The notes under the pieces are model-generated. The model saw only the letters and a list, made by a program, of their open reading frames with translations, was not told the origin of the DNA and searched no databases. 64,000 nucleotides of DNA from Zhaonella formicivorans (lineage in GTDB: Bacteria; Bacillota; DUOV01; Zhaonellaceae). The translations under genes were made by a program, and so were the position numbers. Within the stretch, counting starts at the first letter, position 1. Every line of letters starts with the position of its first letter. The DNA lies in assembly GCF_004353525.1 (NCBI RefSeq), contig NZ_CP085524.1:310001-374000 (forward strand), written 5' to 3'. Shown here piece after piece: positions 1-64,000 of this stretch.

Positions 1-27
1 CCGGCTTGATGCAAGGCCGGTTTTTTT
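1..27 (+). terminator. Intrinsic terminator of an upstream gene
   Basis: A GC-rich hairpin (CCGGC-TTG / CAA-G-GCCGG) is followed directly by seven T. It begins at the window edge, so the stem may extend further upstream. It ends a transcription unit lying outside the window. Confidence 0.75.
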
Positions 28-133
28 ATATTTTCCGGGATAAGTAGCTAATTACTGGTAAAAATATGCGTGAGGAAAGTAGGTGAAATGGGGTGAAATT
101 TCAGTAAAAGGCTATAAGGCGGAATAAGAAAAA

Positions 134-164
134 ATGGGGTACCTTTGCAGGTGCCATGTTTTAT
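134..164 (+). terminator. Terminator-like hairpin upstream of coaD
   Basis: An ATGG...CCAT-closed hairpin with GTACCT/AGGTGC inside is followed by GTTTTATT. Flanking A-rich and T-rich tracts (GGAATAAG / TTTTATTCT) extend the pairing. It lies about 90 bases before coaD, so it could be a terminator of upstream read-through or a leader hairpin. Bases 28-133 hold nothing else I can name. Confidence 0.5.
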
Positions 165-255
165 TCTGCGCAATAAAAAATTAAACCAAGCAGCAGGAAT
201 ATTTTCCCCAAGGTTGAATTAGCTTTACAGATAAGTATATAAAGGGATGGTTATC

Positions 256-738
256 TTGCGTATTGCAATTTATCCGGGGACTTTTGACCCGGTCACAAAT
301 GGACATTTAGATATTTTAGAAAGGGCGGCTACTTTATTTGATGAGGTAATAGTGGCAGTAGCCGAAGAAACATACAAAACCAACCTGTTTTCTTTGCAGG
401 AACGGGCGGACATGCTGCGGCAGGTTATTATTAATATACCTAATGCCCGCGTGGAAACTTTTTCGGGACTTTTAATGGATTACGTAAAAGCTAAAGGAGC
501 TTGCGCTGTAGTAAGGGGACTTAGGGCAGTTTCCGATTTTGAATATGAGTTTCAAATTTCCATGATGAATAAAAAATTGCACGCGCAGGCTGAAACAATT
601 TTTTTGACAACTGCCAGTGAATATTCTTTCATTAGTTCCAGCATAATTAAACAAGTAGCTGCGCTTGGGGGATGTGTTACCGGCCTTGTTCCTTCTGAAG
701 TTGAAAAAGCTTTGAAACAAAAATTCCAAAAGAGTTGA
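256..738 (+). CDS. coaD: Phosphopantetheine adenylyltransferase
   Basis: CoaD transfers AMP from ATP to 4'-phosphopantetheine, the penultimate step of coenzyme A synthesis, in the cytoplasm. The N-terminus has the class I nucleotidyltransferase signature IAIYPGTFDPVTNGH (TxxH motif), with RGLRAVSDFEYE and TASEYSFISSSIIKQ further on. I chose the TTG at 256 because AAGGGATGG ends five bases upstream; the in-frame ATG at 247 sits directly on the Shine-Dalgarno sequence. This gives 160 residues, the usual family length. coaE, the final step, is also in this window (36.7 kb). Confidence 0.95.
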   Translation: MRIAIYPGTFDPVTNGHLDILERAATLFDEVIVAVAEETYKTNLFSLQERADMLRQVIINIPNARVETFSGLLMDYVKAKGACAVVRGLRAVSDFEYEFQISMMNKKLHAQAETIFLTTASEYSFISSSIIKQVAALGGCVTGLVPSEVEKALKQKFQKS

Positions 739-794
739 AATAGCGCGTAATACATGATTTTTTATAGGAAGCATATTTTAAGGGAGTGAATGAT

Positions 795-1022
795 ATGGAA
801 AATGTTTTTTTATCCGGTGATTACATAGTAGTAAAGGCTTTGGAAAACGGAGTTACTTTGATTGGTTTGACCCGCGGAAAGGATACTAAATTTCATCATT
901 CTGAGAAACTTGACAAAGGTGAGGTTATGCTCGCCCAATTTACTGAACACACATCAGCCATAAAAATTCGTGGCAAGGCGCAAATTTTTACAAAACTCGG
1001 GGTTATTAGTGCAGGAGAATAA
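795..1022 (+). CDS. mtrB: TRAP, trp RNA-binding attenuation protein
   Basis: The 75-residue product matches TRAP of Bacillus subtilis almost throughout; the stretch [15 protein letters not shown] and the motif [11 protein letters not shown] are the same as I remember. TRAP forms an 11-subunit ring that, with bound tryptophan, captures (G/U)AG repeats in trp leader RNA. Residues corresponding to the tryptophan-contact Thr30 and RNA-contact Lys37, Lys56 and Arg58 are Thr31, Lys38, Lys57 and Arg59 here. The ATG at 795 lies eight bases after AGGGAG; the GTG at 786 overlaps that site. It sits between coaD and pfkA, with no trp or folate gene nearby. Confidence 0.93.
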
Positions 1023-1085
1023 ATAGCGAAGTCAAAAGATCTCAAAAGAAAGATCTAATATGGTGAAAAGGGGGACATGTGAAAC

Positions 1086-2257
<1,172 letters not shown>

Positions 2258-2267
2258 GAGGGAAAAG

Positions 2268-4019
2268 ATGCGACATACAAAAATAGTTTGTACTATTGGA
2301 CCAGCTAGCGAAAGTATTGAGACGCTGAAAAAGATGATGCAAGCAGGAATGAACGTGGCGCGTCTTAATTTTTCCCATGGAAACCATCAGGAACATGAAG
2401 CCAGAATCAAGGCAATCAGGCAAGCTGCTGTTGAGCTGAATTACAATATTGGTATAATGCTTGATACCAAAGGGCCTGAAATAAGAATCGGGGATTTGGC
2501 TGAGCCCAAACTAAATTTACAGGAAGGCCGGGAATTGACACTGACAATTCGTCCGGTGTTAGGAAATGAGGATATAATTAGCATTAATTATCCCGGTTTG
2601 CCTAAGGATGTGCAAACAGGCGACCGCATACTAATTGATGATGGACTAATTGCCCTTGAGGTTTTACAATCTACTGAGGATTCAATTCGCTGCAGAATTT
2701 TAAACAGCGGTGAGATCTCTTCCCGGAAAGGAGTAAATGTACCGGGAGTTAATATAAGTTTAGCTGTTTTAACAGAAAAGGATCTGGAAGACATCAAATT
2801 CGGCATCAAACATGGCTTGGATTTTATTGCGCCTTCGTTTATCCGTTCTGCCGGCGATGTACTGGAAATCCGTAAGATTTTGGAAGAACACGGTTCGGAC
2901 ATGCAGATTATCTCCAAAATCGAAAACAGGGCCGCAGTCAATAATATTGACGAAATTTTGCAGGTCTCTGATGGTATTATGGTTGCCCGGGGGGACTTAG
3001 GGGTTGAAATTCCTGCCGAGGAAGTACCTATAGTCCAAAAGAGCATTATTGCAAAATGCAACCAGGCAGGAAAACCTGTGATTACCGCTACGCAGATGCT
3101 TGACTCCATGGTACGTAATCCAAGGCCTACCAGGGCGGAGGCTAATGATGTAGCTAACGCCATTTTTGACGGCTCCGATGCGGTGATGCTGTCAGGCGAA
3201 TCTGCGGCGGGGAAATACCCGGTAGAAGCGGTTCAAACCATGGCCCGGATAGCGGAGAGAGCAGAAGAGGCATTGGATTATAGCCGCTTTGCCAGGGGAA
3301 AAGACATTAAAGCCCCGAAAACAGTTACCGATTCTATAGGTCATGCTACAGTAAACATTGCTATGGAATTGGGAGCAGCAGCCATTATTACTCCTACAGC
3401 TTCCGGTTCAACAGCTAGAATGGTTGCCAAATATCGTCCCAAAGCTCCCATTATAGCCACTGCTTCCAACAGGGCGGTTATGCGCAAGCTAAGCCTTGTT
3501 TGGGGGGTTGTTGCGCTGGAGATTCCCCAAACGGTAGGTACCGACGAAATGATCAACACCTCTGTTGAGATGGCAATAGACAAGGGAGAAATTAAATTAG
3601 GGGATTTAGTTGTAGTCACTGCAGGAGTTCCCGCGGGTATTCCCGGGACTACTAACCTGCTTAAAGTACATATCGTTGGTGAAGCAGTAGTAAAAGGTCA
3701 GGGCATTGGACGTAATTCAGCCAGTGGCAAGGTGCAGATCTGCCTGAGCGCAAAAGAGGCGCTGGCCAAAATCAATGCAGGGGACGTAATGGTAGCCAGA
3801 GCCACTGACCGGGATTATGTGCCCGCCATGGAAAAGGCTGCGGCAGTAATAACGGAGGTAGGAGGGCTGACTTCTCACGCTGCTATCGTCGGATTAAATT
3901 TAGGGATACCGGTAATTGTGGGTGCGGAAGGAGCCTTGCGTTTGTTGGAAGAGGGGCTGATCGTTACCGTAGATGCTTCCCGCGGTCTTGTGTATAAGGG
4001 CATCACTAAAGTGATGTAA
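2268..4019 (+). CDS. pyk: Pyruvate kinase with extra C-terminal domain
   Basis: Pyruvate kinase converts phosphoenolpyruvate and ADP to pyruvate and ATP. The N-terminal part carries [18 protein letters not shown] and the substrate loop [16 protein letters not shown], then [10 protein letters not shown] and ATQMLDSM. The 583-residue length exceeds the roughly 470 of the E. coli enzyme because of an added C-terminal PEP-utilising (mobile) domain, recognisable by [11 protein letters not shown] and GIPVIVG. This extension is typical of Bacillus and related Firmicutes. AGGAGGG precedes the ATG. The gene closes the pfkA-pyk unit. Confidence 0.96.
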
Positions 4020-4023
4020 AGAC

Positions 4024-4120
4024 AGTTAAGAGTGAAGAGTGAAGAGTTAAAAGTTAAGAGTTAAGAGTTAAGAATGAAGAGTTTAGAACGCTTATTTTTG
4101 AGTTAAGAATTAAGAATTGC
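4024..4120 (+). repeat. Tandem heptad repeat, GAGTTAA type (left block)
   Basis: Degenerate seven-base units (AGAGTGA, AGAGTTA, AGAATGA) repeat directly after the pyk stop, with a further cluster at 4100-4117. The block is A/G-rich on the + strand. It faces a similar block of opposite polarity at 4309-4363, with about 190 bases between. Confidence 0.8.
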
Positions 4121-4137
4121 ATTTATTGATAGCAAGC

Positions 4138-4165
4138 AAAAAGTTACCATAAAGGTAACTTTTTC
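4138..4165. terminator. Bidirectional terminator between pyk and minC
   Basis: AAAAAGTTACC and GGTAACTTTTT form an 11-bp perfect stem around a five-base loop. The T-tract on each strand suits both the rightward pfkA-pyk unit and the leftward minC gene. Confidence 0.85.
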
Positions 4166-4308
4166 ACTTTATTCACATAGGCACATCGGCGCAATTTCCA
4201 GCAAATCCGGGATTAGTACTCCCTCAGTGCTCGAAATTGGACACCAAAAAGACCAGCTGTTCCCATATTTCGGTTCAGCATTCACTTCAAAATCAAAAGC
4301 AAAATTCA

Positions 4309-4363
4309 AACACTCAACCTCAACACTCAAAACTCAAAACTCAAAACTCAAAACTCAAAACTA
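4309..4363 (-). repeat. Tandem heptad repeat, ACTCAAA type (right block)
   Basis: Five almost perfect copies of ACTCAAA lie in a row, preceded by looser copies (CACTCAACCTCAACACTC). On the minus strand the unit reads GAGTTTT, close to the GAGTTAA unit of the left block, so the two blocks form a large imperfect inverted repeat. Bases 4166-4308 between them contain no gene. Confidence 0.8.
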
Positions 4364-4392
4364 GCTTTCTTGACTACAGAATAAGCAAAAAG

Positions 4393-5097
4393 CTAGCCTG
4401 TAAGTGAAAGGCTCCGGCTGGTGTTGTATTCCTCTATAATTATCTGACCGCCTGAAAGATAAGCTATTTCCGGGTAAGTCCCAACATACTTTTGTTGTTC
4501 CGGTGCTCTGGCGATTACGTCTGCAATTCTCAACTGGGTGGGAAGCAGGTTGTATGCCATAATGACTGCCTTGCGATTTCCGCTAGCGCCGGCATGCGCA
4601 ATACCTTTTAGAGTGCCCATAACCAGAATATTGCCCACTGCGGTAATTTGAGCACCGGGATGGACATCCCCCAACACAGTAATGTGACCGGAGTAATGGA
4701 GGACTTGGCCGTTGCGCAGGTTTTGCTTAACTAACAGGCAGTTCTGCTCTTTTTCCCCCGGAAGCAGTCCTTGGGAAGAAAAAATCTCTTTGTCGGTCGT
4801 ATTATGTTCTTGTTTTGGTAGTTTTGTCCCAGTCCAAATTGCTCCGTCCGTTTTACATTCAATTACTTTGTCGAGTATCAAACCGTTTTGGCAGCAAATT
4901 TCTGTTAATTGTTTTCTTTCTTCAGAAGAGTATTGTTGAGGGCTCTGCAAGGCGAATTTTGCGCCGGCAAAAAACCCTTTGGCCGAACTAATTTTATCCT
5001 GTAATTTAGCTTTTATCACCTCAAAATCATAGGCAGGGTTAATAAGGATGATCAACCCGTTGCGCGTACCTTTTATATTTATGATATCTTGATTCAT
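4393..5097 (-). CDS. minC: Septum site-determining protein MinC
   Basis: MinC blocks FtsZ ring assembly away from mid-cell, normally recruited to the membrane by MinD. The 234-residue protein has the two-domain plan: a divergent N-terminal FtsZ-inhibiting domain, then a C-terminal right-handed beta-helix with VLGDVHPGAQITAVGNI, VMGTLKGIAHAGASGN and PTQLRIADVIARAP. The C-terminal hallmarks are clear. There is no minD or mreB gene beside it, unlike the common mreBCD-minCD arrangement, so it is a stand-alone copy. The 260 bases to the next gene hold divergent promoters I cannot place exactly. Confidence 0.88.
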   Translation of the reverse strand: MNQDIINIKGTRNGLIILINPAYDFEVIKAKLQDKISSAKGFFAGAKFALQSPQQYSSEERKQLTEICCQNGLILDKVIECKTDGAIWTGTKLPKQEHNTTDKEIFSSQGLLPGEKEQNCLLVKQNLRNGQVLHYSGHITVLGDVHPGAQITAVGNILVMGTLKGIAHAGASGNRKAVIMAYNLLPTQLRIADVIARAPEQQKYVGTYPEIAYLSGGQIIIEEYNTSRSLSLTG

Positions 5098-5357
5098 CTA
5101 TAAACCCTTCCTTCTTGTCTTAGCTTTTACTACATTATTCGATATGTTACGACCATTTCCTGCTGTTATTACAAAATTTTCCTCTGGAATTTGCTGTTTT
5201 AGAATTATATTCAAGAAAAAAATAATTGCCTTGGATTTTATGTCGCTCAGGGTAAAAAAATAGTAAAATAGCAGGATAAAGTGAAATGAGCTTGAATTTT
5301 GTTGTAAGTTACCTCTGTCACGAAATACATCTATAAAAGTTACAGGAGGAATAGTCC

Positions 5358-5978
5358 ATGAAAAAATGGAAATGTACAATTTGCAGCTATATTCATGTTG
5401 GAGATAATCCACCGGATGTATGTCCGGAATGTGGTGTAGGCCCTGAATTTTTTGAGGAAATAGCGGGCGGGGAGGCGGAGCCTGAAAATAAATTGGCTCC
5501 GGAAGAAAGGGAGGCGGCTAAGCAGGCTATCTATAAAATATCCTACGGCCTTTACATTGTCGGCTCACCCAAAGGGGAAAAAATCAATGCTCAAGTCTGC
5601 AATACTGTTTTCCAAATTACAAGTGAACCTATGCGGGTAGCTATAGGTATTAATAAAGGCAATCTCACAGCGGAGCATATCCAGGCTAGCGGCGTTTTTT
5701 CGGTTAATATTTTGGGTATGGAGGCCCATTCTTTGGTACGCCGTTTTGGATACCGCTCGGGACGGGAATTTGATAAGTTTAAAGGTATTAAATATACTGC
5801 CGGAAAAACCGGAGCCCCGCTCCTGCAGGATTGCTTAGGTTATCTTGAGTGCCAGGTGCTGAAAGATAAGGTGGTGGACTGCGGGACCCATTGGTTGTTT
5901 GTGGCTGATGTGGTCGGGGGTAAGCTTTTGGAGAATGCGGATCCGATGACTTACGATTATTACCGTAAAACAAAATAG
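5358..5978 (+). CDS. Rubredoxin-flavin reductase fusion protein
   Basis: The first 35 residues form a rubredoxin-type iron site (CTICSY...CPECGVGPEFFE, four cysteines). From about residue 50 there is an FMN-binding split-barrel flavin reductase domain (YGLYIVGS, then VFSVNILG). Such proteins resemble the high-molecular-weight rubredoxins of acetogens, which pass electrons from NAD(P)H-linked carriers to flavodiiron proteins for oxygen or NO detoxification. From memory, Moorella Hrb has the rubredoxin domain at the C-terminus; here it is N-terminal. ACAGGAGG precedes the ATG. The substrate partner is unknown. Confidence 0.82.
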   Translation: MKKWKCTICSYIHVGDNPPDVCPECGVGPEFFEEIAGGEAEPENKLAPEEREAAKQAIYKISYGLYIVGSPKGEKINAQVCNTVFQITSEPMRVAIGINKGNLTAEHIQASGVFSVNILGMEAHSLVRRFGYRSGREFDKFKGIKYTAGKTGAPLLQDCLGYLECQVLKDKVVDCGTHWLFVADVVGGKLLENADPMTYDYYRKTK

Positions 5979-5985
5979 GGTGATT

Positions 5986-6016
5986 AAAAAACGTCCTTTT
6001 GCTCAGGACGTTTTTT
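5986..6016. terminator. Bidirectional terminator
   Basis: AAAAAACGTCC pairs perfectly with GGACGTTTTTT around a nine-base loop. It separates the rightward flavin reductase gene from the leftward EamA gene and can serve both. Confidence 0.9.
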
Positions 6017-6021
6017 AGTTA

Positions 6022-6441
6022 TTATTTTTTCAATAAAATTACTCCTCCTAGCACGAGCAATGCCCCGGCAATTTTGTACCAGCTGAATTTCTCCCCCAAA
6101 AGCAATACTGCCAGAAAAACCGTTAGCAGAGGGTAGCTGGCCATGACAGGCGATACCCTGGAAGCTTCGCCGTATTTTAAGGCGTAATAATAAGCCAGAT
6201 GTCCTAGTAAGGACGCAAGTATGCCTTCCCCTGCCAGAAAAAGCAGGGACTTTGTCGGTAGGTTGGTTAAATTTGTCCACTGCTCCGTAAAAATAAACCA
6301 GATTAATAAGATGATACTGATCAAGAAAGTGCGTAAAGATAAAGCCAGGGTTGGTTCCACCGCTACCAGACCAAGCTTCCCTAAAATAGGGGCCAGTCCC
6401 CAAAGGGCTGCTCCCACAAGAGCAAAGAAAAATGATTTCAT
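6022..6441 (-). CDS. EamA-family transporter, half-size
   Basis: The 139-residue membrane protein is one EamA/DMT repeat (about four to five membrane segments), starting FFFALVGAALWGLAPIL and ending with a TM helix and a dilysine tail. Full-length DMT exporters have two such repeats in about 290 residues, so this half-size form probably works as a dimer. GGAGGT precedes the ATG. Solute is unknown. It is a single gene with the terminator at 5986-6016 directly downstream. Confidence 0.8.
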   Translation of the reverse strand: MKSFFFALVGAALWGLAPILGKLGLVAVEPTLALSLRTFLISIILLIWFIFTEQWTNLTNLPTKSLLFLAGEGILASLLGHLAYYYALKYGEASRVSPVMASYPLLTVFLAVLLLGEKFSWYKIAGALLVLGGVILLKK

Positions 6442-6570
6442 GGAGACCTCCTTGGAAATTCTATTTCTAAATTATACTGTATTCCCAAAATACCGTAAAT
6501 AATAATTTTCCTAGTACCGCTGGTAAAAAAGCATGGGGTCTGTTTTATTATGCTCTTAGATGGATATGCT

Positions 6571-6804
6571 TTACGCAATAAAAAAAGCATTTAACAATGC
6601 TGCTCGTAATAAAAATAGCCGTGCATTTGCACGGCTTTGGAACGTCTACTACTGGATTGAAGTCAGTTCTGTTTCATTGTAGTAATACAGCTGACCTTCG
6701 CATAACACTTCGTAAACCAGGGCTTTACCAACTGGTAAAATCCTGTTGATAACACCCTTGCCTGCCGGTGCATGGACGGTCTCGCCTGCCCTTAATACAT
6801 CCAT
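6571..6804 (-). CDS. Small hypothetical protein, possibly frameshifted at its end
   Basis: The start is strongly supported: AAGGAGG lies seven bases before ATG 6804. The first 48 residues (MDVLRAGETVHAPAGKGVI..., ending YYYNETELT) look like a small beta-rich domain. The open frame then runs 77 codons to 6571 through the hairpin at 6616-6635, which looks like this gene's own terminator. One base fewer in the run of three A at 6659-6661 would put a stop (TAG) just before the hairpin, giving about 51 residues. Either the tail is aberrant or one base is extra. Function not recognised. Confidence 0.55.
6605..6635 (-). terminator. Terminator for the small minus-strand gene
   Basis: AGCCGTGCA and TGCACGGCT form a nine-bp stem; on the minus strand it is followed by ATTTTTATTA. 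It lies inside the open frame of the small gene starting at 6804, which is odd for a functional terminator. Bases 6442-6570 contain no feature I recognise. Confidence 0.6.
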
Positions 6805-7032
6805 TTGCGTTCCTCCTTTTTATTTATGCAAATTGATCAGCCTATGCACATGAATGGATTAGTTCTCGATGTGCATTATAATAAATTTATGTTTATAAAA
6901 ATTATAGCACTCCCTAAAAAAATATACCAGTGGGAAAGTTGTATAAATGCTGGCAATTTTTTGGGAAATATTGAGTCAGTTTTTTTATTCTGGTAAGGTT
7001 ATTTTAAAAAACTAGGTAGCCGATGGAGGAAT

Positions 7033-7072
7033 TTCGACAAAAATGTCGAATAACCAAATGTCGAATAACCAA
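7033..7072 (+). promoter_or_regulatory. Operator-like palindrome and tandem repeat
   Basis: TTCGACA-AAAA-TGTCGAA is a perfect inverted repeat at 7033-7050. Its right half belongs to two exact head-to-tail copies of ATGTCGAATAACCAA (7043-7057 and 7058-7072). The array is 61 bases upstream of the -35 box of the purine operon, a usual position for an activator. No cognate regulator is identified. Bases 6805-7032 hold only the leader of the small minus-strand gene. Confidence 0.5.
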
Positions 7073-7132
7073 AAATGTTAAATAACATTGAATAACAAGT
7101 AAACGTTAATAGTTGTTTCCAGATCTAACATC

Positions 7133-7161
7133 TTGCAATAATTATCGGGTTATTATACTAT
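7133..7161 (+). promoter_or_regulatory. Promoter of the purine-degradation operon
   Basis: TTGCAA (7133-7138) and TACTAT (7156-7161) are separated by 17 bases, a good sigma-A promoter. Transcription from about 7168 would include the complete riboswitch starting at 7205. Confidence 0.65.
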
Positions 7162-7204
7162 TAAATTAATCTATTAGTATGCTGATAAATAAATACGAAA
7201 GCAT

Positions 7205-7336
7205 CTTGTATATTCCCGGTAATAAGGTCCGGGAGTTTCTACCGGGTAACCGTAAATTGCCCGACTACAAGAATATTTTGCCTCGCGTAGCTTGAAAATT
7301 TCGTGAAGCAACATATTCTTTTAGTCGGTATTTTTA
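7205..7336 (+). promoter_or_regulatory. Purine riboswitch (guanine class) with terminator, predicted ON switch
   Basis: The aptamer (7205-7271) has P1 CTTGTA/TACAAG, P2 CCCGG/CCGGG, the core GTTTCTACC and loop 3 CCGTAAA. The discriminating base in CCGACTAC is C, as in guanine/hypoxanthine/xanthine-type members (adenine types have U). The expression platform is unusual: CCGACTACAAGAATAT, which contains the 3' strand of P1, pairs with ATATTCTT-TTAGTCGG at 7313-7328, followed by TATTTTT. Forming P1 with ligand therefore prevents the terminator. This is the arrangement of the adenine-activated pbuE switch, here with a guanine-class aptamer upstream of purine-degradation genes. Confidence 0.9.
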
Positions 7337-7434
7337 TGGTTACCTATTTTATTTTGTTGTGAAAATCTGAAATTTTAATTAAATCATTTTTGAACAATTA
7401 AAAGCAAGGGTCATTTCAGCATTCGACATCCCTG

Positions 7435-7477
7435 AACCCCACAGTAGTATAAAAAACTAGTTGTGGGGTTTTTATTT
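7435..7477 (+). terminator. Second terminator in the purine operon leader
   Basis: AACCCCACA (7435-7443) pairs with TGTGGGGTT (7462-7470), followed by TTTATTT. It lies downstream of the riboswitch and only about 40 bases before the first gene, so it must be conditional, read through, or preceded by a second promoter. A similar AACCCCA/TGGGGTT hairpin follows the other purine riboswitch (48446-48492). Confidence 0.75.
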
Positions 7478-7515
7478 CAACTAAATAAAGGATCATAGGG
7501 AAAGGGGGATTAACA

Positions 7516-8367
7516 TTGCAGTACACTTTTTACATGCCTAAGACCGTTCGGGAAGCATTGGAAATTTTGGTCCAAGCAGAAGGACCGCTAAAAGTTCTGG
7601 CCGGCGGTACTGACCTGATGCTTGACATCAGGAACAAAAAGTATCAACCCAAAGGGATTGTTGACCTTTCGGGCCTGGAGGAATTAAAGCAGATCACCTT
7701 TGACGACGGTGTGGTGCGCATTGGCAGCATGGTTACTTTTACCCGGCTGGCAAATTCCTCCCTTCTAAAAGAACGGGTTACCGTACTAGCTGAAGCAGCT
7801 TCTGTAGTCGGATCACCCCAAATTCGCAATCAGGGGACAATCGGCGGAAATATTGCCAATGCTTCACCGGCTGCCGACATCGTACCGCCGCTGGTGGCTT
7901 TAGGCGCCGTGGTACAAGTTGAAAGCGCACAAGTAAAGAGGGAGGTGCCGGTGCCGGAAATTTTGGCTGGAGCAGGCAAAAATAACTTGGCTCCTGACGA
8001 GATCATTACCGAAATCAAGTTTCTGCTGCCAGATGAACAGTCAAGAAGTTCTTTTGTGAAATTTGGCCGCAGAAACGCCTTGGCTATTGCCAGGATGAGC
8101 GTAGCAACAGTAATTACCCTTGAAGAGAATTTAATCAAAGAAGCGAGGATTGCCCTAGGTGCAGTGGCTCCCAATCCTTTCCGGGCAACGGGACTGGAAG
8201 AAATGCTTGCCGGCAAGTCCCCAAGTAAGGAAGTGCTGGAGCAAGTAATAGCTGCCTCCAGCCAGGTTGTCAGCGAAAAACTAGGCAACCGTCCGTCTGC
8301 CAAATGGAAAAATGAAGCCATCAAAGGCCTGATGCGGCAGGCTTTGCAAAAACTGAAACTTGTTTAG
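7516..8367 (+). CDS. Xanthine dehydrogenase-type hydroxylase, FAD subunit
   Basis: This is the medium, FAD-binding subunit of a molybdenum hydroxylase; it passes electrons from the iron-sulfur subunit to the acceptor. FAD-binding motifs are visible: VLAGGTDLM near residue 30, and IGGNIANASPAADIVP near residue 115. Length (283 residues) is normal. The TTG start at 7516 lies seven bases after AAAGGGGG. It is the first gene after the purine riboswitch and begins a run of closely spaced genes (7.5-15.7 kb). Purine as substrate is inferred from the riboswitch and neighbours. Confidence 0.93.
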   Translation: MQYTFYMPKTVREALEILVQAEGPLKVLAGGTDLMLDIRNKKYQPKGIVDLSGLEELKQITFDDGVVRIGSMVTFTRLANSSLLKERVTVLAEAASVVGSPQIRNQGTIGGNIANASPAADIVPPLVALGAVVQVESAQVKREVPVPEILAGAGKNNLAPDEIITEIKFLLPDEQSRSSFVKFGRRNALAIARMSVATVITLEENLIKEARIALGAVAPNPFRATGLEEMLAGKSPSKEVLEQVIAASSQVVSEKLGNRPSAKWKNEAIKGLMRQALQKLKLV

Positions 8368-8383
8368 GGAAGGAGGTTAGGAG

Positions 8384-8863
8384 ATGGATAAAGTCAGATT
8401 CAGCGCAGAAATAAACGGTGAGCAGGTTGACCTTCTTATTCCCCAAAACCTCAGGCTAATTGATTTGCTCAGGGATTACCTCCACTTAACAGGGACCAAA
8501 GAGGGCTGTGGCGAAGGGGAATGCGGCGCTTGCACAGTCATAATTGACGGTGAGCCCGTGAACTCCTGCCTCATTTTCGCTCTGCAGGCCAGGGACAAAA
8601 AAATCTTGACAATTGAAGGTATGGGCAGCTTAGAGCAACTTCACCCGCTGCAAACAGCATTTCTCGATTACGGAGCTGTACAGTGCGGTTTTTGTACACC
8701 CGGAATGCTTTTAGCTGCCAAAGCACTGCTCGATAAGAATCCTAACCCTAGCCGGGAAGAAATAAAAACAGCTATCTCAGGAAACCTATGCCGCTGTACC
8801 GGTTACAGCAAGATTGTAGACGCCATTGAGAGCCTTACCGGAAAAGAGGTGAATTCCAAATGA
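8384..8863 (+). CDS. Xanthine dehydrogenase-type hydroxylase, 2Fe-2S subunit
   Basis: The small subunit carries two [2Fe-2S] clusters. The N-terminal plant-ferredoxin type is GCGEGECGACTV plus a later Cys (NSC), and the C-terminal four-helix type is CGFCTPGM with CRCTGY. The 159-residue length is standard. GGAAGGAGG lies before the ATG. The gene's end overlaps the next gene by four bases (ATGA), indicating translational coupling of the subunits. Confidence 0.95.
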   Translation: MDKVRFSAEINGEQVDLLIPQNLRLIDLLRDYLHLTGTKEGCGEGECGACTVIIDGEPVNSCLIFALQARDKKILTIEGMGSLEQLHPLQTAFLDYGAVQCGFCTPGMLLAAKALLDKNPNPSREEIKTAISGNLCRCTGYSKIVDAIESLTGKEVNSK

Positions 8864-10122
8864 AAAAAGCAGTAGGTGTGTCAGCCCGCCGGGTGGAAGG
8901 ACTGGGAAAAGTAACAGGAATGATAAAGTTTCCCGCTGATTATTATGAACCAGGCATGCTTTACGGCAAAACCCTGCGGACCAAAATAGCAAGCGGTCGA
9001 ATTATCAGCATAGATACTTCCAAGGCAGAGGCGCTGCCGGGGGTGCGTAAAGTAGTAACCGCCAAAGATGTGCCGGGGCATAACGGACATGGTGTGCTTT
9101 TCCCTGATGCCCCTGTGTTAGCAGACTCCCGTATTCGTTCCGTAAATGACGCCATTGCCTTGGTGGCAGCTGATACCGAAGAAATTGCTGCCGAAGCTTT
9201 GGAACTGATTAAAGTAGAGTACGAAGAACTGCCAGGGGTTTTCGATCCTAGGGAGGCAATGCAAGAAGATGCCCCTAAAGTGTGGGAGAAGGGCAACATC
9301 CTCTACCACCTGCCGATCAGAAAAGGCGATGTGGAAAAAGGATTTGCCGAAGCCGATGTTATTGTAGAAAATACCTATTCCACCCAGATGGTGGACCATG
9401 CATTTCTCCAGCCGGAAGCGGCTCTTTGTACGATCGATGAGAGAGGCCATTTGGTGCTAAGAGTTGCCACCCAGTACGTCCACTGGGACAGGGTGGAAGT
9501 TGCCAGAGCTTTAGGTTTAAGCGTCAACCAGGTCAGAATAATTTGTACTGCCGTAGGAGGAGCCTTTGGCGGCAGGGAGGATATGACCGTGCAAATCCAC
9601 TGCGCCCTGCTAACCTGGTTAACCAAAAAACCGGTGAAGATGATTTATGACCGGCACGAATCCTTTCACGCCCACTCCAAACGGCACCCCATGTATATGG
9701 AGTATAAAACAGGGGCGAAAAAAGACGGCCGGCTCACAGCCGTAGAAGCACGCATCATAGGCGACAGTGGAGCATACGCCTCTTGGGCCCCCAACATCTT
9801 ACGCAAAGCGGCAGTCCATGCCACCGGGCCTTACCAAGTGCCCAACGTGAAAGTGGATTCCTATGCAGTCTTTACCAATAACCCCTTTACTGGGGCCATG
9901 CGTGGCTTTGGGGCAGCTCAGCCGCCTATAGCCTATGAAGCCCAAATGGATCTGCTGGCTGAAAAACTTGGCTTGCATCCCTTTACAATCAGGTGGCGCA
10001 ACGCTTTTGAGGAAGGTTCCGTTACAGCAACCGGTCAGGTGCTGGAAACAAGCGTAGGTTTAAAGGAAAGCTTACTGGCCGCAGCCAAAGCTTTTGGCTG
10101 GGACGTAGAACAATTAGTGTAA
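8860..10122 (+). CDS. Molybdenum hydroxylase large subunit, N-terminal half
   Basis: The 420 residues equal the first half of a usual XDH Mo subunit: the alpha/beta-hammerhead domain (residues 12-125) and the first Mo-cofactor domain. GGAFGGRE (233-240) and RGFGAAQ (348-354) are clear. Glu240 and Arg348 appear to match the substrate-orienting Glu802 and Arg880 of bovine xanthine oxidase, supporting a purine substrate. The gene ends with a true stop, and the next gene has its own ribosome-binding site, so the split looks natural rather than a frameshift. Nicotinate dehydrogenase of Eubacterium barkeri has a comparable split (NdhL/NdhM). Confidence 0.9.
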   Translation: MKKAVGVSARRVEGLGKVTGMIKFPADYYEPGMLYGKTLRTKIASGRIISIDTSKAEALPGVRKVVTAKDVPGHNGHGVLFPDAPVLADSRIRSVNDAIALVAADTEEIAAEALELIKVEYEELPGVFDPREAMQEDAPKVWEKGNILYHLPIRKGDVEKGFAEADVIVENTYSTQMVDHAFLQPEAALCTIDERGHLVLRVATQYVHWDRVEVARALGLSVNQVRIICTAVGGAFGGREDMTVQIHCALLTWLTKKPVKMIYDRHESFHAHSKRHPMYMEYKTGAKKDGRLTAVEARIIGDSGAYASWAPNILRKAAVHATGPYQVPNVKVDSYAVFTNNPFTGAMRGFGAAQPPIAYEAQMDLLAEKLGLHPFTIRWRNAFEEGSVTATGQVLETSVGLKESLLAAAKAFGWDVEQLV

Positions 10123-10135
10123 GGAGGTGAGTGGA

Positions 10136-11128
10136 ATGAAAAAAAGAGGAATAGGCATGGGCTGCATCTTTTATGGCACAGGTTATGGCAACGGTTTTCC
10201 TGATGTATCTACCGCCTACGTGGAAATACACGATGACGGCAGCGCTTTGGTTATTACCGGAGCAGTGGACTGCGGTCAAGGTTCCACCACCATCCTGGCG
10301 CAAATTGCTGCCGAAGAACTGAGTATCCCTGTAGAAAAAGTTACAGTTACCACTGCCGATACCGATTGTACCCCCGATTCCGGCACTACTGCGGCTACCA
10401 GGCAGACTTATACCTCCGGCAATGCCGTAAGGCTGGCTGCTCAAAAAGCCAAACAAGTGCTCCTTGAATGGGCGGCCAGAGAGCTGGGAGTTAATACAAC
10501 CGAAGGCTTAAGGGTTAATAACGGCATGTTGGAGGTCAAAGGAGATCCGGCAAAAACCGTTCCTTTGGAAGAAATTTGCGCTAAGGCCAGGTTTGCCGGC
10601 AAAAGGCTGATTGGAGAGGCCAGCTTCACGACCCATGCTACCCAAGTCAGCATGGAAAACGGTCAAGGGGCACCTTACTGGCCTTATGCATTCGGAACTC
10701 AGATTGTAGAAGTGGAAGTGGATACGGAAACAGGAAAAGTAGAGATTTTGAAGGTGATAGCAGCCCATGATGTCGGCAAGGCAATTAACCCGGAAAACGT
10801 CAAGGGCCAAATACAGGGCGGAGTAGGGCAAGGAGTTGGTTGGAGTTTATATGAAGAGGTACAACTGAAAGAGGGGCAAATTCTCAACCCATCCATGAGT
10901 TCCTATTTAATTCCCACAGTCCTGGATATGCCGGAAATTGAGCCGGTTATTGTAGAAGCCCATGAACCTAGCGGGCCCTACGGGGCCAAAGGTGTTGGTG
11001 AACCGGCCATGCTGCCCACGGCTCCTGCTGTGTTAAATGCTATTTACAATGCAATAGGTGTCAGGATCAACGATTTGCCTGCCACTCCGGAGAAAGTTTT
11101 AGCCGCAATTAAAGAAGCTGGACTGTAA
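10136..11128 (+). CDS. Molybdenum hydroxylase medium subunit, C-terminal half
   Basis: This 330-residue protein is the second Mo-cofactor domain. It has the CGQGSTT motif near residue 47 and the active-site GAKGVGEPAM, in which Glu289 corresponds to the catalytic base (Glu1261 in bovine XDH). It therefore completes the active site of the preceding subunit. The ATG at 10136 is eight bases after AAGGAGG; the GTG at 10127 overlaps that site. The four products (about 46, 36, 30 and 17 kDa by residue count) mirror the four-subunit nicotinate dehydrogenase. No xdhC-type maturation gene is in the window. Confidence 0.9.
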   Translation: MKKRGIGMGCIFYGTGYGNGFPDVSTAYVEIHDDGSALVITGAVDCGQGSTTILAQIAAEELSIPVEKVTVTTADTDCTPDSGTTAATRQTYTSGNAVRLAAQKAKQVLLEWAARELGVNTTEGLRVNNGMLEVKGDPAKTVPLEEICAKARFAGKRLIGEASFTTHATQVSMENGQGAPYWPYAFGTQIVEVEVDTETGKVEILKVIAAHDVGKAINPENVKGQIQGGVGQGVGWSLYEEVQLKEGQILNPSMSSYLIPTVLDMPEIEPVIVEAHEPSGPYGAKGVGEPAMLPTAPAVLNAIYNAIGVRINDLPATPEKVLAAIKEAGL

Positions 11129-11210
11129 GCAAGGGTATTCTAATAGTATCAAGGTGACCGCAACTATATTAAGCAGGATCTTATTATAAAATTTACAAGG
11201 AGTGACTACA

Positions 11211-12575
11211 TTGGCTAAACCACAATTGGCATATAACGTCGCAGCTGATGCTGAGAAAGGTTTGTTGGAACGGTTATTCAGGCTCAGGGAAAAGGGTACT
11301 ACAGCAAAGACTGAAATTTTAGCCGGATTTACTACTTTTATTACCATGGCCTATATTCTTTTTGTAAACCCCCAGATTTTAAGTGAAACGGGCATACCCT
11401 TTAACGCAGCCTTAGCGGCCACCGCTATCGTGTCTGCTTTTGCCACCTTGCTCATGGGTTTGTATGCAAACTATCCTATTGCCGTTGCTCCAGGTATGGG
11501 TTTAAATGCTTTCTTCACGTACACCGTGGTCCTGACCATGGGCCTTTCCTGGCAGACCGCTTTAGGAGCAGTTTTTGTTTCCGGTATGGTTTTCATTATC
11601 CTTACGGTCACTAAAGCACGCCAGTTGATTATTGAGGCTGTTCCCCCTGTTTTAAAATATTCCATTGGGGTTGGTATCGGTTTATTCATCGCTTTTATCG
11701 GACTTAAAAACGCAGCAATAGTTGTAGCAAGCCCCGCTACCTATGTTACGTTGGGCAACATGAAGGACCCGGGTGTTATCTTGGCAATTATCGGCCTGGT
11801 TATAACTGCCTTCTTAATGGCCAGACAGGTTAAAGGTGCCTTGTTAATCGGAATGCTTTCTACGACTATTATCGGCATGTTCATGGGAGTAACCAAAGTA
11901 CCAACAGGATTAAGCGATATTGTGACTTTAGTGCCACCTAGCCCGGCGGCTACTTTCCTCAAGCTTGACATCATGGGAGCCGTTAAGTATGGTTTAGTAT
12001 CCATTATTTTCTCCATAACTATTGTTGACCTTTTCGATAATATCGGGACCTTAATCGGTGTTTCCCGGAAGGCAGGACTGCTGGACAAAGACGGTCGTTT
12101 ACCGGGGATTGAAAGGGCTCTGGTAGCCGATTCCGTAGGTGCCACCGTAGGTTCCTTGGTAGGTACAAGTACAGTTACCTCGTATGTAGAGAGCGCTGCC
12201 GGTGTTGCTGCCGGTGGTAAAACCGGATTGACCGCAGTAGTGGTAGGTTTGCTCTTCCTGGTATCCTTGTTCTTTGCACCCCTGGCGCTCCTGGTGCCGT
12301 CTCAGGCGACCGCACCCATTCTGATTATTGTCGGTGTATTGATGATGGCGGAGGTAGTGCATATTAAATTTGATGATTTTACTGAAGCTCTACCCGCTTT
12401 TCTGACTATCGTTTTAATGCCTTTGACTTTCAGTATTGCTCAGGGCTTGTCTTTCGGCTTCATGTCCTATACCATAATTAAGGCCATGACCGGAAAGTTT
12501 AAAGAAATTCACCCTGTAATGTATGTGTTAACAGTATTGTTTATCTTGCATTTTGTATTTGGCATAGCAGAATAA
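11211..12575 (+). CDS. NCS2-family purine permease (AzgA/PbuG type)
   Basis: A multi-spanning transporter of the COG2252 branch, which takes up adenine, guanine or hypoxanthine with protons. Typical stretches are EILAGFTTFITMAYILFVNP, APGMGLNAFF and the later DNIGTLIGV and GTSTVTSYVESAAGV. Length (454 residues) fits the family. I prefer TTG 11211, nine bases after AAGGAG; the GTG at 11202 is on top of the ribosome-binding site. It follows the hydroxylase genes in the riboswitch-controlled operon and probably imports the substrate. Confidence 0.92.
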   Translation: MAKPQLAYNVAADAEKGLLERLFRLREKGTTAKTEILAGFTTFITMAYILFVNPQILSETGIPFNAALAATAIVSAFATLLMGLYANYPIAVAPGMGLNAFFTYTVVLTMGLSWQTALGAVFVSGMVFIILTVTKARQLIIEAVPPVLKYSIGVGIGLFIAFIGLKNAAIVVASPATYVTLGNMKDPGVILAIIGLVITAFLMARQVKGALLIGMLSTTIIGMFMGVTKVPTGLSDIVTLVPPSPAATFLKLDIMGAVKYGLVSIIFSITIVDLFDNIGTLIGVSRKAGLLDKDGRLPGIERALVADSVGATVGSLVGTSTVTSYVESAAGVAAGGKTGLTAVVVGLLFLVSLFFAPLALLVPSQATAPILIIVGVLMMAEVVHIKFDDFTEALPAFLTIVLMPLTFSIAQGLSFGFMSYTIIKAMTGKFKEIHPVMYVLTVLFILHFVFGIAE

Positions 12576-12597
12576 AAGGATTCGTTTCCAAACAAAA

Positions 12598-12627
12598 TTG
12601 CTCCCGGGGAAGTATTTCCGGGAGCAA
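12598..12627 (+). other. Intercistronic hairpin
   Basis: TTGCTCCCGG pairs perfectly with CCGGGAGCAA (10 bp) between the permease and amidohydrolase genes. No T-tract follows, so it is more likely an mRNA-processing or stability element than a terminator. Confidence 0.5.
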
Positions 12628-12650
12628 TCTGAACGTGTAGGAGGCTAATT

Positions 12651-13982
12651 ATGAGCATATTAATCAAAAACGCCACTATAGTTACCATGAATCAAGAGCG
12701 CGAGATTGTTCAAGGCAATATTTTGCTGGAAGGTGACCGTATTGTTGCGATTGGTCAAACCAGAGAAGAGGCTGACCGGGTTATTGATGCCACAGGCAAG
12801 GTGGTTATTCCCGGTTTAATCCAGAGCCACGTTCACCTCTGCCAGACTCTGTTCAGAGGCCAGGCCGATGATTTGGAGCTCCTGGATTGGTTGAAGCTGC
12901 GCATTTGGCCGCTGGAAGGCTGCCATGATCCCGAATCCCTTTACTACTCGGCAATGCTGGGGTGTGGGGAGCTTTTTAAAGGCGGTACAACGGCAATTAT
13001 CGATATGGAAACCGTTAACCATACCGAGGTAGCTTTAGAGGCAATCTTTAAAAATGGCATGCGGGCTGTAACCGGAAAATGCATGATGGATTACGGGGAT
13101 GATGTTCCTGAGAGTTTAATGGAGGACACTGACCGCTCAATTCAAGAGAGTGTGGACCTGTTGGAAAAATGGCATGGGAAAGGTAACGGACGGATTCAGT
13201 ACGCTTTTACACCTCGCTTTGTAGTCTCCTGTACCGAACGCTTGTTAGTTGAAGTTAGGGATCTGGCTCAGAAGTACAATGTGAGGGTGCATACCCATGC
13301 TTCGGAAAACCGTGGTGAAATTGAGCTGGTTCAGCAAGACCGTGGCATGCGTAATGTGGTTTACCTGGAAAAAATCGGCTTAGCCGGGCCAAACTTAGTT
13401 TTGGCGCATTGTATTTGGTTGGATGAACAGGAAATGGAGATTCTTGTCCAATCCGGAACTAAGATTGCTCACTGTCCTTCCAGCAACTTGAAGCTGGCTT
13501 CGGGCATTGCTAAGATTCCCGAACTTATTTCCAAAGGCGCTCATGTCTCCATAGGAGCCGACGGTGCGCCGTGCAACAACAATCTGGACCAGTTCGTTGA
13601 AATGCGCCTGGCAGCTTTGATTCAGAAGCCTATCTACGGTCCTACTGTTATGCCGGCGGAACAGGTCTTTGAACTGGCTACAATCGGCGGTGCTAAAGCT
13701 ATGGGTCTTGAAAATGAAATCGGCTCTTTGGAAGTGGGCAAGAAAGCTGACTTAGCTATTGTAGATCTAAGCGGACTCCATACCAACCCGCTGATGGGTA
13801 AGGTCAGCATATACTCCCAGCTGGTTTATCAGGCAAAAAGCAGCGATGTACTCTATACAATTGTTGATGGACAAATCGTACTGGACAACCGTGTTTTGAC
13901 CACGATCGACGAGGAAGAAGTAAAAGAAAAATGCAATGAAGCAATTGTGCGAGTCGCCAGGAGGGCTGGGGTAATAAGCTAA
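12651..13982 (+). CDS. Amidohydrolase, probable guanine or related purine deaminase
   Basis: A 443-residue metal-dependent hydrolase of the AtzA/TrzF/guanine-deaminase type. Metal ligands are visible: SHVHL (HxH, near residue 60), THASE, AHC, and the Asp in GADGAPCNN. The C-terminus has the usual EIGSLEVGKKADLAIVD. Homologues deaminate guanine, S-adenosylhomocysteine/MTA or 5'-deoxyadenosine. Its place between a purine permease and adenine deaminase favours guanine or another purine, giving xanthine for the hydroxylase. AGGAGG precedes the ATG. Substrate is inferred from context only. Confidence 0.75.
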   Translation: MSILIKNATIVTMNQEREIVQGNILLEGDRIVAIGQTREEADRVIDATGKVVIPGLIQSHVHLCQTLFRGQADDLELLDWLKLRIWPLEGCHDPESLYYSAMLGCGELFKGGTTAIIDMETVNHTEVALEAIFKNGMRAVTGKCMMDYGDDVPESLMEDTDRSIQESVDLLEKWHGKGNGRIQYAFTPRFVVSCTERLLVEVRDLAQKYNVRVHTHASENRGEIELVQQDRGMRNVVYLEKIGLAGPNLVLAHCIWLDEQEMEILVQSGTKIAHCPSSNLKLASGIAKIPELISKGAHVSIGADGAPCNNNLDQFVEMRLAALIQKPIYGPTVMPAEQVFELATIGGAKAMGLENEIGSLEVGKKADLAIVDLSGLHTNPLMGKVSIYSQLVYQAKSSDVLYTIVDGQIVLDNRVLTTIDEEEVKEKCNEAIVRVARRAGVIS

Positions 13983-13996
13983 AGGGGGGATTGCTA

Positions 13997-15709
13997 GTGG
14001 TAGACAGGATTGACCTGGTGCCTTTCAGTCGGGGAAAAAAGAAGCCGGAACTTGTTTTAAAGAATGCCCGGGTAATCAACGTATTTTCTGCAGAAATTTA
14101 TGAAGCTGACGTAGCAATCACCGGAAACTATATTGTAGGCATTGGCGATTATCAAGGAGAACAGGAAGTCGACGTGGCCGGGAAACTTTTAAGCCCTGGA
14201 TTTATTGACGGCCATGTGCACATCGAAAGCTCCATGGTTTCTCCGGGGGAATTTGCCAGGGCGGTGGTCCCCCATGGCACTACCACTGTGATAGTTGATC
14301 CTCATGAAATTGCCAATGTGGCGGGAACGGCCGGCATTTCCTATATGCTTCAAGCCAGTGAAGGATTGCCGCTGGATGTCTACCTGATGCTGCCTTCCTG
14401 TGTTCCTGCCACTGCTCTGGAAAACTCGGGCGCCAAGCTTCTGGCTGCGGATCTAGCACCATTCCTAGACAATCCTAGGGTGTTAGGTTTGGGAGAAGTG
14501 ATGAACTACCCCGGCGTTCTGGGTGGGGACCCTGAGCTGCAGGAAAAGTTAAGATTATGCGCGGGTAAAATCATCGATGGCCATGCCCCTGGTTTAAGCG
14601 GGAAGGAGTTGGCGGCTTATATAGCGGCAGGTATCACTTCAGATCACGAATGTACTACCGTGGAGGAAGCTCTCGAAAGGCTTCGCCTTGGAATGTACAT
14701 CATGTTGCGGGAAGGTTCAGCTACCAAGAATTTGCTGGACCTTTTGCCCTTGGTAAATAAAAACAACTCCCGCCGTTTCCTCTTTGTTACCGATGACCGC
14801 CATCCCCAGGACCTCCTGACCGAAGGGCACATCGACCATCTGGTCAGGCTTAGTGTTCAGGCAGGAATCGACCTGGTAACTGCCGTACAGATGGCTTCCC
14901 TCAATGCTGCCGAGTACTTCGGTCTAAAAGGTCGGGGGGCTATTGCACCTGGCTACCGGGCAGATCTGTTGGTGCTCGACACTGATACGTTGGAGGTTGA
15001 AGCAGTTTACAAGCAGGGAAAACTGGTTGCTAAAAATGGTAATGCCTTGTTTGCAGTAAGAGGGGAACAATATCCGGAAGTAATGAATACTGTGCACCTG
15101 GCTCCTTTAACACCCGATAAACTGCAAATCCCGGCAGATTCACCTACTGCCCGGGTAATTGAATTAGTCCCCCACAAAATAGTGACAAGAGCAGCGCTTC
15201 AGGAAGTGCCGGTCCAGGAAGGGTACTATCAGACCAGCAGTGAAAAAGATATTCTGAAGATGGCGGTGATGGAGCGACATAAGTGCAAGGGCAACGTGGG
15301 TGTGGCGCTGGTTAAAAATTTCGGCCTGAAGAAAGGGGCCATAGCTTCTTCGGTAGCTCATGATTCCCACAATATCGTGGCCATTGGCAAAGATGATGCC
15401 GATATTATCTTGGCGGCAGAGGAAATTGTGAAAATGCAGGGTGGTATTGCCATAGCCTGCGAAGGTATGATTCTAGGCTCTCTCCCCTTACCCATCGGTG
15501 GCCTGATGTCCGACCGGACCTTAGCGGAAGTAAGAGATAAGTTAGGTGAGCTCCACCACCTGGCTGCTGAGCTTGGAGTGAAAGATGGGCATGACCCTTT
15601 CATGACTCTGGCATTTATGAGTTTGCCTGTGATTCCTGAGCTGAAGCTTACGGATTTGGGTTTAGTTGATGTAGCGCAGTTTAAAGTTGTACCAGTAGCT
15701 TATAGATGA
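13997..15709 (+). CDS. ade: Adenine deaminase
   Basis: Ade converts adenine to hypoxanthine and ammonia using a binuclear metal centre. The protein has FIDGHVHIESSM (HxH ligands), DPHEIANV, and the family's conserved C-terminal half with AHDSHNI and GGIAIACEG. About 570 residues is normal. The GTG at 13997 is seven bases after AAAGGGGGG; the TTG at 13991 is too close. It completes the funnel of the operon: adenine to hypoxanthine and guanine to xanthine, both substrates for the Mo hydroxylase. Confidence 0.95.
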   Translation: MVDRIDLVPFSRGKKKPELVLKNARVINVFSAEIYEADVAITGNYIVGIGDYQGEQEVDVAGKLLSPGFIDGHVHIESSMVSPGEFARAVVPHGTTTVIVDPHEIANVAGTAGISYMLQASEGLPLDVYLMLPSCVPATALENSGAKLLAADLAPFLDNPRVLGLGEVMNYPGVLGGDPELQEKLRLCAGKIIDGHAPGLSGKELAAYIAAGITSDHECTTVEEALERLRLGMYIMLREGSATKNLLDLLPLVNKNNSRRFLFVTDDRHPQDLLTEGHIDHLVRLSVQAGIDLVTAVQMASLNAAEYFGLKGRGAIAPGYRADLLVLDTDTLEVEAVYKQGKLVAKNGNALFAVRGEQYPEVMNTVHLAPLTPDKLQIPADSPTARVIELVPHKIVTRAALQEVPVQEGYYQTSSEKDILKMAVMERHKCKGNVGVALVKNFGLKKGAIASSVAHDSHNIVAIGKDDADIILAAEEIVKMQGGIAIACEGMILGSLPLPIGGLMSDRTLAEVRDKLGELHHLAAELGVKDGHDPFMTLAFMSLPVIPELKLTDLGLVDVAQFKVVPVAYR

Positions 15710-15731
15710 ATTTAAGTTTTTTACAGAATAA

Positions 15732-15764
15732 AACTGAGGTCTGGGGGACACCCAGACCTCAGTT
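15732..15764. terminator. Terminator between ade and the GGDEF gene
   Basis: AACTGAGGTCTGGG and CCCAGACCTCAGTT form a 14-bp perfect stem with a five-base loop. The minus strand gives the better T-tract (TTTTATT), so it ends the leftward GGDEF gene and probably also the rightward purine operon. Confidence 0.8.
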
Positions 15765-15798
15765 ACTGGTTTGCTGCCAGATAAGAAATTTCATCCCT

Positions 15799-16512
15799 TT
15801 ACCTGCCGGTGGACTGGTAAATGCTGGTTCTGTTTTTGCCAGACCTTTTTGCTGCCAGCATTGCTTTGTCGGCAAAATCAATGGCCTCGTAAATATTTGC
15901 GCTATCCTCTGGAAAGCTGGCAACTCCAATTGAAATAGTTGCCCGGGAAGAATCTTCCACTAACTTTCTCAGCTTTTCTGCCACATGGTAAGCTTCGGTT
16001 TTTGTGGTGAAAGGCAGGAGAATGAGAAATTCTTCACCGCCATATCTGAAGATCAGATCCGTTGCTCTGAGGTGGCTGGACATGAGGTGGCTGATTTCAG
16101 CCAAGACTAGATCTCCCTGAGTATGGCCGTACTGATTGTTGAAATCGCTGAAGTTGTCAATGTCGACAAATAAAATAGCTGTGTTCTCCTTACGTGAGCT
16201 GTTTTTAATATTTAGCAACTGTTGCTCCAGGGCACGGCGGTTTAAGACCCCTGTTAAAGCATCTGTACTCATTTCTTTATACAAACTGAGGTTCTTCTTC
16301 TCAATTTCCTTAAACTGGTTAACTAGCATCCTAATCAGCAGAAAATGCAGCAAGCTAACCGCTACGCAGGCAAAAAGGCAGGAAATTTTAAATAGGGTGA
16401 CATTTCCTTCAACGACTGCAAAAAGGCTCACAAAAAAGGGGAAAACAGCCCCTGTGATTAGTCCGGTACCAATCATTATGAAAAATAGCCATCGACTTTG
16501 GGTTAAGTTCAT
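15799..16512 (-). CDS. Membrane diguanylate cyclase (GGDEF)
   Basis: Two N-terminal membrane segments (about residues 8-30 and 38-63 from ATG 16512) are followed by a short linker and a GGDEF domain beginning DALTGVLNRRAL. The signature is GGEEF, an active form, and RATD five residues before it is an intact inhibitory I-site. The product should make cyclic di-GMP with feedback inhibition. ATG 16512 is preferred; the GTG at 16521 overlaps AGGTG. It is a single gene; no c-di-GMP riboswitch is visible in the window. Confidence 0.9.
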   Translation of the reverse strand: MNLTQSRWLFFIMIGTGLITGAVFPFFVSLFAVVEGNVTLFKISCLFACVAVSLLHFLLIRMLVNQFKEIEKKNLSLYKEMSTDALTGVLNRRALEQQLLNIKNSSRKENTAILFVDIDNFSDFNNQYGHTQGDLVLAEISHLMSSHLRATDLIFRYGGEEFLILLPFTTKTEAYHVAEKLRKLVEDSSRATISIGVASFPEDSANIYEAIDFADKAMLAAKRSGKNRTSIYQSTGR

Positions 16513-16639
16513 CTGTGTCACCTGCCTTGCCGCTCTTATTTAAATATTCTATCAGGAACTTTGATTTCCTGCATCCTAGTAACAGTTGATAGGGGCTTAA
16601 AACGGAACGTGTTACCTTTGGAAATGCTTTGATTTGGCA

Positions 16640-16680
16640 ATATAAAAAGGTGTTAGAGGCAAATTCCCTCAAACACCTTT
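16640..16680 (-). terminator. Terminator downstream of the nitroreductase gene
   Basis: AAAGGTGTT (16646-16654) pairs with AACACCTTT (16672-16680). On the minus strand the stem is followed by TTTATATT. Nothing is seen in 16513-16639. Confidence 0.65.
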
Positions 16681-16687
16681 CGCTTTT

Positions 16688-16875
16688 CGTTCAGGAAATT
16701 ATACCAGCATTAATGTTGTCATAAATTTCCTGGACGTGGGGGTTGTTAAGGGGGGTTTCCCCTTATGTTATTAGGGAGGGTCACAGCGGAGCGTCCCAGG
16801 TAACCATTGGGTTCCCTGGGAAAGAACAAAAGTATTACCTATTAAATGCCAAGAGGCATAAGATGCTTTTGTTCT
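16688..16875 (-). ncRNA. Structured 3' region after the nitroreductase gene
   Basis: This stretch holds three strong hairpins in a row. CGTTCAGGAAATT/AATTTCCTGGACG is at 16688-16736, CCCAGG/CCTGGG at 16795-16820, and AGAACAAAAG/CTTTTGTTCT at 16823-16875, the last directly at the nitroreductase stop. Pieces between are GC-rich. With the terminator at 16640 it would form a 3' UTR or a processed small RNA of about 230 bases on the minus strand. I could not match it to a known RNA family. Confidence 0.4.
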
Positions 16876-17436
16876 CTACCTGACGTAATTTATTACGTCT
16901 TTATTTCTAGGTGGTACAGCAGGGTTTTCAGATGTTTTGTATCCAAGTGCTACGGTGCAAATATGGCTGTATCCCTCCGGAATTCCTAATTCCTTTTTAA
17001 ACTGGTTACCTTTTTCTGATGCAAATAGGAAACCTGAGGAAGTAATAACGCATGAGCCTATGTTTAATGACTCTGCAGCTAATGTAATATTTTGGGCCGC
17101 GAGTCCGCAATCTATTTGAATCCATTGAGCCTTTTCGTCACCCGAAATTAAAATAACGGTAGGCGCATTGTAAAACGTGTGATAATCAGGGGCGCTGGCT
17201 CTTTGCATTAAAAATTCATTGCCTGAATTCATTATATTTTCTTTGATGATCTTTACCATTCTGTCAAGCATATCCTTGTTTTGGATCACAGTGAAATGCC
17301 ATTTTTGCTGATTCATAGCATTTGGTGCATAAAGAGCGGAGTCTAATATATGCTGTAATTCAGAATCAGTTAATTGTTCTGCTTTATATTGTCTAATACT
17401 TCTTCTGTTTTTAATGGTATTTATTGTTTCATTCAT
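16876..17436 (-). CDS. Nitroreductase-family protein
   Basis: The 186-residue flavoprotein has the FMN-binding N-terminal pattern of nitroreductases (NRRSIRQY, then SALYAPNAMNQQKWHF) and a late GLAAQNITLAAESLNIGSC segment. Members reduce nitro compounds, quinones or enoates with NAD(P)H; the substrate cannot be told. ATG 17436 has AAGGAAAGGA about 12 bases before it and gives a normal length. The gene looks more AT-rich than its neighbours and stands alone between a diguanylate cyclase and a tRNA. Confidence 0.85.
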   Translation of the reverse strand: MNETINTIKNRRSIRQYKAEQLTDSELQHILDSALYAPNAMNQQKWHFTVIQNKDMLDRMVKIIKENIMNSGNEFLMQRASAPDYHTFYNAPTVILISGDEKAQWIQIDCGLAAQNITLAAESLNIGSCVITSSGFLFASEKGNQFKKELGIPEGYSHICTVALGYKTSENPAVPPRNKDVINYVR

Positions 17437-17623
17437 GAAATCATCATCCTTTCCTTGATTTGATACACTGGTAATTTCTGATAATGTTACTACCAATATT
17501 GTATTATAAAAGAAATATTTTTAACAAGACGCATTTTTTTAGTACAACTCATAAAAAAGTAAATAAAATTCATCCGGAAGTTTTCCCCACATATTCCTCT
17601 AATATTCACAGCTTCATCTACTT

Positions 17624-17662
17624 AATAAAAAAACTTTGAACTCATGGTAAGCTCAAAGTTTT
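17624..17662 (-). terminator. Terminator of tRNA-Leu(CAA)
   Basis: AAAACTTTGA (17630-17639) pairs with TCAAAGTTTT (17653-17662), followed on the minus strand by TTTTATTAAG. It lies just downstream of the tRNA. Confidence 0.75.
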
Positions 17663-17672
17663 AATCTCACTA

Positions 17673-17761
17673 TGGTGCCGAAGGTCGGGGTCGAACCGAC
17701 ACGGGGGGTGAGCCCCGCCAGATTTTGAGTCTGGTGCGTCTGCCAATTCCGCCACTTCGGC
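17673..17761 (-). tRNA. tRNA-Leu (anticodon CAA)
   Basis: On the minus strand it begins GCCGAAGTGGC and ends CTTCGGC-A-CCA, with CCA encoded. The anticodon stem CCAGA/TCTGG encloses CTCAAAA (anticodon CAA). The long variable arm with GGGGCT and the GGTTCGA T-loop identify a class II leucine tRNA. Bases 17437-17623 and 17762-18011 show no gene. Confidence 0.95.
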
Positions 17762-18011
17762 ATGTCAATATAATAATTTCGTGTTCTTTTAGCTCGAAAC
17801 AGTGACATAAAGTATAATAGCATATTTATATAGCAATTGCAACTATCTGATTAAATTTTTAAGTTTTGGCTTCAAGAAACATTTGACAGTGATAGTTTTC
17901 AATAATAAACAAGTAGCCTTTTATTAATAAAACCAACTTTTCTTTGTAAAAGTAGATAAATGAAGTTTGATTTCCATGGGGTTAGGAAAAAATAAAAGTT
18001 TCAAAAAATTA

Positions 18012-18039
18012 TTGACGGTAGGTAAAAAAGTGGTACAAT
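18012..18039 (+). promoter_or_regulatory. Promoter of the GntR/HutC gene cluster
   Basis: TTGACG (18012-18017) and TACAAT (18034-18039) are 16 bases apart, a good sigma-A promoter 60 bases before the regulator's start. Confidence 0.7.
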
Positions 18040-18044
18040 CTAAG

Positions 18045-18066
18045 TATAGACGTATATACGTCTATA
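18045..18066 (+). promoter_or_regulatory. HutC-type operator
   Basis: TATAGACGTATATACGTCTATA is a perfect 22-base palindrome placed just after the -10 box, at the expected transcription start. Its centre GTATATAC fits the GT-N-TA-N-AC consensus of HutC-subfamily GntR regulators. It is therefore the likely autoregulatory site of the next gene. Confidence 0.75.
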
Positions 18067-18099
18067 TTATACAAAGCATTTGCCGCGGGGAGTGAACTC

Positions 18100-18846
18100 A
18101 TGAAAAAGGTTATTAACGAAGAAATCCCTATACCAATCTACTTTCAGGTCAAGCAAGACCTGCTTAATAAAATTTTTTCCGGCGCTTTAAAGCCAAATGA
18201 CCGAATTCCTTCCGAAGCCACACTGGCAGAAGAATATGGCATCAGCCGCATGACAGCTAGACATGCTGTCACCCAGTTAGTTAATGAAGGCTATTTGTAC
18301 CGTGTGCATGGACGAGGTACTTTTGTAAGTAAACCAAGGGTAGAAAAAAGCTTTGCTCCCCTCACAGGTTTTGCCGAAGATATGCGGGCTCGCGGTTATA
18401 TGCCCACCTCTAAGGTCTTGTTGAATGCGAAGGAGATCCCATCCCGTAGAGTCCAGGAAATACTGGAGTTAAATAACGGAGAAGAAGTTTACAGGGTAAA
18501 GAGACTCCGCTACGCTAATGCGGAACCTATCGTATTGCAGCAAGCATTTCTTCCTGTCAAGCTCTGTCCGGGTCTGCTGGAAGAAGATCTGGAAAACAAT
18601 TCTCTCTACGAAATACTTGATAAAAAGTTCCACTTAAAGCTTTACCGGGCGAAGCAGAAAATGGAAGCAGTGTCAGCTTCTAAAGAACAAGCGGAGCTTT
18701 TAGGGATCAAAAAAAATAGCCCCCTTTTATCAGTTACCAGGGTTACTTTTTTAGAGAACGATACTCCGGTAGAGTTTGTGGAAATCTGGTATCGCGGCGA
18801 TCGCTATACTTTTGAGGTGGACTTATTCAGGGATTGGAATAAATAA
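18100..18846 (+). CDS. GntR-family regulator, HutC subfamily
   Basis: The N-terminal winged helix (residues 8-75) includes IPSEATLAEEYGISRMTARHA and the wing RVHGRGTFVSKP. From about residue 90 comes a UTRA effector domain (FAEDMRARG, then RLRYANAEP and FVEIWYRGDRYTFEVDL). HutC-type proteins are usually repressors released by a pathway metabolite. GGGGAG precedes the ATG. The palindrome at 18045-18066 suggests self-control, and the tightly spaced genes that follow to 28.2 kb are its probable regulon. Confidence 0.92.
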   Translation: MKKVINEEIPIPIYFQVKQDLLNKIFSGALKPNDRIPSEATLAEEYGISRMTARHAVTQLVNEGYLYRVHGRGTFVSKPRVEKSFAPLTGFAEDMRARGYMPTSKVLLNAKEIPSRRVQEILELNNGEEVYRVKRLRYANAEPIVLQQAFLPVKLCPGLLEEDLENNSLYEILDKKFHLKLYRAKQKMEAVSASKEQAELLGIKKNSPLLSVTRVTFLENDTPVEFVEIWYRGDRYTFEVDLFRDWNK

Positions 18847-18860
18847 GGAGCGTAAAAGAG

Positions 18861-19442
18861 ATGAAAATTCTCGGCATAGTGGGCAGTCCAAGGAAAAGGC
18901 ACAATACTGATTTATTGGTAGAACAAATTTTACAGGGTGCTTCTGCAGGAGGAGCAGAAACAGAAAAGATATATTTAAATGATTTAAACATCAGGCCTTG
19001 TCAATACTGCAATTACTGCCGGAAAAAAGGAATTTGCCGCTTGGAGGATGACATGCAAGCTGTATATCAAAAATTGGAAGAAGCTGCGGGCGTTGTTATC
19101 GGCACCCCTACCTTCTACGGTGACATTTCGGCTCAAACCAAGACATTTATTGATCGCTGCTATCGCTATGTAGAAGTAATTGACAATGGCGACGGTACGA
19201 TGTCTTTTCCCAGCCGGTTCAAGGAAAGAAAGAAGTTGGTTATGGTAAGCGTTTGCGGCAGTTTTGGGCCCGAAACTTTTGAAAAACAGGTGGAAGTTAT
19301 TAAACTGCTCTGTAACGATCTTAATGCTGAATACCTAGATCAACTTCTGGTACCTAAAACTGATTGGTACCCTGTCAAAGATAACCGGGAAATTTTAGAG
19401 AGGGCTTTTCAAATAGGGATTAGATTAGCACACAAGGGATAG
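18861..19442 (+). CDS. Flavodoxin-fold NAD(P)H/FMN reductase with cysteine cluster (1)
   Basis: This 193-residue protein belongs to the NADPH-dependent FMN reductase/iron-sulfur flavoprotein group. It starts with the phosphate-binding ILGIVGSPRKRHNTD loop and has CQYCNYCRKKGIC near residue 48, a cysteine cluster like the compact one that holds a [4Fe-4S] centre in Isf proteins. GTPTFYGDISAQTKTFIDR is the flavin-proximal motif. It follows the regulator by 14 bases. It probably supplies or transfers electrons in the pathway; partner unknown. Confidence 0.8.
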   Translation: MKILGIVGSPRKRHNTDLLVEQILQGASAGGAETEKIYLNDLNIRPCQYCNYCRKKGICRLEDDMQAVYQKLEEAAGVVIGTPTFYGDISAQTKTFIDRCYRYVEVIDNGDGTMSFPSRFKERKKLVMVSVCGSFGPETFEKQVEVIKLLCNDLNAEYLDQLLVPKTDWYPVKDNREILERAFQIGIRLAHKG

Positions 19443-19455
19443 GGGTGGAGGATAC

Positions 19456-20079
19456 GTGATAAGAATTTTAGGGATAAGTGCCAGCCCCCGTAGGGGAAGT
19501 ACAGAATTTTGCGTTCAGAAAGCCCTGCAAGCTGCGGAAAGCATTGGTGGTGTAGAAACTAAATTTATCAGTCTGAGGGGAAAAGAAATAAAGCCCTGTT
19601 TGCACTGCGATTCATGTTTTTCCAAAGGTAGGTGTATCTATGATGACGACGCGGCTCAAATAATTGATGAATTTTTTCAAGCGGACGGGGTCATTATCGG
19701 TTCTCCCGTGTACGATATGAATATTTCTTCTCAGCTGGCAGCATTGTTTAACCGTTTTCGCATGCGTTTTAACGAACTCTGCAACCAAACACCAAGGGCT
19801 TTGGAGTATAAAGTAGCGGGAGCTTTGGCTGTTGGCGGTTCCCGTAACGGCGGGCAGGAAATGACTATTGGAGCTATTCTCAACTTTTGCATGACAGAGG
19901 GCATGATTATCGTCGGTGGGGAGAAGTTTCAGAATACCGGAGCCTGTATTTGGTCAAATGATAAAAAAATTAGCCACGTTAACCCTGATGAAATAGGTTT
20001 GGAAGCTGCCAGAGGGGTAGGGAGAAGGGTGGCTCAAATCGCATCGCTGATTAAAAAAGGGATACAGAACGGGAACTAG
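19456..20079 (+). CDS. Flavodoxin-fold NAD(P)H/FMN reductase with cysteine cluster (2)
   Basis: A second member of the same family (207 residues), with ILGISASPRRGSTEF at the N-terminus, CLHCDSCFSKGRC near residue 49, and GSPVYDMNISSQLAALFNR. It is related to its upstream neighbour but differs clearly over its C-terminal half (VAGALAVGGSRNGGQE). Paired non-identical copies suggest a heterodimer or two successive redox steps. The start at 19456 is GTG, 13 bases after the previous stop, with GGGTGGAGG before it. Confidence 0.8.
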   Translation: MIRILGISASPRRGSTEFCVQKALQAAESIGGVETKFISLRGKEIKPCLHCDSCFSKGRCIYDDDAAQIIDEFFQADGVIIGSPVYDMNISSQLAALFNRFRMRFNELCNQTPRALEYKVAGALAVGGSRNGGQEMTIGAILNFCMTEGMIIVGGEKFQNTGACIWSNDKKISHVNPDEIGLEAARGVGRRVAQIASLIKKGIQNGN

Positions 20080-20191
20080 GCTTCCGTTTTGTGAATTAGG
20101 TGGAGCTGTGAGCTTTTGGGGAGGTGAACGTGGAGAGGAGTCTGTTTTAACATTTGGCCACTAAATTTAAATTGGGGAGGAGAAAAAGAAA

Positions 20192-21220
20192 ATGCACAAA
20201 ATTAAAAAGATTCTTGTTTTAGCGATGCTTGCGGTGTTTGTATTCAGTTTGGCCGCCTGCGGTGGGGGACAATCCCAACAACCAAGCAGCAGTGAAGGTT
20301 CCCAAAGTAGTTCCGGCGAAACTTCAGGGGAAAAAACTTTGCGCGTAGCTATGTTAGTTTCAGGACCCGTTAATGATGGTGGTTGGAACCAATCTGCTTA
20401 CGAGGGTTTAAAGTTAATTGAAAGAGAATTAGGCGCAGAAATTGCATTTACTGAAAAAGTCCAGCAAGCTGACCAGGCTAATATCATGCGGGACTATGCC
20501 AGAAAAGGTTACGATTTGATTATCGGACACGGTTTTGAATACAGTGACACTCTTCTCCAGATTGCTGAAGAATTTCCTGACACGAAATTTGTGGGTGTAG
20601 GTACTAAAGTTACAGCTCCGAACTTAGCTGCATTACAATTTAACGTGGGCGAATTGGGACATTTAGTAGGCATAGTCGTTTCCCAGGTTACCAAAAGCAA
20701 CAAGATTGGCATCGTGGCCGGCATGGATACTCCTACCGGTAAAGCGGAATTCGATAATATTATCGAGGTAACCAAGAAAATCAACCCTAAGGCAGAAGTA
20801 GTGACGGCTTATACCAACAGCTGGGAGGATGTACCAAAAGCTAAAGAAGCTGCTTTAGCGCAAATCGCCAGCGGTGTGGATGTCATTGTAGCCAACGGTG
20901 ACGCTTGTAACCTGGGTGTCATTCAAGCTGCAAAAGAAAAAGGAATTCAAGTAGTAGGCTGGACTGGCGACCAGCATGATTTAGCTCCCGATAACGTTTT
21001 AACCAGCGCAGTGCAGCGGGTGGACAAAATGATGCTGATTGCTGCTCAGGAGCTTAAAAACGGCACCTTTGAAGGCAAAATATACAATTTGGGACTGAAG
21101 GACGGCGTTCAATACATGGGTACATACAATGATAAGGTACCGGAAGAGCTAAGGCAACAAGTGGAAAAAGAAGCTCAGGGCATTATCGACGGAACAGTAC
21201 AAATCAAAACTGGTTTCTAA
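20192..21220 (+). CDS. BMP-family ABC transporter lipoprotein (importer 1)
   Basis: This is a substrate-binding lipoprotein of the BMP/PnrA/Med type, which binds nucleosides or nucleobases in characterised members. A signal peptide ends in the lipobox LAAC, followed by a Ser/Gln-rich linker to about residue 48. The binding domain includes VSGPVNDGGWNQSAYEGL and VANGDACNLGVIQAAKEKGI. GGGGAGGAG precedes the ATG. It heads a complete importer operon controlled, by position, by the HutC-type regulator. Confidence 0.92.
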   Translation: MHKIKKILVLAMLAVFVFSLAACGGGQSQQPSSSEGSQSSSGETSGEKTLRVAMLVSGPVNDGGWNQSAYEGLKLIERELGAEIAFTEKVQQADQANIMRDYARKGYDLIIGHGFEYSDTLLQIAEEFPDTKFVGVGTKVTAPNLAALQFNVGELGHLVGIVVSQVTKSNKIGIVAGMDTPTGKAEFDNIIEVTKKINPKAEVVTAYTNSWEDVPKAKEAALAQIASGVDVIVANGDACNLGVIQAAKEKGIQVVGWTGDQHDLAPDNVLTSAVQRVDKMMLIAAQELKNGTFEGKIYNLGLKDGVQYMGTYNDKVPEELRQQVEKEAQGIIDGTVQIKTGF

Positions 21221-21228
21221 TTATTCAT

Positions 21229-21251
21229 GGGTGGGGGACCATCTCCCACCC
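21229..21251 (+). other. Hairpin after the binding-protein gene (importer 1)
   Basis: GGGTGGG and CCCACCC enclose a nine-base loop directly after the binding-protein stop, without a strong T-tract. Such hairpins often stabilise the upstream message and reduce downstream expression. The second BMP importer has one in the same place (49762-49784). Confidence 0.6.
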
Positions 21252-21279
21252 TCGTTAATAAACACCGGGAGGGAATGAT

Positions 21280-22809
21280 ATGCCTGCCCTGTTAGAGTTG
21301 AAAAATATTTGCAAGCATTTTCCAGGCGTAGTGGCTAATGACCGCGTTAATCTAGAAATTAGTTCCGGGGAAATCCATGCCCTTCTGGGAGAAAACGGCG
21401 CTGGGAAAACAACTCTGATGAACTGTGTATACGGTTTGTACCAGCCCGAAGCAGGAGAGATCCTCTGGAAAGGAAAACCTGTAAAGATCAATTCCATCAA
21501 GGATGCTATCAATTTAGGCATTGGCATGGTCCACCAACATTTTATGCTGGTCCATAACTTGACGGTATTGGAAAATGTCATGTTGGGCTTGCGCAAAGGA
21601 ATTTTTCTGGAGAAAGAAAAAGTGTTCCAGGATATAACTCAATTGGCAAACGGATATGGATTTAAAATAGATTTAAATGCCCAGATCTGGCAGTTGCCAG
21701 TAGGTGTGCAGCAAAAGGTCGAAATCATTAAGGCGTTGTACCGTCGGGCTGAACTGCTCATTTTAGACGAACCTACTGCAGTTTTAACCCCGGATGAAGT
21801 AAGGGAATTGTTTAAAGTATTGAAACAATTGAAAGCTGAAGGACACTCGGTTATTCTGATCACTCATAAATTGGATGAGGTCATGGAAATCAGCGACAGG
21901 GCTACGGTCCTGCGCGATGGTAAAGTGGTAGCGACCAAGGAAACATGTAAGTGTGACAAACGCTCTCTCGCCAGCATGATGGTAGGGAGGGAAGTGTTTT
22001 TAAAACTTGATAAGAAAAAACAGCAGCCAGGAAAAGTTGTTTTGGAATTAGCTCATGTAGAGGCGCTGAATAATAAGGGGCTTAAGGCATTAAAAGATGT
22101 ATGCCTGACAGTGCGTGCAGGAGAAATTCTGGGTATAGCGGGCGTCAACGGCAACGGGCAAACGGAGCTGGCAGAAGTTATAACTGGGCTGCGGCCTGCA
22201 ACAGCAGGAAAGATTTTAGTTAATGGCAAGGAAATTACCAATAACAAACCCAGGAATATTCAAATGCTTAATGTGGCTCATATCCCGGAAGATCGCCAGA
22301 AAGTTGGACTTATCCTTAATTTTTCCGTAGCCGAAAATCTTATCTTAGGTAAATTTTATGCTCCTCCCTTTGCTAAAGGGCATATCCTGGACCGCAATTA
22401 TATATCCCAGTACGCCACTAAAGTATCCGGAGAATATGATGTTAGGACCCCAAACCTCAATGTGGAGGCAAGAGTTCTTTCTGGTGGAAACCAACAAAAA
22501 ATAATCCTGGCAAGAGAGCTGGAGCGCAAGCCGGAACTGCTTGTAGCAGTCCAGCCTACCCGAGGATTGGATATTGGAGCTACTGAATATGTCCACAAAA
22601 AAATGCTGGAGCAAAGGGAAAAAGGAACGGCAATATTATATATTTCCACTGAGTTGGAAGAGATACTCTCTTTAAGTGATCGTATCGCAGTTATTTATGA
22701 AGGTGAAATTATGGGGATTTTATCCCGGGAAGAAGTGGATCTAGAGATCATTGGCATGATGATGGCCGGCTCTAACAAGCTGGTGTCTGGCAAAGGAGGG
22801 CTGGTATAA
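21280..22809 (+). CDS. ABC transporter ATPase, two domains (importer 1)
   Basis: The 509-residue protein fuses two ABC domains, as usual for BMP-type nucleoside importers. Domain 1 has Walker A GENGAGKT (about residue 38), VGVQQKVEI and Walker B LLILDEPTAVLT. Domain 2 has the degenerate GVNGNGQTE and LSGGNQQKIILAREL with QPTRGLD in place of a canonical Walker B. So one ATP site is probably degenerate. AGGGAATG precedes the ATG. Confidence 0.95.
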   Translation: MPALLELKNICKHFPGVVANDRVNLEISSGEIHALLGENGAGKTTLMNCVYGLYQPEAGEILWKGKPVKINSIKDAINLGIGMVHQHFMLVHNLTVLENVMLGLRKGIFLEKEKVFQDITQLANGYGFKIDLNAQIWQLPVGVQQKVEIIKALYRRAELLILDEPTAVLTPDEVRELFKVLKQLKAEGHSVILITHKLDEVMEISDRATVLRDGKVVATKETCKCDKRSLASMMVGREVFLKLDKKKQQPGKVVLELAHVEALNNKGLKALKDVCLTVRAGEILGIAGVNGNGQTELAEVITGLRPATAGKILVNGKEITNNKPRNIQMLNVAHIPEDRQKVGLILNFSVAENLILGKFYAPPFAKGHILDRNYISQYATKVSGEYDVRTPNLNVEARVLSGGNQQKIILARELERKPELLVAVQPTRGLDIGATEYVHKKMLEQREKGTAILYISTELEEILSLSDRIAVIYEGEIMGILSREEVDLEIIGMMMAGSNKLVSGKGGLV

Positions 22810-22811
22810 GC

Positions 22812-23921
22812 ATGCAAAAAAATAAAATCACAATGCAAACTTTTGTCAAAGAGGGTGTCAATGCAATCTTTGCTCCTGTCATTGGCCTGCTCTTCGGTTT
22901 TATTGTCAGCGCGCTAGTGATTATGACGCAGGATGTAAATCCCCTGGCTGCCTATAAAGAACTGTTTTTAGGGGCTCTGGGCGATAGATATAGTTTGAGC
23001 TTTACTATTATTAAATTTATACCCTTGGCTTTTGCCGGTTTGGCCGTTACTTTTGCTTATCGTGGTGGCATGTTTAACATTGGGGCCGAAGGACAACTGT
23101 ACATGGGGGCTTTAGTCTGTACATGGTTTGCCGTGACTTTTTCCGGCATGCCGGGCTTTATTCTAATGCCATTGTGTATCATCCTTGGGATGGCGGCGGG
23201 CGCTTTATGGGCGGCTATTCCGGGTTATTTAAAGGCCACCAGAAAATTTAACGAGATTATTAACACCATTTTAATGAACTACATTGCCACCATTTTTGTA
23301 GGGTTGGCGGTGCATAATTTTTTAAAAGAGCCGGGGCAGACCTTTCCCCGCAGCGCTAAAATAGTTGAGTCAGCCCAACTGCCCTTTATCATACCCGGTA
23401 CAAGAATTCACGCCGGTTTTATCCTGGTCTTCTTTGCTGCTGTATTTGTATACTTTGTTCTTTGGAGAACTACCTGGGGTTACGAAATCAGGGCTGTGGG
23501 AGCCAATCCCGATGGAGCTAGAAATGGTGGAGTAAACGTAGAAAAAACTATGGTCTTAACTATGATAGTCAGCGGTGCACTGGCCAGCCTGGCGGGGACT
23601 ACGGAAATACTGGGAGTCCAGCACCGCCTGTTGGAAAACTTTATGGTCGGTTATGGCTTTGATGCTATTGCGATTGCATTACTGGGCGGATTACACCCGG
23701 TTGGCACTCTGTTGGCTGCTTTCTTCTTTGGAGCCTTGCGCAATGGAGCTAATTCTATGCAGATTGCTTTGGGAGTTCCGGTATCCATTGTATATATGAT
23801 TCAGGCCTTAGCTGTTCTGGGCGTGGCAGGAACTGCAGCGATCAAGACATTGGCAAATAATAGAAAGAGGAGGTCGGTCTCCCGTGCTCTCGGATCTGTT
23901 AGCAGTAGTAGGGTCGGCTGA
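22812..23921 (+). CDS. ABC transporter permease (importer 1, first)
   Basis: A 369-residue membrane protein of the BPD_transp_2 type with about eight to ten membrane segments. NIGAEGQLYMGA is the family signature, and AVGANPDGARNGGVNV is the cytoplasmic coupling segment. It starts three bases after the ATPase stop, and its own end overlaps the second permease by 38 bases, so the importer subunits are translationally coupled. Confidence 0.93.
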   Translation: MQKNKITMQTFVKEGVNAIFAPVIGLLFGFIVSALVIMTQDVNPLAAYKELFLGALGDRYSLSFTIIKFIPLAFAGLAVTFAYRGGMFNIGAEGQLYMGALVCTWFAVTFSGMPGFILMPLCIILGMAAGALWAAIPGYLKATRKFNEIINTILMNYIATIFVGLAVHNFLKEPGQTFPRSAKIVESAQLPFIIPGTRIHAGFILVFFAAVFVYFVLWRTTWGYEIRAVGANPDGARNGGVNVEKTMVLTMIVSGALASLAGTTEILGVQHRLLENFMVGYGFDAIAIALLGGLHPVGTLLAAFFFGALRNGANSMQIALGVPVSIVYMIQALAVLGVAGTAAIKTLANNRKRRSVSRALGSVSSSRVG

Positions 23922-24828
23922 TTTTCTAATTGCCAGTATAAGAATGACCACACCTTTGTTACTGGCCGCCATGGGAGGTATTTACTCCGAAAAAACCGGC
24001 GTTTTAAACATCAGCCTGGAAGGGATGATGCTGGTCGGAGCCTTTACGGGTTATTACATTAGTTATTCTTCGGGCAGTGCAGCAGCAGGTATTATAGCTG
24101 CTATCATCATTGGAGCTTTGATGGGGCTGTTTCATGCTTTGATGACCGTTACGCTGCGTTGTGACCAAGTGGTCATGGCTGTAGGCATTAACGTCTTCGC
24201 CTTAGGGGTAACCAGCAGTTTGTTCAGGACCCTATTTGGGGTTACCACCAGCCAGCTGGAGTCCCCGGGCTTGGAGCCAATTGCCATACCTATACTAAGC
24301 AAAATACCTGTTATAGGTTCTGTGTTCTTTGAGCACATTTGGTTGGTCTATCTTGCATTTTTAATGGTGCCTGTAACTCATTATATAATGTTTTATACCA
24401 ATTGGGGTCTGAACATTCGTTCAGTAGGTGAGCATCCACGGGCTGCTGATACCTTAGGGGTAAACGTTTATGCAGTGCGCTACATCTGCGTAACCTTTAG
24501 CGGCATTATGGCAGCTTTGGGCGGGGCCAGTTTGTCTATCGGCGGGTTGAACTCTTTTCTGGATAATATGACGGCCGGTCGAGGTTTTATTGCCTTTGCG
24601 GCTATTATTTTCGGCAAATTCAACCCAATTGGAACTTTTCTAGCGTGTTTGCTTTTCGGCACAGCCGATGCATTTCAACTTCGGCTGCAGGCAATGGGTT
24701 CACCCCTGCCTCACCATTTGTTTTTAATGTTGCCTTATCTGGTGACTTTACTGACTTTAATTTTCTTCGTAGGACCTTCTATTGCTCCTAGATCCCAAGG
24801 CGTCCCTTATGTAAGAGATGAAAGATAA
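23884..24828 (+). CDS. ABC transporter permease (importer 1, second)
   Basis: The 314-residue partner permease has GGIYSEKTGVLNISLEGMML, typical for the shorter subunit of BMP importers, and SVGEHPRAADTLGVNVY as its coupling segment. The GTG at 23884 follows AAGAGGAGG. It forms a heterodimeric channel with the preceding permease. Confidence 0.93.
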   Translation: MLSDLLAVVGSADFLIASIRMTTPLLLAAMGGIYSEKTGVLNISLEGMMLVGAFTGYYISYSSGSAAAGIIAAIIIGALMGLFHALMTVTLRCDQVVMAVGINVFALGVTSSLFRTLFGVTTSQLESPGLEPIAIPILSKIPVIGSVFFEHIWLVYLAFLMVPVTHYIMFYTNWGLNIRSVGEHPRAADTLGVNVYAVRYICVTFSGIMAALGGASLSIGGLNSFLDNMTAGRGFIAFAAIIFGKFNPIGTFLACLLFGTADAFQLRLQAMGSPLPHHLFLMLPYLVTLLTLIFFVGPSIAPRSQGVPYVRDER

Positions 24829-24851
24829 CGACACAATAAGGAGGAGTAAAA

Positions 24852-25631
24852 ATGACTAAGATTCGCAGAATGAATAACTTATTAAAAGCAGACGGACGCA
24901 CTCTAATTGTAGCCATGGACCACGGCAGCAACGCTGGCGCACCCCACGGACTGGTGGATCCCGGCGAAACAATCAGCAAAGTAAAAGCCGGCGGAGCCGA
25001 TGCGGTAATCGTCAACTATGGAGTTGCTAAAAAATTTGCTAAGGAATTGGCAGGATTAGGACTGATTTTAAGAATGGACTTATCCCCCTCTTTATTGGGG
25101 CAAGGCCACGCCAGCACTCTTATTTACGGCGTGGAACAGGCCTTGGAAGTCGCTGCTGATGCAGTTATTATTAATGCCGGTCCTGGAACAGGTGTAGAGG
25201 AAATCACTCACCCTAACCTAGCTAAAATTGCTGCTGAATGCAGCCGTTGGGGCATTCCGGTTATTGCCGAACCTTCCCCCGGTGGATTTGACAGTGACCC
25301 GGAAATTAGGACCTTGGAAAATATCAGCCTAGCCTCCCGGATTGCTTGCGAATTAGGTGCTGACATGATTAAAACCATTTACAAGCCGGGTTTTGAAAGA
25401 GTAGTTCAAGACTGCTTCGTACCTGTGGTGGTTTTAGGCGGCTCCAAGACCAACGATTATCAAGCATTTTTAGCTTCAATTAAAGAAGCTATAGACGCAG
25501 GTGCCGCAGGTGTAGCTATCGGGAGAAATATCTGGGGCTATGAAGATCCTACCAAGATGACTAAAGCTTTGGCTATTATAGTTCACGAAAATAAAACAGT
25601 TGATGATGCTATGGCTATTTTACGTGGTTAA
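24852..25631 (+). CDS. Class I aldolase of the DhnA/LsrF type
   Basis: A 259-residue TIM-barrel enzyme of the DhnA (FbaB/LsrF/ADH-synthase) group. Visible are the phosphate and substrate segments AMDHGSNAGAP and INAGPGTG, the likely Schiff-base Lys164 in DMIKTIYKPG, VVLGGSKTN, and a C-terminal phosphate-binding GAAGVAIGRNIW. Members cleave or transfer phosphorylated sugars. Next to a dehydrogenase and an FGGY kinase it would act last, splitting a phosphorylated keto-sugar. Substrate unknown. GGAGGAG precedes the ATG. Confidence 0.8.
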   Translation: MTKIRRMNNLLKADGRTLIVAMDHGSNAGAPHGLVDPGETISKVKAGGADAVIVNYGVAKKFAKELAGLGLILRMDLSPSLLGQGHASTLIYGVEQALEVAADAVIINAGPGTGVEEITHPNLAKIAAECSRWGIPVIAEPSPGGFDSDPEIRTLENISLASRIACELGADMIKTIYKPGFERVVQDCFVPVVVLGGSKTNDYQAFLASIKEAIDAGAAGVAIGRNIWGYEDPTKMTKALAIIVHENKTVDDAMAILRG

Positions 25632-25648
25632 GCTAGGGGGCAAAGTAA

Positions 25649-26674
25649 ATGAAACAAGCGGTAATAACTGCACCAAAAAGCATAGAAATTAGGGAAACAG
25701 CAGTTCCAGAAATCAAACCCAATGAGGTCTTAGTTAAAGTAAAAGCTTGCGGTATTTGCACCTTTGAACAAAGGTTTTATAAAGGTGTTCAGCAGGCATA
25801 CCCTTTTCTTGGAGGGCATGAGATCTGCGGCGTCATCGAAAAAGTTGGTGCCCGAGTAGCAAATGATGTAAAACCGGGCGATGTAGTAGTTGTAGCCAGC
25901 CTTACTCGTTGCGGCGAATGCCATTTTTGTCGTAAGGGCATGGACCATCTGTGCATCAATGCCGGCGAAAAATCAGAACCAGGGGATTTCTGGGGTCCCG
26001 GAGGTTTTAGCGAATACATGGTAGCTAAGGGTTATGAAGTTTATAAAGTTGCCTCCGACTTAGATTATGCTTTAGGCACGGTAGCGGAGCCGCTGGCCTG
26101 TGTCATACGCAGCATTCAAAAGGCCAATCTCAAATTTGGGGATACAGCTGTGGTCCTGGGCGCTGGTATTATGGGTTTATTGCACGTGAAACTGGCGAAA
26201 TTACAGGGAACCAGGGTTATAGTAAGTGAACCCGATGCGGCCAGAAGAAAGAAAGCTTTGGAGAGCGGAGCTGACTACGTATTTAACCCGTTTGATGAAG
26301 GGCTGGAAAAAGAAGTAAAAAGCCTTACTCAGGGCAGAGGGGCTGAAGCTGTATTTTTTACTGCCGGAGGTACTTCTGCTGTAGAGCAGGGGATCAGGCT
26401 GTTGGCGAAAGGTGGGACCATCGTGCTGTACGGCTCTATCCACCCTGCCGCTCCTATCAGTATTAACCCTAACGATGTTCATTACGATGAAATTGTGATT
26501 ACCGGAGCCATTAAACATACTAAAGAAAGCTTTAGGGAAGCAGCTGCCCTTTTATCCCAGGGGTTAGTAAATGTGAAGGATTTGATTTCTGAACGGATTC
26601 CCTTTGAGAAAGTGGAATATGCTTTTGAAAGGGCCTTATCACCTGATACTTACCGTGTTGTTTTGCTGTTTTAA
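25649..26674 (+). CDS. Zinc-dependent medium-chain alcohol dehydrogenase
   Basis: A 341-residue MDR enzyme resembling sorbitol or threonine dehydrogenases. Catalytic-zinc ligands are Cys37 (CGIC) and His57-Glu58 (GGHE). The structural zinc is held by Cys88, 91, 94 and 102 (CGECHFC...C). The Rossmann motif is VLGAGIMGLLHVKLA. It probably oxidises a sugar alcohol or hydroxy-acid to a keto form before phosphorylation and cleavage. GGGGG precedes the ATG; spacing from the aldolase gene is 17 bases. Confidence 0.88.
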   Translation: MKQAVITAPKSIEIRETAVPEIKPNEVLVKVKACGICTFEQRFYKGVQQAYPFLGGHEICGVIEKVGARVANDVKPGDVVVVASLTRCGECHFCRKGMDHLCINAGEKSEPGDFWGPGGFSEYMVAKGYEVYKVASDLDYALGTVAEPLACVIRSIQKANLKFGDTAVVLGAGIMGLLHVKLAKLQGTRVIVSEPDAARRKKALESGADYVFNPFDEGLEKEVKSLTQGRGAEAVFFTAGGTSAVEQGIRLLAKGGTIVLYGSIHPAAPISINPNDVHYDEIVITGAIKHTKESFREAAALLSQGLVNVKDLISERIPFEKVEYAFERALSPDTYRVVLLF

Positions 26675-26695
26675 ATAACTGGGTTCCCCAGGCAG

Positions 26696-28162
26696 GTGAT
26701 GTTGATGAAAAAATATTTGCTTGGATTTGATGTTGGTTCCCTCAGTTCCAAAGGTATTCTGGTGGATTGTGATGGTAAAATTGCGGCGAAAGCTCAGCGT
26801 GAGCATATTATCTTGTGTCCTGTCCCCGGCGGCGCAGAACATGATGCGGAAAATAACTGGTGGGGTGATTTTAAGGCGATAGTTAAAGAAATGCTCAGCT
26901 TTTCCGGTATAGCGCCCCAACAAATAGCGGGGATAGGAATAACCGGCCTAGTGCCTACCCTCTGTCCGGTGGGCCAGGATGGAAAAGCGGTTAGAAATGC
27001 TATTCTTTATTCTGATAACCGGGCGATTAACGAGCTGCAGGAAGTCAATAAACTTTTAAAAGAACCGATTACTTTGGAACAAGTTCTTCCTAAGCTGCTT
27101 TGGTATAAAAGAAATGAACCGGCAAACTACCGCGATACTATTTCCATTTTAAACCCCCATAGCTATTTAGTATTTAAATTAACCGGTCGGTTTAGCTGTG
27201 ATGTAGATACGGCTAATATTTTTGGAGGAATTTTTGCAAGCGAAACAGGCAGCTGGGAGACAGAAAAATGCCGCTCATTAGGTGTAAATGAAGAATTATT
27301 GCCCCCTGCTTACCCGGCCACCGCTATTATCGGTGAGGTAACACCGGAGGCTGCAAAACAAACAGGATTGGTTGCAGGTATCCCAGTAATAGCCGGAACG
27401 GGCGATTCTTATACGTCGCTTCTAGGCAATGGTGTAATTCATCCGGGAGAGATGATGATTTACTTAGGTACGGCAGGTACGCAGATCATGTGTAACCGGG
27501 AATTGGAACAACTGGCTGCCACTGTTCATATCAGCGACAAAGGTGGAGCCGTAGAATTTGGGGCCAACGTACTTTCTTGCGGTCAAGCATTGCAGTGGTT
27601 TAAGAATGAAATGGCTCCCCCGGGGTTTGATTATGCTTCTCTAGACGAGAAAGCGGCGGCTATACCCCCAGGATCGGGGAAGCTAATCACTCTTCCCCAT
27701 TTTATGGGGAGAAGGGCTCCAGCGCCAAACCCTCTGGCTAAAGGTGTTATTTGCGGAGTCACCCCCAACCACAGCCGCCATCATTTTTACCGCTCCTTGT
27801 TGGAGAGTATTGCCTTTGGTTTAAAGCAAGGTTTTGAACCGGTTAGAGCTAAGGCAAAACGCATCGTGATTGCAGGGGGAGGTGCTAAGAGCGCCCTCTG
27901 GCGGCAAATTATCAGCGATGTTTTGGATTTTCCGGTGGAGTATCAGGCGAAAGGGGGAGCGGCACTTGGTATAGCTTACTTTGCCGGTTTTTCCTTAGGT
28001 TTGCTTCCCAGTTTTCAGACCATTCAGGAGGAGTGGCTACCGGTCCAAGAAATTATCCGGCCTAATCCTGACAACGCGGCCCTTTACCAACGATATTACC
28101 AAGCTTATTTAGAACTGGAGCGCAGTTTAGAAACTTTTTACGGCCAGTTGCAGTCTCTTTAA
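26696..28162 (+). CDS. FGGY-family carbohydrate kinase
   Basis: The 488-residue protein resembles xylulokinase-type FGGY kinases. The N-terminal ATPase fold is GFDVGSLSSKGILVD, ATP/sugar-binding regions are GTGDSYTSLLGNG and YLGTAGTQ, and the late IVIAGGGAKSALWRQIISD is the FGGY_C signature. The GTG or ATG near 26699-26705 could also be the start, since AGGCAGGTG sits just before. It phosphorylates the pathway sugar; the HAEHD-like GGAEHDAENNW segment is usual near the sugar pocket. Sugar unidentified. Confidence 0.88.
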   Translation: MMLMKKYLLGFDVGSLSSKGILVDCDGKIAAKAQREHIILCPVPGGAEHDAENNWWGDFKAIVKEMLSFSGIAPQQIAGIGITGLVPTLCPVGQDGKAVRNAILYSDNRAINELQEVNKLLKEPITLEQVLPKLLWYKRNEPANYRDTISILNPHSYLVFKLTGRFSCDVDTANIFGGIFASETGSWETEKCRSLGVNEELLPPAYPATAIIGEVTPEAAKQTGLVAGIPVIAGTGDSYTSLLGNGVIHPGEMMIYLGTAGTQIMCNRELEQLAATVHISDKGGAVEFGANVLSCGQALQWFKNEMAPPGFDYASLDEKAAAIPPGSGKLITLPHFMGRRAPAPNPLAKGVICGVTPNHSRHHFYRSLLESIAFGLKQGFEPVRAKAKRIVIAGGGAKSALWRQIISDVLDFPVEYQAKGGAALGIAYFAGFSLGLLPSFQTIQEEWLPVQEIIRPNPDNAALYQRYYQAYLELERSLETFYGQLQSL

Positions 28163-28192
28163 GAATAGCGGAGCTGTATGAATTGAAACAAA

Positions 28193-28234
28193 AGCCTCTC
28201 CTAATCCTGACTTATTGTTTGGGAGAGGCTGTAT
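28193..28234 (+). terminator. Terminator after the kinase gene
   Basis: AGCCTCTCC and GGGAGAGGCT form a stem of about nine bp, followed by GTATTTC. It separates the kinase gene from the next amidohydrolase, which may thus be outside the HutC-controlled unit or expressed by read-through. Confidence 0.6.
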
Positions 28235-28256
28235 TTCATACTGATGAGGTGATTAG

Positions 28257-29660
28257 ATGATTGAGCTGCTAATCTGTGGTGGTACTATTGTAACTGTTAA
28301 CAAAAAGAGAGAAATCATTAAAGAAGGCGCTGTAGCTATAAACAATGGAAGAATTATTGATCTCGGGGAAAGCAGCATCATTAAAGAGAAATATCCTCAG
28401 GTTAAAAAAACGATTAACGCAGCAGGGAAAGCAGTTTTTCCCGGCCTAATCAACACTCATAACCACTTGTTTCAGAGTCTGCTCAAAGGACTTGGAGATG
28501 ACCGGGTTTTATCCGATTGGCTGGTCCAAGTTATGTTTCCCAGCGCTGCTAAACTCACTCCTGAAGAGGCTTATTATGGTGCTCTGTTAGGGTGCCTGGA
28601 AGGCCTCCACAGTGGAACCACCACAGTCCTAGATTATATGCATGCCCATCCTATGCCCGAATTATCAGACGCAGTAATTGAAGCCTTTAAAACTACCGGT
28701 ATCAGAGGAATATTAGGCAGAGGATATATGGATAACGGGCTGGAGTTCGGTACTCCTGAAGCCTTGATGGAAGAAACCTCCTTCATTGAAAAAGACTGCT
28801 GCCGTTTAATTGAAAAGTATCATAATACCAACGATGGGAAAATACAAATTTGGATAGCTCCGGCAGCCGTTTGGTTGAGCACTGAAGAATCCCTTTTAAT
28901 GAGCAAGCGATTAGCTGAAACCTATAAAGTGGGGATCACGGTACATATTTCAGAAACGCCTTTTGACAGGGACGCTTCCCGGAAGCTTCATGGCAGGTGG
29001 GATATGGAGGTTATGGAAAGATTAGGCGTATTAGGTCCGAATGTACTGATGGTGCATTGCGTCCATTTGACTCCCCATGACATTCGCATGGCCAAATATT
29101 TTGACGCTAAAGTTTCCCATAACCCTGTCAGCAACATGTATTTATCTTCGGGAGTGGCTCCGGTTCCACGGCTGCTGGAAAGCGGGGTAACCGTAGGTCT
29201 GGCTACCGACGGCGCTGCAAGCAACAACTCCAATGATATGTTGGAAGTATTGAAGCTGGCTGCCTTACTGCACAAAGTGCATCATCTGGATCCTACCATC
29301 GTCACGGCTGAGAAAGTTTTGGAAATGGCTACGATTGATGGGGCCCGGGCATTGGGACTGGAAGAGGAAATCGGTTCGTTGGAAATTGGCAAAAAAGCAG
29401 ACATGTTCATTTTTAATCCTTTATCCGGCGTTAAAGCTGTACCTATGCACCATCCAGTGTCCACTCTGGTTTACTCCTCTAATCAGAACAATGTGGAAAC
29501 GGTCATAGTGAATGGAGAAATTCTGCTGGAACAGGGCCGGATATTGAATGTAAATGAAGAAGAAATCTTGGTTAAGGCCCAAAAAGTAGCTGATGAATTA
29601 AGTATAAAAGCCGGAACTTATGTTTACAAATCCCGGCCATGGCGTTCTCTGGCCTACTAA
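28257..29660 (+). CDS. Amidohydrolase of the AtzA/8-oxoguanine deaminase type
   Basis: A 467-residue metal-dependent deaminase/hydrolase: NTHNHLFQSLLKGLGDDR (HxH metal site near residue 67), VHISE, VHCVHLT, and ATDGAASNNSNDM with the metal-binding Asp. These features resemble the 8-oxoguanine/isoxanthopterin deaminase branch, distinct from the amidohydrolase at 12.7 kb. GATGAGGTG precedes the ATG. Its position next to a nucleoside-type importer suggests a nitrogenous-base or pterin substrate, which is inference. Confidence 0.8.
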   Translation: MIELLICGGTIVTVNKKREIIKEGAVAINNGRIIDLGESSIIKEKYPQVKKTINAAGKAVFPGLINTHNHLFQSLLKGLGDDRVLSDWLVQVMFPSAAKLTPEEAYYGALLGCLEGLHSGTTTVLDYMHAHPMPELSDAVIEAFKTTGIRGILGRGYMDNGLEFGTPEALMEETSFIEKDCCRLIEKYHNTNDGKIQIWIAPAAVWLSTEESLLMSKRLAETYKVGITVHISETPFDRDASRKLHGRWDMEVMERLGVLGPNVLMVHCVHLTPHDIRMAKYFDAKVSHNPVSNMYLSSGVAPVPRLLESGVTVGLATDGAASNNSNDMLEVLKLAALLHKVHHLDPTIVTAEKVLEMATIDGARALGLEEEIGSLEIGKKADMFIFNPLSGVKAVPMHHPVSTLVYSSNQNNVETVIVNGEILLEQGRILNVNEEEILVKAQKVADELSIKAGTYVYKSRPWRSLAY

Positions 29661-29699
29661 ACTTTGGCCAAAATAAAAACTTGGCAGTGTTTAAGCCAA

Positions 29700-30146
29700 T
29701 TATTCCTTGCAATCATAGTCAATGATGCCGAATTTCTTCAGTACATCATTAATTTTTAAGGCTACATAAATCAAGATTACGCTGACAAAAACCGGGTAGT
29801 ACAATCCCGAACCAAGCGCCATTCCTAAGCCTGCAGTAATCCAGATATTTGCTGCAGTGGTAAGCCCACGGATGTTATATCCTTCTTTCCAAATTATGCC
29901 TGCACCTAAAAAGCCTATACCACTTACTACCTGGGCTGCAATCCTGGCAGGATCCATTGATCTGATTGTAGCAAAATCGTGGAAGCCGTAAGCCGAAACT
30001 AAAGTAAAAACCGCCGAGCCAATGCATACTAAGGCGTGTGTTCTAATCCCCGCGGGCTTATTTTTTTTTGTTCTTTCAAAACCGACCAGAATACCTACGA
30101 CAAGCGCCAAAACCAACCTCAAGGTCATTTCGGCATTGGAGATCAT
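29700..30146 (-). CDS. MgtC/SapB-family membrane protein
   Basis: The 148-residue protein has about four membrane segments and the MgtC signature VGFERTKKNKPAGIRTHALV followed by GSAVFTLVSAYGF. It lacks the extra C-terminal ACT-like domain of Salmonella MgtC. Relatives influence magnesium homeostasis or F-ATPase activity; in ordinary bacteria the role is unclear. AAGGAGGGAG precedes the ATG by about 11 bases. It is a lone leftward gene. Confidence 0.85.
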   Translation of the reverse strand: MISNAEMTLRLVLALVVGILVGFERTKKNKPAGIRTHALVCIGSAVFTLVSAYGFHDFATIRSMDPARIAAQVVSGIGFLGAGIIWKEGYNIRGLTTAANIWITAGLGMALGSGLYYPVFVSVILIYVALKINDVLKKFGIIDYDCKE

Positions 30147-30370
30147 TATTTTGGCTCCCTCCTTTGTGAGAGTTAATAACTATTGTATGCATAAGATTTT
30201 CCGGCTGTAACACTTTTGTGAGTTTTCTTAAAGGCTTTAAAGACCCGGTGACATTCGTTAAGTCTGTAAATCCGTACTAAGCAATTGCTACAGATTATTC
30301 CAGCAAAAAATGTTTGCTTTTGCCAGGAAAACCGACAGCTAGTTACGAAATTTAAAAAAAACGGTTTGAT

Positions 30371-30396
30371 GGAACTTCACGGGAAAAATATTCGTC
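30371..30396 (+). promoter_or_regulatory. ECF-type promoter of the sigma factor gene
   Basis: GGAACTT (30371-30377) and CGTC (30393-30396) are separated by 15 bases, matching the GGAAC/CGTC pattern of ECF (sigma-E/sigma-W-like) promoters. It is about 45 bases before the start codon, so the sigma factor probably activates its own gene. Bases 30147-30370 contain nothing else I recognise. Confidence 0.65.
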
Positions 30397-30437
30397 ATAA
30401 TTAATGATAAACTGTGCGTAGAAGGGAGGCCTTGACT

Positions 30438-31040
30438 TTGGAAATAGATGATGTGGAGTTGATTGCCAAATGTCAGGCAGGTAGTGTCGAGGCCTTTGAA
30501 AAGTTAGCGTTAAAATATGAAAAGCAGGTATATACAATTGCCTACCGTTTCATGGGCAGTCATGAAGATGCTTGTGATTTGGCCCAGGAGGCTTTGATTA
30601 AAGCTTATAAATCTATTGAACGTTTTCGGGGCGAAGCTTCATTTAAAACCTGGATTTATCATATTGTAGCTAATGTTTGCCGGGATGAGTTGCGCAGAAG
30701 AAAAAAAGGACAACTGGTATCCCTGGATGCGCCCATTTTTACCGAAGAAGGGGAAATAAACCGGCAGGCAGAAGATTGGACGTATGCTCCGGAAATAGTC
30801 TATGAAAATAAAGAGAAGCAGGAACTGATCCAAAAAGTTTTAAACAGCTTGACGCCGGAATATAAGGAAGTTTTAGTTATGCGGGAAATTCAAGGTTTCA
30901 GTTATGAAGAAATAGCCGAAACATTGGAGTGTTCCCTAGGTACGGTTAAGTCCAGGCTGAACCGGGCGCGTAAAGCTATGAAAGAAACACTGTTAGCCAA
31001 ACGGGAACATTTTGTAGAAGGCTCTCGTCTAATCAGGTGA
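30438..31040 (+). CDS. ECF RNA polymerase sigma factor
   Basis: This roughly 200-residue sigma-70 family member has region 2 (DLAQEALIKAYKSIERFRGEAS, in pieces, with FKTWIYHIVANVCRDELRRRK) and region 4 (LTPEYKEVLVMREIQGFSYEEIAE with SLGTVKSRLNRAR). It resembles SigW-type factors. I chose TTG 30438, eight bases after GAAGGGAGG; the GTG at 30414 lies upstream of that site. The downstream gene, 16 bases away, is a membrane anti-sigma factor, so this is a classic envelope-stress pair. Confidence 0.93.
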   Translation: MEIDDVELIAKCQAGSVEAFEKLALKYEKQVYTIAYRFMGSHEDACDLAQEALIKAYKSIERFRGEASFKTWIYHIVANVCRDELRRRKKGQLVSLDAPIFTEEGEINRQAEDWTYAPEIVYENKEKQELIQKVLNSLTPEYKEVLVMREIQGFSYEEIAETLECSLGTVKSRLNRARKAMKETLLAKREHFVEGSRLIR

Positions 31041-31056
31041 AAGGGGGGGTGGAATT

Positions 31057-32307
31057 ATGAACTGCCGGGAAATTGAAGATATGCTTTCGGCCTATATTGA
31101 CGGTGAATTGGCTGCTGCTGAAGCTTTAGCCGTAACTAAGCATTTAAGCATGTGCAATATATGCCGTCAAGAATTGGTCGAATTACAGGAAGTAATTAAC
31201 TCAATACGCAATTTGCCGGAGCTCGACCCTCCAGCCGACTTTCATGCCAAGCTTTGTGCCAGGCTAAGCAGTTTCAAGGGCAGGCGCCCTTGGTATAAAC
31301 AAATGGGTAGCAGGCAGTGGTTTCCTTTGGGAGCCGTAGCGGCAGCTATTCTATTGTTTGTGGTTTCTTTAAATGTTTTATCACCGTTTACCAGTATGCC
31401 CAACAGCGGTATGGTGCTCCAATCGGCAGCAGGCACTCAGGCTGCCGATGAGGCAGATAAACAAAACAAAAGTGAACTGCACCCCCCAGGCGGGCAAGAG
31501 AGAGAAGTTTTTGATAGTGCTGTACCCGACGGTTCTCCCAGCGCTGAAAATACTTCTAAAGAGGAGCCCAAAGTTGAAGAACAAGAAGAAGTGAAGGTCG
31601 CTGTGAAAAAAACTAAGCTCCGGGAACCGGGTGACGAACGGGAACAAACTAGTCTGGTTACAGCCTCCGTTGCCCCTGCCAGAGAGGAGTCGGCCAAGAT
31701 TATGGCCAAAGACTTTGTTCCAGGTACAACTATTCAACAACAAAATAATGCTGTTCATGCTCCTGCCGAAAATAAGAACCTCAATAACCGAAATGGTAGT
31801 TTCAGGGAAAGACAGGAAACAGCAAAACAAGCTCCTGCTCCCGAATTTAAAACTGCCGAGGTAGGCGCAGCTGACAGCCTGGTAGTTACCTGGAATGTGC
31901 AGCTACAAGTTCAGGATACAGCCTGGGTTAAGAGCGAGCTGAAAAAACTGGTGTACTCACAGGGCGGTTTCTTGCTGAATACGGGTCCCAACTCTATTTC
32001 CCTTAGTTTACCTCAAGCAAGGCTCGCGGAAACTCTAGAATTATTAAAAAAATACGGTTATCCGCTTTCGATAGAGAATAACAGCCGAAATATTTCTGAG
32101 CTGGTGGCTGATTTTCGGAGCAAGGAAGAGGACCTCTCCCAAAAAATCAAGCTGCTGGAAAACGAGCAGAGAATGCCTGACCAGCAAACGGAAACTAAAT
32201 CTGAAGAGGAATTAAAAAATCTCCGCCAGGAGCTAAATTACATCCAGTCAACTTTAAAAGAACTGCTGGGCGGTAATGTTGTTTTAAAAATCTATCTGCA
32301 AAACTAG
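31057..32307 (+). CDS. Zinc-finger anti-sigma factor with extracytoplasmic DUF4349-like domain
   Basis: The N-terminus is an anti-sigma ZAS domain with the HLSMCNIC (H-x3-C-x2-C) zinc motif. One membrane helix lies near residues 90-111 (FPLGAVAAAILLFVVSLNVL). A long low-complexity stretch rich in Glu, Lys, Pro and Ala (about 125-265) follows, then an outside domain with DSLVVTWNVQLQVQDTAWVK and a coiled coil (EDLSQKIKLLENEQ) typical of DUF4349. It should hold the sigma factor at the membrane and release it after an extracytoplasmic signal. Confidence 0.87.
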   Translation: MNCREIEDMLSAYIDGELAAAEALAVTKHLSMCNICRQELVELQEVINSIRNLPELDPPADFHAKLCARLSSFKGRRPWYKQMGSRQWFPLGAVAAAILLFVVSLNVLSPFTSMPNSGMVLQSAAGTQAADEADKQNKSELHPPGGQEREVFDSAVPDGSPSAENTSKEEPKVEEQEEVKVAVKKTKLREPGDEREQTSLVTASVAPAREESAKIMAKDFVPGTTIQQQNNAVHAPAENKNLNNRNGSFRERQETAKQAPAPEFKTAEVGAADSLVVTWNVQLQVQDTAWVKSELKKLVYSQGGFLLNTGPNSISLSLPQARLAETLELLKKYGYPLSIENNSRNISELVADFRSKEEDLSQKIKLLENEQRMPDQQTETKSEEELKNLRQELNYIQSTLKELLGGNVVLKIYLQN

Positions 32308-32323
32308 TTTTCTAAGGCAACGG

Positions 32324-32362
32324 TCGGTGTGCAGGAAATATTTCCTGCACACCGAATTTTTT
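32324..32362 (+). terminator. Terminator after the anti-sigma gene
   Basis: TCGGTGTGCAGGAAAT and ATTTCCTGCACACCGA form a near-perfect long stem followed by ATTTTTT. Confidence 0.92.
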
Positions 32363-32426
32363 AAGAGTTGGGATAATTTTTTTTGGCCATAATATCTGCG
32401 AACGAAAGGGTTTAAGGAGTACGCCT

Positions 32427-35063
32427 ATGAAATCTAACAACAAACTGATCATATTAGACGGAAATAGTTTGGCTCACCGTGCCTTTTATGCCTTGCCCCT
32501 TTTAACTAACCGTAAGGGGGTTTTTACCAACGCTGCTTATGGTTTTACTACCATGCTTTTAAAAATACTAAAAGCTGAAAGACCGGAGTATGTGGTGGTT
32601 GCCTTTGACAAGGGCAAAACCTTTCGGCATGAGCAGTTTGAGGCTTATAAAGGGCACCGGAAAGCAACTCCCCAAGAATTAAAACCTCAGTTTCCTTTAA
32701 TCTGGCAGATCCTTGATGCTCTCCGAATTGCCGCTGTGCAACTCGAAGGTTACGAAGCCGATGACCTGATTGGCACTATTGCCAGGAAGGCAGAGCAGGC
32801 AGGTCTCATGACCATGATTGTGACCGGTGATCGGGATGCTTTACAGTTGGTTACTGCCCGGACGAAGGCGCTGATCACCCGCAAAGGCATCAGCAACCTG
32901 GACGTTTTTGACAGGACTATAATCCAGGAGAAATATGGATTGGAGCCACTGCAACTAAGAGATGTGAAAGGGCTGATGGGAGATGCGTCCGACAATATTC
33001 CCGGAATTCCGGGAATAGGAGAAAAAACTGCAGTGAAATTGGTGCAGGAATTCGGCAGTATAGAAAACTTGCTAAAGAATTTGGACGGGCTTTCCAACCG
33101 GAAAATGGCTGAAAAAATTCAGCCTTACCGGGAACAGGCGCTCTTAAGCAAGGAATTGGGGACAATTAATTGCGCTGTCCCCTTGGAAATCGAATTCGAT
33201 TTATTCCGTTGGCAAGGGCCGGATTATTCCGCATTACTCGAAATCTTTAAAGAATTGGAATTCAACAGCCTGTTGAAAGATGTCCTGGCTGAAATGAAGG
33301 TAGGTGCAGCAGAACCAGAGGCAAAAGCAGCGGAACTAAAAGTAACATATTTGTCCGAATGCCGGGAGATGTTGAGACTGCTGGAAAACATTAAGGACGA
33401 AAAAATTTCCTGCTACCTCGCTTTAGACCAAAGGGATTATCTAAAAGCTGAAATTTTAGCAATTGGCGTAGCTTGGGCTGGCGGAAACGTTGGTTTAAAC
33501 TGTGGTTCCCTGCACGCAAGCGAAATACGAGAAATTTTAACTGCCTTATTTGGCAAGCACCAGCAACAGCTTGTCACCCATGATTTGAAGAGCTGTTTGG
33601 TGCTGGCCAAAAAGCGTGGCGTAGAAATTAAAGCAAGAGGACGTGACACGATGCTGGCAGCTTATCTCCTCAATCCTTCTGCGCCTAATTATGAACTGCC
33701 GACCTTAAGTTTGGAATATCTTAATAAGCCTTTGGTTCCGGTTGAGCAGCCGGAAGAAGAAGTGGCGAGAGCAGCCCAGGTAATTTTTAAGCTAGATACA
33801 ATACTGGATAAAAAGCTGAATGAGACAGGTATGGATAAGCTCTATACCGATGTTGAACTGCCTTTGGAGGAAGTGCTGGCACTCATGGAGCTTCAGGGGG
33901 TTAAGCTTGACAAAGAGCAGCTCTTAAGCATGGGTCAGGAACTGGCTCAAGGGATAGAATCCTTAACAGCGGAAATTTATGAATTGGCGGGAGAAGAGTT
34001 TAACATCAATTCACCTAAACAGCTCGGCGTTATTCTCTTTGAAAAGTTGGGCCTTCCCCCCCTGAAGAAAACAAAAACAGGTTATTCCACAAACGCCGAA
34101 GTATTGGAGGAACTGGCGGAAAGGCATGAAGTTGTAGCTAAAATTTTGGAGTACAGGCAATTAGTCAAGTTAAAAAGCACATATATTGATGGGCTGCTTG
34201 CTTTAATTAACCCTGAGACAGGCAAGGTGCATACAACTTTTAACCAAACAATCACAGCCACCGGCAGGCTCAGCAGCACGGAACCCAACTTGCAGAATAT
34301 TCCCATCCGGTTGGAGGCAGGAAGGCGCCTGCGTAAAGCTTTTATTCCTTCCACCCCGGACCATCTTTTACTTGCTGCCGATTATTCGCAAATTGAGCTG
34401 CGGGTCTTGGCTCATATTGCCGGGGATCCGGGTTTAAAAGATGCATTTATCAAGGACCAGGATATCCACACCAGGACGGCTAGCGAAGTTTTCGGAGTGC
34501 CTATGGATGAGGTAACAAAGGATATGCGTCGCCGGGCCAAAGCGGTAAATTTCGGCATTGTGTACGGCATCAGTGATTTTGGCTTGAGCCGCGACTTGGG
34601 GATTTCCAGAAAAGAGGCCCAGGAATACATCGCTCTCTATTTTAGCCGCTATCCAGGGGTAAAAAAATACATTGAAGAAGTAATTTTCCATGCCAGGGAA
34701 CAGGGTTACGTTACTACTGTTTTAAATCGCCGCAGGTATTTGCCAGACATTTTCAGTTCCAACCGGAACATCCGCGGTTTTGGGGAGCGGGCCGCCATGA
34801 ATACTCCTATTCAGGGCAGCGCCGCCGACATAATTAAATTAGCAATGCTCAAAGTACATCAGCAGTTGGCAGAGGCAGGATTAAAAACGGTTATGCTTTT
34901 GCAGGTACACGATGAGTTGATTTTTGAAGTTCCTAAAAACGAGTTGGAAAAGGCACAGGCAATTATTCAACAGGCCATGGAAAACGCTTATGAGCTCCAA
35001 GTGCCTTTAAAAGTAGACATGAAAGTTGGTGCAAACTGGTATGATATGGAAGTGCTTGCATGA
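32427..35063 (+). CDS. polA: DNA polymerase I
   Basis: The 878-residue enzyme has three parts. The 5'-3' exonuclease (1-290) contains DGNSLAHRAFYALP, YEADDLIGT and GIPGIGEKTA. The middle domain (about 305-480) lacks the DxE metal-binding residues of an active proofreading exonuclease, as in Bacillus stearothermophilus and Taq enzymes. The polymerase domain has DYSQIELRVLAHIAGD, RRAKAVNFGIVYG and VHDE. AAGGAG precedes the ATG. The order polA-mutM-ytaF-coaE is the same as I recall for B. subtilis. Confidence 0.97.
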   Translation: MKSNNKLIILDGNSLAHRAFYALPLLTNRKGVFTNAAYGFTTMLLKILKAERPEYVVVAFDKGKTFRHEQFEAYKGHRKATPQELKPQFPLIWQILDALRIAAVQLEGYEADDLIGTIARKAEQAGLMTMIVTGDRDALQLVTARTKALITRKGISNLDVFDRTIIQEKYGLEPLQLRDVKGLMGDASDNIPGIPGIGEKTAVKLVQEFGSIENLLKNLDGLSNRKMAEKIQPYREQALLSKELGTINCAVPLEIEFDLFRWQGPDYSALLEIFKELEFNSLLKDVLAEMKVGAAEPEAKAAELKVTYLSECREMLRLLENIKDEKISCYLALDQRDYLKAEILAIGVAWAGGNVGLNCGSLHASEIREILTALFGKHQQQLVTHDLKSCLVLAKKRGVEIKARGRDTMLAAYLLNPSAPNYELPTLSLEYLNKPLVPVEQPEEEVARAAQVIFKLDTILDKKLNETGMDKLYTDVELPLEEVLALMELQGVKLDKEQLLSMGQELAQGIESLTAEIYELAGEEFNINSPKQLGVILFEKLGLPPLKKTKTGYSTNAEVLEELAERHEVVAKILEYRQLVKLKSTYIDGLLALINPETGKVHTTFNQTITATGRLSSTEPNLQNIPIRLEAGRRLRKAFIPSTPDHLLLAADYSQIELRVLAHIAGDPGLKDAFIKDQDIHTRTASEVFGVPMDEVTKDMRRRAKAVNFGIVYGISDFGLSRDLGISRKEAQEYIALYFSRYPGVKKYIEEVIFHAREQGYVTTVLNRRRYLPDIFSSNRNIRGFGERAAMNTPIQGSAADIIKLAMLKVHQQLAEAGLKTVMLLQVHDELIFEVPKNELEKAQAIIQQAMENAYELQVPLKVDMKVGANWYDMEVLA

Positions 35064-35074
35064 GGTGAACCCCA

Positions 35075-35899
35075 ATGCCTGAACTGCCGGAAGTGGAAAC
35101 AGTACGCAGGAGCTTGGAAAAGAGGCTTGTGGGCAGGACTATCCGTCAAGTTAATATTTACATGCCCAAAATAATAAAAATTCCAGAGCCAAAGCTTTTC
35201 GCAAGGTTCCTGGAGGGACAGACTATAGTTGACTTGCAGCGCCGTGGAAAGTACCTGCTCTTTTGTCTGGCCTCCGGCTATGTTTGGGTAACCCATTTGC
35301 GGATGACAGGGCAATTTATTTATAGCAAACAGGAGGAACCACTGCTTAAACATACCCATCTGACATTTACGTTAGATAATGGGCACCAGCTGCGCTACGT
35401 CGACATTAGGCAGTTTGGAACCATGTATTTACTTCGTCCGGATGAGTTTAAAAAGGTCAGGGGTTTGCGGGAATTAGGCCCGGAACCCCTTGGGGAAGAG
35501 TTTACCCTGGAAGAGCTCTACAAGAAACTGGCCGGTAAAAAGGGAAAAGTGAAGCAGCTTTTGCTTAATCAGGCTTTTGTGGCGGGTATCGGCAATATTT
35601 ATGCCGATGAAATACTTTTTGATGCGGGGTTGCATCCGGAAAGGGGTGCCGACACTTTATCTCCGGAAGAAATTGAGCAGCTTTACTATAGTATCCGCAA
35701 AATGCTGGAGTTAGGGATTGCTAACAGGGGGACCACAGTCCGCAATTATGTTGATGGCGACGGTCGCTCCGGGAATTTTCAGGAGTTGCTCAAAGTCTAC
35801 GGCAGGGCAGGAGAACCTTGTTATAGATGTGGACGCCCTTTAATTAAACAGCAGGTGGCAGGAAGAAGCTCCTGTTACTGTCCTAATTGTCAAAAATAG
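35075..35899 (+). CDS. mutM: Formamidopyrimidine-DNA glycosylase
   Basis: MutM (Fpg) excises 8-oxoguanine and formamidopyrimidines. After Met removal the protein starts PELPEVETVRRSL, with the catalytic N-terminal proline and Glu. It has AGIGNIYADE and a C-terminal zinc finger (CYRCGRPL...CYCPNC, four cysteines). The 274-residue length is standard. The ATG is 11 bases after the polA stop, with TGAGGTGA before it, pairing a repair polymerase and a glycosylase. Confidence 0.97.
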   Translation: MPELPEVETVRRSLEKRLVGRTIRQVNIYMPKIIKIPEPKLFARFLEGQTIVDLQRRGKYLLFCLASGYVWVTHLRMTGQFIYSKQEEPLLKHTHLTFTLDNGHQLRYVDIRQFGTMYLLRPDEFKKVRGLRELGPEPLGEEFTLEELYKKLAGKKGKVKQLLLNQAFVAGIGNIYADEILFDAGLHPERGADTLSPEEIEQLYYSIRKMLELGIANRGTTVRNYVDGDGRSGNFQELLKVYGRAGEPCYRCGRPLIKQQVAGRSSCYCPNCQK

Positions 35900-35927
35900 G
35901 TGCAGAGAATTTGTAACACAAAAGCAT

Positions 35928-35970
35928 CCTATCCATATTGTAGTTATTAGCGCAAGACAATATGGATAGG
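35928..35970 (+). promoter_or_regulatory. Hairpin overlapping the ytaF ribosome-binding site
   Basis: CCTATCCATATTG pairs perfectly (13 bp) with CAATATGGATAGG, whose end runs into the GGGGG ribosome-binding site (35969-35973). The structure could limit translation of ytaF and the coupled coaE, or attenuate read-through from mutM. Confidence 0.55.
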
Positions 35971-35983
35971 GGGCTTATCTGCC

Positions 35984-36643
35984 GTGGAACTTTTGCATGC
36001 TCTAATTTTTGCCTTAGCAGTCAGTTTGGATGGGTTTGGCGTGGGTTTGGCCTATGGTATCCGCAAAGTCCAGGTTCCTGGTTTATCTTTACTGATTATT
36101 TGTCTGACCTCTACACTGGCTATTACACTTTCCATGTTGTTTGGCAGCCTGGTTGCCGGGATAATTTCACCAGCGTTCGCAGAGAAAATTGGTTCGGTTA
36201 TCATGGTTGCCGTGGGTACCTGGATTTTGCTGCAGTCCCTGGCTAACCTTCGCCGGGAAAAAAACAAGCTTACAGGTTGGGAAAAGGCCACTGCAACGGA
36301 GAATAAGCCTATTCTAAATTTAAAAATTCAGCCCTTGGGAATTGTGGTCCAAATTCTGCGGGAGCCTATCCGAGCAGATTTTGATTGCTCCGGAATTATC
36401 AGTGTAAAGGAGTCGTTGGCACTGGGTTTGGCTTTAGCCATGGATGCCCTGGGTGCAGGGTTTGGAGCAGCGGTAGCCGGGTTGAAATTTTTGCTTGTTC
36501 CTTTATTTGTAGGTATTTTTAAATTGATTTTTGTTTCTTCCGGCTTATACCTAGGTCAAAGATGGGGCCTAAAAGCAATGGGCGAAAAAGGTGCTGTTTT
36601 GCCGGGAATAATTTTAATTGTTTTAGGTTTAATGCGGATCTAA
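35984..36643 (+). CDS. ytaF: Sporulation membrane protein YtaF (MntP-like)
   Basis: A 219-residue membrane protein with about six segments; it has the MntP-type repeats LAVSLDGFGVGLAYG and LGLALAMDALGAGFGA, each with conserved acidic residues in membrane helices. In Bacillus the gene is ytaF and is annotated as a sporulation membrane protein; transport of manganese or another cation is inferred from the fold. The start is GTG 35984, after GGGGG. Its presence supports a spore-forming ancestry. Confidence 0.87.
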   Translation: MELLHALIFALAVSLDGFGVGLAYGIRKVQVPGLSLLIICLTSTLAITLSMLFGSLVAGIISPAFAEKIGSVIMVAVGTWILLQSLANLRREKNKLTGWEKATATENKPILNLKIQPLGIVVQILREPIRADFDCSGIISVKESLALGLALAMDALGAGFGAAVAGLKFLLVPLFVGIFKLIFVSSGLYLGQRWGLKAMGEKGAVLPGIILIVLGLMRI

Positions 36644-36658
36644 GAGGAGCGTGGTTGG

Positions 36659-37255
36659 ATGCTGGTAGTTGGGTTAACCGGCGGTATTGCCAGCGGCAAG
36701 AGCACAGTTTCCAAAAAACTGGTGAGTTTAGGGGCAAAGCTCGTAGACGCAGATCAAATTGCCAGAGAAGTGGTCAGGCAAGGTCAACCCGCCTGGCAAG
36801 AAATCACATCTCATTTTGGTCAAAACATACTTTTAGAATCAGGGGAAATCAACAGAAAGACTCTGGCCGAAATCGTTTTTAATAATTCTGAGGCTAGAGC
36901 CTTTCTTATGCATGTTACCCATCCCCGCATCCTTAACCGCTCAGCTGAATTAATTGAGGAATATAGGCAGGACAGGGGCACAAAATTAATTGTACTGGAT
37001 GCCCCTCTTTTGATTGAGTCGGGAGCTCATCGGCTGGTGGAGCAAATTTGGGTTGTATTTTGCAGCTTGGAGACTCAAGTTAGGAGATTAATGGCCAGGG
37101 ACAATTTATCACGTGGACAAGCTTTGGCCAGGATCAAGGCCCAGATGCCGTTGGAGGAAAAGCTGCGCTACGCTGATGAAGTGATTAACACGGAAGGTAC
37201 TAAAGCTCAGACATTGGAGCAGGTAGAAAAACTATGGTTAAAATATGCTTTATAG
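36659..37255 (+). CDS. coaE: Dephospho-CoA kinase
   Basis: CoaE phosphorylates dephospho-CoA, the last step of coenzyme A synthesis. The P-loop is GLTGGIASGKSTV, followed by DADQIAREVV and LDAPLLIESG, with the lid RDNLSRGQALARI. The 198-residue length is typical. AAGAGGAGC precedes the ATG; it is 15 bases after ytaF. Confidence 0.96.
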   Translation: MLVVGLTGGIASGKSTVSKKLVSLGAKLVDADQIAREVVRQGQPAWQEITSHFGQNILLESGEINRKTLAEIVFNNSEARAFLMHVTHPRILNRSAELIEEYRQDRGTKLIVLDAPLLIESGAHRLVEQIWVVFCSLETQVRRLMARDNLSRGQALARIKAQMPLEEKLRYADEVINTEGTKAQTLEQVEKLWLKYAL

Positions 37256-37314
37256 TTATGGAATTATAGCAACGCACATAGAATGAAATGGTAGCGAAAA
37301 TTTGGAGTGGTTTG

Positions 37315-37878
37315 ATGGCAGGTCCTGGCAAAATAAAAAAGATGTTTTGGATGACTACTGTGGCCATTGTTGTGGCCATGATTCTAATTGCTATCCCCTG
37401 GTTTTGGAGGCTGTTTTATCCTTTTCCTTACCGGGACAGCATTTTGCGTCATTCCAGGGAGTTTGACCTGGATCCTAACTTGGTTGTTGCCGTTATTAGG
37501 GTGGAAAGCAAATTTCGCATTACTGCCGAATCACCTAGGGGGGCCAAGGGGTTGATGCAGCTTATGCCGGATACTGCCCGGTGGGCTGCTGAACAGATGG
37601 GGATTGAGTACAGCGAGGGAGACTTGTTCGATCCTGACTATAACATCACAGTTGGATGCTGGTATCTGGCTAACTTGCTGCACGAGTTTAAAGGAAATTT
37701 GCCGGCAGCCCTGGCAGCTTATAACGCCGGTAGGGGCAATGTTCGTGATTGGCTGGCGCAAGGCATTTGGCAGGGAAGCTTGGAAGAAATAGAGCGAATA
37801 CCTTTCAAAGAGACCAGGGACTTTGTATTCCGGGTCTTGCACGATTACCGGGTTTACTCTGCGCTGTACAAAAAGTAG
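37315..37878 (+). CDS. Membrane-anchored lytic transglycosylase
   Basis: After one N-terminal membrane helix (about residues 10-30) comes an SLT domain: VIRVESKFRITAESPRGAKG with the catalytic Glu, then GLMQLMPDTARW and LAAYNAGRGNV. It cleaves peptidoglycan glycan strands at the cell surface. ATG 37315 is seven bases after GGAG; the ATG at 37288 has no good ribosome-binding site. A hairpin with AAAGTAGG/CCTACTTT and CTTTTT at 37872-37908 is the probable terminator. Confidence 0.92.
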   Translation: MAGPGKIKKMFWMTTVAIVVAMILIAIPWFWRLFYPFPYRDSILRHSREFDLDPNLVVAVIRVESKFRITAESPRGAKGLMQLMPDTARWAAEQMGIEYSEGDLFDPDYNITVGCWYLANLLHEFKGNLPAALAAYNAGRGNVRDWLAQGIWQGSLEEIERIPFKETRDFVFRVLHDYRVYSALYKK

Positions 37879-38004
37879 GCGAATTAGTAAAGTTCCCTAC
37901 TTTCTTTTTAGCTAAAAAAAGGTTTTCTGGAAAAAATAACGAATAGATGATGTCGTATCATGTAAGTTATTTTGTTTTCACCATAGTCAGAAGAGGTGGA
38001 ATGA

Positions 38005-39039
38005 GTGCCTGAATTTAGCAGCTTAGAAAGAGTAAACACTTTTCAAATTGATCCCGCGCGCAGGTTTTATTCTGCAGAACATCAGGAGATTCTCGAGGGA
38101 GCAACTACAGATATTTATTTTGTTCGTACCTACGAAATTCTGGAGAAGTTAAATAAAGCTGATACCAAAGTGGTAGCGGAAATATTTGCCAGGAAAGATG
38201 GGATTTTGGCCGGGGTAGACGAAGTAAGGAATCTCTTACGGGACAAAGATGTGGAGATCTGGTCTTTGCAGGAAGGCGACAGTTTTACTGCCAAAGAAGT
38301 GGTAATGCGCATTAGCGGCCCGTACAATCAATTCGGATTATATGAAACAGTTCTGTTGGGGATGTTGGCCAGCTCCAGCGGTTGGGCCACCGCCGCCAGG
38401 ATTGCCAAGGCAGCTTGCGGGGACAAGCCTATGTATTGCTTTGGTGCAAGACATGTCCATCCGGCCGTAGCGCCGGTAATGGAAAGGGCCGCCCTGGTAG
38501 GGGGGGCCGACGGAGCCAGTTGTATTTTGGCAGCTAAACTGGCTGGTAAAGAACCTTCGGGGACAGTCCCCCACGCCATCTTTTTGATTGTGGGTGATAC
38601 CTTGGAGGTCGCCCAGGCTTACCATAAATTTATGCCCAGGGATGCCAAGCGGCTGATGCTGGTTGATACTTTTAAAGATGAAGTAGAAGAAACTTTGCGC
38701 TTGGCGGAAAAATTAGGGCCTGCATTGGATGGCATCAGGCTTGATACGCCCAGCGAGCGTGGAGGAGTCACTCCCGAGCTGGTAAGAGAAGTTCGCTTCC
38801 GCTTGGATCAGGCTGGTTATCCTCATGTGAAGATATTTGTCTCAGGAGGGCTGTACCCGGAAAAGATTGAGCTATTGGTGAAAGCCGGAGCCGATGCTTT
38901 CGGGGTGGGCAGTTTTATTTCTGCCGCTGCGCCAATTGATATGACCATGGATTTAAAAGAAGTGGGCGGCAAGGCAATTGCCAAACGGGGACGGCTGCCA
39001 GGGATAACGCCTACGGACCGCTTGCAAAAGATCAAATAA
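38005..39039 (+). CDS. pncB: Nicotinate phosphoribosyltransferase
   Basis: The enzyme joins nicotinate to PRPP in NAD salvage. It belongs to the shorter (344-residue) archaeal/Clostridia-type subgroup. Visible are GARHVHPAVAPVMERAA with the histidine pair, the phosphate-binding IFVSGGLYPEKIELL, and GADAFGVGSFI. GAGGTGG precedes the GTG start. It stands alone between a cell-wall hydrolase and a binding-protein gene. Confidence 0.88.
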   Translation: MPEFSSLERVNTFQIDPARRFYSAEHQEILEGATTDIYFVRTYEILEKLNKADTKVVAEIFARKDGILAGVDEVRNLLRDKDVEIWSLQEGDSFTAKEVVMRISGPYNQFGLYETVLLGMLASSSGWATAARIAKAACGDKPMYCFGARHVHPAVAPVMERAALVGGADGASCILAAKLAGKEPSGTVPHAIFLIVGDTLEVAQAYHKFMPRDAKRLMLVDTFKDEVEETLRLAEKLGPALDGIRLDTPSERGGVTPELVREVRFRLDQAGYPHVKIFVSGGLYPEKIELLVKAGADAFGVGSFISAAAPIDMTMDLKEVGGKAIAKRGRLPGITPTDRLQKIK

Positions 39040-39116
39040 CTGCTGGCAGTTTAAAAGCAGTGAGCTGAGTTTACAATGTACTTGTAATCTTGGCTTATTT
39101 TTTGCCTAACTTTGTA

Positions 39117-39127
39117 TATGGTATAAT
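39117..39127 (+). promoter_or_regulatory. Extended -10 promoter
   Basis: ATGGTATAAT gives a perfect TATAAT (39122-39127) with an upstream TG, 33 bases before the next start codon. The -35 box is poor (TTTTTTGCC region), as usual for extended -10 promoters. Confidence 0.5.
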
Positions 39128-39159
39128 TGCAGTAGTGTTTTGGAAAACGGGTGATATGA

Positions 39160-40818
39160 ATGAAGAAGCTCAGGAGATTGCTACCCCTGTTTTTGATTAT
39201 TGTTTTTATCCTCAGCATAGCTTCAGGTTGCACCGGGAAAAAAGCGGCTGAAGATCAGATTATCAAGAACAAAGAGGTAATGGCCAAAGAAACACTGGCC
39301 TTAAGTTTGCCCCATGATTTAAAAACACTGGACCCTATTAAATTCTCAACACCATGGGAAATAGAGATTGGCAGCGCCCTCTACGAAGGACTTGTCAAGT
39401 ACGATAGCGAAACTCAAACTTTGCTGCCGGCCATGGCCGAAAAATGGACTGTTTCCGATGACGGAAAGCAGTATAGATTTTTTATTAGGGATGGGGCCTA
39501 TTTCCATTCGGGGAATAAAGTGACAGCCGCCGATTTCAAATTATCCTGGGAAAGGGCCATCCGGCTGGGGGACTCCGAGGTGCAGCAAATTTTTACCAAC
39601 ATAGCAGGGGCGAAGGAATTCCTCCAAGGAAAGTCTGCGGAGGTATCAGGGATTCAGGCTCTTGATGATAAAACTTTAGAGGTAACCTTAACGGGTCCTG
39701 ATGAAGGATTTCTGCTTAAACTCACTGCTCCCGCTGCAAGTGTTTTGCAACAGGAAGCAGTTAATCTAACCGGGCCGGACTATGGTAAGCCAGGGACTAG
39801 TGATCAGCCGGCTAAAATTGTGGGGTCAGGGCCCTATGGTTTGGTGGAGTGGACTGTGGGGCAAAGTGTTGTCTTGGAGGCATTTCCGCAATACTATCAA
39901 AAGGTTGCAGTAAAAAGGGTGGAGTTTCAGATAGAGCCGGAAAGCGACATTGCTTTGGCGGAAATGCAGCGGGGCAATTTGGATGTTCTGCAAGCGGAGG
40001 AGAAGCTTCCTGAGCTTTTACTGAGCAAAGACCCTGCCTTAAAAAAGCTGCAGCAAACAGAACAAAGGGCGGAGATTGTCTATCTCGGTTTTAACGTAGA
40101 AAAACCGCCCTTTAATAATTCCAGTCTGCGGCAAGCCATCAGCTACGCTCTTAACCGGGATAAACTGGCCGGGGAACTGGGCAATTTTGTTGCAGCCCAG
40201 GGGCTTTTACCCCGGATGTTACTGAGCAATAGTCAATCATTACAAGCTTACAAGTTTGATCCGGAAGCGGCTAAAAGGCTTTACGGCTACACCTTGGATG
40301 AGGCCGGAAAGCAGGCTAAGCCCGTAGTTCTCTATTACGTAAACGAAGGTAAAAACAAACAGCTGGCCGAGGCCATTCAAGCTCAGCTTAATAAACAAAT
40401 AGGCATTGAACTCAGGATTCAGCCGCTGGCTTCTTACCAGGAACTTGACTATGGCTTAAAAGCTGGGACTATCGGTTTTTATTTAGCGAAATGGATGGCA
40501 AAATCGCCTGATCCCGGTACGTTTCTGGGCAGCATGTTTATGAGTGAAAGCCCTGCTAATGTATCCCGCTATAGTAACTTAGCAGTGGATGAACAGCTGC
40601 TTTTTGCCCAAACACAAAAATTGCAAAGCAGGGAACGAAGGGAGGCGTTCCTACAGGCGGAAAGGATTATAATGTTGGAGGCGCCGATAATCACTGTTTT
40701 AGTTGCTGCCAACTACGCTATTTTTAGCGACTTACTCGCTTCACAGGAGTTAGATCCATATAAAGTAATCCGGTTGGAAAAGGTCAACATTAAAAACCCC
40801 GCTTTTGCTCAAGATTGA
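39160..40818 (+). CDS. Extracellular solute-binding lipoprotein, family 5 (OppA/DppA type)
   Basis: The 552-residue protein begins with a signal peptide and lipobox SIASGCTG, followed by a solute-binding family 5 domain: LDPIKFSTPWEIEIGSALYE, GKQYRFFIRDGAYFHSG and LRQAISYALNRDKL. Such proteins bind oligopeptides or nickel for ABC import. No permease or ATPase gene is adjacent, so it either shares a distant transporter or has another role, such as peptide sensing. Confidence 0.88.
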   Translation: MKKLRRLLPLFLIIVFILSIASGCTGKKAAEDQIIKNKEVMAKETLALSLPHDLKTLDPIKFSTPWEIEIGSALYEGLVKYDSETQTLLPAMAEKWTVSDDGKQYRFFIRDGAYFHSGNKVTAADFKLSWERAIRLGDSEVQQIFTNIAGAKEFLQGKSAEVSGIQALDDKTLEVTLTGPDEGFLLKLTAPAASVLQQEAVNLTGPDYGKPGTSDQPAKIVGSGPYGLVEWTVGQSVVLEAFPQYYQKVAVKRVEFQIEPESDIALAEMQRGNLDVLQAEEKLPELLLSKDPALKKLQQTEQRAEIVYLGFNVEKPPFNNSSLRQAISYALNRDKLAGELGNFVAAQGLLPRMLLSNSQSLQAYKFDPEAAKRLYGYTLDEAGKQAKPVVLYYVNEGKNKQLAEAIQAQLNKQIGIELRIQPLASYQELDYGLKAGTIGFYLAKWMAKSPDPGTFLGSMFMSESPANVSRYSNLAVDEQLLFAQTQKLQSRERREAFLQAERIIMLEAPIITVLVAANYAIFSDLLASQELDPYKVIRLEKVNIKNPAFAQD

Positions 40819-40906
40819 TCAACAGAATTCTAAAAAAATGCATAGCAAACTTTTCCTGTACCATACTATCACTAGCACCCATAAAAACCAAAGGCGGGAT
40901 GCATAG

Positions 40907-41824
40907 TTGGTAGATTTTCGATTTCATGTTTCTTCCCTGGTAGCAATTTTTTTGGCCTTAGGTATAGGCATTTTAATAGGCACAACTTTGGTTGGTGACG
41001 ATGTGCTTGTTAAAGAACAGAAGCTGATTGTGGACCGATTGGAACAGGACTTTGAACTGCTGAGAGAACAAAACCGCCTTTCCCAAAAGGAAATAGCAGT
41101 TTTTAAGAACTCCAACGATAATTATCAGCGGTTTGCTCAAGAGATTTTACCGATTGTGTTAAAAGACAGGTTGATAGGGCAGGATATAGCTATAGTAGTG
41201 ACAAACGGCTATGCAGCCACGGAAGGGTTAGAACATGGTTTGAAATTAGCAGGCGCTAATATAGTATCTGTTTCTAGGATTAACAGCAGTTACAATTTCA
41301 ATGATTCCAACTCCAGGTACCTGATTTGCAGTAAACTGGGAATAAAACCGGCACGCACCAGCAGTGAATTTTCCGCAAGAGTGGCTGGGTTTCTGGCACA
41401 AGCTATAGTAGAAGGTATAGATCCTGAAACGGTACAGTTCTTGGAAGAAACTGGGCTGGCCAGTCTACAGGGTTCTTTCAGTGGCTCCCTTGATATAGTA
41501 ATCATGCTGGGCGGGAGTCAGGAAGAACGGCAGAATTCGGTTAATCTTCCGGATTTACCGATGATCGACTACTTTTTGGCGAAAGGCTTGAAAGTGGCCG
41601 GCACGGAATTTACCCACGTTACTACTTCCTATATGGGTTTGTACCAGTCAAAAAAAATAATTACGGTTGATAATATCGACATGGCACCGGGACAGGTAGC
41701 CCTGGTTTTTGCCCTTAATGGTTTGCCGGGCAATTATGGTGTTAAGTCCACAGCAGACGATTTGATACCTCCTTTAGAAAATATTATGGTGGGGAGTGAT
41801 TTTAATGAACAAAGCGAGGATTAG
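40907..41824 (+). CDS. MctB-like 'copper transporter' family protein
   Basis: The 305-residue protein has one N-terminal membrane helix (FHVSSLVAIFLALGIGILIG), a coiled coil (about residues 36-70), and an alpha/beta domain. These features match the MctB/DUF3186 family, annotated as copper transporter after a mycobacterial member, though in Firmicutes it is more likely a cell-envelope factor linked to SteA. The start is TTG 40907, eight bases after GGCGGGA. It overlaps the next gene by 20 bases. Confidence 0.75.
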   Translation: MVDFRFHVSSLVAIFLALGIGILIGTTLVGDDVLVKEQKLIVDRLEQDFELLREQNRLSQKEIAVFKNSNDNYQRFAQEILPIVLKDRLIGQDIAIVVTNGYAATEGLEHGLKLAGANIVSVSRINSSYNFNDSNSRYLICSKLGIKPARTSSEFSARVAGFLAQAIVEGIDPETVQFLEETGLASLQGSFSGSLDIVIMLGGSQEERQNSVNLPDLPMIDYFLAKGLKVAGTEFTHVTTSYMGLYQSKKIITVDNIDMAPGQVALVFALNGLPGNYGVKSTADDLIPPLENIMVGSDFNEQSED

Positions 41825-42275
41825 TAGCAAAGATATTATACGCGCGGCCATGCGGATGGAAGAACTTGGCAGGAATTTTTATTTAACTATGGCTGACGGT
41901 ACGGCAGATGCTGAAACTAAGCAGATGTTTACCAAATTGGCGGAAGAGGAAAAAGAACATTATAAATTTTTTAAACGCATGTTGGAAGAGGATAACTCTG
42001 ATTTTATATTTGATGTAGGGCAGGGAGATTTTATTGCTGCTCTTACCTCAAGGATTGCTTTTCCCAACGCAGCGGAGCATTCTTTTGCAGTTAAGGATAC
42101 TAAACAGGCATTGGCTATTGGGATTCAAGCGGAAAAGGATTCTATTTTGCTTTACCATGAGCTGCTGGAGGAAATCCAAAACCCAGAATTAAAAAAAGTT
42201 ATTCATGAACTGCTGAGAGCGGAAAAAATGCACCTGGTAGAATTAAGGGAGCATTTGGAAGAGCTGGGTTCATGA
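41805..42275 (+). CDS. Ferritin-like/rubrerythrin-type protein without rubredoxin domain
   Basis: A 156-residue four-helix protein with two ExxH diiron motifs: EEKEHYKFF in helix 2 and AEKMHLVEL in helix 4. It lacks the C-terminal rubredoxin domain of true rubrerythrin. It is likely an iron or peroxide-handling protein. ATG 41805 is eight bases after GGGGAG; the GTG at 41796 overlaps it. Coupled to the preceding gene by overlap. Confidence 0.8.
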   Translation: MNKARISSKDIIRAAMRMEELGRNFYLTMADGTADAETKQMFTKLAEEEKEHYKFFKRMLEEDNSDFIFDVGQGDFIAALTSRIAFPNAAEHSFAVKDTKQALAIGIQAEKDSILLYHELLEEIQNPELKKVIHELLRAEKMHLVELREHLEELGS

Positions 42276-42292
42276 AATTTTTTGAGAAAACC

Positions 42293-42322
42293 TTGCATTG
42301 TGCTGATTTCCTGTGCTATAAT
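42293..42322 (+). promoter_or_regulatory. Promoter of tRNA-Leu(GAG)
   Basis: TTGCAT (42293-42298) and TATAAT (42317-42322) are separated by 18 bases, with TGC before the -10 box (extended -10). It is 34 bases upstream of the tRNA. Confidence 0.75.
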
Positions 42323-42355
42323 TACCTCGTTCCCTCTGGAGCAACCCGATAAATT

Positions 42356-42439
42356 GTCGGAGTGGCGGAACTGGCAGACGCGTACGTTTGAGGGGCGTAT
42401 GGGTTTCCCGTGCGGGTTCAAGTCCCGCCTCCGACACCA
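42356..42439 (+). tRNA. tRNA-Leu (anticodon GAG)
   Basis: The acceptor stem GTCGGAG/CTCCGAC and encoded CCA frame a class II tRNA. The anticodon stem TACGT/GCGTA encloses TTGAGGG, giving anticodon GAG. The T-loop GGTTCAAG is standard. Confidence 0.95.
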
Positions 42440-42452
42440 TGATATTCATTAG

Positions 42453-42482
42453 TGACGTTGTTATTTCAACGTCATTTTTTGT
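42453..42482 (+). terminator. Terminator of tRNA-Leu(GAG)
   Basis: TGACGTTG and CAACGTCA form an eight-bp stem followed by TTTTTT. The next 210 bases (to 42692) hold no gene; I see only a tandem pair of ATATCAGCCCA (42540-42561) and a small CCAACAGATTTGTTGG hairpin. Confidence 0.85.
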
Positions 42483-42692
42483 TACTATAACTTTCCCTAT
42501 ATACTTAAGCGCTATGGCTTTGCAATGTCTTTATTGTTTATATCAGCCCAATATCAGCCCAGTTTTTCATTTAGAAGTTTCCAGTCTCAGTTCTATACCA
42601 ACAGATTTGTTGGTAACGATGTTAACAGCAGGTGTTTACGTGATCCTGTCCCTGATTCTACTTACGAAATGTTATAGTCCGGTATTCACATG

Positions 42693-43280
42693 CTATTTAA
42701 TAGTATATTTGCTCAATGTTGAAATTACTTGCTCATTGCCCGAATGGAACTCTCTTTTTACCATTCCAATTCCTTCTTTGAAATATTCGAAGACGGTGGA
42801 GTTTTTACCAGAAATTTTGACTTTAATGCACTTCTCAAATTTTCCTGCCGGAGTTTCCACCACTGCATTAGTATCCACGATTTCCCTTTGGCGGTCAGAT
42901 TCACCCCATTTGTTACCCTCCTTTAAAGGGGCCTGCAAGATGATTGTATTATCGTTAGGTTGCCTGTCCAGCAGATTTACTTTGTCATAAGTTTCCGCTT
43001 GGAAAAAGATACGACTTACTGCATTCCCCGTAGTCTCAAAAATTGCAGTGCTTACCGTTCCACCGTTGTTTTCCCTGATTTGAGCCCGTTTCTGATCCGT
43101 AAAGATTACTTCTCTCTTAAAAGAAGCAAATTCATTTCCTGCTCCTTCATATTCCCAACTGCTCCCCTTTGTAAGGGGAAAGTAATCAGCTGGTTTTTTA
43201 GCAGGCTTTGAACATCCTATAAAGGATATAATTACGATAACAATTACTGAAGCAGCGGCAATGGTCAAGACTCTTTTCAA
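42693..43280 (-). CDS. Putative lipoprotein of unknown function
   Basis: The 195-residue protein starts with a signal peptide and lipobox (ISFIGCSKP), followed by DYFPLTKGSSWEYEG, a motif found in several secreted lipoproteins annotated only as hypothetical. The remainder is predicted beta-rich, with no catalytic pattern I recognise. I chose TTG 43280, six bases after GGAGGT; the ATG at 43295 lies on that site. It lies beside degraded genes and may be part of an acquired segment. Confidence 0.7.
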   Translation of the reverse strand: MKRVLTIAAASVIVIVIISFIGCSKPAKKPADYFPLTKGSSWEYEGAGNEFASFKREVIFTDQKRAQIRENNGGTVSTAIFETTGNAVSRIFFQAETYDKVNLLDRQPNDNTIILQAPLKEGNKWGESDRQREIVDTNAVVETPAGKFEKCIKVKISGKNSTVFEYFKEGIGMVKREFHSGNEQVISTLSKYTIK

Positions 43281-43306
43281 GCACTTTACCTCCATCCCTG
43301 TTTATA

Positions 43307-43864
43307 ATGCTTTTATTCCAGCAAAACTTTATATACTTATCTTTCCCTGAAGGCGTTGTGAATATATATTATGTGCTTAAAACATTTATGTTGTTCGCCG
43401 GCTTGCCAGGTGTTCTCCTTACTGCAATATTGTATGTTTTCTCTCATGACTGGAGCTGGGGAAACTTTACCCCATTCTTTCAGACAGGATTGCAAGGAGG
43501 CTCCATGTACGGATGGTTTATAGGAGCGGCTCTTATTATCACCCCGTACTTTGGTTTTGAAACCGTTCCCCAGATGGTTGAAGAGGGCACATTCCCCATT
43601 AAGGATCAGTCAAAAGCTATTCTAGGGTAGGTGTTGACCTGCGGAGCCATCTATATAATTTTCTATTTTGCTTTAGCAGGTATGGCACCCTGGGCTGAAT
43701 TAACAGATGGAGGAAGTGGTGCTCCGTTTGTATCCATAAAAACAATACTGCATACTTACCCAAATTGGAAAGCGTATGCACTCTTTTTAGGAGTAGTCGG
43801 AGTGCTTTTCCCGATTGGTACAAGTGTGCTTGGTTTTTTGTATTCTGCAGTAAGTATATGGTAA
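43307..43864 (+). pseudogene. Amino-acid permease (APC family) fragment
   Basis: Two consecutive open stretches in one frame, interrupted by TAG at 43628-43630, read as the middle of an APC-superfamily permease: GWFIGAALIITPYFGFETVP, EEGTFPIKDQSKAI, then after the stop TCGAIYIIFYFALAGMAPW and GVLFPIGTSVLGFLYS. The N-terminal third and the C-terminus are missing. The 3' end runs straight into the SDR fragment (overlap at 43854-43864), marking a deletion or recombination junction. Confidence 0.8.
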
Positions 43865-44393
43865 ATTAAATATTATGGTAAACAATGCGGGCATTTCTTT
43901 GGGTAAAAATATAGAAGAAACTACTTTGGAGGATTGGAATTGGCTTATGGGAATTAACGCAACGGGGGTTTTCTTGGGAACCAAATATGCTATTGCAGCA
44001 ATGAAAAACAATGGAGAAAATTGTTCCATAATCAACAGATCCTCAATTGACGGTCAAGTAGCGGAAGCGGGTTTGTTTGCATACTGTGCTTCCAAAGGCG
44101 CAGTAACACTTCTCACTAAATCAGCTGCATTGCACTGCGGGGAAAAAGGTTATAAAATTCGTGTCAACTCCGTACATCCCGGATATGTTCACACTGCTTT
44201 GACTGAAAAAGAAGCTGCAGATTCAGGTTTAACTCCGGAGGAGTATTTTGCCAAAGTTGGAAAACTGCACCCTATAGGTTATATAGGCAAACCAATGGAT
44301 ATTGCTTATGCAGATCTTTACCTTGCATCGGATGAATCTTTATTTGTTACAGGTTCGGAACTTACCATAGATGGAGGATGGACCGCTCAATAA
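43854..44393 (+). pseudogene. Short-chain dehydrogenase, N-terminally truncated
   Basis: From VYGKLNIMVNNAG on, the frame is a normal SDR: the NNAG motif, a Ser (RSSIDG), the catalytic YCASKGA (Tyr-x3-Lys), and a C-terminal FVTGSELTIDGGWTAQ. The preceding 75-80 residues, with the TGxxxGxG cofactor-binding loop, are absent and replaced by permease sequence. An ATG at 43875 gives an open frame of 172 residues, but without the dinucleotide site it is unlikely to be an active enzyme. Confidence 0.82.
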
Positions 44394-44435
44394 AAGATTT
44401 TTATTATGTTTGCAATGTCCCTAAGTTTATTAGCC

Positions 44436-44472
44436 TTCCGGCCCGGGTTTGCTGCCGGGAGCCTTTTATTAT
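44436..44472 (+). terminator. Possible terminator after the SDR remnant
   Basis: A GC-rich hairpin with CCCGG/CCGGG at its core (and outer GGC/GCC pairs) is followed by TTTTATTATG. Confidence 0.45.
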
Positions 44473-44495
44473 GCGAAAATAAAGGAGGGATAAAT

Positions 44496-44684
44496 CTGGT
44501 TTTACTAATCACTATGTTGAAGTCGGCTAGCATATTTTTCGGAATTTGGGCGGGATACGCTTTAATTAAACAGATGATAAGCGACAAAGCATTATTTGTA
44601 AGACATTTTCCACGAAAAGCCCTTCGTCTCGCGGGCTTTGGATTAATATTCAGTTATGTTGCCAGCTATATAAGTAAGCTATAG
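44496..44684 (+). CDS. Possible small membrane protein
   Basis: An AAAGGAGGG site at 44481-44489 precedes an in-frame CTG at 44496, which would give about 62 residues with one or two membrane helices (SASIFFGIWAGYALI, then LRLAGFGLIFSYVASYI). The next ATG is at 44514. A CTG start is rare, so the gene call is uncertain, but the ribosome-binding site is hard to explain otherwise. Function not recognised. Confidence 0.35.
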   Translation: MVLLITMLKSASIFFGIWAGYALIKQMISDKALFVRHFPRKALRLAGFGLIFSYVASYISKL

Positions 44685-44699
44685 AGACTGATTGAGGCG

Positions 44700-44804
44700 G
44701 CCCGCATGTATTATGGAGCGGGACTTGTTTCGCCCAGCCGTCGGCAGCGGAGCTGAAGGTTAACGGCGTGCGAGCGTGTCCTGAGCGAAATAATACATGC
44801 GGGC
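44700..44804. repeat. GC-rich palindromic element
   Basis: Perfect 15-base arms (GCCCGCATGTATTAT at 44700-44714, reverse complement at 44790-44804) enclose about 75 GC-rich bases with more internal pairing (GGAC/GTCC, TTCGC/GCGAA). The composition contrasts with the AT-rich flanks. It could be a REP/MITE-like element or a structured RNA; it contains no gene. Confidence 0.55.
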
Positions 44805-44863
44805 TTCGTCTACAAGCTGAAGCAGCCTTATTTGGCTGCTTAAATATGTATAGTATCTATTGT

Positions 44864-45388
44864 TTAGTATTCTTCGATGAGCGGTTCGTAGTAGGATTTA
44901 TCATGACCGCACAGTGGGCATTTATGGGGCGGTTCGTTGCCCTCTGCAATATAACCGCATTCCCGGCATTTCCATTTAATCGAAGCTTCTTTTTTTAAGA
45001 GTTTTTCCTCGTTTAACAGCCCTAACACACGTCTAAACCTTTCAGCATGATGTTTCTCGACCTCTGCTACCAATTTAAAAAAATTGGCGGCCTCAGTAAA
45101 ACCTTCTTCCCTGGCAATTCTTTCAAATTCCGGATACATATCGGCATACTCGTAGCTTTCCTTATCAATAGCGACCTTTAAATTTTCGCCGCTGGTATTA
45201 ATACCGTTCAAAAGTTTAAGAATTATTTCGGCATGTTCTTTTTCATTTTTTGCTGTTTCCTCAAATACTTCTGCTATTTTGATCCAACCTTCTTTTCGTG
45301 CCATTCCAGCCCAAAAAGTATAGAAATTACGCGCCTGGCTTTCTCCTGCAAAGGCAGCTTTTAAGTTGTCCACAGTTTGTTTAGTCAT
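44864..45388 (-). CDS. rbr: Rubrerythrin
   Basis: Rubrerythrin reduces hydrogen peroxide in anaerobes with electrons from rubredoxin. The 174-residue protein has the diiron four-helix domain (GESQARNFYTFWA, EKEHAEIIL, EKHHAERFRR) and a C-terminal rubredoxin domain (CRECGYIAEG, CPLCGHDKSYYE). GGAGG lies before the ATG. It is a single leftward gene. Confidence 0.96.
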   Translation of the reverse strand: MTKQTVDNLKAAFAGESQARNFYTFWAGMARKEGWIKIAEVFEETAKNEKEHAEIILKLLNGINTSGENLKVAIDKESYEYADMYPEFERIAREEGFTEAANFFKLVAEVEKHHAERFRRVLGLLNEEKLLKKEASIKWKCRECGYIAEGNEPPHKCPLCGHDKSYYEPLIEEY

Positions 45389-45525
45389 GGTAAGCCTCCT
45401 GGTTTTTTTATAACTTAGCTTTCCTAAAGTAAAAATAAATATACATTACAGCAATAGATTGGCATAAACATGACAGGATTTTTACTTACAATCACGAAAT
45501 AATAAGATACCAGGACACTTGTAGA

Positions 45526-46107
45526 GTGGGGGTGTTTCCCGTAATTACCAAGGTGTCCGCTTTAGAGGAATTCCGGGTTTTTGTATTTGATCCGGGGTTA
45601 GCCAACTTCCGACCTTCGGAAGAACAATTTGAAGCATTGCAAGAACTCCTTGCAGCAGGGGCCGGTTTTCTTTATGCCGCTGTTGAACAGAATAAAATAA
45701 TTGGTTATGTTGCTTTTCAACAGCCTGAATCTTCTTCATATTATCAAGGGAAAAAAGTGATTGAACTGGGAGCTGTTGAGGTAGCGCCTGCCTACCGGAA
45801 GCAGGGGATAGCCGAGCAACTGTTTTTAGCCATCAAGGAGGACCCTGAATTAGAGTACTTTATCGCTATTGCAACCGAATATTTTTGGCACTGGGATGTC
45901 AAAAATACTAAACTGAACATTTGGGAGTACAGAAAGCTGTTAGAAAAGCTTTTTGCCCTGGGCGGTTTTTATCCTGTGAACACTGATGACCCGGATATCC
46001 TGGCTCACCCAGCAAACTTGCTGATGGTAAAGTATGGGAAAAAAGTAGCTCCAGAAGACATTGCCGCCTTTGATCAACTGCGTTTAAAAAACTGTTGGAT
46101 GATTTGA
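45526..46107 (+). CDS. acuA: AcuA-type GNAT acetyltransferase of acetyl-CoA synthetase
   Basis: AcuA acetylates the active-site lysine of acetyl-CoA synthetase and switches it off. The match to Bacillus AcuA is clear in FRPSEEQFEAL, IELGAVEVAPAYRKQGIAEQL (acetyl-CoA-binding region), YFWHWDVKNTKLNIWEYRK and HPANLLMVKYGK. Length (about 193 residues) is normal. Its target acsA lies next door in convergent orientation. The start is one of two close GTG codons (45526 or 45532) after GTAGAGTGGGG. No acuB or acuC is present. Confidence 0.9.
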   Translation: MGVFPVITKVSALEEFRVFVFDPGLANFRPSEEQFEALQELLAAGAGFLYAAVEQNKIIGYVAFQQPESSSYYQGKKVIELGAVEVAPAYRKQGIAEQLFLAIKEDPELEYFIAIATEYFWHWDVKNTKLNIWEYRKLLEKLFALGGFYPVNTDDPDILAHPANLLMVKYGKKVAPEDIAAFDQLRLKNCWMI

Positions 46108-46118
46108 AGTAAGTAAGA

Positions 46119-46140
46119 CCCGCCTTTTATCCAAGGCGGG
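46119..46140. terminator. Hairpin between acuA and acsA
   Basis: CCCGCCTT and AAGGCGGG (8 bp) sit between the convergent stops. T-tracts are weak on both strands, so termination is probable but not certain. Confidence 0.55.
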
Positions 46141-46156
46141 CTGTTTATCAAATGCA

Positions 46157-47857
46157 TCAATCTTCTGCTGTTGACAAATCGCCCAATGGTAGCCCTAACT
46201 CCATGGCTTTTAGCACCCTGCGCATTATTTTCCCGCTTCTGGTTTTGGGTAGTTTTTCAATAAACTGTATTTCTTTAGGAACCATATGGGCAGCTAGGCT
46301 GGTTTTAATAAAGTTCTTTATTTCCTCATGCAGCTCTTCTGAAGGAATAAAGCCTTTACGCAGGGCGATAAAAGCTTTGATTATTTCACCCCTTAATGAA
46401 TCAGGTTTACCAATAACCCCGGCCTCCGCCACAGCCGGATGCTCGATTAGTTTGCTTTCTATTTCAAAAGGACCCACCCGTTCTCCGGAAGTGTTAATAA
46501 TGTCGTCATTGCGGCCTTGGAACCAGAAATACCCGTCCTCATCCTTGTAAGCAACATCACCGGAAAGATACCAGGGTTTTATTCGAAAGTACTCTTGGTA
46601 TTTTTGCTCATTATTCCAGATAGCACTCATCATTGATATCCAGGGTGTTTTGATGGCAAGGTTTCCTATGGTATTTGGGGGGAGTTCATTTCCATGCTCA
46701 TCGATTATGGCCGCATAGATGCCAGGCAGTGGCTTGCCCATAGAGCCCGGCTTAATTGGCAAGGAAGGCAGATTACAGATGAGTTGCATGCCTGTTTCTG
46801 TCATCCACCATGTGTCGTGAATCCTTTGGCCAAGGGCGTGAAGTCCCCAATAAACTACTTCAGGATTGAGGGGTTCCCCAACGCTTAGCACATGCCGTAG
46901 GCTGCTCAAATCAAAACTCTTTGCTACGTCCTCACCAGCGCTCATTAACATCCTAAATGCTGTAGGGGCACTGTACCAAACTGTTACTTTATGTTGTTCT
47001 ATGGCACTATACCATCTTTGCGCATTAAACCTGCCTCCGAGAATGAGACAAGTCACTCCATTTAGTAAGGGGGCAAAAATACCGTAAGCAGTTCCTGTTA
47101 CCCAACCTGGATCTGCTGTACACCAGTAGATGTCGTCAGGTCGTAAATCCAGCACCCATTTCCCTGTTTGGTAATGGCCAACCATGGCTCGATGGGCGTG
47201 CAGCACTCCTTTTGGTTTACCCGTGGACCCGGAGGTATAATGCAAGATATAACCGTCCTCAAAATCAGCCCATTCAATATCCATGGTGTCTTCAACATTA
47301 GCCATTTCCGCAAAATAGTTCAATGTGCCAGGAATAACATCATCGCCTACCACAATTATTTTGCCCAAATCAGGCAGTTCTGCTAAAGGCACTCTGGGAA
47401 GCAGCTCAGGGGTGGTTACCAGGAACTTGGCCTGGCTGTCTAAAAGCCTGTCTTTAACCGCCTCCGTCATAAAAGCTTCAAACAACGGCCCTACAATTGC
47501 TCCGGCTTTGATAGCGCCAAGGAGAGCAATATATGTTTCCAGACGTCTGGGCATAAAGACAAATACCCGGTCTTGTTTTTTTAGCCCATGTTTTTTGAGG
47601 ACATTGCCAAATCGGTTGGTCTGCATGCTCAGATCCAGATAGGTCAAGCTTTGGCTTTCTTTTTCCCCTTGAAATATAAAAGCGGTCTTATTGGCGAGAG
47701 CAGGAAGGTGACGGTCCACAGCCTCATAAACTATATTAATTTTACCTGTTTGCTGCCAGGAAAAATTTTGGTATACACTGTCCCAAGAGAATGTTTTGTA
47801 TAAAGCTTCGAAATCGGTTAAGTTGCAATTTGTAACGGCGGGGCTAATAATATTCAT
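46157..47857 (-). CDS. acsA: Acetyl-CoA synthetase, AMP-forming
   Basis: AcsA activates acetate to acetyl-CoA through acetyl-AMP. Motifs are YTSGSTGKPKGVLHAH (P-loop), WWMTETG, YLSGDVAYKDEDGYFWFQGR and the C-terminal PKTRSGKIMRR with the regulatory lysine, the expected AcuA target. The 566-residue length matches the Bacillus AcsA type rather than the longer enterobacterial Acs. ATG 47857 is 12 bases after GGAGGT; the ATG at 47869 is immediately adjacent to it. Confidence 0.95.
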   Translation of the reverse strand: MNIISPAVTNCNLTDFEALYKTFSWDSVYQNFSWQQTGKINIVYEAVDRHLPALANKTAFIFQGEKESQSLTYLDLSMQTNRFGNVLKKHGLKKQDRVFVFMPRRLETYIALLGAIKAGAIVGPLFEAFMTEAVKDRLLDSQAKFLVTTPELLPRVPLAELPDLGKIIVVGDDVIPGTLNYFAEMANVEDTMDIEWADFEDGYILHYTSGSTGKPKGVLHAHRAMVGHYQTGKWVLDLRPDDIYWCTADPGWVTGTAYGIFAPLLNGVTCLILGGRFNAQRWYSAIEQHKVTVWYSAPTAFRMLMSAGEDVAKSFDLSSLRHVLSVGEPLNPEVVYWGLHALGQRIHDTWWMTETGMQLICNLPSLPIKPGSMGKPLPGIYAAIIDEHGNELPPNTIGNLAIKTPWISMMSAIWNNEQKYQEYFRIKPWYLSGDVAYKDEDGYFWFQGRNDDIINTSGERVGPFEIESKLIEHPAVAEAGVIGKPDSLRGEIIKAFIALRKGFIPSEELHEEIKNFIKTSLAAHMVPKEIQFIEKLPKTRSGKIMRRVLKAMELGLPLGDLSTAED

Positions 47858-47926
47858 TTTTAGAATCATACCTCCAATTAGAAAATTAAGAATATTAAGC
47901 CAATTATACCGTGAATTTTACTTAAA

Positions 47927-47940
47927 TGAAAGCATTTTCT
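47927..47940 (-). promoter_or_regulatory. Possible cre (CcpA) site at the acsA promoter
   Basis: TGAAAGCATTTTCT resembles the cre consensus (TGWAANCGNTNWCA) except for the central CG. It overlaps the expected -35 position for the minus-strand TATAAT at 47903-47908. B. subtilis acsA is CcpA-controlled, so the site is plausible but weak. Confidence 0.35.
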
Positions 47941-48243
47941 TACGTTATCTTTCGACTTTTTTTCTTAAGATTATAATATAACATTTTAAAAATATTGCTT
48001 ACCCGATTAGGGAACATTGATAAATAAGTTTTAATTGTCTATGAATATTTTGCTGTGTTTGCAGGAATTTTTCAAAAAATGTGGAATAAATTTTTCTAAG
48101 TAAGGTAAGAAGATTTGCAGGTTGTTAAAACAATTAATTGGTTAAGTTAAAGTTTGATTGCTTTTGGAACATCAAAAAATTAAAGTGTGAAGTTTATACT
48201 ACATTGCACTTAATTGTAAAAGCAGAAAACAGGGAAAACTTAT

Positions 48244-48375
48244 CTTGTATAATCTCGGTAATATGGTCCGAGAGTCTCTACCAGGTAACCGTAAATTGCC
48301 CGACTACAAGAATGTTTTGCTGTTGATATTTTTTGCTCATTTCGACAGCAAGACTATTCTTGTAGTTGGATTTTG
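48244..48375 (+). promoter_or_regulatory. Purine riboswitch (guanine class), second copy
   Basis: The aptamer (48244-48310) has CTTGTA/TACAAG as P1, CTCGG/CCGAG as P2, the core GTCTCTACC and loop CCGTAAA; the discriminating base (CCGACTAC) is C. The 3' strand of P1 is part of a very long alternative hairpin: CCGACTACAAGAAT pairs with ATTCTTGTAGTTGG (48356-48369), extended by GTTTTGCTGTTGA/TCGACAGCAAGAC, then ATTTTG. As at 7205, ligand binding should prevent the hairpin. The T-tract is short, so termination may be partial. Bases 47941-48243 show no gene and no clear promoter. Confidence 0.88.
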
Positions 48376-48445
48376 CGGCTCCCGGTTTTATTGTTATTGA
48401 AAAAAGCAAAAAATAAATATTAAGGGTAAACTCAGCCTAAATTGC

Positions 48446-48492
48446 AACAAACCCCAGTGAAACTTATGGTTTTTCATGGGGTTTGTTGTTTT
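48446..48492 (+). terminator. Second terminator in the importer 2 leader
   Basis: AACAAACCCCA (48446-48456) pairs with TGGGGTTTGTT (48477-48487), followed by GTTTT. Together with the equivalent AACCCCA/TGGGGTT hairpin at 7435-7477 it shows a shared two-stage leader. An AAGGAGGT stretch at 48493-48500 has no usable start codon behind it. Confidence 0.7.
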
Positions 48493-48622
48493 AAGGAGGT
48501 GAAACCTAAAGTTTTTGCTTATAAACTTAAAGCTGCCATAATTAAAAAAAAGGGGGGGTAACTCACTGAAAATGATCTAGGTTTTCTGTAAGATATTTAC
48601 TAATTTCAGGGAGGTTATCTTA

Positions 48623-49747
48623 ATGCGTTGGTTTAGAAAAAACTCGCTGTTTATTGCCTTGATGGTAGTGTTGCTTTTTACGGTGGTTGGCTGCAGTTCC
48701 GGTAAACCTGCTGAAAAAACTTCCAAGGGCACAGAGCAGAAGGCTGAAGAAAAAATTAAAGTAGGTTTTATTTATATCGGCCCGGTTGGTGATGCCGGGT
48801 GGACCTATGCCCATGATTTGGGCAGGAAGTATTTGGAAGAGAAATTGCCGTATGTGGAGACGACTTACATTGAAAACGTGCCCGAATCTGCTGATGCAGA
48901 ACGCGTTATGACTGAACTTGCCCAAAAAGGATACAAAATAATTTTTGCCACCAGTTTTGGTTATATGGATTATATGCTCAATGTAGCCAAGAAATTCCCC
49001 GATGTAATATTTATGCACAATTCCGGCTTTAAAACCGCTGAAAACATGGGCACATATTTTGGCCGGATGTATCAGCCCAGATATCTTTCCGGAATCATAG
49101 CCGGGAAAATGACCAAAGTTAATAAAATAGGTTATGTTGCCGCTCACCCCATTCCGGAAGTAATCAGGGGAATTAACGCATTTACTTTAGGAGTGCGTTC
49201 AGTTAACCCCAACGCTACCGTTAAAGTGGTCTGGACCAATACCTGGTATGACCCTGCTGCCGAGAAAGAAGCTGCTAAAGGGCTCCTGGATGCCGGTGTG
49301 GATGTAATTGCCCAGCATCAGGACACCCCTGGCCCACAGCAGGCAGCCGAGGAAAAAGGAGTATACGCCATCGGTTATAATACCGATATGAGCAGCTTTG
49401 CTCCTAAGGCTAATTTGACTTCACCCATTTGGAACTGGGGCCCATATTACGTCAAGGTGGTTGAAGCTGTGAAAAATGGCACCTGGACTAATGAGCAATA
49501 CTGGGGCGGTATGGCGGATAATGTGGTTGATTTAGCCCCAATCAACTCCGTTGTCCCTGAAGATGTTAAGAAATTGGTTGAAGAAAAGAAACAAGCCATC
49601 ATCAATGGAGAGTTTGATGTATTCTGGGGTCCGATTAAAGACCAGAGCGGTCAGGTAAAAGTTGCTGAAGGACAGAAGATGACTGATGCAGAAATGCTCA
49701 GCTTTGACTGGTTTGTGGAAGGTGTAGACGGTACTATTCCGAAGTAA
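48623..49747 (+). CDS. BMP-family ABC transporter lipoprotein (importer 2)
   Basis: A 374-residue binding protein with signal peptide and lipobox VVGCSS, a Lys/Glu/Thr-rich linker, then the BMP fold: FIYIGPVGDAGWTYAHDLG, RVMTELAQKGYKIIFATSFG and the late VEGVDGTIPK. It differs clearly from the importer 1 protein, so the two systems likely differ in ligand. GGGAGG precedes the ATG. The purine riboswitch upstream indicates purine nucleobases or nucleosides. Confidence 0.92.
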   Translation: MRWFRKNSLFIALMVVLLFTVVGCSSGKPAEKTSKGTEQKAEEKIKVGFIYIGPVGDAGWTYAHDLGRKYLEEKLPYVETTYIENVPESADAERVMTELAQKGYKIIFATSFGYMDYMLNVAKKFPDVIFMHNSGFKTAENMGTYFGRMYQPRYLSGIIAGKMTKVNKIGYVAAHPIPEVIRGINAFTLGVRSVNPNATVKVVWTNTWYDPAAEKEAAKGLLDAGVDVIAQHQDTPGPQQAAEEKGVYAIGYNTDMSSFAPKANLTSPIWNWGPYYVKVVEAVKNGTWTNEQYWGGMADNVVDLAPINSVVPEDVKKLVEEKKQAIINGEFDVFWGPIKDQSGQVKVAEGQKMTDAEMLSFDWFVEGVDGTIPK

Positions 49748-49761
49748 ACTTATTATTTCAG

Positions 49762-49784
49762 GGCTGGCGGTTAGGCCGCCAGCC
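49762..49784 (+). other. Hairpin after the binding-protein gene (importer 2)
   Basis: GGCTGGCGG pairs with CCGCCAGCC (9 bp, five-base loop), without a T-tract. It lies in the same position as the hairpin of importer 1 and probably sets the ratio of binding protein to the membrane subunits. Confidence 0.6.
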
Positions 49785-49813
49785 TGACTTTCACTTTCCT
49801 GAGGAGGGCAAAA

Positions 49814-51340
49814 ATGACACGTCCTTTAGTTGAAATGCGGCAGATTACCAAATCCTTTCCGGGGACTTTAGCTAACGACAGGGTTGATTTTACGGCTTAT
49901 CCCGGTGAAATTCATGCTTTGCTGGGCGAAAACGGTGCAGGCAAAAGTACCCTGATGAGTATCTTAACCGGATTATACAGGCCGGACAGCGGCCAAGTTT
50001 TTGTTAAGGGACAGGAAGTTGTTTTCCGTTCGCCGAAAGATGCCATTAACGCAGGTATTGGTATGGTACACCAGCATTTTCGCTTGGTTAAGCCTTTTAC
50101 AGTAGCTGAAAACGTTATTTTAGGTTTAAAAGGTGCACTATTCTTAAATGTGAAAGAAATCGAACAAAGCATTACTGCTATCTCCCAGAAGTTCGGATTA
50201 GGGGTAGAGCCTCAAGCTAAGGTCTGGCAGCTTTCCGTTGGCGAGCAGCAGCGGGTTGAGATCATTAAAATGCTTTACAGGGGTACGGATATTTTAATCC
50301 TGGATGAACCCACTGCTGTGCTTACTCCCCAGGAAGTAAGGGAACTGTTTAAGACGCTTCGCAATATGGCCGACAGTGGTTGCGCAGTTATCTTTATTAC
50401 TCACAAAATGCATGAAGTTATGGAATTTGCGGACCGGATCACAGTTCTTAGGGGAGGAAAGTCTACCGCCAGTTTATTGAAAAAGGAAACTAACTCTCAG
50501 GAACTGGCCAGATTAATGGTAGGCAGGGAGTTAAATACAGCCCGCAAAAATGTCAGTAAAACGTGTGGCCAAGATGTGGTTTTGGAACTACAAGGAGTTT
50601 GTGCACTAAACGACAAGGGACGGCAGGCGCTGAGCAACCTTTGCCTAGAGCTAAGAAGCGGAGAAATCCTTGGTATAGCCGGTGTTGCCGGAAACGGTCA
50701 GAGGGAATTATCCGAGGTTATTACAGGTTTGAGAAATGTTACTTCAGGTTCTATTAAATTATTAGGCCAAGATATAACCAATAAGCCGGTTCGGGATATT
50801 ATTGATGCCGGTGTTGCATTTATTCCCGAAGATCGCACCGGAACAGGGCTTATTCCGAATTTGCCCGTAGTAGATAATATTATTCTAAAAGAGTATCGCA
50901 GCCAGAATTTGGGTAAGGGCTGGCTTCTGGACAGCAAGGCAATTCGTCATAGGGCACAGCAGTTGGTTAATGATTTTGCTGTTAAAATACCAAATATTGA
51001 TTGCCCTGTAAAGCTGATGTCGGGAGGAAATTTACAGAAGCTGCTCTTGGCCAGGGAAACTTCATTGCAGCCTAAACTGGTAGTAGCCGTTTACCCGGTG
51101 CGCGGCCTGGATATCGGCGCTACTGATGCAATTCATGACTTATTAATTGCGGAGAAAAACAAGGGTGCGGCCGTACTAATGATTTCTGAAGATCTGGAGG
51201 AAATCTACAAATTAGCTGACCGGGTAGCTGTGATGTACGAAGGAGAATTTATGGGTGTTTTGCCCATAGAAGAAGCTGATTTAGAAGAAATCGGTCTGAT
51301 GATGGCTGGAGCAAAAAGGCTTGGGGGTGTAAGCGCTTGA
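49814..51340 (+). CDS. ABC transporter ATPase, two domains (importer 2)
   Basis: The 508-residue double ATPase has Walker A GENGAGKST and LSVGEQQRVEI plus LILDEPTAVLT in domain 1, and the degenerate GVAGNGQRE and MSGGNLQKLLLARE with YPVRGLD in domain 2, the pattern of BMP-type importers. GAGGAGG precedes the ATG. It overlaps the first permease gene by four bases. Confidence 0.95.
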   Translation: MTRPLVEMRQITKSFPGTLANDRVDFTAYPGEIHALLGENGAGKSTLMSILTGLYRPDSGQVFVKGQEVVFRSPKDAINAGIGMVHQHFRLVKPFTVAENVILGLKGALFLNVKEIEQSITAISQKFGLGVEPQAKVWQLSVGEQQRVEIIKMLYRGTDILILDEPTAVLTPQEVRELFKTLRNMADSGCAVIFITHKMHEVMEFADRITVLRGGKSTASLLKKETNSQELARLMVGRELNTARKNVSKTCGQDVVLELQGVCALNDKGRQALSNLCLELRSGEILGIAGVAGNGQRELSEVITGLRNVTSGSIKLLGQDITNKPVRDIIDAGVAFIPEDRTGTGLIPNLPVVDNIILKEYRSQNLGKGWLLDSKAIRHRAQQLVNDFAVKIPNIDCPVKLMSGGNLQKLLLARETSLQPKLVVAVYPVRGLDIGATDAIHDLLIAEKNKGAAVLMISEDLEEIYKLADRVAVMYEGEFMGVLPIEEADLEEIGLMMAGAKRLGGVSA

Positions 51341-52425
51341 GTTCAATAGTACCAGTTAAGGAACAAAGAAATTTCAGCCTAAGCTTTGAGAAAAGGTTGC
51401 AGACCCCACCTCTCTTGGGTCTTATAGTTCCTGTTGTTTCTGTCATACTTGCTTTAGTTTTTAGCGGCATTTTTTTGTCCTTAACCGGACATAGTCCTAT
51501 AGAAATTTACCGGGTTATGCTGGAAGGTGCCTTCGGTTCATGGTACGGCTTGTCAGAGACCGTGGTCAAAGCCATACCTCTTATTTTAACCAGCCTGGGT
51601 GTGGCCATTGCTTTTAAGATGCTGCTTTGGAATATTGGGGCTGAAGGCCAGCTGTATATGGGTGCCTTTGCTGCCAGTTGGGTGGCATTAACCTTTCCAA
51701 ACCTCCCTGCTTACATCATGCTGCCGGCTATGGTTATCGCCGGTATGCTGGCCGGCGGACTGTGGGGGTTACTCCCTGCTATTCCGAAAGCGGTATGGGG
51801 TGTTAATGAAGTAATCACAACTCTAATGCTTAACTACGTGGCTATCCTGTGGGTGGATTATCTGGTGTACGGCCCATGGAAAGACCCCAATGGTTTTAAT
51901 TTCCCCTTGACCGCTCCTTTTGTTGACGCAGCTACTTTACCTTCCTGGGGCACCACTCGTGTGCACTTTGGTTTGGTTTTTGGCCTGGTGGCCGCAGCAA
52001 TCCTCTATGTAGTTCTGCAGAAAACCAGATGGGGTTATGAGATCCGTGTTATCGGAGAAAGCACCAAAGTGGCCAAGTATGCCGGGATGAATATCGCCCG
52101 TAACATCCTGCTGGTGATGTTTTTGAGCGGAAGCCTGGCGGGTCTTGCAGGCATGGCTGAAACTGCTGGAATTACTCATCGCCTGCAACATGGGTTTTCT
52201 TCAGGGTATGGTTATACTGCAATCATTATTGCCTGGTTATCCCGTTTGAATCCTTTGGCAGTAATCGTTGTTTCTTTTTTATTTGGGGGATTGCTGGTGG
52301 GAGGATATACCATTCAGAGCAGTGGACTTCCTGCCGCCACCGTTTCCATGTTGCAAGGCGCGATTTTGTTCTTTGTCCTTGGGGGAGAAGTCCTTACTCG
52401 CTACAAGATCAAGTTGGGTAAATAA
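51337..52425 (+). CDS. ABC transporter permease (importer 2, first)
   Basis: A 362-residue BPD_transp_2 permease with NIGAEGQLYMGAF and the coupling segment VIGESTKVAKYAGMNI. The start codon (TTG 51337) overlaps the ATPase stop, so translation is coupled. It pairs with the next permease to form the channel. Confidence 0.93.
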   Translation: MSSIVPVKEQRNFSLSFEKRLQTPPLLGLIVPVVSVILALVFSGIFLSLTGHSPIEIYRVMLEGAFGSWYGLSETVVKAIPLILTSLGVAIAFKMLLWNIGAEGQLYMGAFAASWVALTFPNLPAYIMLPAMVIAGMLAGGLWGLLPAIPKAVWGVNEVITTLMLNYVAILWVDYLVYGPWKDPNGFNFPLTAPFVDAATLPSWGTTRVHFGLVFGLVAAAILYVVLQKTRWGYEIRVIGESTKVAKYAGMNIARNILLVMFLSGSLAGLAGMAETAGITHRLQHGFSSGYGYTAIIIAWLSRLNPLAVIVVSFLFGGLLVGGYTIQSSGLPAATVSMLQGAILFFVLGGEVLTRYKIKLGK

Positions 52426-52436
52426 GGGGGAGAAAA

Positions 52437-53369
52437 ATGGAACAGTCAATAATTATTGCAATCCTTGCTTCGGCAATTGTATCTGGCACCCCTATTTTGT
52501 TTGCTGCTCTTGGAGAGATCTTGACCGAGCGAGCAGGGGTCCTTAATCTAGGTGTGGAGGGCATGATGTTGGTTGGAGCCGTTACCGGCTTCATGACTAC
52601 TGTGGCTACTTCTAACCCTTGGCTGGGGGTAGGGGCTGCCGCTCTCAGCGGAGGTGCGCTAGCTTTAGTTCATGCCTTTTTATCAATCACCTTGCGGGCT
52701 AATCAGGTGGTTAGCGGTTTGGCGCTGACACTGTTTGGCACCGGGTTTAGCGGTTATATAGGCAAGTCCCTGGTTGGCGTACCTGCGCCAGCTACTTTTA
52801 AGCCTGTAATTGTGCCTTTTTTAGGCAACATCCCTGTTTTAGGCGAGATTTTTTTCCGTCATGATTATCTGGTGTACATCACTTATCTCTTGGTGCCACT
52901 ACTTTGGGTTTATCTTTATAAAACCCGCTCGGGCTTGAATTTAAGAGCCATCGGGGAAAATCCGGCAGCCTCCGATGCCCTGGGTGTAAATGTGTTTTTC
53001 TTAAGGTACCTATATGTTATTGTTGGTGGCATGCTGGCCGGGTTGGGCGGAGCATATTTGTCCCTGGCTTATGCTCCCACTTGGTTGGAGAATATGACAG
53101 CCGGGCGCGGTTGGATTGCAGTAGCCCTGGTGATTTTTGCCTCCTGGGACCCTGCTAAGGCCCTTGTTGGAGCTTATATATTCGGGGGTGTCGATGCTAT
53201 GGGATACCGCCTGCAAGCTGTAGGTGTATCCGTTTCCGCTTTTTTCCTGAAAATGCTGCCTTATATACTGACGATTGTTGTCTTAATCATTACAACCAGG
53301 CAAACTATGAAAAAGCACGTTGGAGCACCGGGAGCATTGGGTTTAGCATATGATCGGGAAGAACGGTAA
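52437..53369 (+). CDS. ABC transporter permease (importer 2, second)
   Basis: The 310-residue shorter permease has GEILTERAGVLNLGVEGMML and AIGENPAASDALGVNV. AAGGGGG precedes the ATG. Last gene of the riboswitch-controlled importer operon; the TPP riboswitch follows about 80 bases downstream. Confidence 0.93.
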   Translation: MEQSIIIAILASAIVSGTPILFAALGEILTERAGVLNLGVEGMMLVGAVTGFMTTVATSNPWLGVGAAALSGGALALVHAFLSITLRANQVVSGLALTLFGTGFSGYIGKSLVGVPAPATFKPVIVPFLGNIPVLGEIFFRHDYLVYITYLLVPLLWVYLYKTRSGLNLRAIGENPAASDALGVNVFFLRYLYVIVGGMLAGLGGAYLSLAYAPTWLENMTAGRGWIAVALVIFASWDPAKALVGAYIFGGVDAMGYRLQAVGVSVSAFFLKMLPYILTIVVLIITTRQTMKKHVGAPGALGLAYDREER

Positions 53370-53447
53370 AAACCAATTTTAGGAAAAAAATAGCTTGCAT
53401 TTTCTAAGAAGGCAAAATAAAATATAGATAAGCAACTGAATAGTATA

Positions 53448-53597
53448 CCGCTAGGGGTGTCGGTAGCCCGGCTGAGAGAAAGGCGCGATGAAGCCTTTTA
53501 ACCCTTGAACCTGATCTGGATCATACCAGCGTAGGGAAGTGACATACTTGTTAAGTTAAAGCCGCATCCAAATCTCGCTGGATGGGGCTTTTTATTT
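53448..53597 (+). promoter_or_regulatory. TPP riboswitch (THI box) with terminator
   Basis: The aptamer (53448-53543) contains CTAGGGGTG, CGGCTGAGA, ACCCTTGAACCTGATCTGG and ATACCAGCGTAGGGAAGTG, all hallmarks of the thiamine pyrophosphate aptamer. A terminator follows (AAAGCCGCATCCA / TGGATGGGGCTTT, then TTATTTT, 53558-53597). TPP binding should end transcription before the thi genes, the usual OFF switch. Confidence 0.96.
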
Positions 53598-53662
53598 TAC
53601 AAGTTTAAGCAGTTGTTCAAAAAAATTAATTGGCATTTATATTTTAGGAAAGGAGGGAACTG

Positions 53663-53863
53663 ATGTTCATTACAGTCAATGGGAAAAAAGAAAAACTGGA
53701 GCGGGAAATTACTGTTTTGGAATTTTTACAGACTAAAGGTTTAAACACTGGTTCCTATATCCTGCTCTACAACGGCAGCCATTTAAAACATGAGGATTAT
53801 GGTTTAACGGTTTTAAAAGAAAATGATCAGTTGGAAGTTTTGCGTTTCGTTGGAGGAGGTTAA
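53663..53863 (+). CDS. thiS: Sulfur carrier protein ThiS
   Basis: The 66-residue ubiquitin-fold protein ends in VGGG; its C-terminal glycine is converted to the thiocarboxylate that donates sulfur to the thiazole ring. N-terminal FITVNGKKEKL is typical. AAGGAGGG precedes the ATG. No thiF (the activating enzyme) is in the operon, so activation must come from elsewhere. Confidence 0.92.
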   Translation: MFITVNGKKEKLEREITVLEFLQTKGLNTGSYILLYNGSHLKHEDYGLTVLKENDQLEVLRFVGGG

Positions 53864-53866
53864 AAT

Positions 53867-54649
53867 ATGGAAGACTCTTTGTTAATCGGTGGACGGGCTT
53901 TGAATAACCGGCTGTTTATCGGTACGGGCAAGTTTCCAAATAAAACTATTATTCCCGAAGTTATTAAGGAGTCTCAGAGCCAAGTGGTAACCATGGCCCT
54001 TCGGAGAGTGGATTTTGACTCGGAACAGGAAAATGTTTTAAATTATATACCCAAGAGCTGTATTTTATTACCTAACACCTCCGGAGCCCGCAACGCCGAT
54101 GAAGCGGTGCGAATTGCACGGATAGCCAGAGCCGCGGGCTGCGGTAACTGGATTAAGATTGAAGTTATTTCTGATAACAAATATTTGCTGCCGGATAACT
54201 ACGAAACAATTAAAGCTACGGAAATCCTGGTTAAAGAAGGATTTGTTGTTTTGCCTTACATGAGTCCTGATTTAATGGTGGCAAAAAAACTGCAGGATGT
54301 AGGAGCTGCTGCTGTTATGCCTCTGGGGGCTCCTATTGGCACTAACCGGGGACTTAAAACTAAAGAGTTAATCCGAATTTTGATCGAAGAAATTGAGGTC
54401 CCTATAGTGGTAGATGCCGGCATTGGCAAGCCCTCTGAAGCAGCGGAAGCCATGGAAATGGGGGCTGCTGCCGTGCTTGTCAATACGGCCATAGCAACGG
54501 CCGGGGATCCGGTTTTGATGGCGGGAGCATTTAATCTAGCAGTACAGGCCGGCAGAAAAGCTTATCTTGCTAAAACAGGGAGAACAAAGTATTATGCTGA
54601 AGCTTCTTCACCTTTGACCGGTTTTTTGACATATGAAGAGGCAATTTAA
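53867..54649 (+). CDS. thiG: Thiazole synthase ThiG
   Basis: ThiG condenses 1-deoxyxylulose 5-phosphate, dehydroglycine and ThiS thiocarboxylate to the thiazole phosphate. Motifs are [11 protein letters not shown], the Schiff-base lysine in [19 protein letters not shown] and [17 protein letters not shown]. The 260-residue length is standard. The ATG follows thiS by three bases after GGAGGAGG. Confidence 0.96.
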
Positions 54650-54660
54650 AGGGATTTTTG

Positions 54661-55830
54661 GTGAGAAAAATGAGCTTTTATGAATGTTATAATGCATACA
54701 AGGATTTTGACTTCAACAAGTTTTGGCGGGAATTAACCCCTCAAGACATTGCCGGTATTCTGACAAAAGACAACATATCAGTTTGGGAATACTTGGCACT
54801 CCTATCGGAGACTGCTGAGAGTTTGCTGGAGGATATGGCTAAAAAGGCCCACAAGCTGACTAGGCAGCATTTTGGTCCCACCATCCTACTCTACACCCCT
54901 TTGTATCTTTCTAACTACTGTGTTAACCGCTGCAGTTACTGCGGTTATAATGCCGCAAATAAGATTCGGCGTAAAACCCTTACCATCCAAGAGGTTGAAC
55001 AGGAAGCCCAGGCCATTTCCAGTCAAGGTTTAAGGCATATTTTAATTCTGACCGGTGAGTCTAAATACCATGCACCGCTGGACTATATAATGGACTGTAT
55101 ACATGTTTTAAGAAAATATTTCTCCTCTATCAGCATTGAGATTTACCCCTTAGATACCGAAGAATACCGGCAAGTAATTGCCGCAGGTGTGGATGGGCTG
55201 ACTATTTATCAGGAAGTTTACGATGAAGGGGTGTATGACGATATTCATTTAAGCGGGCCTAAAAAGAATTACCGTTTCCGATTGGAAGCTCCGGAAAGAG
55301 CTTGTGAGGCCAAAATGCGTTCAGTTAATATCGGCGCTTTACTGGGACTTAACGACTGGAGGAAAGAAGCGTTCTTTACAGGATTGCATGCCAAATATCT
55401 ACAGGATAGATACCTGGACACGGAGATCAGTGTATCAGTACCAAGGCTCAGACCCCATGCAGGCAGTTTCCAACCGAACGCAAAAGTAACCGACAAAAAT
55501 GTGGTGCAATACATGTTGGCTTTGCGTTTGTTTATGCCCAGGCTTGGGATCACGGTTTCGACCCGGGAAAGAGCTGAGTTCAGGGATAATATCCTGAGGC
55601 TTGGAGTTACCAAAATGTCGGCTGGTTCTTGCACCAAGGTGGGGGGGCATACTTTGGAGGAGGCAGGAGAGGAGCAATTTGCCGTTTCCGATACCCGGAG
55701 TGTGGAGGAAATACGGGTAATGCTTTTGCAAAACGGGTATGATCCGGTGTTCAAAGATTGGCATCCTCTCACCGAGGATGTAATTAAGGGGGAAGAAAAT
55801 GCGGGCGGAAACTGTGCAGAAAATTTTTGA
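54661..55830 (+). CDS. thiH: 2-iminoacetate synthase ThiH (radical SAM)
   Basis: ThiH cleaves tyrosine to give dehydroglycine for ThiG; this is the anaerobic alternative to ThiO. The radical SAM cluster motif is [10 protein letters not shown] (CxxxCxxC), followed by ILILTGES and a late [12 protein letters not shown]. Length is about 390 residues. The start is ambiguous: TTG 54658, GTG 54661 (six bases after GGGA) or ATG 54670 all fit in frame. The end overlaps thiE. Confidence 0.95.
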
Positions 55831-56440
55831 TACTGATTTGTATGCTATTACCGGGGAAGAATTCTCTCGAGGCAGGGGTAACTTGGAAGTAGTAAGGGAG
55901 TTAATTGCTGCGGGAATAAAAGTAATACAGTACAGGGAAAAAGAGAAGAAAGCTTTATACAAATATCAGGAGTGTTTAAAAATCAGGGAGTTGACCAAGG
56001 CTGCCGGAGTCACATTTATTGTCAACGATGATATCGATATAGCCATGTTGGTTAAGGCCGACGGAGTGCATATCGGGCAAGAGGATCTTCCCATTGAGAA
56101 GGTGAGGGAACTGGTTGGTGCCGAGATGTTAATAGGTTTGTCCACTCACTCCCCGGAGCAAGCCCAGGCTGCTATGAAAAGAGGTGCTGACTATATCGGG
56201 GTAGGCCCTATCTACCGGACTGCTACCAAAAAAGATGTTTGTGCCCCGGTTGGTTTGGAATATTTGGAATATGCCGCAAAAAACGTTTCAATTCCCTTCG
56301 TTGCCATTGGGGGAATTAAGGCGCACAATATCAGGGAGGTGCGCCAAAGGGGCGCCCGTTGCATTGCCCTGGTTACAGAAATTTTGGAAGCCCCTGATAT
56401 CAGAGCTAAGGTGAAAGAATTACGGGAGTTATTACAATGA
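55799..56440 (+). CDS. thiE: Thiamine-phosphate synthase
   Basis: ThiE couples HMP diphosphate and thiazole phosphate to thiamine phosphate. Motifs are [44 protein letters not shown] and the phosphate-binding VAIGGI. The N-terminus (about 20 residues before the barrel) is slightly longer than usual. It overlaps thiH by 32 bases and the next gene by four, so all are coupled. Confidence 0.95.
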
Positions 56441-57093
56441 AACATTTATTAGACGCGGCTAGGATCTATTTTGTGGATTTTGATGGGACAATAACCAAGC
56501 AAGATACTTGTGCAGCCATGGTCCAGGCTTTTGCCGGCGAAGGAGGACAAGAGATTGAAGCCCGCTGGGAGAGGGGTGAAATCAGTACTGAAGAATGTGC
56601 AAAGGCGATTTTTGATCTGTTTCAAGCTTCAGAGGAAGACTGGCGGGAATTGATGAGCGCCATGGAGATAGATGAGACATTTCAGGATTTTTTAGTGTAC
56701 TGCAGGTCAAGACAAGAGGAACTTTATATTTTAAGTGACGGCTATGATTTAAACATTGCGCAAATTTTATCAAGGTTTGGCCTGGAAGATATTCCGTATT
56801 TCAGTAACCAACTGGTGATAAAAGGGAACAAGTTCACCATAAGTTGTCCCCACCAAGAGCAGCGTTGTAAACGCTGTGGAACATGTAAAAAATCACTTCT
56901 AAAAAAGCTGAATAAACAGGGAAAAGTTGTTGTCTATATAGGTGACGGGACTTCTGATATCTGCGTGGCCGGTGAAGCTGATATCCTTTTTGCTAAAGGG
57001 AAACTCCTGGACTATTGCCGGCAAAAAGGACTCAGGGCAATACCATTCCAAAGTTTCGGCGAGGTAGTGGCTTTTTTAAACAACTTGAAATAA
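56437..57093 (+). CDS. HAD-family phosphatase in the thi operon (MtnX-like)
   Basis: The 218-residue protein has the HAD motifs FVDFDGTIT (nucleophile Asp), ILSDGYD, and VYIGDGTSD, with a helical cap and a cysteine cluster (CPHQEQRCKRCGTCK) seen in MtnX/SerB-like relatives. Translational coupling to thiE under a TPP riboswitch makes a thiamine-phosphate phosphatase likely, preparing thiamine for pyrophosphokinase where ThiL is absent. No methionine-salvage gene is nearby. Function is inferred from position. Confidence 0.78.
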   Translation: MKHLLDAARIYFVDFDGTITKQDTCAAMVQAFAGEGGQEIEARWERGEISTEECAKAIFDLFQASEEDWRELMSAMEIDETFQDFLVYCRSRQEELYILSDGYDLNIAQILSRFGLEDIPYFSNQLVIKGNKFTISCPHQEQRCKRCGTCKKSLLKKLNKQGKVVVYIGDGTSDICVAGEADILFAKGKLLDYCRQKGLRAIPFQSFGEVVAFLNNLK

Positions 57094-57136
57094 TAAACTT
57101 GTTAAATCTGCAATAAAGATAAATGCCCAATAAAAA

Positions 57137-57167
57137 GCTGCTTCTAAAGGAGCAGCAAATTTTTTTA
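57137..57167 (+). terminator. Terminator of the thi operon
   Basis: GCTGCT and AGCAGC with inner TC/GG form a compact hairpin followed by TTTTTTT. Confidence 0.85.
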
Positions 57168-57216
57168 TAAGCAATCAAAATATATATTTATTGTCATCTA
57201 TTCTGACTTTTCAAGG

Positions 57217-57660
57217 TTATATCCAGTATTTGGGGTAATTCCTGCGCGGAGAAAGGTTGTTGGTAATTATGCCTACAATAACTAAAATGACTGCCCCTAT
57301 AGCTACCGGTGCAACTATAAAAGACAGGGATTGTTGAGTCCAAACAGCGATTAAGCCTGTAGCGCCGCCAGGAGGATGGGTTGTTTTAGTTAAAAGCATG
57401 GCAACTATGCTAAAAGCACAGCCAAGGACTGCAGACCACCAGCTAAGACCAAAGAGAGTATATGTAATTACGCCAGTTACAGCTGAAATAATATGGCCGC
57501 CAATGATTGGGCCAATGGAACGTCTGGAACTCCGTGGATAAGCACTGCGGAAGCGCAGAATGAGGCAATGCTTACCACCCTTTATTTTGACCAAGTATTC
57601 AGAAAATAGAAACTTTCAGTCGGAATTTTGCGGTTTGAGAACTGTATTTTGTTCTAGCAT
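57217..57660 (-). pseudogene. HPP-family membrane protein, decayed
   Basis: The last 100 residues are a good HPP-family C-terminus (IGGHIISAVTGVITY, THPPGGATGLIAVW). Upstream the frame reads YLVKIKGGKHC, as expected for the N-terminal region, then jumps to AYPRSSRRSIGP, skipping the first two membrane segments. The natural start (ATG 57660, after AGGGGGATTAAGC) opens a frame that stops after 14 codons. So an internal deletion plus a frameshift are likely. HPP proteins are thought to move nitrite or other small anions in some lineages. Confidence 0.65.
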
Positions 57661-57679
57661 GCTTAATCCCCCTGTATTG

Positions 57680-57693
57680 TTTGGTATACCAAA
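57680..57693 (-). promoter_or_regulatory. FadR-type operator at the HPP remnant
   Basis: TTTGGTATACCAAA is a perfect 14-base palindrome, 20 bases upstream of the HPP start codon on the minus strand. It shares the GGTATACC core with the sites at 58181 and 59050. Confidence 0.6.
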
Positions 57694-57775
57694 ATTTTGG
57701 CATTATTGTACCAAGTTAAACAGCAAGATGGAAGTAGATGGTAAAGAAAATAACACATGCCCTTATAGTTAACAG

Positions 57776-57949
57776 TTACTTAAAACCTTTGTTTTCAAAA
57801 GCTTCAATCACTTCGGGCTTAACACCTAAAAATTCAGCAGTTTCTTGCCTGGACATCCCCGCAGCCTGGGCATCAGCATACTTAGCTATGTCAAAACCAT
57901 GCTTGAAGTAAAATTTTCTTCTGTTTCTTTCAACTCTACTGTTGTTCAT
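57776..57949 (-). CDS. Small helix-turn-helix-like protein
   Basis: ATG 57949 follows GGAGGAAAAA directly and gives 57 residues: a basic N-terminus (RVERNRRKFYFKHG) and a C-terminal MSRQETAEFLGVKPEVIEAF that reads like a helix-turn-helix. The longer frame upstream has no ribosome-binding site. It may be a small DNA-binding or accessory protein; no family is recognised with certainty. Confidence 0.65.
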   Translation of the reverse strand: MNNSRVERNRRKFYFKHGFDIAKYADAQAAGMSRQETAEFLGVKPEVIEAFENKGFK

Positions 57950-58180
57950 TTTTCCTCCACCGGTCGTCCGCTTGGAACTTGTCCTTGGCGTATAACATAT
58001 ATTAAATGACTTCTGAAACGTTTTTGATATTATCAGTATTTTCACCCGAATTATACACAAAAGTATAAAAAAAACAGTAAAAAATTTATCAAGTTGGGTT
58101 TCAAAGAGAAGGAATTTTCAAAAACATCGCGAATGAATCATATAAAATAATTGTCAAAGAAAAATTTTTCATGGAATGGT

Positions 58181-58195
58181 GGTATACCGTATACC
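58181..58195 (+). promoter_or_regulatory. Operator in front of the FadR-type regulator gene
   Basis: GGTATACCGTATACC consists of a GGTATACC palindrome followed by a partial repeat. It lies 22 bases before the chosen GTG start and matches 59050-59064 in 14 of 15 positions. It implies autoregulation and argues that the ATG at 58176 is not the real start. Confidence 0.7.
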
Positions 58196-58217
58196 TCGTT
58201 GGAAGATGGGGGCAAGA

Positions 58218-58892
58218 GTGCAAATGAAGCAAGCATTTGAACCAATTAAACTTGAACAGCTGACACCAATCCGGGAAACAGCTTTCGAAATTTTGCGCCA
58301 TGCAATCTTAAGCGGCAAGCTTGAGCCCGGACAAAGACTGGTAGAAAGGGAATTAGCCAATCAATTGGGCATTAGCAGGACACCTATTCGGGAAGCCATA
58401 CGGAAATTGGAACTTGAAGGGCTTGTCACCCATATCCCGCGCAAAGGTGTGATTGTAACCAAAGTCTCTCTCAATGAGGTAATTGAGATTTTTACAATAC
58501 GGGCAGCTTTAGAAGGCGTAGCTGCCAGATTAGCTTCCGAGAACATTACTCCTAAAATAGCTTCGAAGTTGAAGATGTTGGTGGATCAAATGGATAAGGC
58601 TATAGAAGAGGGTGAACAGGAGAAATTCAGAGACTTGCATTTGAAATTTAATGATATTATTTACAAAGCTGCTAACAGTCCAAGGTTATATCAAATGATT
58701 CAGACTTTTGTCGAATATATTGCCAGCTATACTCAAAAGGGATATAGTCACCCCGGCAGGATGCAGGAAGCTGCCAGGGAGCACCGTACCATTGTAGAAG
58801 CTATCACAAGCGGCAATAGCATTTTGGCTGAAAAATTGGCCAAGGAGCATATCGAAAACTCGAAACAGGCGTACCTGAAAATGTCGCAGTAA
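58218..58892 (+). CDS. GntR-family regulator, FadR/FCD type
   Basis: The N-terminal winged helix includes AILSGKLEPGQRLVERELA, LGISRTPIREAIRKLE and IPRKGVIV; the C-terminal part is a helical FCD ligand-binding domain (IFTIRAALEGVAARLA, FNDIIYKAANSP, EHRTIVEAI), which usually binds a carboxylate with a metal ion. GTG 58218 is five bases after TGGGGG; ATG 58224 is the alternative. Given the downstream genes, a small dicarboxylate such as oxalate or glyoxylate is a reasonable ligand, which is inference. Confidence 0.92.
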   Translation: MQMKQAFEPIKLEQLTPIRETAFEILRHAILSGKLEPGQRLVERELANQLGISRTPIREAIRKLELEGLVTHIPRKGVIVTKVSLNEVIEIFTIRAALEGVAARLASENITPKIASKLKMLVDQMDKAIEEGEQEKFRDLHLKFNDIIYKAANSPRLYQMIQTFVEYIASYTQKGYSHPGRMQEAAREHRTIVEAITSGNSILAEKLAKEHIENSKQAYLKMSQ

Positions 58893-59049
58893 GGTTGAAC
58901 ATTTACAAAAAAAATTTTTCTATTTTTTATTTTTGCAGCAGGAATCTTTAAATTAACAGAGAATAAATTAACCAAAAGAAGAAACCAAAAATTGTAAAAG
59001 AAGCCATAAAAATACAAACGCCTTAAGCGTAATTTTTTCTGGTGCATTT

Positions 59050-59065
59050 GGTATACCGGATACCA
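59050..59065 (+). promoter_or_regulatory. Operator in front of the CDC48-like ATPase gene
   Basis: GGTATACCGGATACCA repeats the arrangement found before the regulator gene (one difference in 15 bases), preceded by TTT. It sits 100 bases before the ATPase start, in a region otherwise lacking genes, so the FadR-type regulator probably controls the ATPase and perhaps the oxidoreductase genes behind it. Confidence 0.68.
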
Positions 59066-59164
59066 CATGCTTTTGGCGTTTTGCTGGTTGTATAGGAAAT
59101 TATGCTGTTAAGGGAGAACGCGCCTTACGTTCTTACAGAGAACATTGCGGAAGGAGGTAATGGT

Positions 59165-61321
59165 GTGACAGTCCAGGATGCGTCGGAAATGATGCTAAGG
59201 GTGGCAGAAGGTTTAATTGAAGATGTTCGTAAGGGCATCGTTCGCATTGATAGCTATGACCTGGAGAAAATTGGCGCCAAAATGGGCGATATTATAGAGA
59301 TTCAAGGCGGACGGACTACAGTAGCTAAAGTTATGCCAGCATTTGCCGAACATAGCCGCAAAGAGATTATTCAAATGGACGGCATAATTAGAGATAATGC
59401 CAGGGTAGGTATTGATGAAACTGTTATTGTTCGGAAAGTTTCGACAAAACAAGCCCGTACTGTAGTTTTGAGCCCCTTGGAATCGGGCAGAAGCTATGAT
59501 AAAGAACAACAGCTTAAATTTATTAGAAGTTTAATTACAGGGTTGCCGGTAATTGTCGGCGATAAAATTATGCTGAAGTTGTTTGGCACCAGGGAAGAGG
59601 GCTTTAGAGTTGAAGGTACCGCGCCCAAAGGTCCGGTAATTGTAACTAAGGAAACCACTGTTAGGGTGAAAACACCTGATGTGCTTGAGGAACAAAGTTA
59701 TAAAGTATCTTACGAGGATATAGGCGGGCTTGACAAGGAAGTACAAAAAGTAAGAGAGATAATTGAGCTTCCTTTGAAATACCCTGACGTATTCCGACAG
59801 CTGGGGATTGAGGCTCCCAAGGGAGTCCTGTTGCATGGCCCACCAGGCACCGGAAAAACCTTAATAGCCAGGGCAGTTGCCAGCGAGACAGAAGCGTATT
59901 TTATCCATGTCAATGGGCCGGAGATTATGCATAAATATTACGGCGAGAGTGAAGCCAAACTCAGGGAAGTATTTGATGAAGCCCGTAAGCATGCCCCCAG
60001 TATACTGTTTCTTGATGAGATTGATGCCTTAGCTCCTAAAAGGCAAGAAGTGCACGGTGATGTTGAAAAAAGGGTAGTAGCCCAGTTGCTGGCCCTAATG
60101 GATGGTTTGGAATCAAGGGGCGAAGTCGTAGTAATTGGTGCTACGAACATTCCCGACATGGTTGACGGTGCGTTGCGGCGACCAGGTCGTTTTGATCGGG
60201 AAATAGCTATTAATGCGCCGGATAAAAACGGAAGGTTGCACATTTTAAAGATTCATACGCGAGGGATGACTTTAGCCGAAGATGTTTCCCTGGAGAGATT
60301 GGCCCAAGTAACCCATGGTTTTGTGGGAGCGGATTTGGCTAACCTGTGTAAGGAAGCCGGTATGTACGCTGTCAGGCGGATCCTGCCGCAAATTGAGTTT
60401 GGAGGTGACAAAGAGCAGGAACTGCAAGTAGAAGTTACAATGGAAGACTTTCAGCAGGCTCTAGCTGAAGCCGATCCTTCGGCTACACGGGAGTTTTTTA
60501 CTGACATTCCCGAAGTGAGCTGGGAGGACGTTGGGGGCCTGGACCATATTAAAGAAAAATTGATAACGCTGGTGGAGTGGCCCTTGAAATACGGTGATTT
60601 ATTCAACCGGCTTAAGATGACCGCAGCTAAAGGAATCCTGTTGAGTGGTCCTACCGGCACCGGCAAAACTCTAGTGGCAAAAGCTTTGGCAAGGGAAAGC
60701 GAAGTTAATTTTATTTCCGTAGCCAGCGCAACGCTATTTTCCCGTTGGATTGGTGAATCGGAAAAAGCGTTGCATGAAGTTTTCAAAAAGGCAAAACAAG
60801 CTTCTCCGTGTATTCTATTCTTCGATGAAATAGATGCTTTAACACCACACCGCAGCGGAACAAGCTCTACTTCCAATGTCTCCGAACGGATGGTTAGTCA
60901 GTTTTTAACTGAGCTGGACGGCTTGGAAGAATTAAAAGGAGTAATCGTACTAGCTGCTACCAACCGCATTGATGCATTAGATCCTGCCTTACTTCGACCT
61001 GGAAGATTTGATTATATCGTAGACTTTCCAATCCCTGATTTTGAACAAAGGTTAAAAATTTTTGAAGTGCATCTAAAAAATAAACCCTTGGCCAGGGATG
61101 TCAACTTACATTTACTGGCTGAGATGACACAAGGAATGGTCGGTTCAGATATAGATGGTATCTGCAAAAAGGCCTCTTATCTGGCTATCGGCGACTATAT
61201 TGCCGGGGGATATGCCTTGCACGAAGAAGCAATGGAGGCAAACCTTATTTTACGAAAAGAACATTTTGATAAAGCCATCCATGAGGTGAATTTAACGAAA
61301 TCCATTAAGGCAGCCTGCTAG
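59165..61321 (+). CDS. CDC48/VAT-like AAA+ ATPase with two ATPase domains
   Basis: This is a p97/CDC48-type unfoldase, common in archaea and eukaryotes but unusual in bacteria. Numbered from GTG 59165: an N-domain (1-175) with a double-psi barrel (YDLEKIGAKMGDIIEI) and a CDC48_2-like part, D1 with Walker A GPPGTGKT (225-232) and Walker B LFLDEIDAL, and D2 with GPTGTGKT (495-502) and LFFDEIDAL. Both domains keep arginine-finger regions (RRPGRFD, LRPGRFD). No HbYX tail is present. AAGGAGG precedes the GTG. It probably remodels protein complexes, perhaps the adjacent oxidoreductase. Confidence 0.92.
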   Translation: MTVQDASEMMLRVAEGLIEDVRKGIVRIDSYDLEKIGAKMGDIIEIQGGRTTVAKVMPAFAEHSRKEIIQMDGIIRDNARVGIDETVIVRKVSTKQARTVVLSPLESGRSYDKEQQLKFIRSLITGLPVIVGDKIMLKLFGTREEGFRVEGTAPKGPVIVTKETTVRVKTPDVLEEQSYKVSYEDIGGLDKEVQKVREIIELPLKYPDVFRQLGIEAPKGVLLHGPPGTGKTLIARAVASETEAYFIHVNGPEIMHKYYGESEAKLREVFDEARKHAPSILFLDEIDALAPKRQEVHGDVEKRVVAQLLALMDGLESRGEVVVIGATNIPDMVDGALRRPGRFDREIAINAPDKNGRLHILKIHTRGMTLAEDVSLERLAQVTHGFVGADLANLCKEAGMYAVRRILPQIEFGGDKEQELQVEVTMEDFQQALAEADPSATREFFTDIPEVSWEDVGGLDHIKEKLITLVEWPLKYGDLFNRLKMTAAKGILLSGPTGTGKTLVAKALARESEVNFISVASATLFSRWIGESEKALHEVFKKAKQASPCILFFDEIDALTPHRSGTSSTSNVSERMVSQFLTELDGLEELKGVIVLAATNRIDALDPALLRPGRFDYIVDFPIPDFEQRLKIFEVHLKNKPLARDVNLHLLAEMTQGMVGSDIDGICKKASYLAIGDYIAGGYALHEEAMEANLILRKEHFDKAIHEVNLTKSIKAAC

Positions 61322-61448
61322 CATAGGGCTTAAATTAAGGTTGACATAAACAAAAATACTCTTTTAAGGAGGTGGTTAATAAAGCCACAATCTTAGAAGC
61401 TTAAAATTTAAGCTAAATGTACATTAAGAAAGGAGGATTTAAAACAGC

Positions 61449-62099
61449 ATGACAGATGTTGACAAATTGTTTGAAGAGCCTGGGTTAAAGCAAGTTACCA
61501 CCTGGGCAAGAGGTGTCTATGAAAACAAGGACGCCCGTGACGTAGTTGTCGCTCTGACGGAGGCTGCTAGAAAAGAAGGCAAGTATGTTCAAGCATTCGA
61601 AAACTATGTAGATTTACCTGACCGCATTTATGTACCGGTGAGGGCTTATGCCAGAATTAGTACGGACCCCATTGAAAGCAAGTACGTTTATGAAAATGAT
61701 GCTCCCAACCTGGTAGTCTTGACTGAGGAAACTTTAGTTAAAGGTAACCCTATTCTCGAGGGCATGAAGCCAGGTGGTGTTTTGGTAGTAAATACCAAGA
61801 GAAGTCCTCAAGAAATTGCTAAATTTATCAAGGACTTTGGCAACTGCGAAACAATTGCCACTGTTGATGCCTCTTCCTTAGCAACCAACATTATTACGCT
61901 GTCCGGCGCCGAGGGTGCCACCGACGCTTCCGGTATCGGTGCAGGACTAGGAGCTGCTCTGGCTGGCGCCGCTGTAAAAGCCAGCGGTATCGTTGATTTC
62001 AACAATCTTTTGGAAGTTGTTAAAAACAAAGCAGCTTGCCAAGCCGGCTACAATAATGTGGTTATAGCTTCTGTAGCTTCATTGAAAGCTTCTGCGTAA
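61449..62099 (+). CDS. 2-oxoacid:ferredoxin oxidoreductase gamma subunit, probable oxalate oxidoreductase
   Basis: The 216-residue protein is the gamma (domain III/CoA-site-type) component of a TPP-dependent ferredoxin oxidoreductase, with PNLVVLTEETLV, MKPGGVLVVNTKRSPQEI and a Gly/Ala-rich GIGAGLGAALAGAAVKA. It is followed by delta, alpha and beta genes. Together gamma plus delta have 314 residues, about the length I remember for the fused gamma-delta chain of Moorella oxalate oxidoreductase. AAAGGAGG precedes the ATG. Bases 61322-61448 contain an orphan AAGGAGGTG and a small AGCTTAAA/TTTAAGCT hairpin. Confidence 0.85.
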   Translation: MTDVDKLFEEPGLKQVTTWARGVYENKDARDVVVALTEAARKEGKYVQAFENYVDLPDRIYVPVRAYARISTDPIESKYVYENDAPNLVVLTEETLVKGNPILEGMKPGGVLVVNTKRSPQEIAKFIKDFGNCETIATVDASSLATNIITLSGAEGATDASGIGAGLGAALAGAAVKASGIVDFNNLLEVVKNKAACQAGYNNVVIASVASLKASA

Positions 62100-62134
62100 T
62101 TAAAGCGAGATAAAATAGAGGAGGTGCCAAGAGA

Positions 62135-62431
62135 ATGTCTGCTAAGCATTTTACTGTTGCCGATGTACCATTTGCCGGAACTGTACCCTCACCTAAAACC
62201 GAAAATGAAGGGATGATAACCGGCCACTGGCGCGTAAGACGGCCGATCATCGACAGGGATAAGTGCACCGAGTGCTTAACCTGTTGGATTAGCTGCCCCG
62301 ACGCTTGTATTGCACAAACTGACGACGGTCTGGTCTGGAATTTTAAATACTGTAAGGGATGTGGCCTGTGTACAGAAAATTGTCCCGTAGGGGCAATCAC
62401 AAACGTTCCAGAACTGGAATTTAATGATTAA
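62135..62431 (+). CDS. 2-oxoacid:ferredoxin oxidoreductase delta subunit (2 x 4Fe-4S ferredoxin)
   Basis: The 98-residue electron-transfer subunit has two CxxCxxCxxxCP motifs: CTECLTCWISCPDAC and CKGCGLCTENCPVGA, holding two [4Fe-4S] clusters. A 35-residue N-terminal extension (with GHWRVRRPIID) docks it to the partner subunits. AGAGGAGGTG precedes the ATG. In the Moorella enzyme this domain is, to my memory, fused to gamma; here a stop, a 35-base gap and a new ribosome-binding site keep them apart. Confidence 0.9.
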   Translation: MSAKHFTVADVPFAGTVPSPKTENEGMITGHWRVRRPIIDRDKCTECLTCWISCPDACIAQTDDGLVWNFKYCKGCGLCTENCPVGAITNVPELEFND

Positions 62432-62455
62432 CAGTATAATGGGGAGGTGAATTTC

Positions 62456-64000
<1,545 letters not shown>

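Follow-up and report, generated by a model that had tools for sequence, protein, structure and literature searches.

The leader upstream of the xanthine dehydrogenase (XDH) operon of Zhaonella formicivorans is probably a two-stage transcription attenuator, in which a guanine-type purine riboswitch (RS1) with its terminator, T1, is followed by a short distal element that overlaps a second terminator, T2. We infer the direction of control at both stages, the ligand and the regulation of the second stage from sequence; what the in silico analysis shows is how the leader is built, that its alternative pairings exclude each other, that both parts recur and which genes accompany them. Coordinates given without a locus or contig label refer to the window, that is, the whole 64,000-nucleotide stretch of DNA analysed here, and all features placed in it lie on the forward strand. 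In the proposed mechanism, the nascent 3′ arm of T1 would invade P1 and P3 of the ligand-free aptamer and transcription would terminate; binding of guanine, or of hypoxanthine or xanthine at higher concentration, would let the aptamer keep the shared strand and allow read-through. About 70 nt further on in the RS1 leader, a GGGU may pair with an ACCC stretch that serves as the T2 5′ arm. Whether polymerase passes this second stage would probably depend on a further input, either a protein or a small molecule, that stabilises the upstream pairing or masks the CCC. Expression of the operon would then require this input and the substrate purine together, an AND-like response. A first-pass annotation of the same DNA, which saw here a guanine-class ON switch for purine degradation, is partly supported: its direction appears right, the switch is less exceptional than it was thought to be, and the second attenuator, which is the more novel lead of the two, was missed.

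The RS1 aptamer, terminator T1 and the genes behind them

RS1 matches the Rfam Purine family (RF00167) at 7186–7287 with 88.9 bits (E = 7e-15; gathering threshold, 37). From the Rfam alignment and the sequence, its paired core occupies 7203–7273, with P1 formed by 7203–7210 and 7266–7273, P2 by 7214–7220 and 7228–7234, and P3 by 7243–7249 and 7257–7263. The core bases U22, U51 and C74 are retained (T at 7211, T at 7240 and C at 7265, respectively), and J2/3 (8 nt) and J3/1 (2 nt) have standard lengths without insertions. By these features the aptamer, which the first-pass annotation had called guanine-class, is of the guanine-I class, and its predicted ligand is guanine, hypoxanthine or xanthine. 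Guanine-II and xanthine-II, for which ON control has been predicted and the latter of which occurs at XDH and allantoinase genes, carry insertions in J2/3 and J3/1, and xanthine-II also has U51G (PMC9295807). RS1 shares the predicted ON layout with both but neither identity fits: U51 is kept and the junction insertions of xanthine-II are absent, as are the one-nucleotide J2/3 insertion and the J3/1 insertion of guanine-II.

Terminator T1 spans 7244–7358, as defined by folding and by comparison of its pairing with shuffled sequences. Its 5′ arm (7244–7277) overlaps P3, J3/1 and the 3′ strand of P1, its 3′ arm lies at 7313–7345, and U-runs are found at about 7330–7336 and 7346–7358. That the 3′ strand of P1 doubles as the 5′ arm of a terminator had already been noticed, and this is borne out: 7262–7277 (CCGACTACAAGAATAT) pairs with 7313–7328 (ATATTCTTTTAGTCGG) in 15 of 16 positions, and the duplex between the strand running from P3 to the 3′ side of P1 and the downstream strand reaches −36.7 kcal/mol, against −14.8 ± 3.0 kcal/mol for shuffled sequences. 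None of 2000 shuffles of the downstream strand, with dinucleotide content kept, was as strong. The hairpin is larger than previously described, however, since its 3′ arm also pairs with P3/L3 (7333–7345 with 7244–7256); the pairing at 7313–7328 thus stands, but T1 continues beyond 7328 to 7345, with the second U-rich run ending at 7358. Folding at increasing transcript length in silico keeps P1 closed up to about 113 nt and has T1 replace it from about 119 nt.

The adenine switch of B. subtilis pbuE is an ON platform acting on transcription, in which the 5′ arm of the terminator overlaps the 3′ side of the aptamer and ligand blocks termination. T1 has the same layout, including the U-run that follows, and by analogy the RS1 platform would work like pbuE, from which it differs in having C74 (guanine-type) rather than U74, in the genes it precedes and in the second attenuator behind it. 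Because the 3′ part of the RS1 aptamer is itself the T1 5′ arm, ligand should prevent termination, and the assignment of RS1 as an ON switch above a purine-degradation operon is well supported by its anatomy and by comparison. RS1 resembles guanine-I riboswitches such as B. subtilis xpt-pbuX in aptamer fold, in U22, U51 and C74 and in its standard junctions. The xpt-type platforms, on the other hand, are OFF switches, whereas in RS1 an aptamer strand serves directly as the terminator 5′ arm and the target is, unlike theirs, purine degradation.

It is highly improbable that RS1 is instead an ordinary OFF switch, in which ligand promotes termination by way of an unrecognised antiterminator. Most guanine-type switches in our survey (below) do have a non-ON layout, and the four guanine-type switches of C. 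difficile are OFF (PMC11477304). However, the 3′ strand of P1 has strong partners only in the P1 5′ strand and the T1 3′ arm, the latter leading into the U-runs. Apart from the aptamer itself, folding and pairing searches of the RS1 leader found no antiterminator, and in particular none pairing with the 5′ arm of the hairpin, which the first-pass annotation had named as an observation that would speak against its reading.

The genes that RS1 would control lie at 7516–15709; they were identified from open reading frames (ORFs), Pfam and NCBIfam, and are taken as an operon from their spacing. They encode XdhB (7516–8367), XdhC (8384–8863), XdhA in two parts (8860–10122 and 10127–11128), an NCS2-type permease (11202–12575), a deoxyadenosine/guanine-deaminase-like protein (12651–13982, above cutoff for 5′-deoxyadenosine deaminase) and adenine deaminase (13991–15709). 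The two adjacent XdhA ORFs (about 420 and 333 aa, 8860–11128) have a counterpart in the sister genus (genome G001; L252, 2563–4820), and behind the riboswitches of family f14, too, the first ORF has a comparable length (about 427 aa); the arrangement is a conserved split and not a sequencing error.

An Rfam search of the complete genome (G000; 3.31 Mb, one contig) returned three purine aptamers in all, namely RS1, RS2 and RS3. RS2, also of guanine type, occupies 48242–48313 (87.0 bits, match at 48225–48326) and lies upstream of an operon for a BMP-type (PnrA-like) nucleoside transporter (Pfam Bmp). Its T1, again in ON layout by folding, spans 48303–48388 with the 3′ arm at about 48354–48380, and is followed at 48422–48495 by a distal element (48422–48457), located by pattern and covariance model, and its T2 (about 48444–48495). 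RS3 (G000:C1:554986, locus L003) precedes another XdhA. The shuffle control gave 0/2000 for the T1 pairing of RS2 and of each of two leaders in the sister genus, and a weaker 9/2000 for RS3. The window also holds an ordinary TPP riboswitch (53443–53554), upstream of thiG/thiH/thiE-like genes.

ON layouts across the phylum

The usual account of guanine-type switches is that they repress purine synthesis and salvage. We searched 249 genomes of the phylum with RF00167 and scored 140 of the listed regions, calling a leader ON when the terminator hairpin begins in P3, pairs with at least five of the P1 3′ bases and is followed by a U-run. By this rule, 19 of about 130 C74 leaders are ON and most guanine-type switches are not. 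XDH genes lie behind 10 of these 19 leaders versus 5 of the 111 others (Fisher p = 7e-7), a value that includes the family in which the hypothesis arose; the association gives p = 2.6e-5 without that family and 2e-4 with families collapsed. All of these values come from heuristic scoring of many related genomes under a terminator rule fixed after the first examples had been seen. On visual inspection, L299, L301, L305 and L344, four of the five XDH leaders that the rule does not call ON, share the ON design, which brings the count to 14 of 15 XDH leaders, and the remaining one (L065) is a weak XDH match. The ON leaders with XDH genes are spread over five families (f1, f14, f34, f38 and f74). 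Two U74 leaders, one before an adenine deaminase and the other before an MFS transporter, likewise qualify, in line with what adenine ON switches should show. Four further leaders came near to ON in another scan; by eye, L097, L098 and L077 are OFF-like with an independent terminator, and L100 is ambiguous.

The survey indicates that, where XDH genes follow, the same guanine-type aptamer routinely takes an activating arrangement; the direction of the switch thus appears to go with gene function, the aptamer itself remaining unchanged. The first-pass annotation had singled out a guanine- or xanthine-triggered ON switch above XDH genes as noteworthy, and this part of its claim is weakened, because the layout recurs in at least five families and, as an ON layout for guanine-type switches, has already been predicted in print for guanine-II and xanthine-II (PMC9295807); the layout itself is thus not unique to RS1. 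A literature search of open-access papers found no guanine-I ON switch over XDH. Of 80 loci with XdhB relatives from other organisms, 17 were searched, and among these a purine leader occurs at the sister-genus locus only. Four leaders of family f14 (L112, L303, L307 and L330) are very compact, ON and guanine-type, with A73G and a terminator about 40 nt past C74, and immediately precede an XdhA ORF.

The distal element and terminator T2

The copy of the distal element behind RS1, AAGGGUCAUUUCAG...GAACCCC, lies at 7406–7442 and was located by pattern and covariance-model matches and an alignment of 11 copies. Its GGGU (7408–7411) is able to pair with ACCC (7436–7439), and the ACCCC of the element begins the 5′ arm of T2 (7434–7475; about −19 kcal/mol by folding, then a U-run), the second attenuator spanning 7406–7475. 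The consensus reads AGGGU-NA-..CA..-GA(A/G)CCC, the CCC being the T2 5′ arm. Some 30–120 nt past T1, all three riboswitch leaders of the genome carry AAGGGU-NA-..CAG..-AACCCCA and then T2, an intrinsic terminator with the CCCC as 5′ arm; a strict form of the pattern has just three matches genome-wide, one downstream of each riboswitch. A covariance model built from four copies found standalone XDH leaders in both genera. L202 (xdhA, sister genus) was the best further match there at E = 0.33, and L208 (Se-dependent XDH, own genome) was fourth among the further matches there at E = 2.3; despite their weak scores we regard both as convincing, because a terminator and an XDH gene lie behind each. 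An enlarged model added the Se-XDH and YgeY leaders, and scanning the fetched regions with the pattern contributed one before a second BMP operon. A further copy sits just behind that BMP gene. The total is seven copies in the own genome and four in the sister genus, all at purine-catabolism or uptake genes and several without a riboswitch; this bacterium thus places the second element before other purine-degradation and purine-uptake genes too. The final model was derived from these copies; run on the own genome, it returns at E ≤ 3 the seven purine-gene copies and nothing else. A further match of the final model in the sister genome lies at G001:C191:8893–8933 (26.3 bits).

The spacing from GGG to CCC is 28–29 nt in 9 of the 11 copies, and GGGU can pair with RCCC in every one. 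The T2 arms vary among copies, each with its own complement, and T2 of the sister-genus xdhB copy is weak (−4.3 kcal/mol). None of the 11 copies has a two-sided compensatory change in GGGU/RCCC, and the antiterminator reading is therefore put forward as a hypothesis. For the same reason, and because copies are known from no more than two genera, the second stage may be unregulated. Only the guanine-type ON switch would then be regulatory, T2 would lower expression as a fixed, leaky terminator, and AGGGU would be incidental or would affect mRNA stability. The folding and shuffle evidence for T1 stands without any second stage, and a weakly conserved loop, together with a GGGU/RCCC pairing that lacks two-sided covariation, agrees with this simpler account. 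We nevertheless consider it rather unlikely, as AGGGU recurs at constant spacing in 11 purine-gene leaders of two genera, several of them without a riboswitch, and the own genome has no other copies of the element.

Apparently, the distal element is an RNA stop-or-go element that has not been described. Rfam searched at a permissive E-value gave no credible family match. Its models, run over 299 genomes of the phylum, otherwise matched coding sequence or sites without a fitting terminator, and a pattern search over 398 genomes returned two true hairpins outside the family (G130 and G095), which are ordinary-looking terminators unrelated to purine genes; neither search yielded a convincing copy outside the own family. 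Among 39 searched loci of XdhB relatives, the element is absent except at the sister-genus locus L119. It resembles T-boxes and other terminator-competing antiterminators in that a short strand starting with AGGGU would compete for the terminator 5′ arm. The T-box consensus is AGGGUGGNACCRCG with a UGGN bulge; in all 11 copies of the distal element, on the other hand, AGGGU is followed by NA...CA without UGGN, and the element has neither a specifier region nor an Rfam match, and a T-box leader was rejected. A BglG/LicT-type site was set aside because the inner stem of the RS1 copy is not conserved in the other copies. The NMT1 (xanthine-I) riboswitch was also rejected, there being no Rfam match; that class is restricted to Proteobacteria and acts as a translational OFF switch (PMC7373994). 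The tandem guanine/PRPP riboswitch (PMC5912903, PMC9481103) likewise joins two sensing parts in a logic gate, but the RS1 leader differs in having a terminator per stage, in using guanine as a predicted ON signal and in a second part that is not a known aptamer.

In its fullest form, our proposal is that the distal element represents a new class of regulatory RNA, either a small-molecule sensor or the target of a dedicated RNA-binding protein, which would mediate antitermination across a purine/uric-acid degradation regulon and which, stacked behind the guanine ON switch, would form a two-input gate. We hold this to be a serious possibility that falls a little short of probable. If regulated, the element would represent a new control over the anaerobic breakdown of purines and uric acid, and its eleven copies are ready-made test constructs.

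A candidate second-stage factor and the uric-acid-type cluster

It is conceivable, though decidedly unlikely, that a dedicated RNA-binding protein operates the second stage, perhaps a Com-like zinc-ribbon protein whose gene lies upstream of the element copy at ygeY. Com of the phage type recognises RNA hairpins through motifs of the form GAG(N)2CC (PMC6483171), and GA(A/G)NNCC fits 6 of the 11 element copies, but this fit was noticed afterwards and fails in the other five. A Com-like ORF lies directly upstream of the ygeY copy in both G000 and G001, a second one lies beside another XDH operon, and G002, which lacks the element, also lacks the protein; the comparison comprises three genomes of the family, however, and the Pfam score of 20.6 is under the curated cutoff of 22.9. 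The Com-like protein is a speculative candidate, but a testable one. The ORF at L247 4547–4720 is flanked by a GntR regulator gene and ygeY, and its stop codon overlaps the element copy; that at L291 1474–1668 (minus strand) adjoins the other XDH operon.

The ygeY copy belongs to a uric-acid-type cluster (L246–L247, G000:C1:494900–508300) that encodes Se-dependent XDH, SsnA, GntR, YgeY, a carbamoyltransferase, YgfK, carbamate kinase and an 8-oxoguanine deaminase-like protein. SsnA, YgeY, YgfK and Se-XDH belong to protein families of the pathway that degrades uric acid reductively (PMC12507026). Two standalone copies of the element are immediately preceded by a shared stretch, ACATCYAGACAACT (at 1480–1500 in L208 and just before the copy in L236), that resembles a GntR-type operator.
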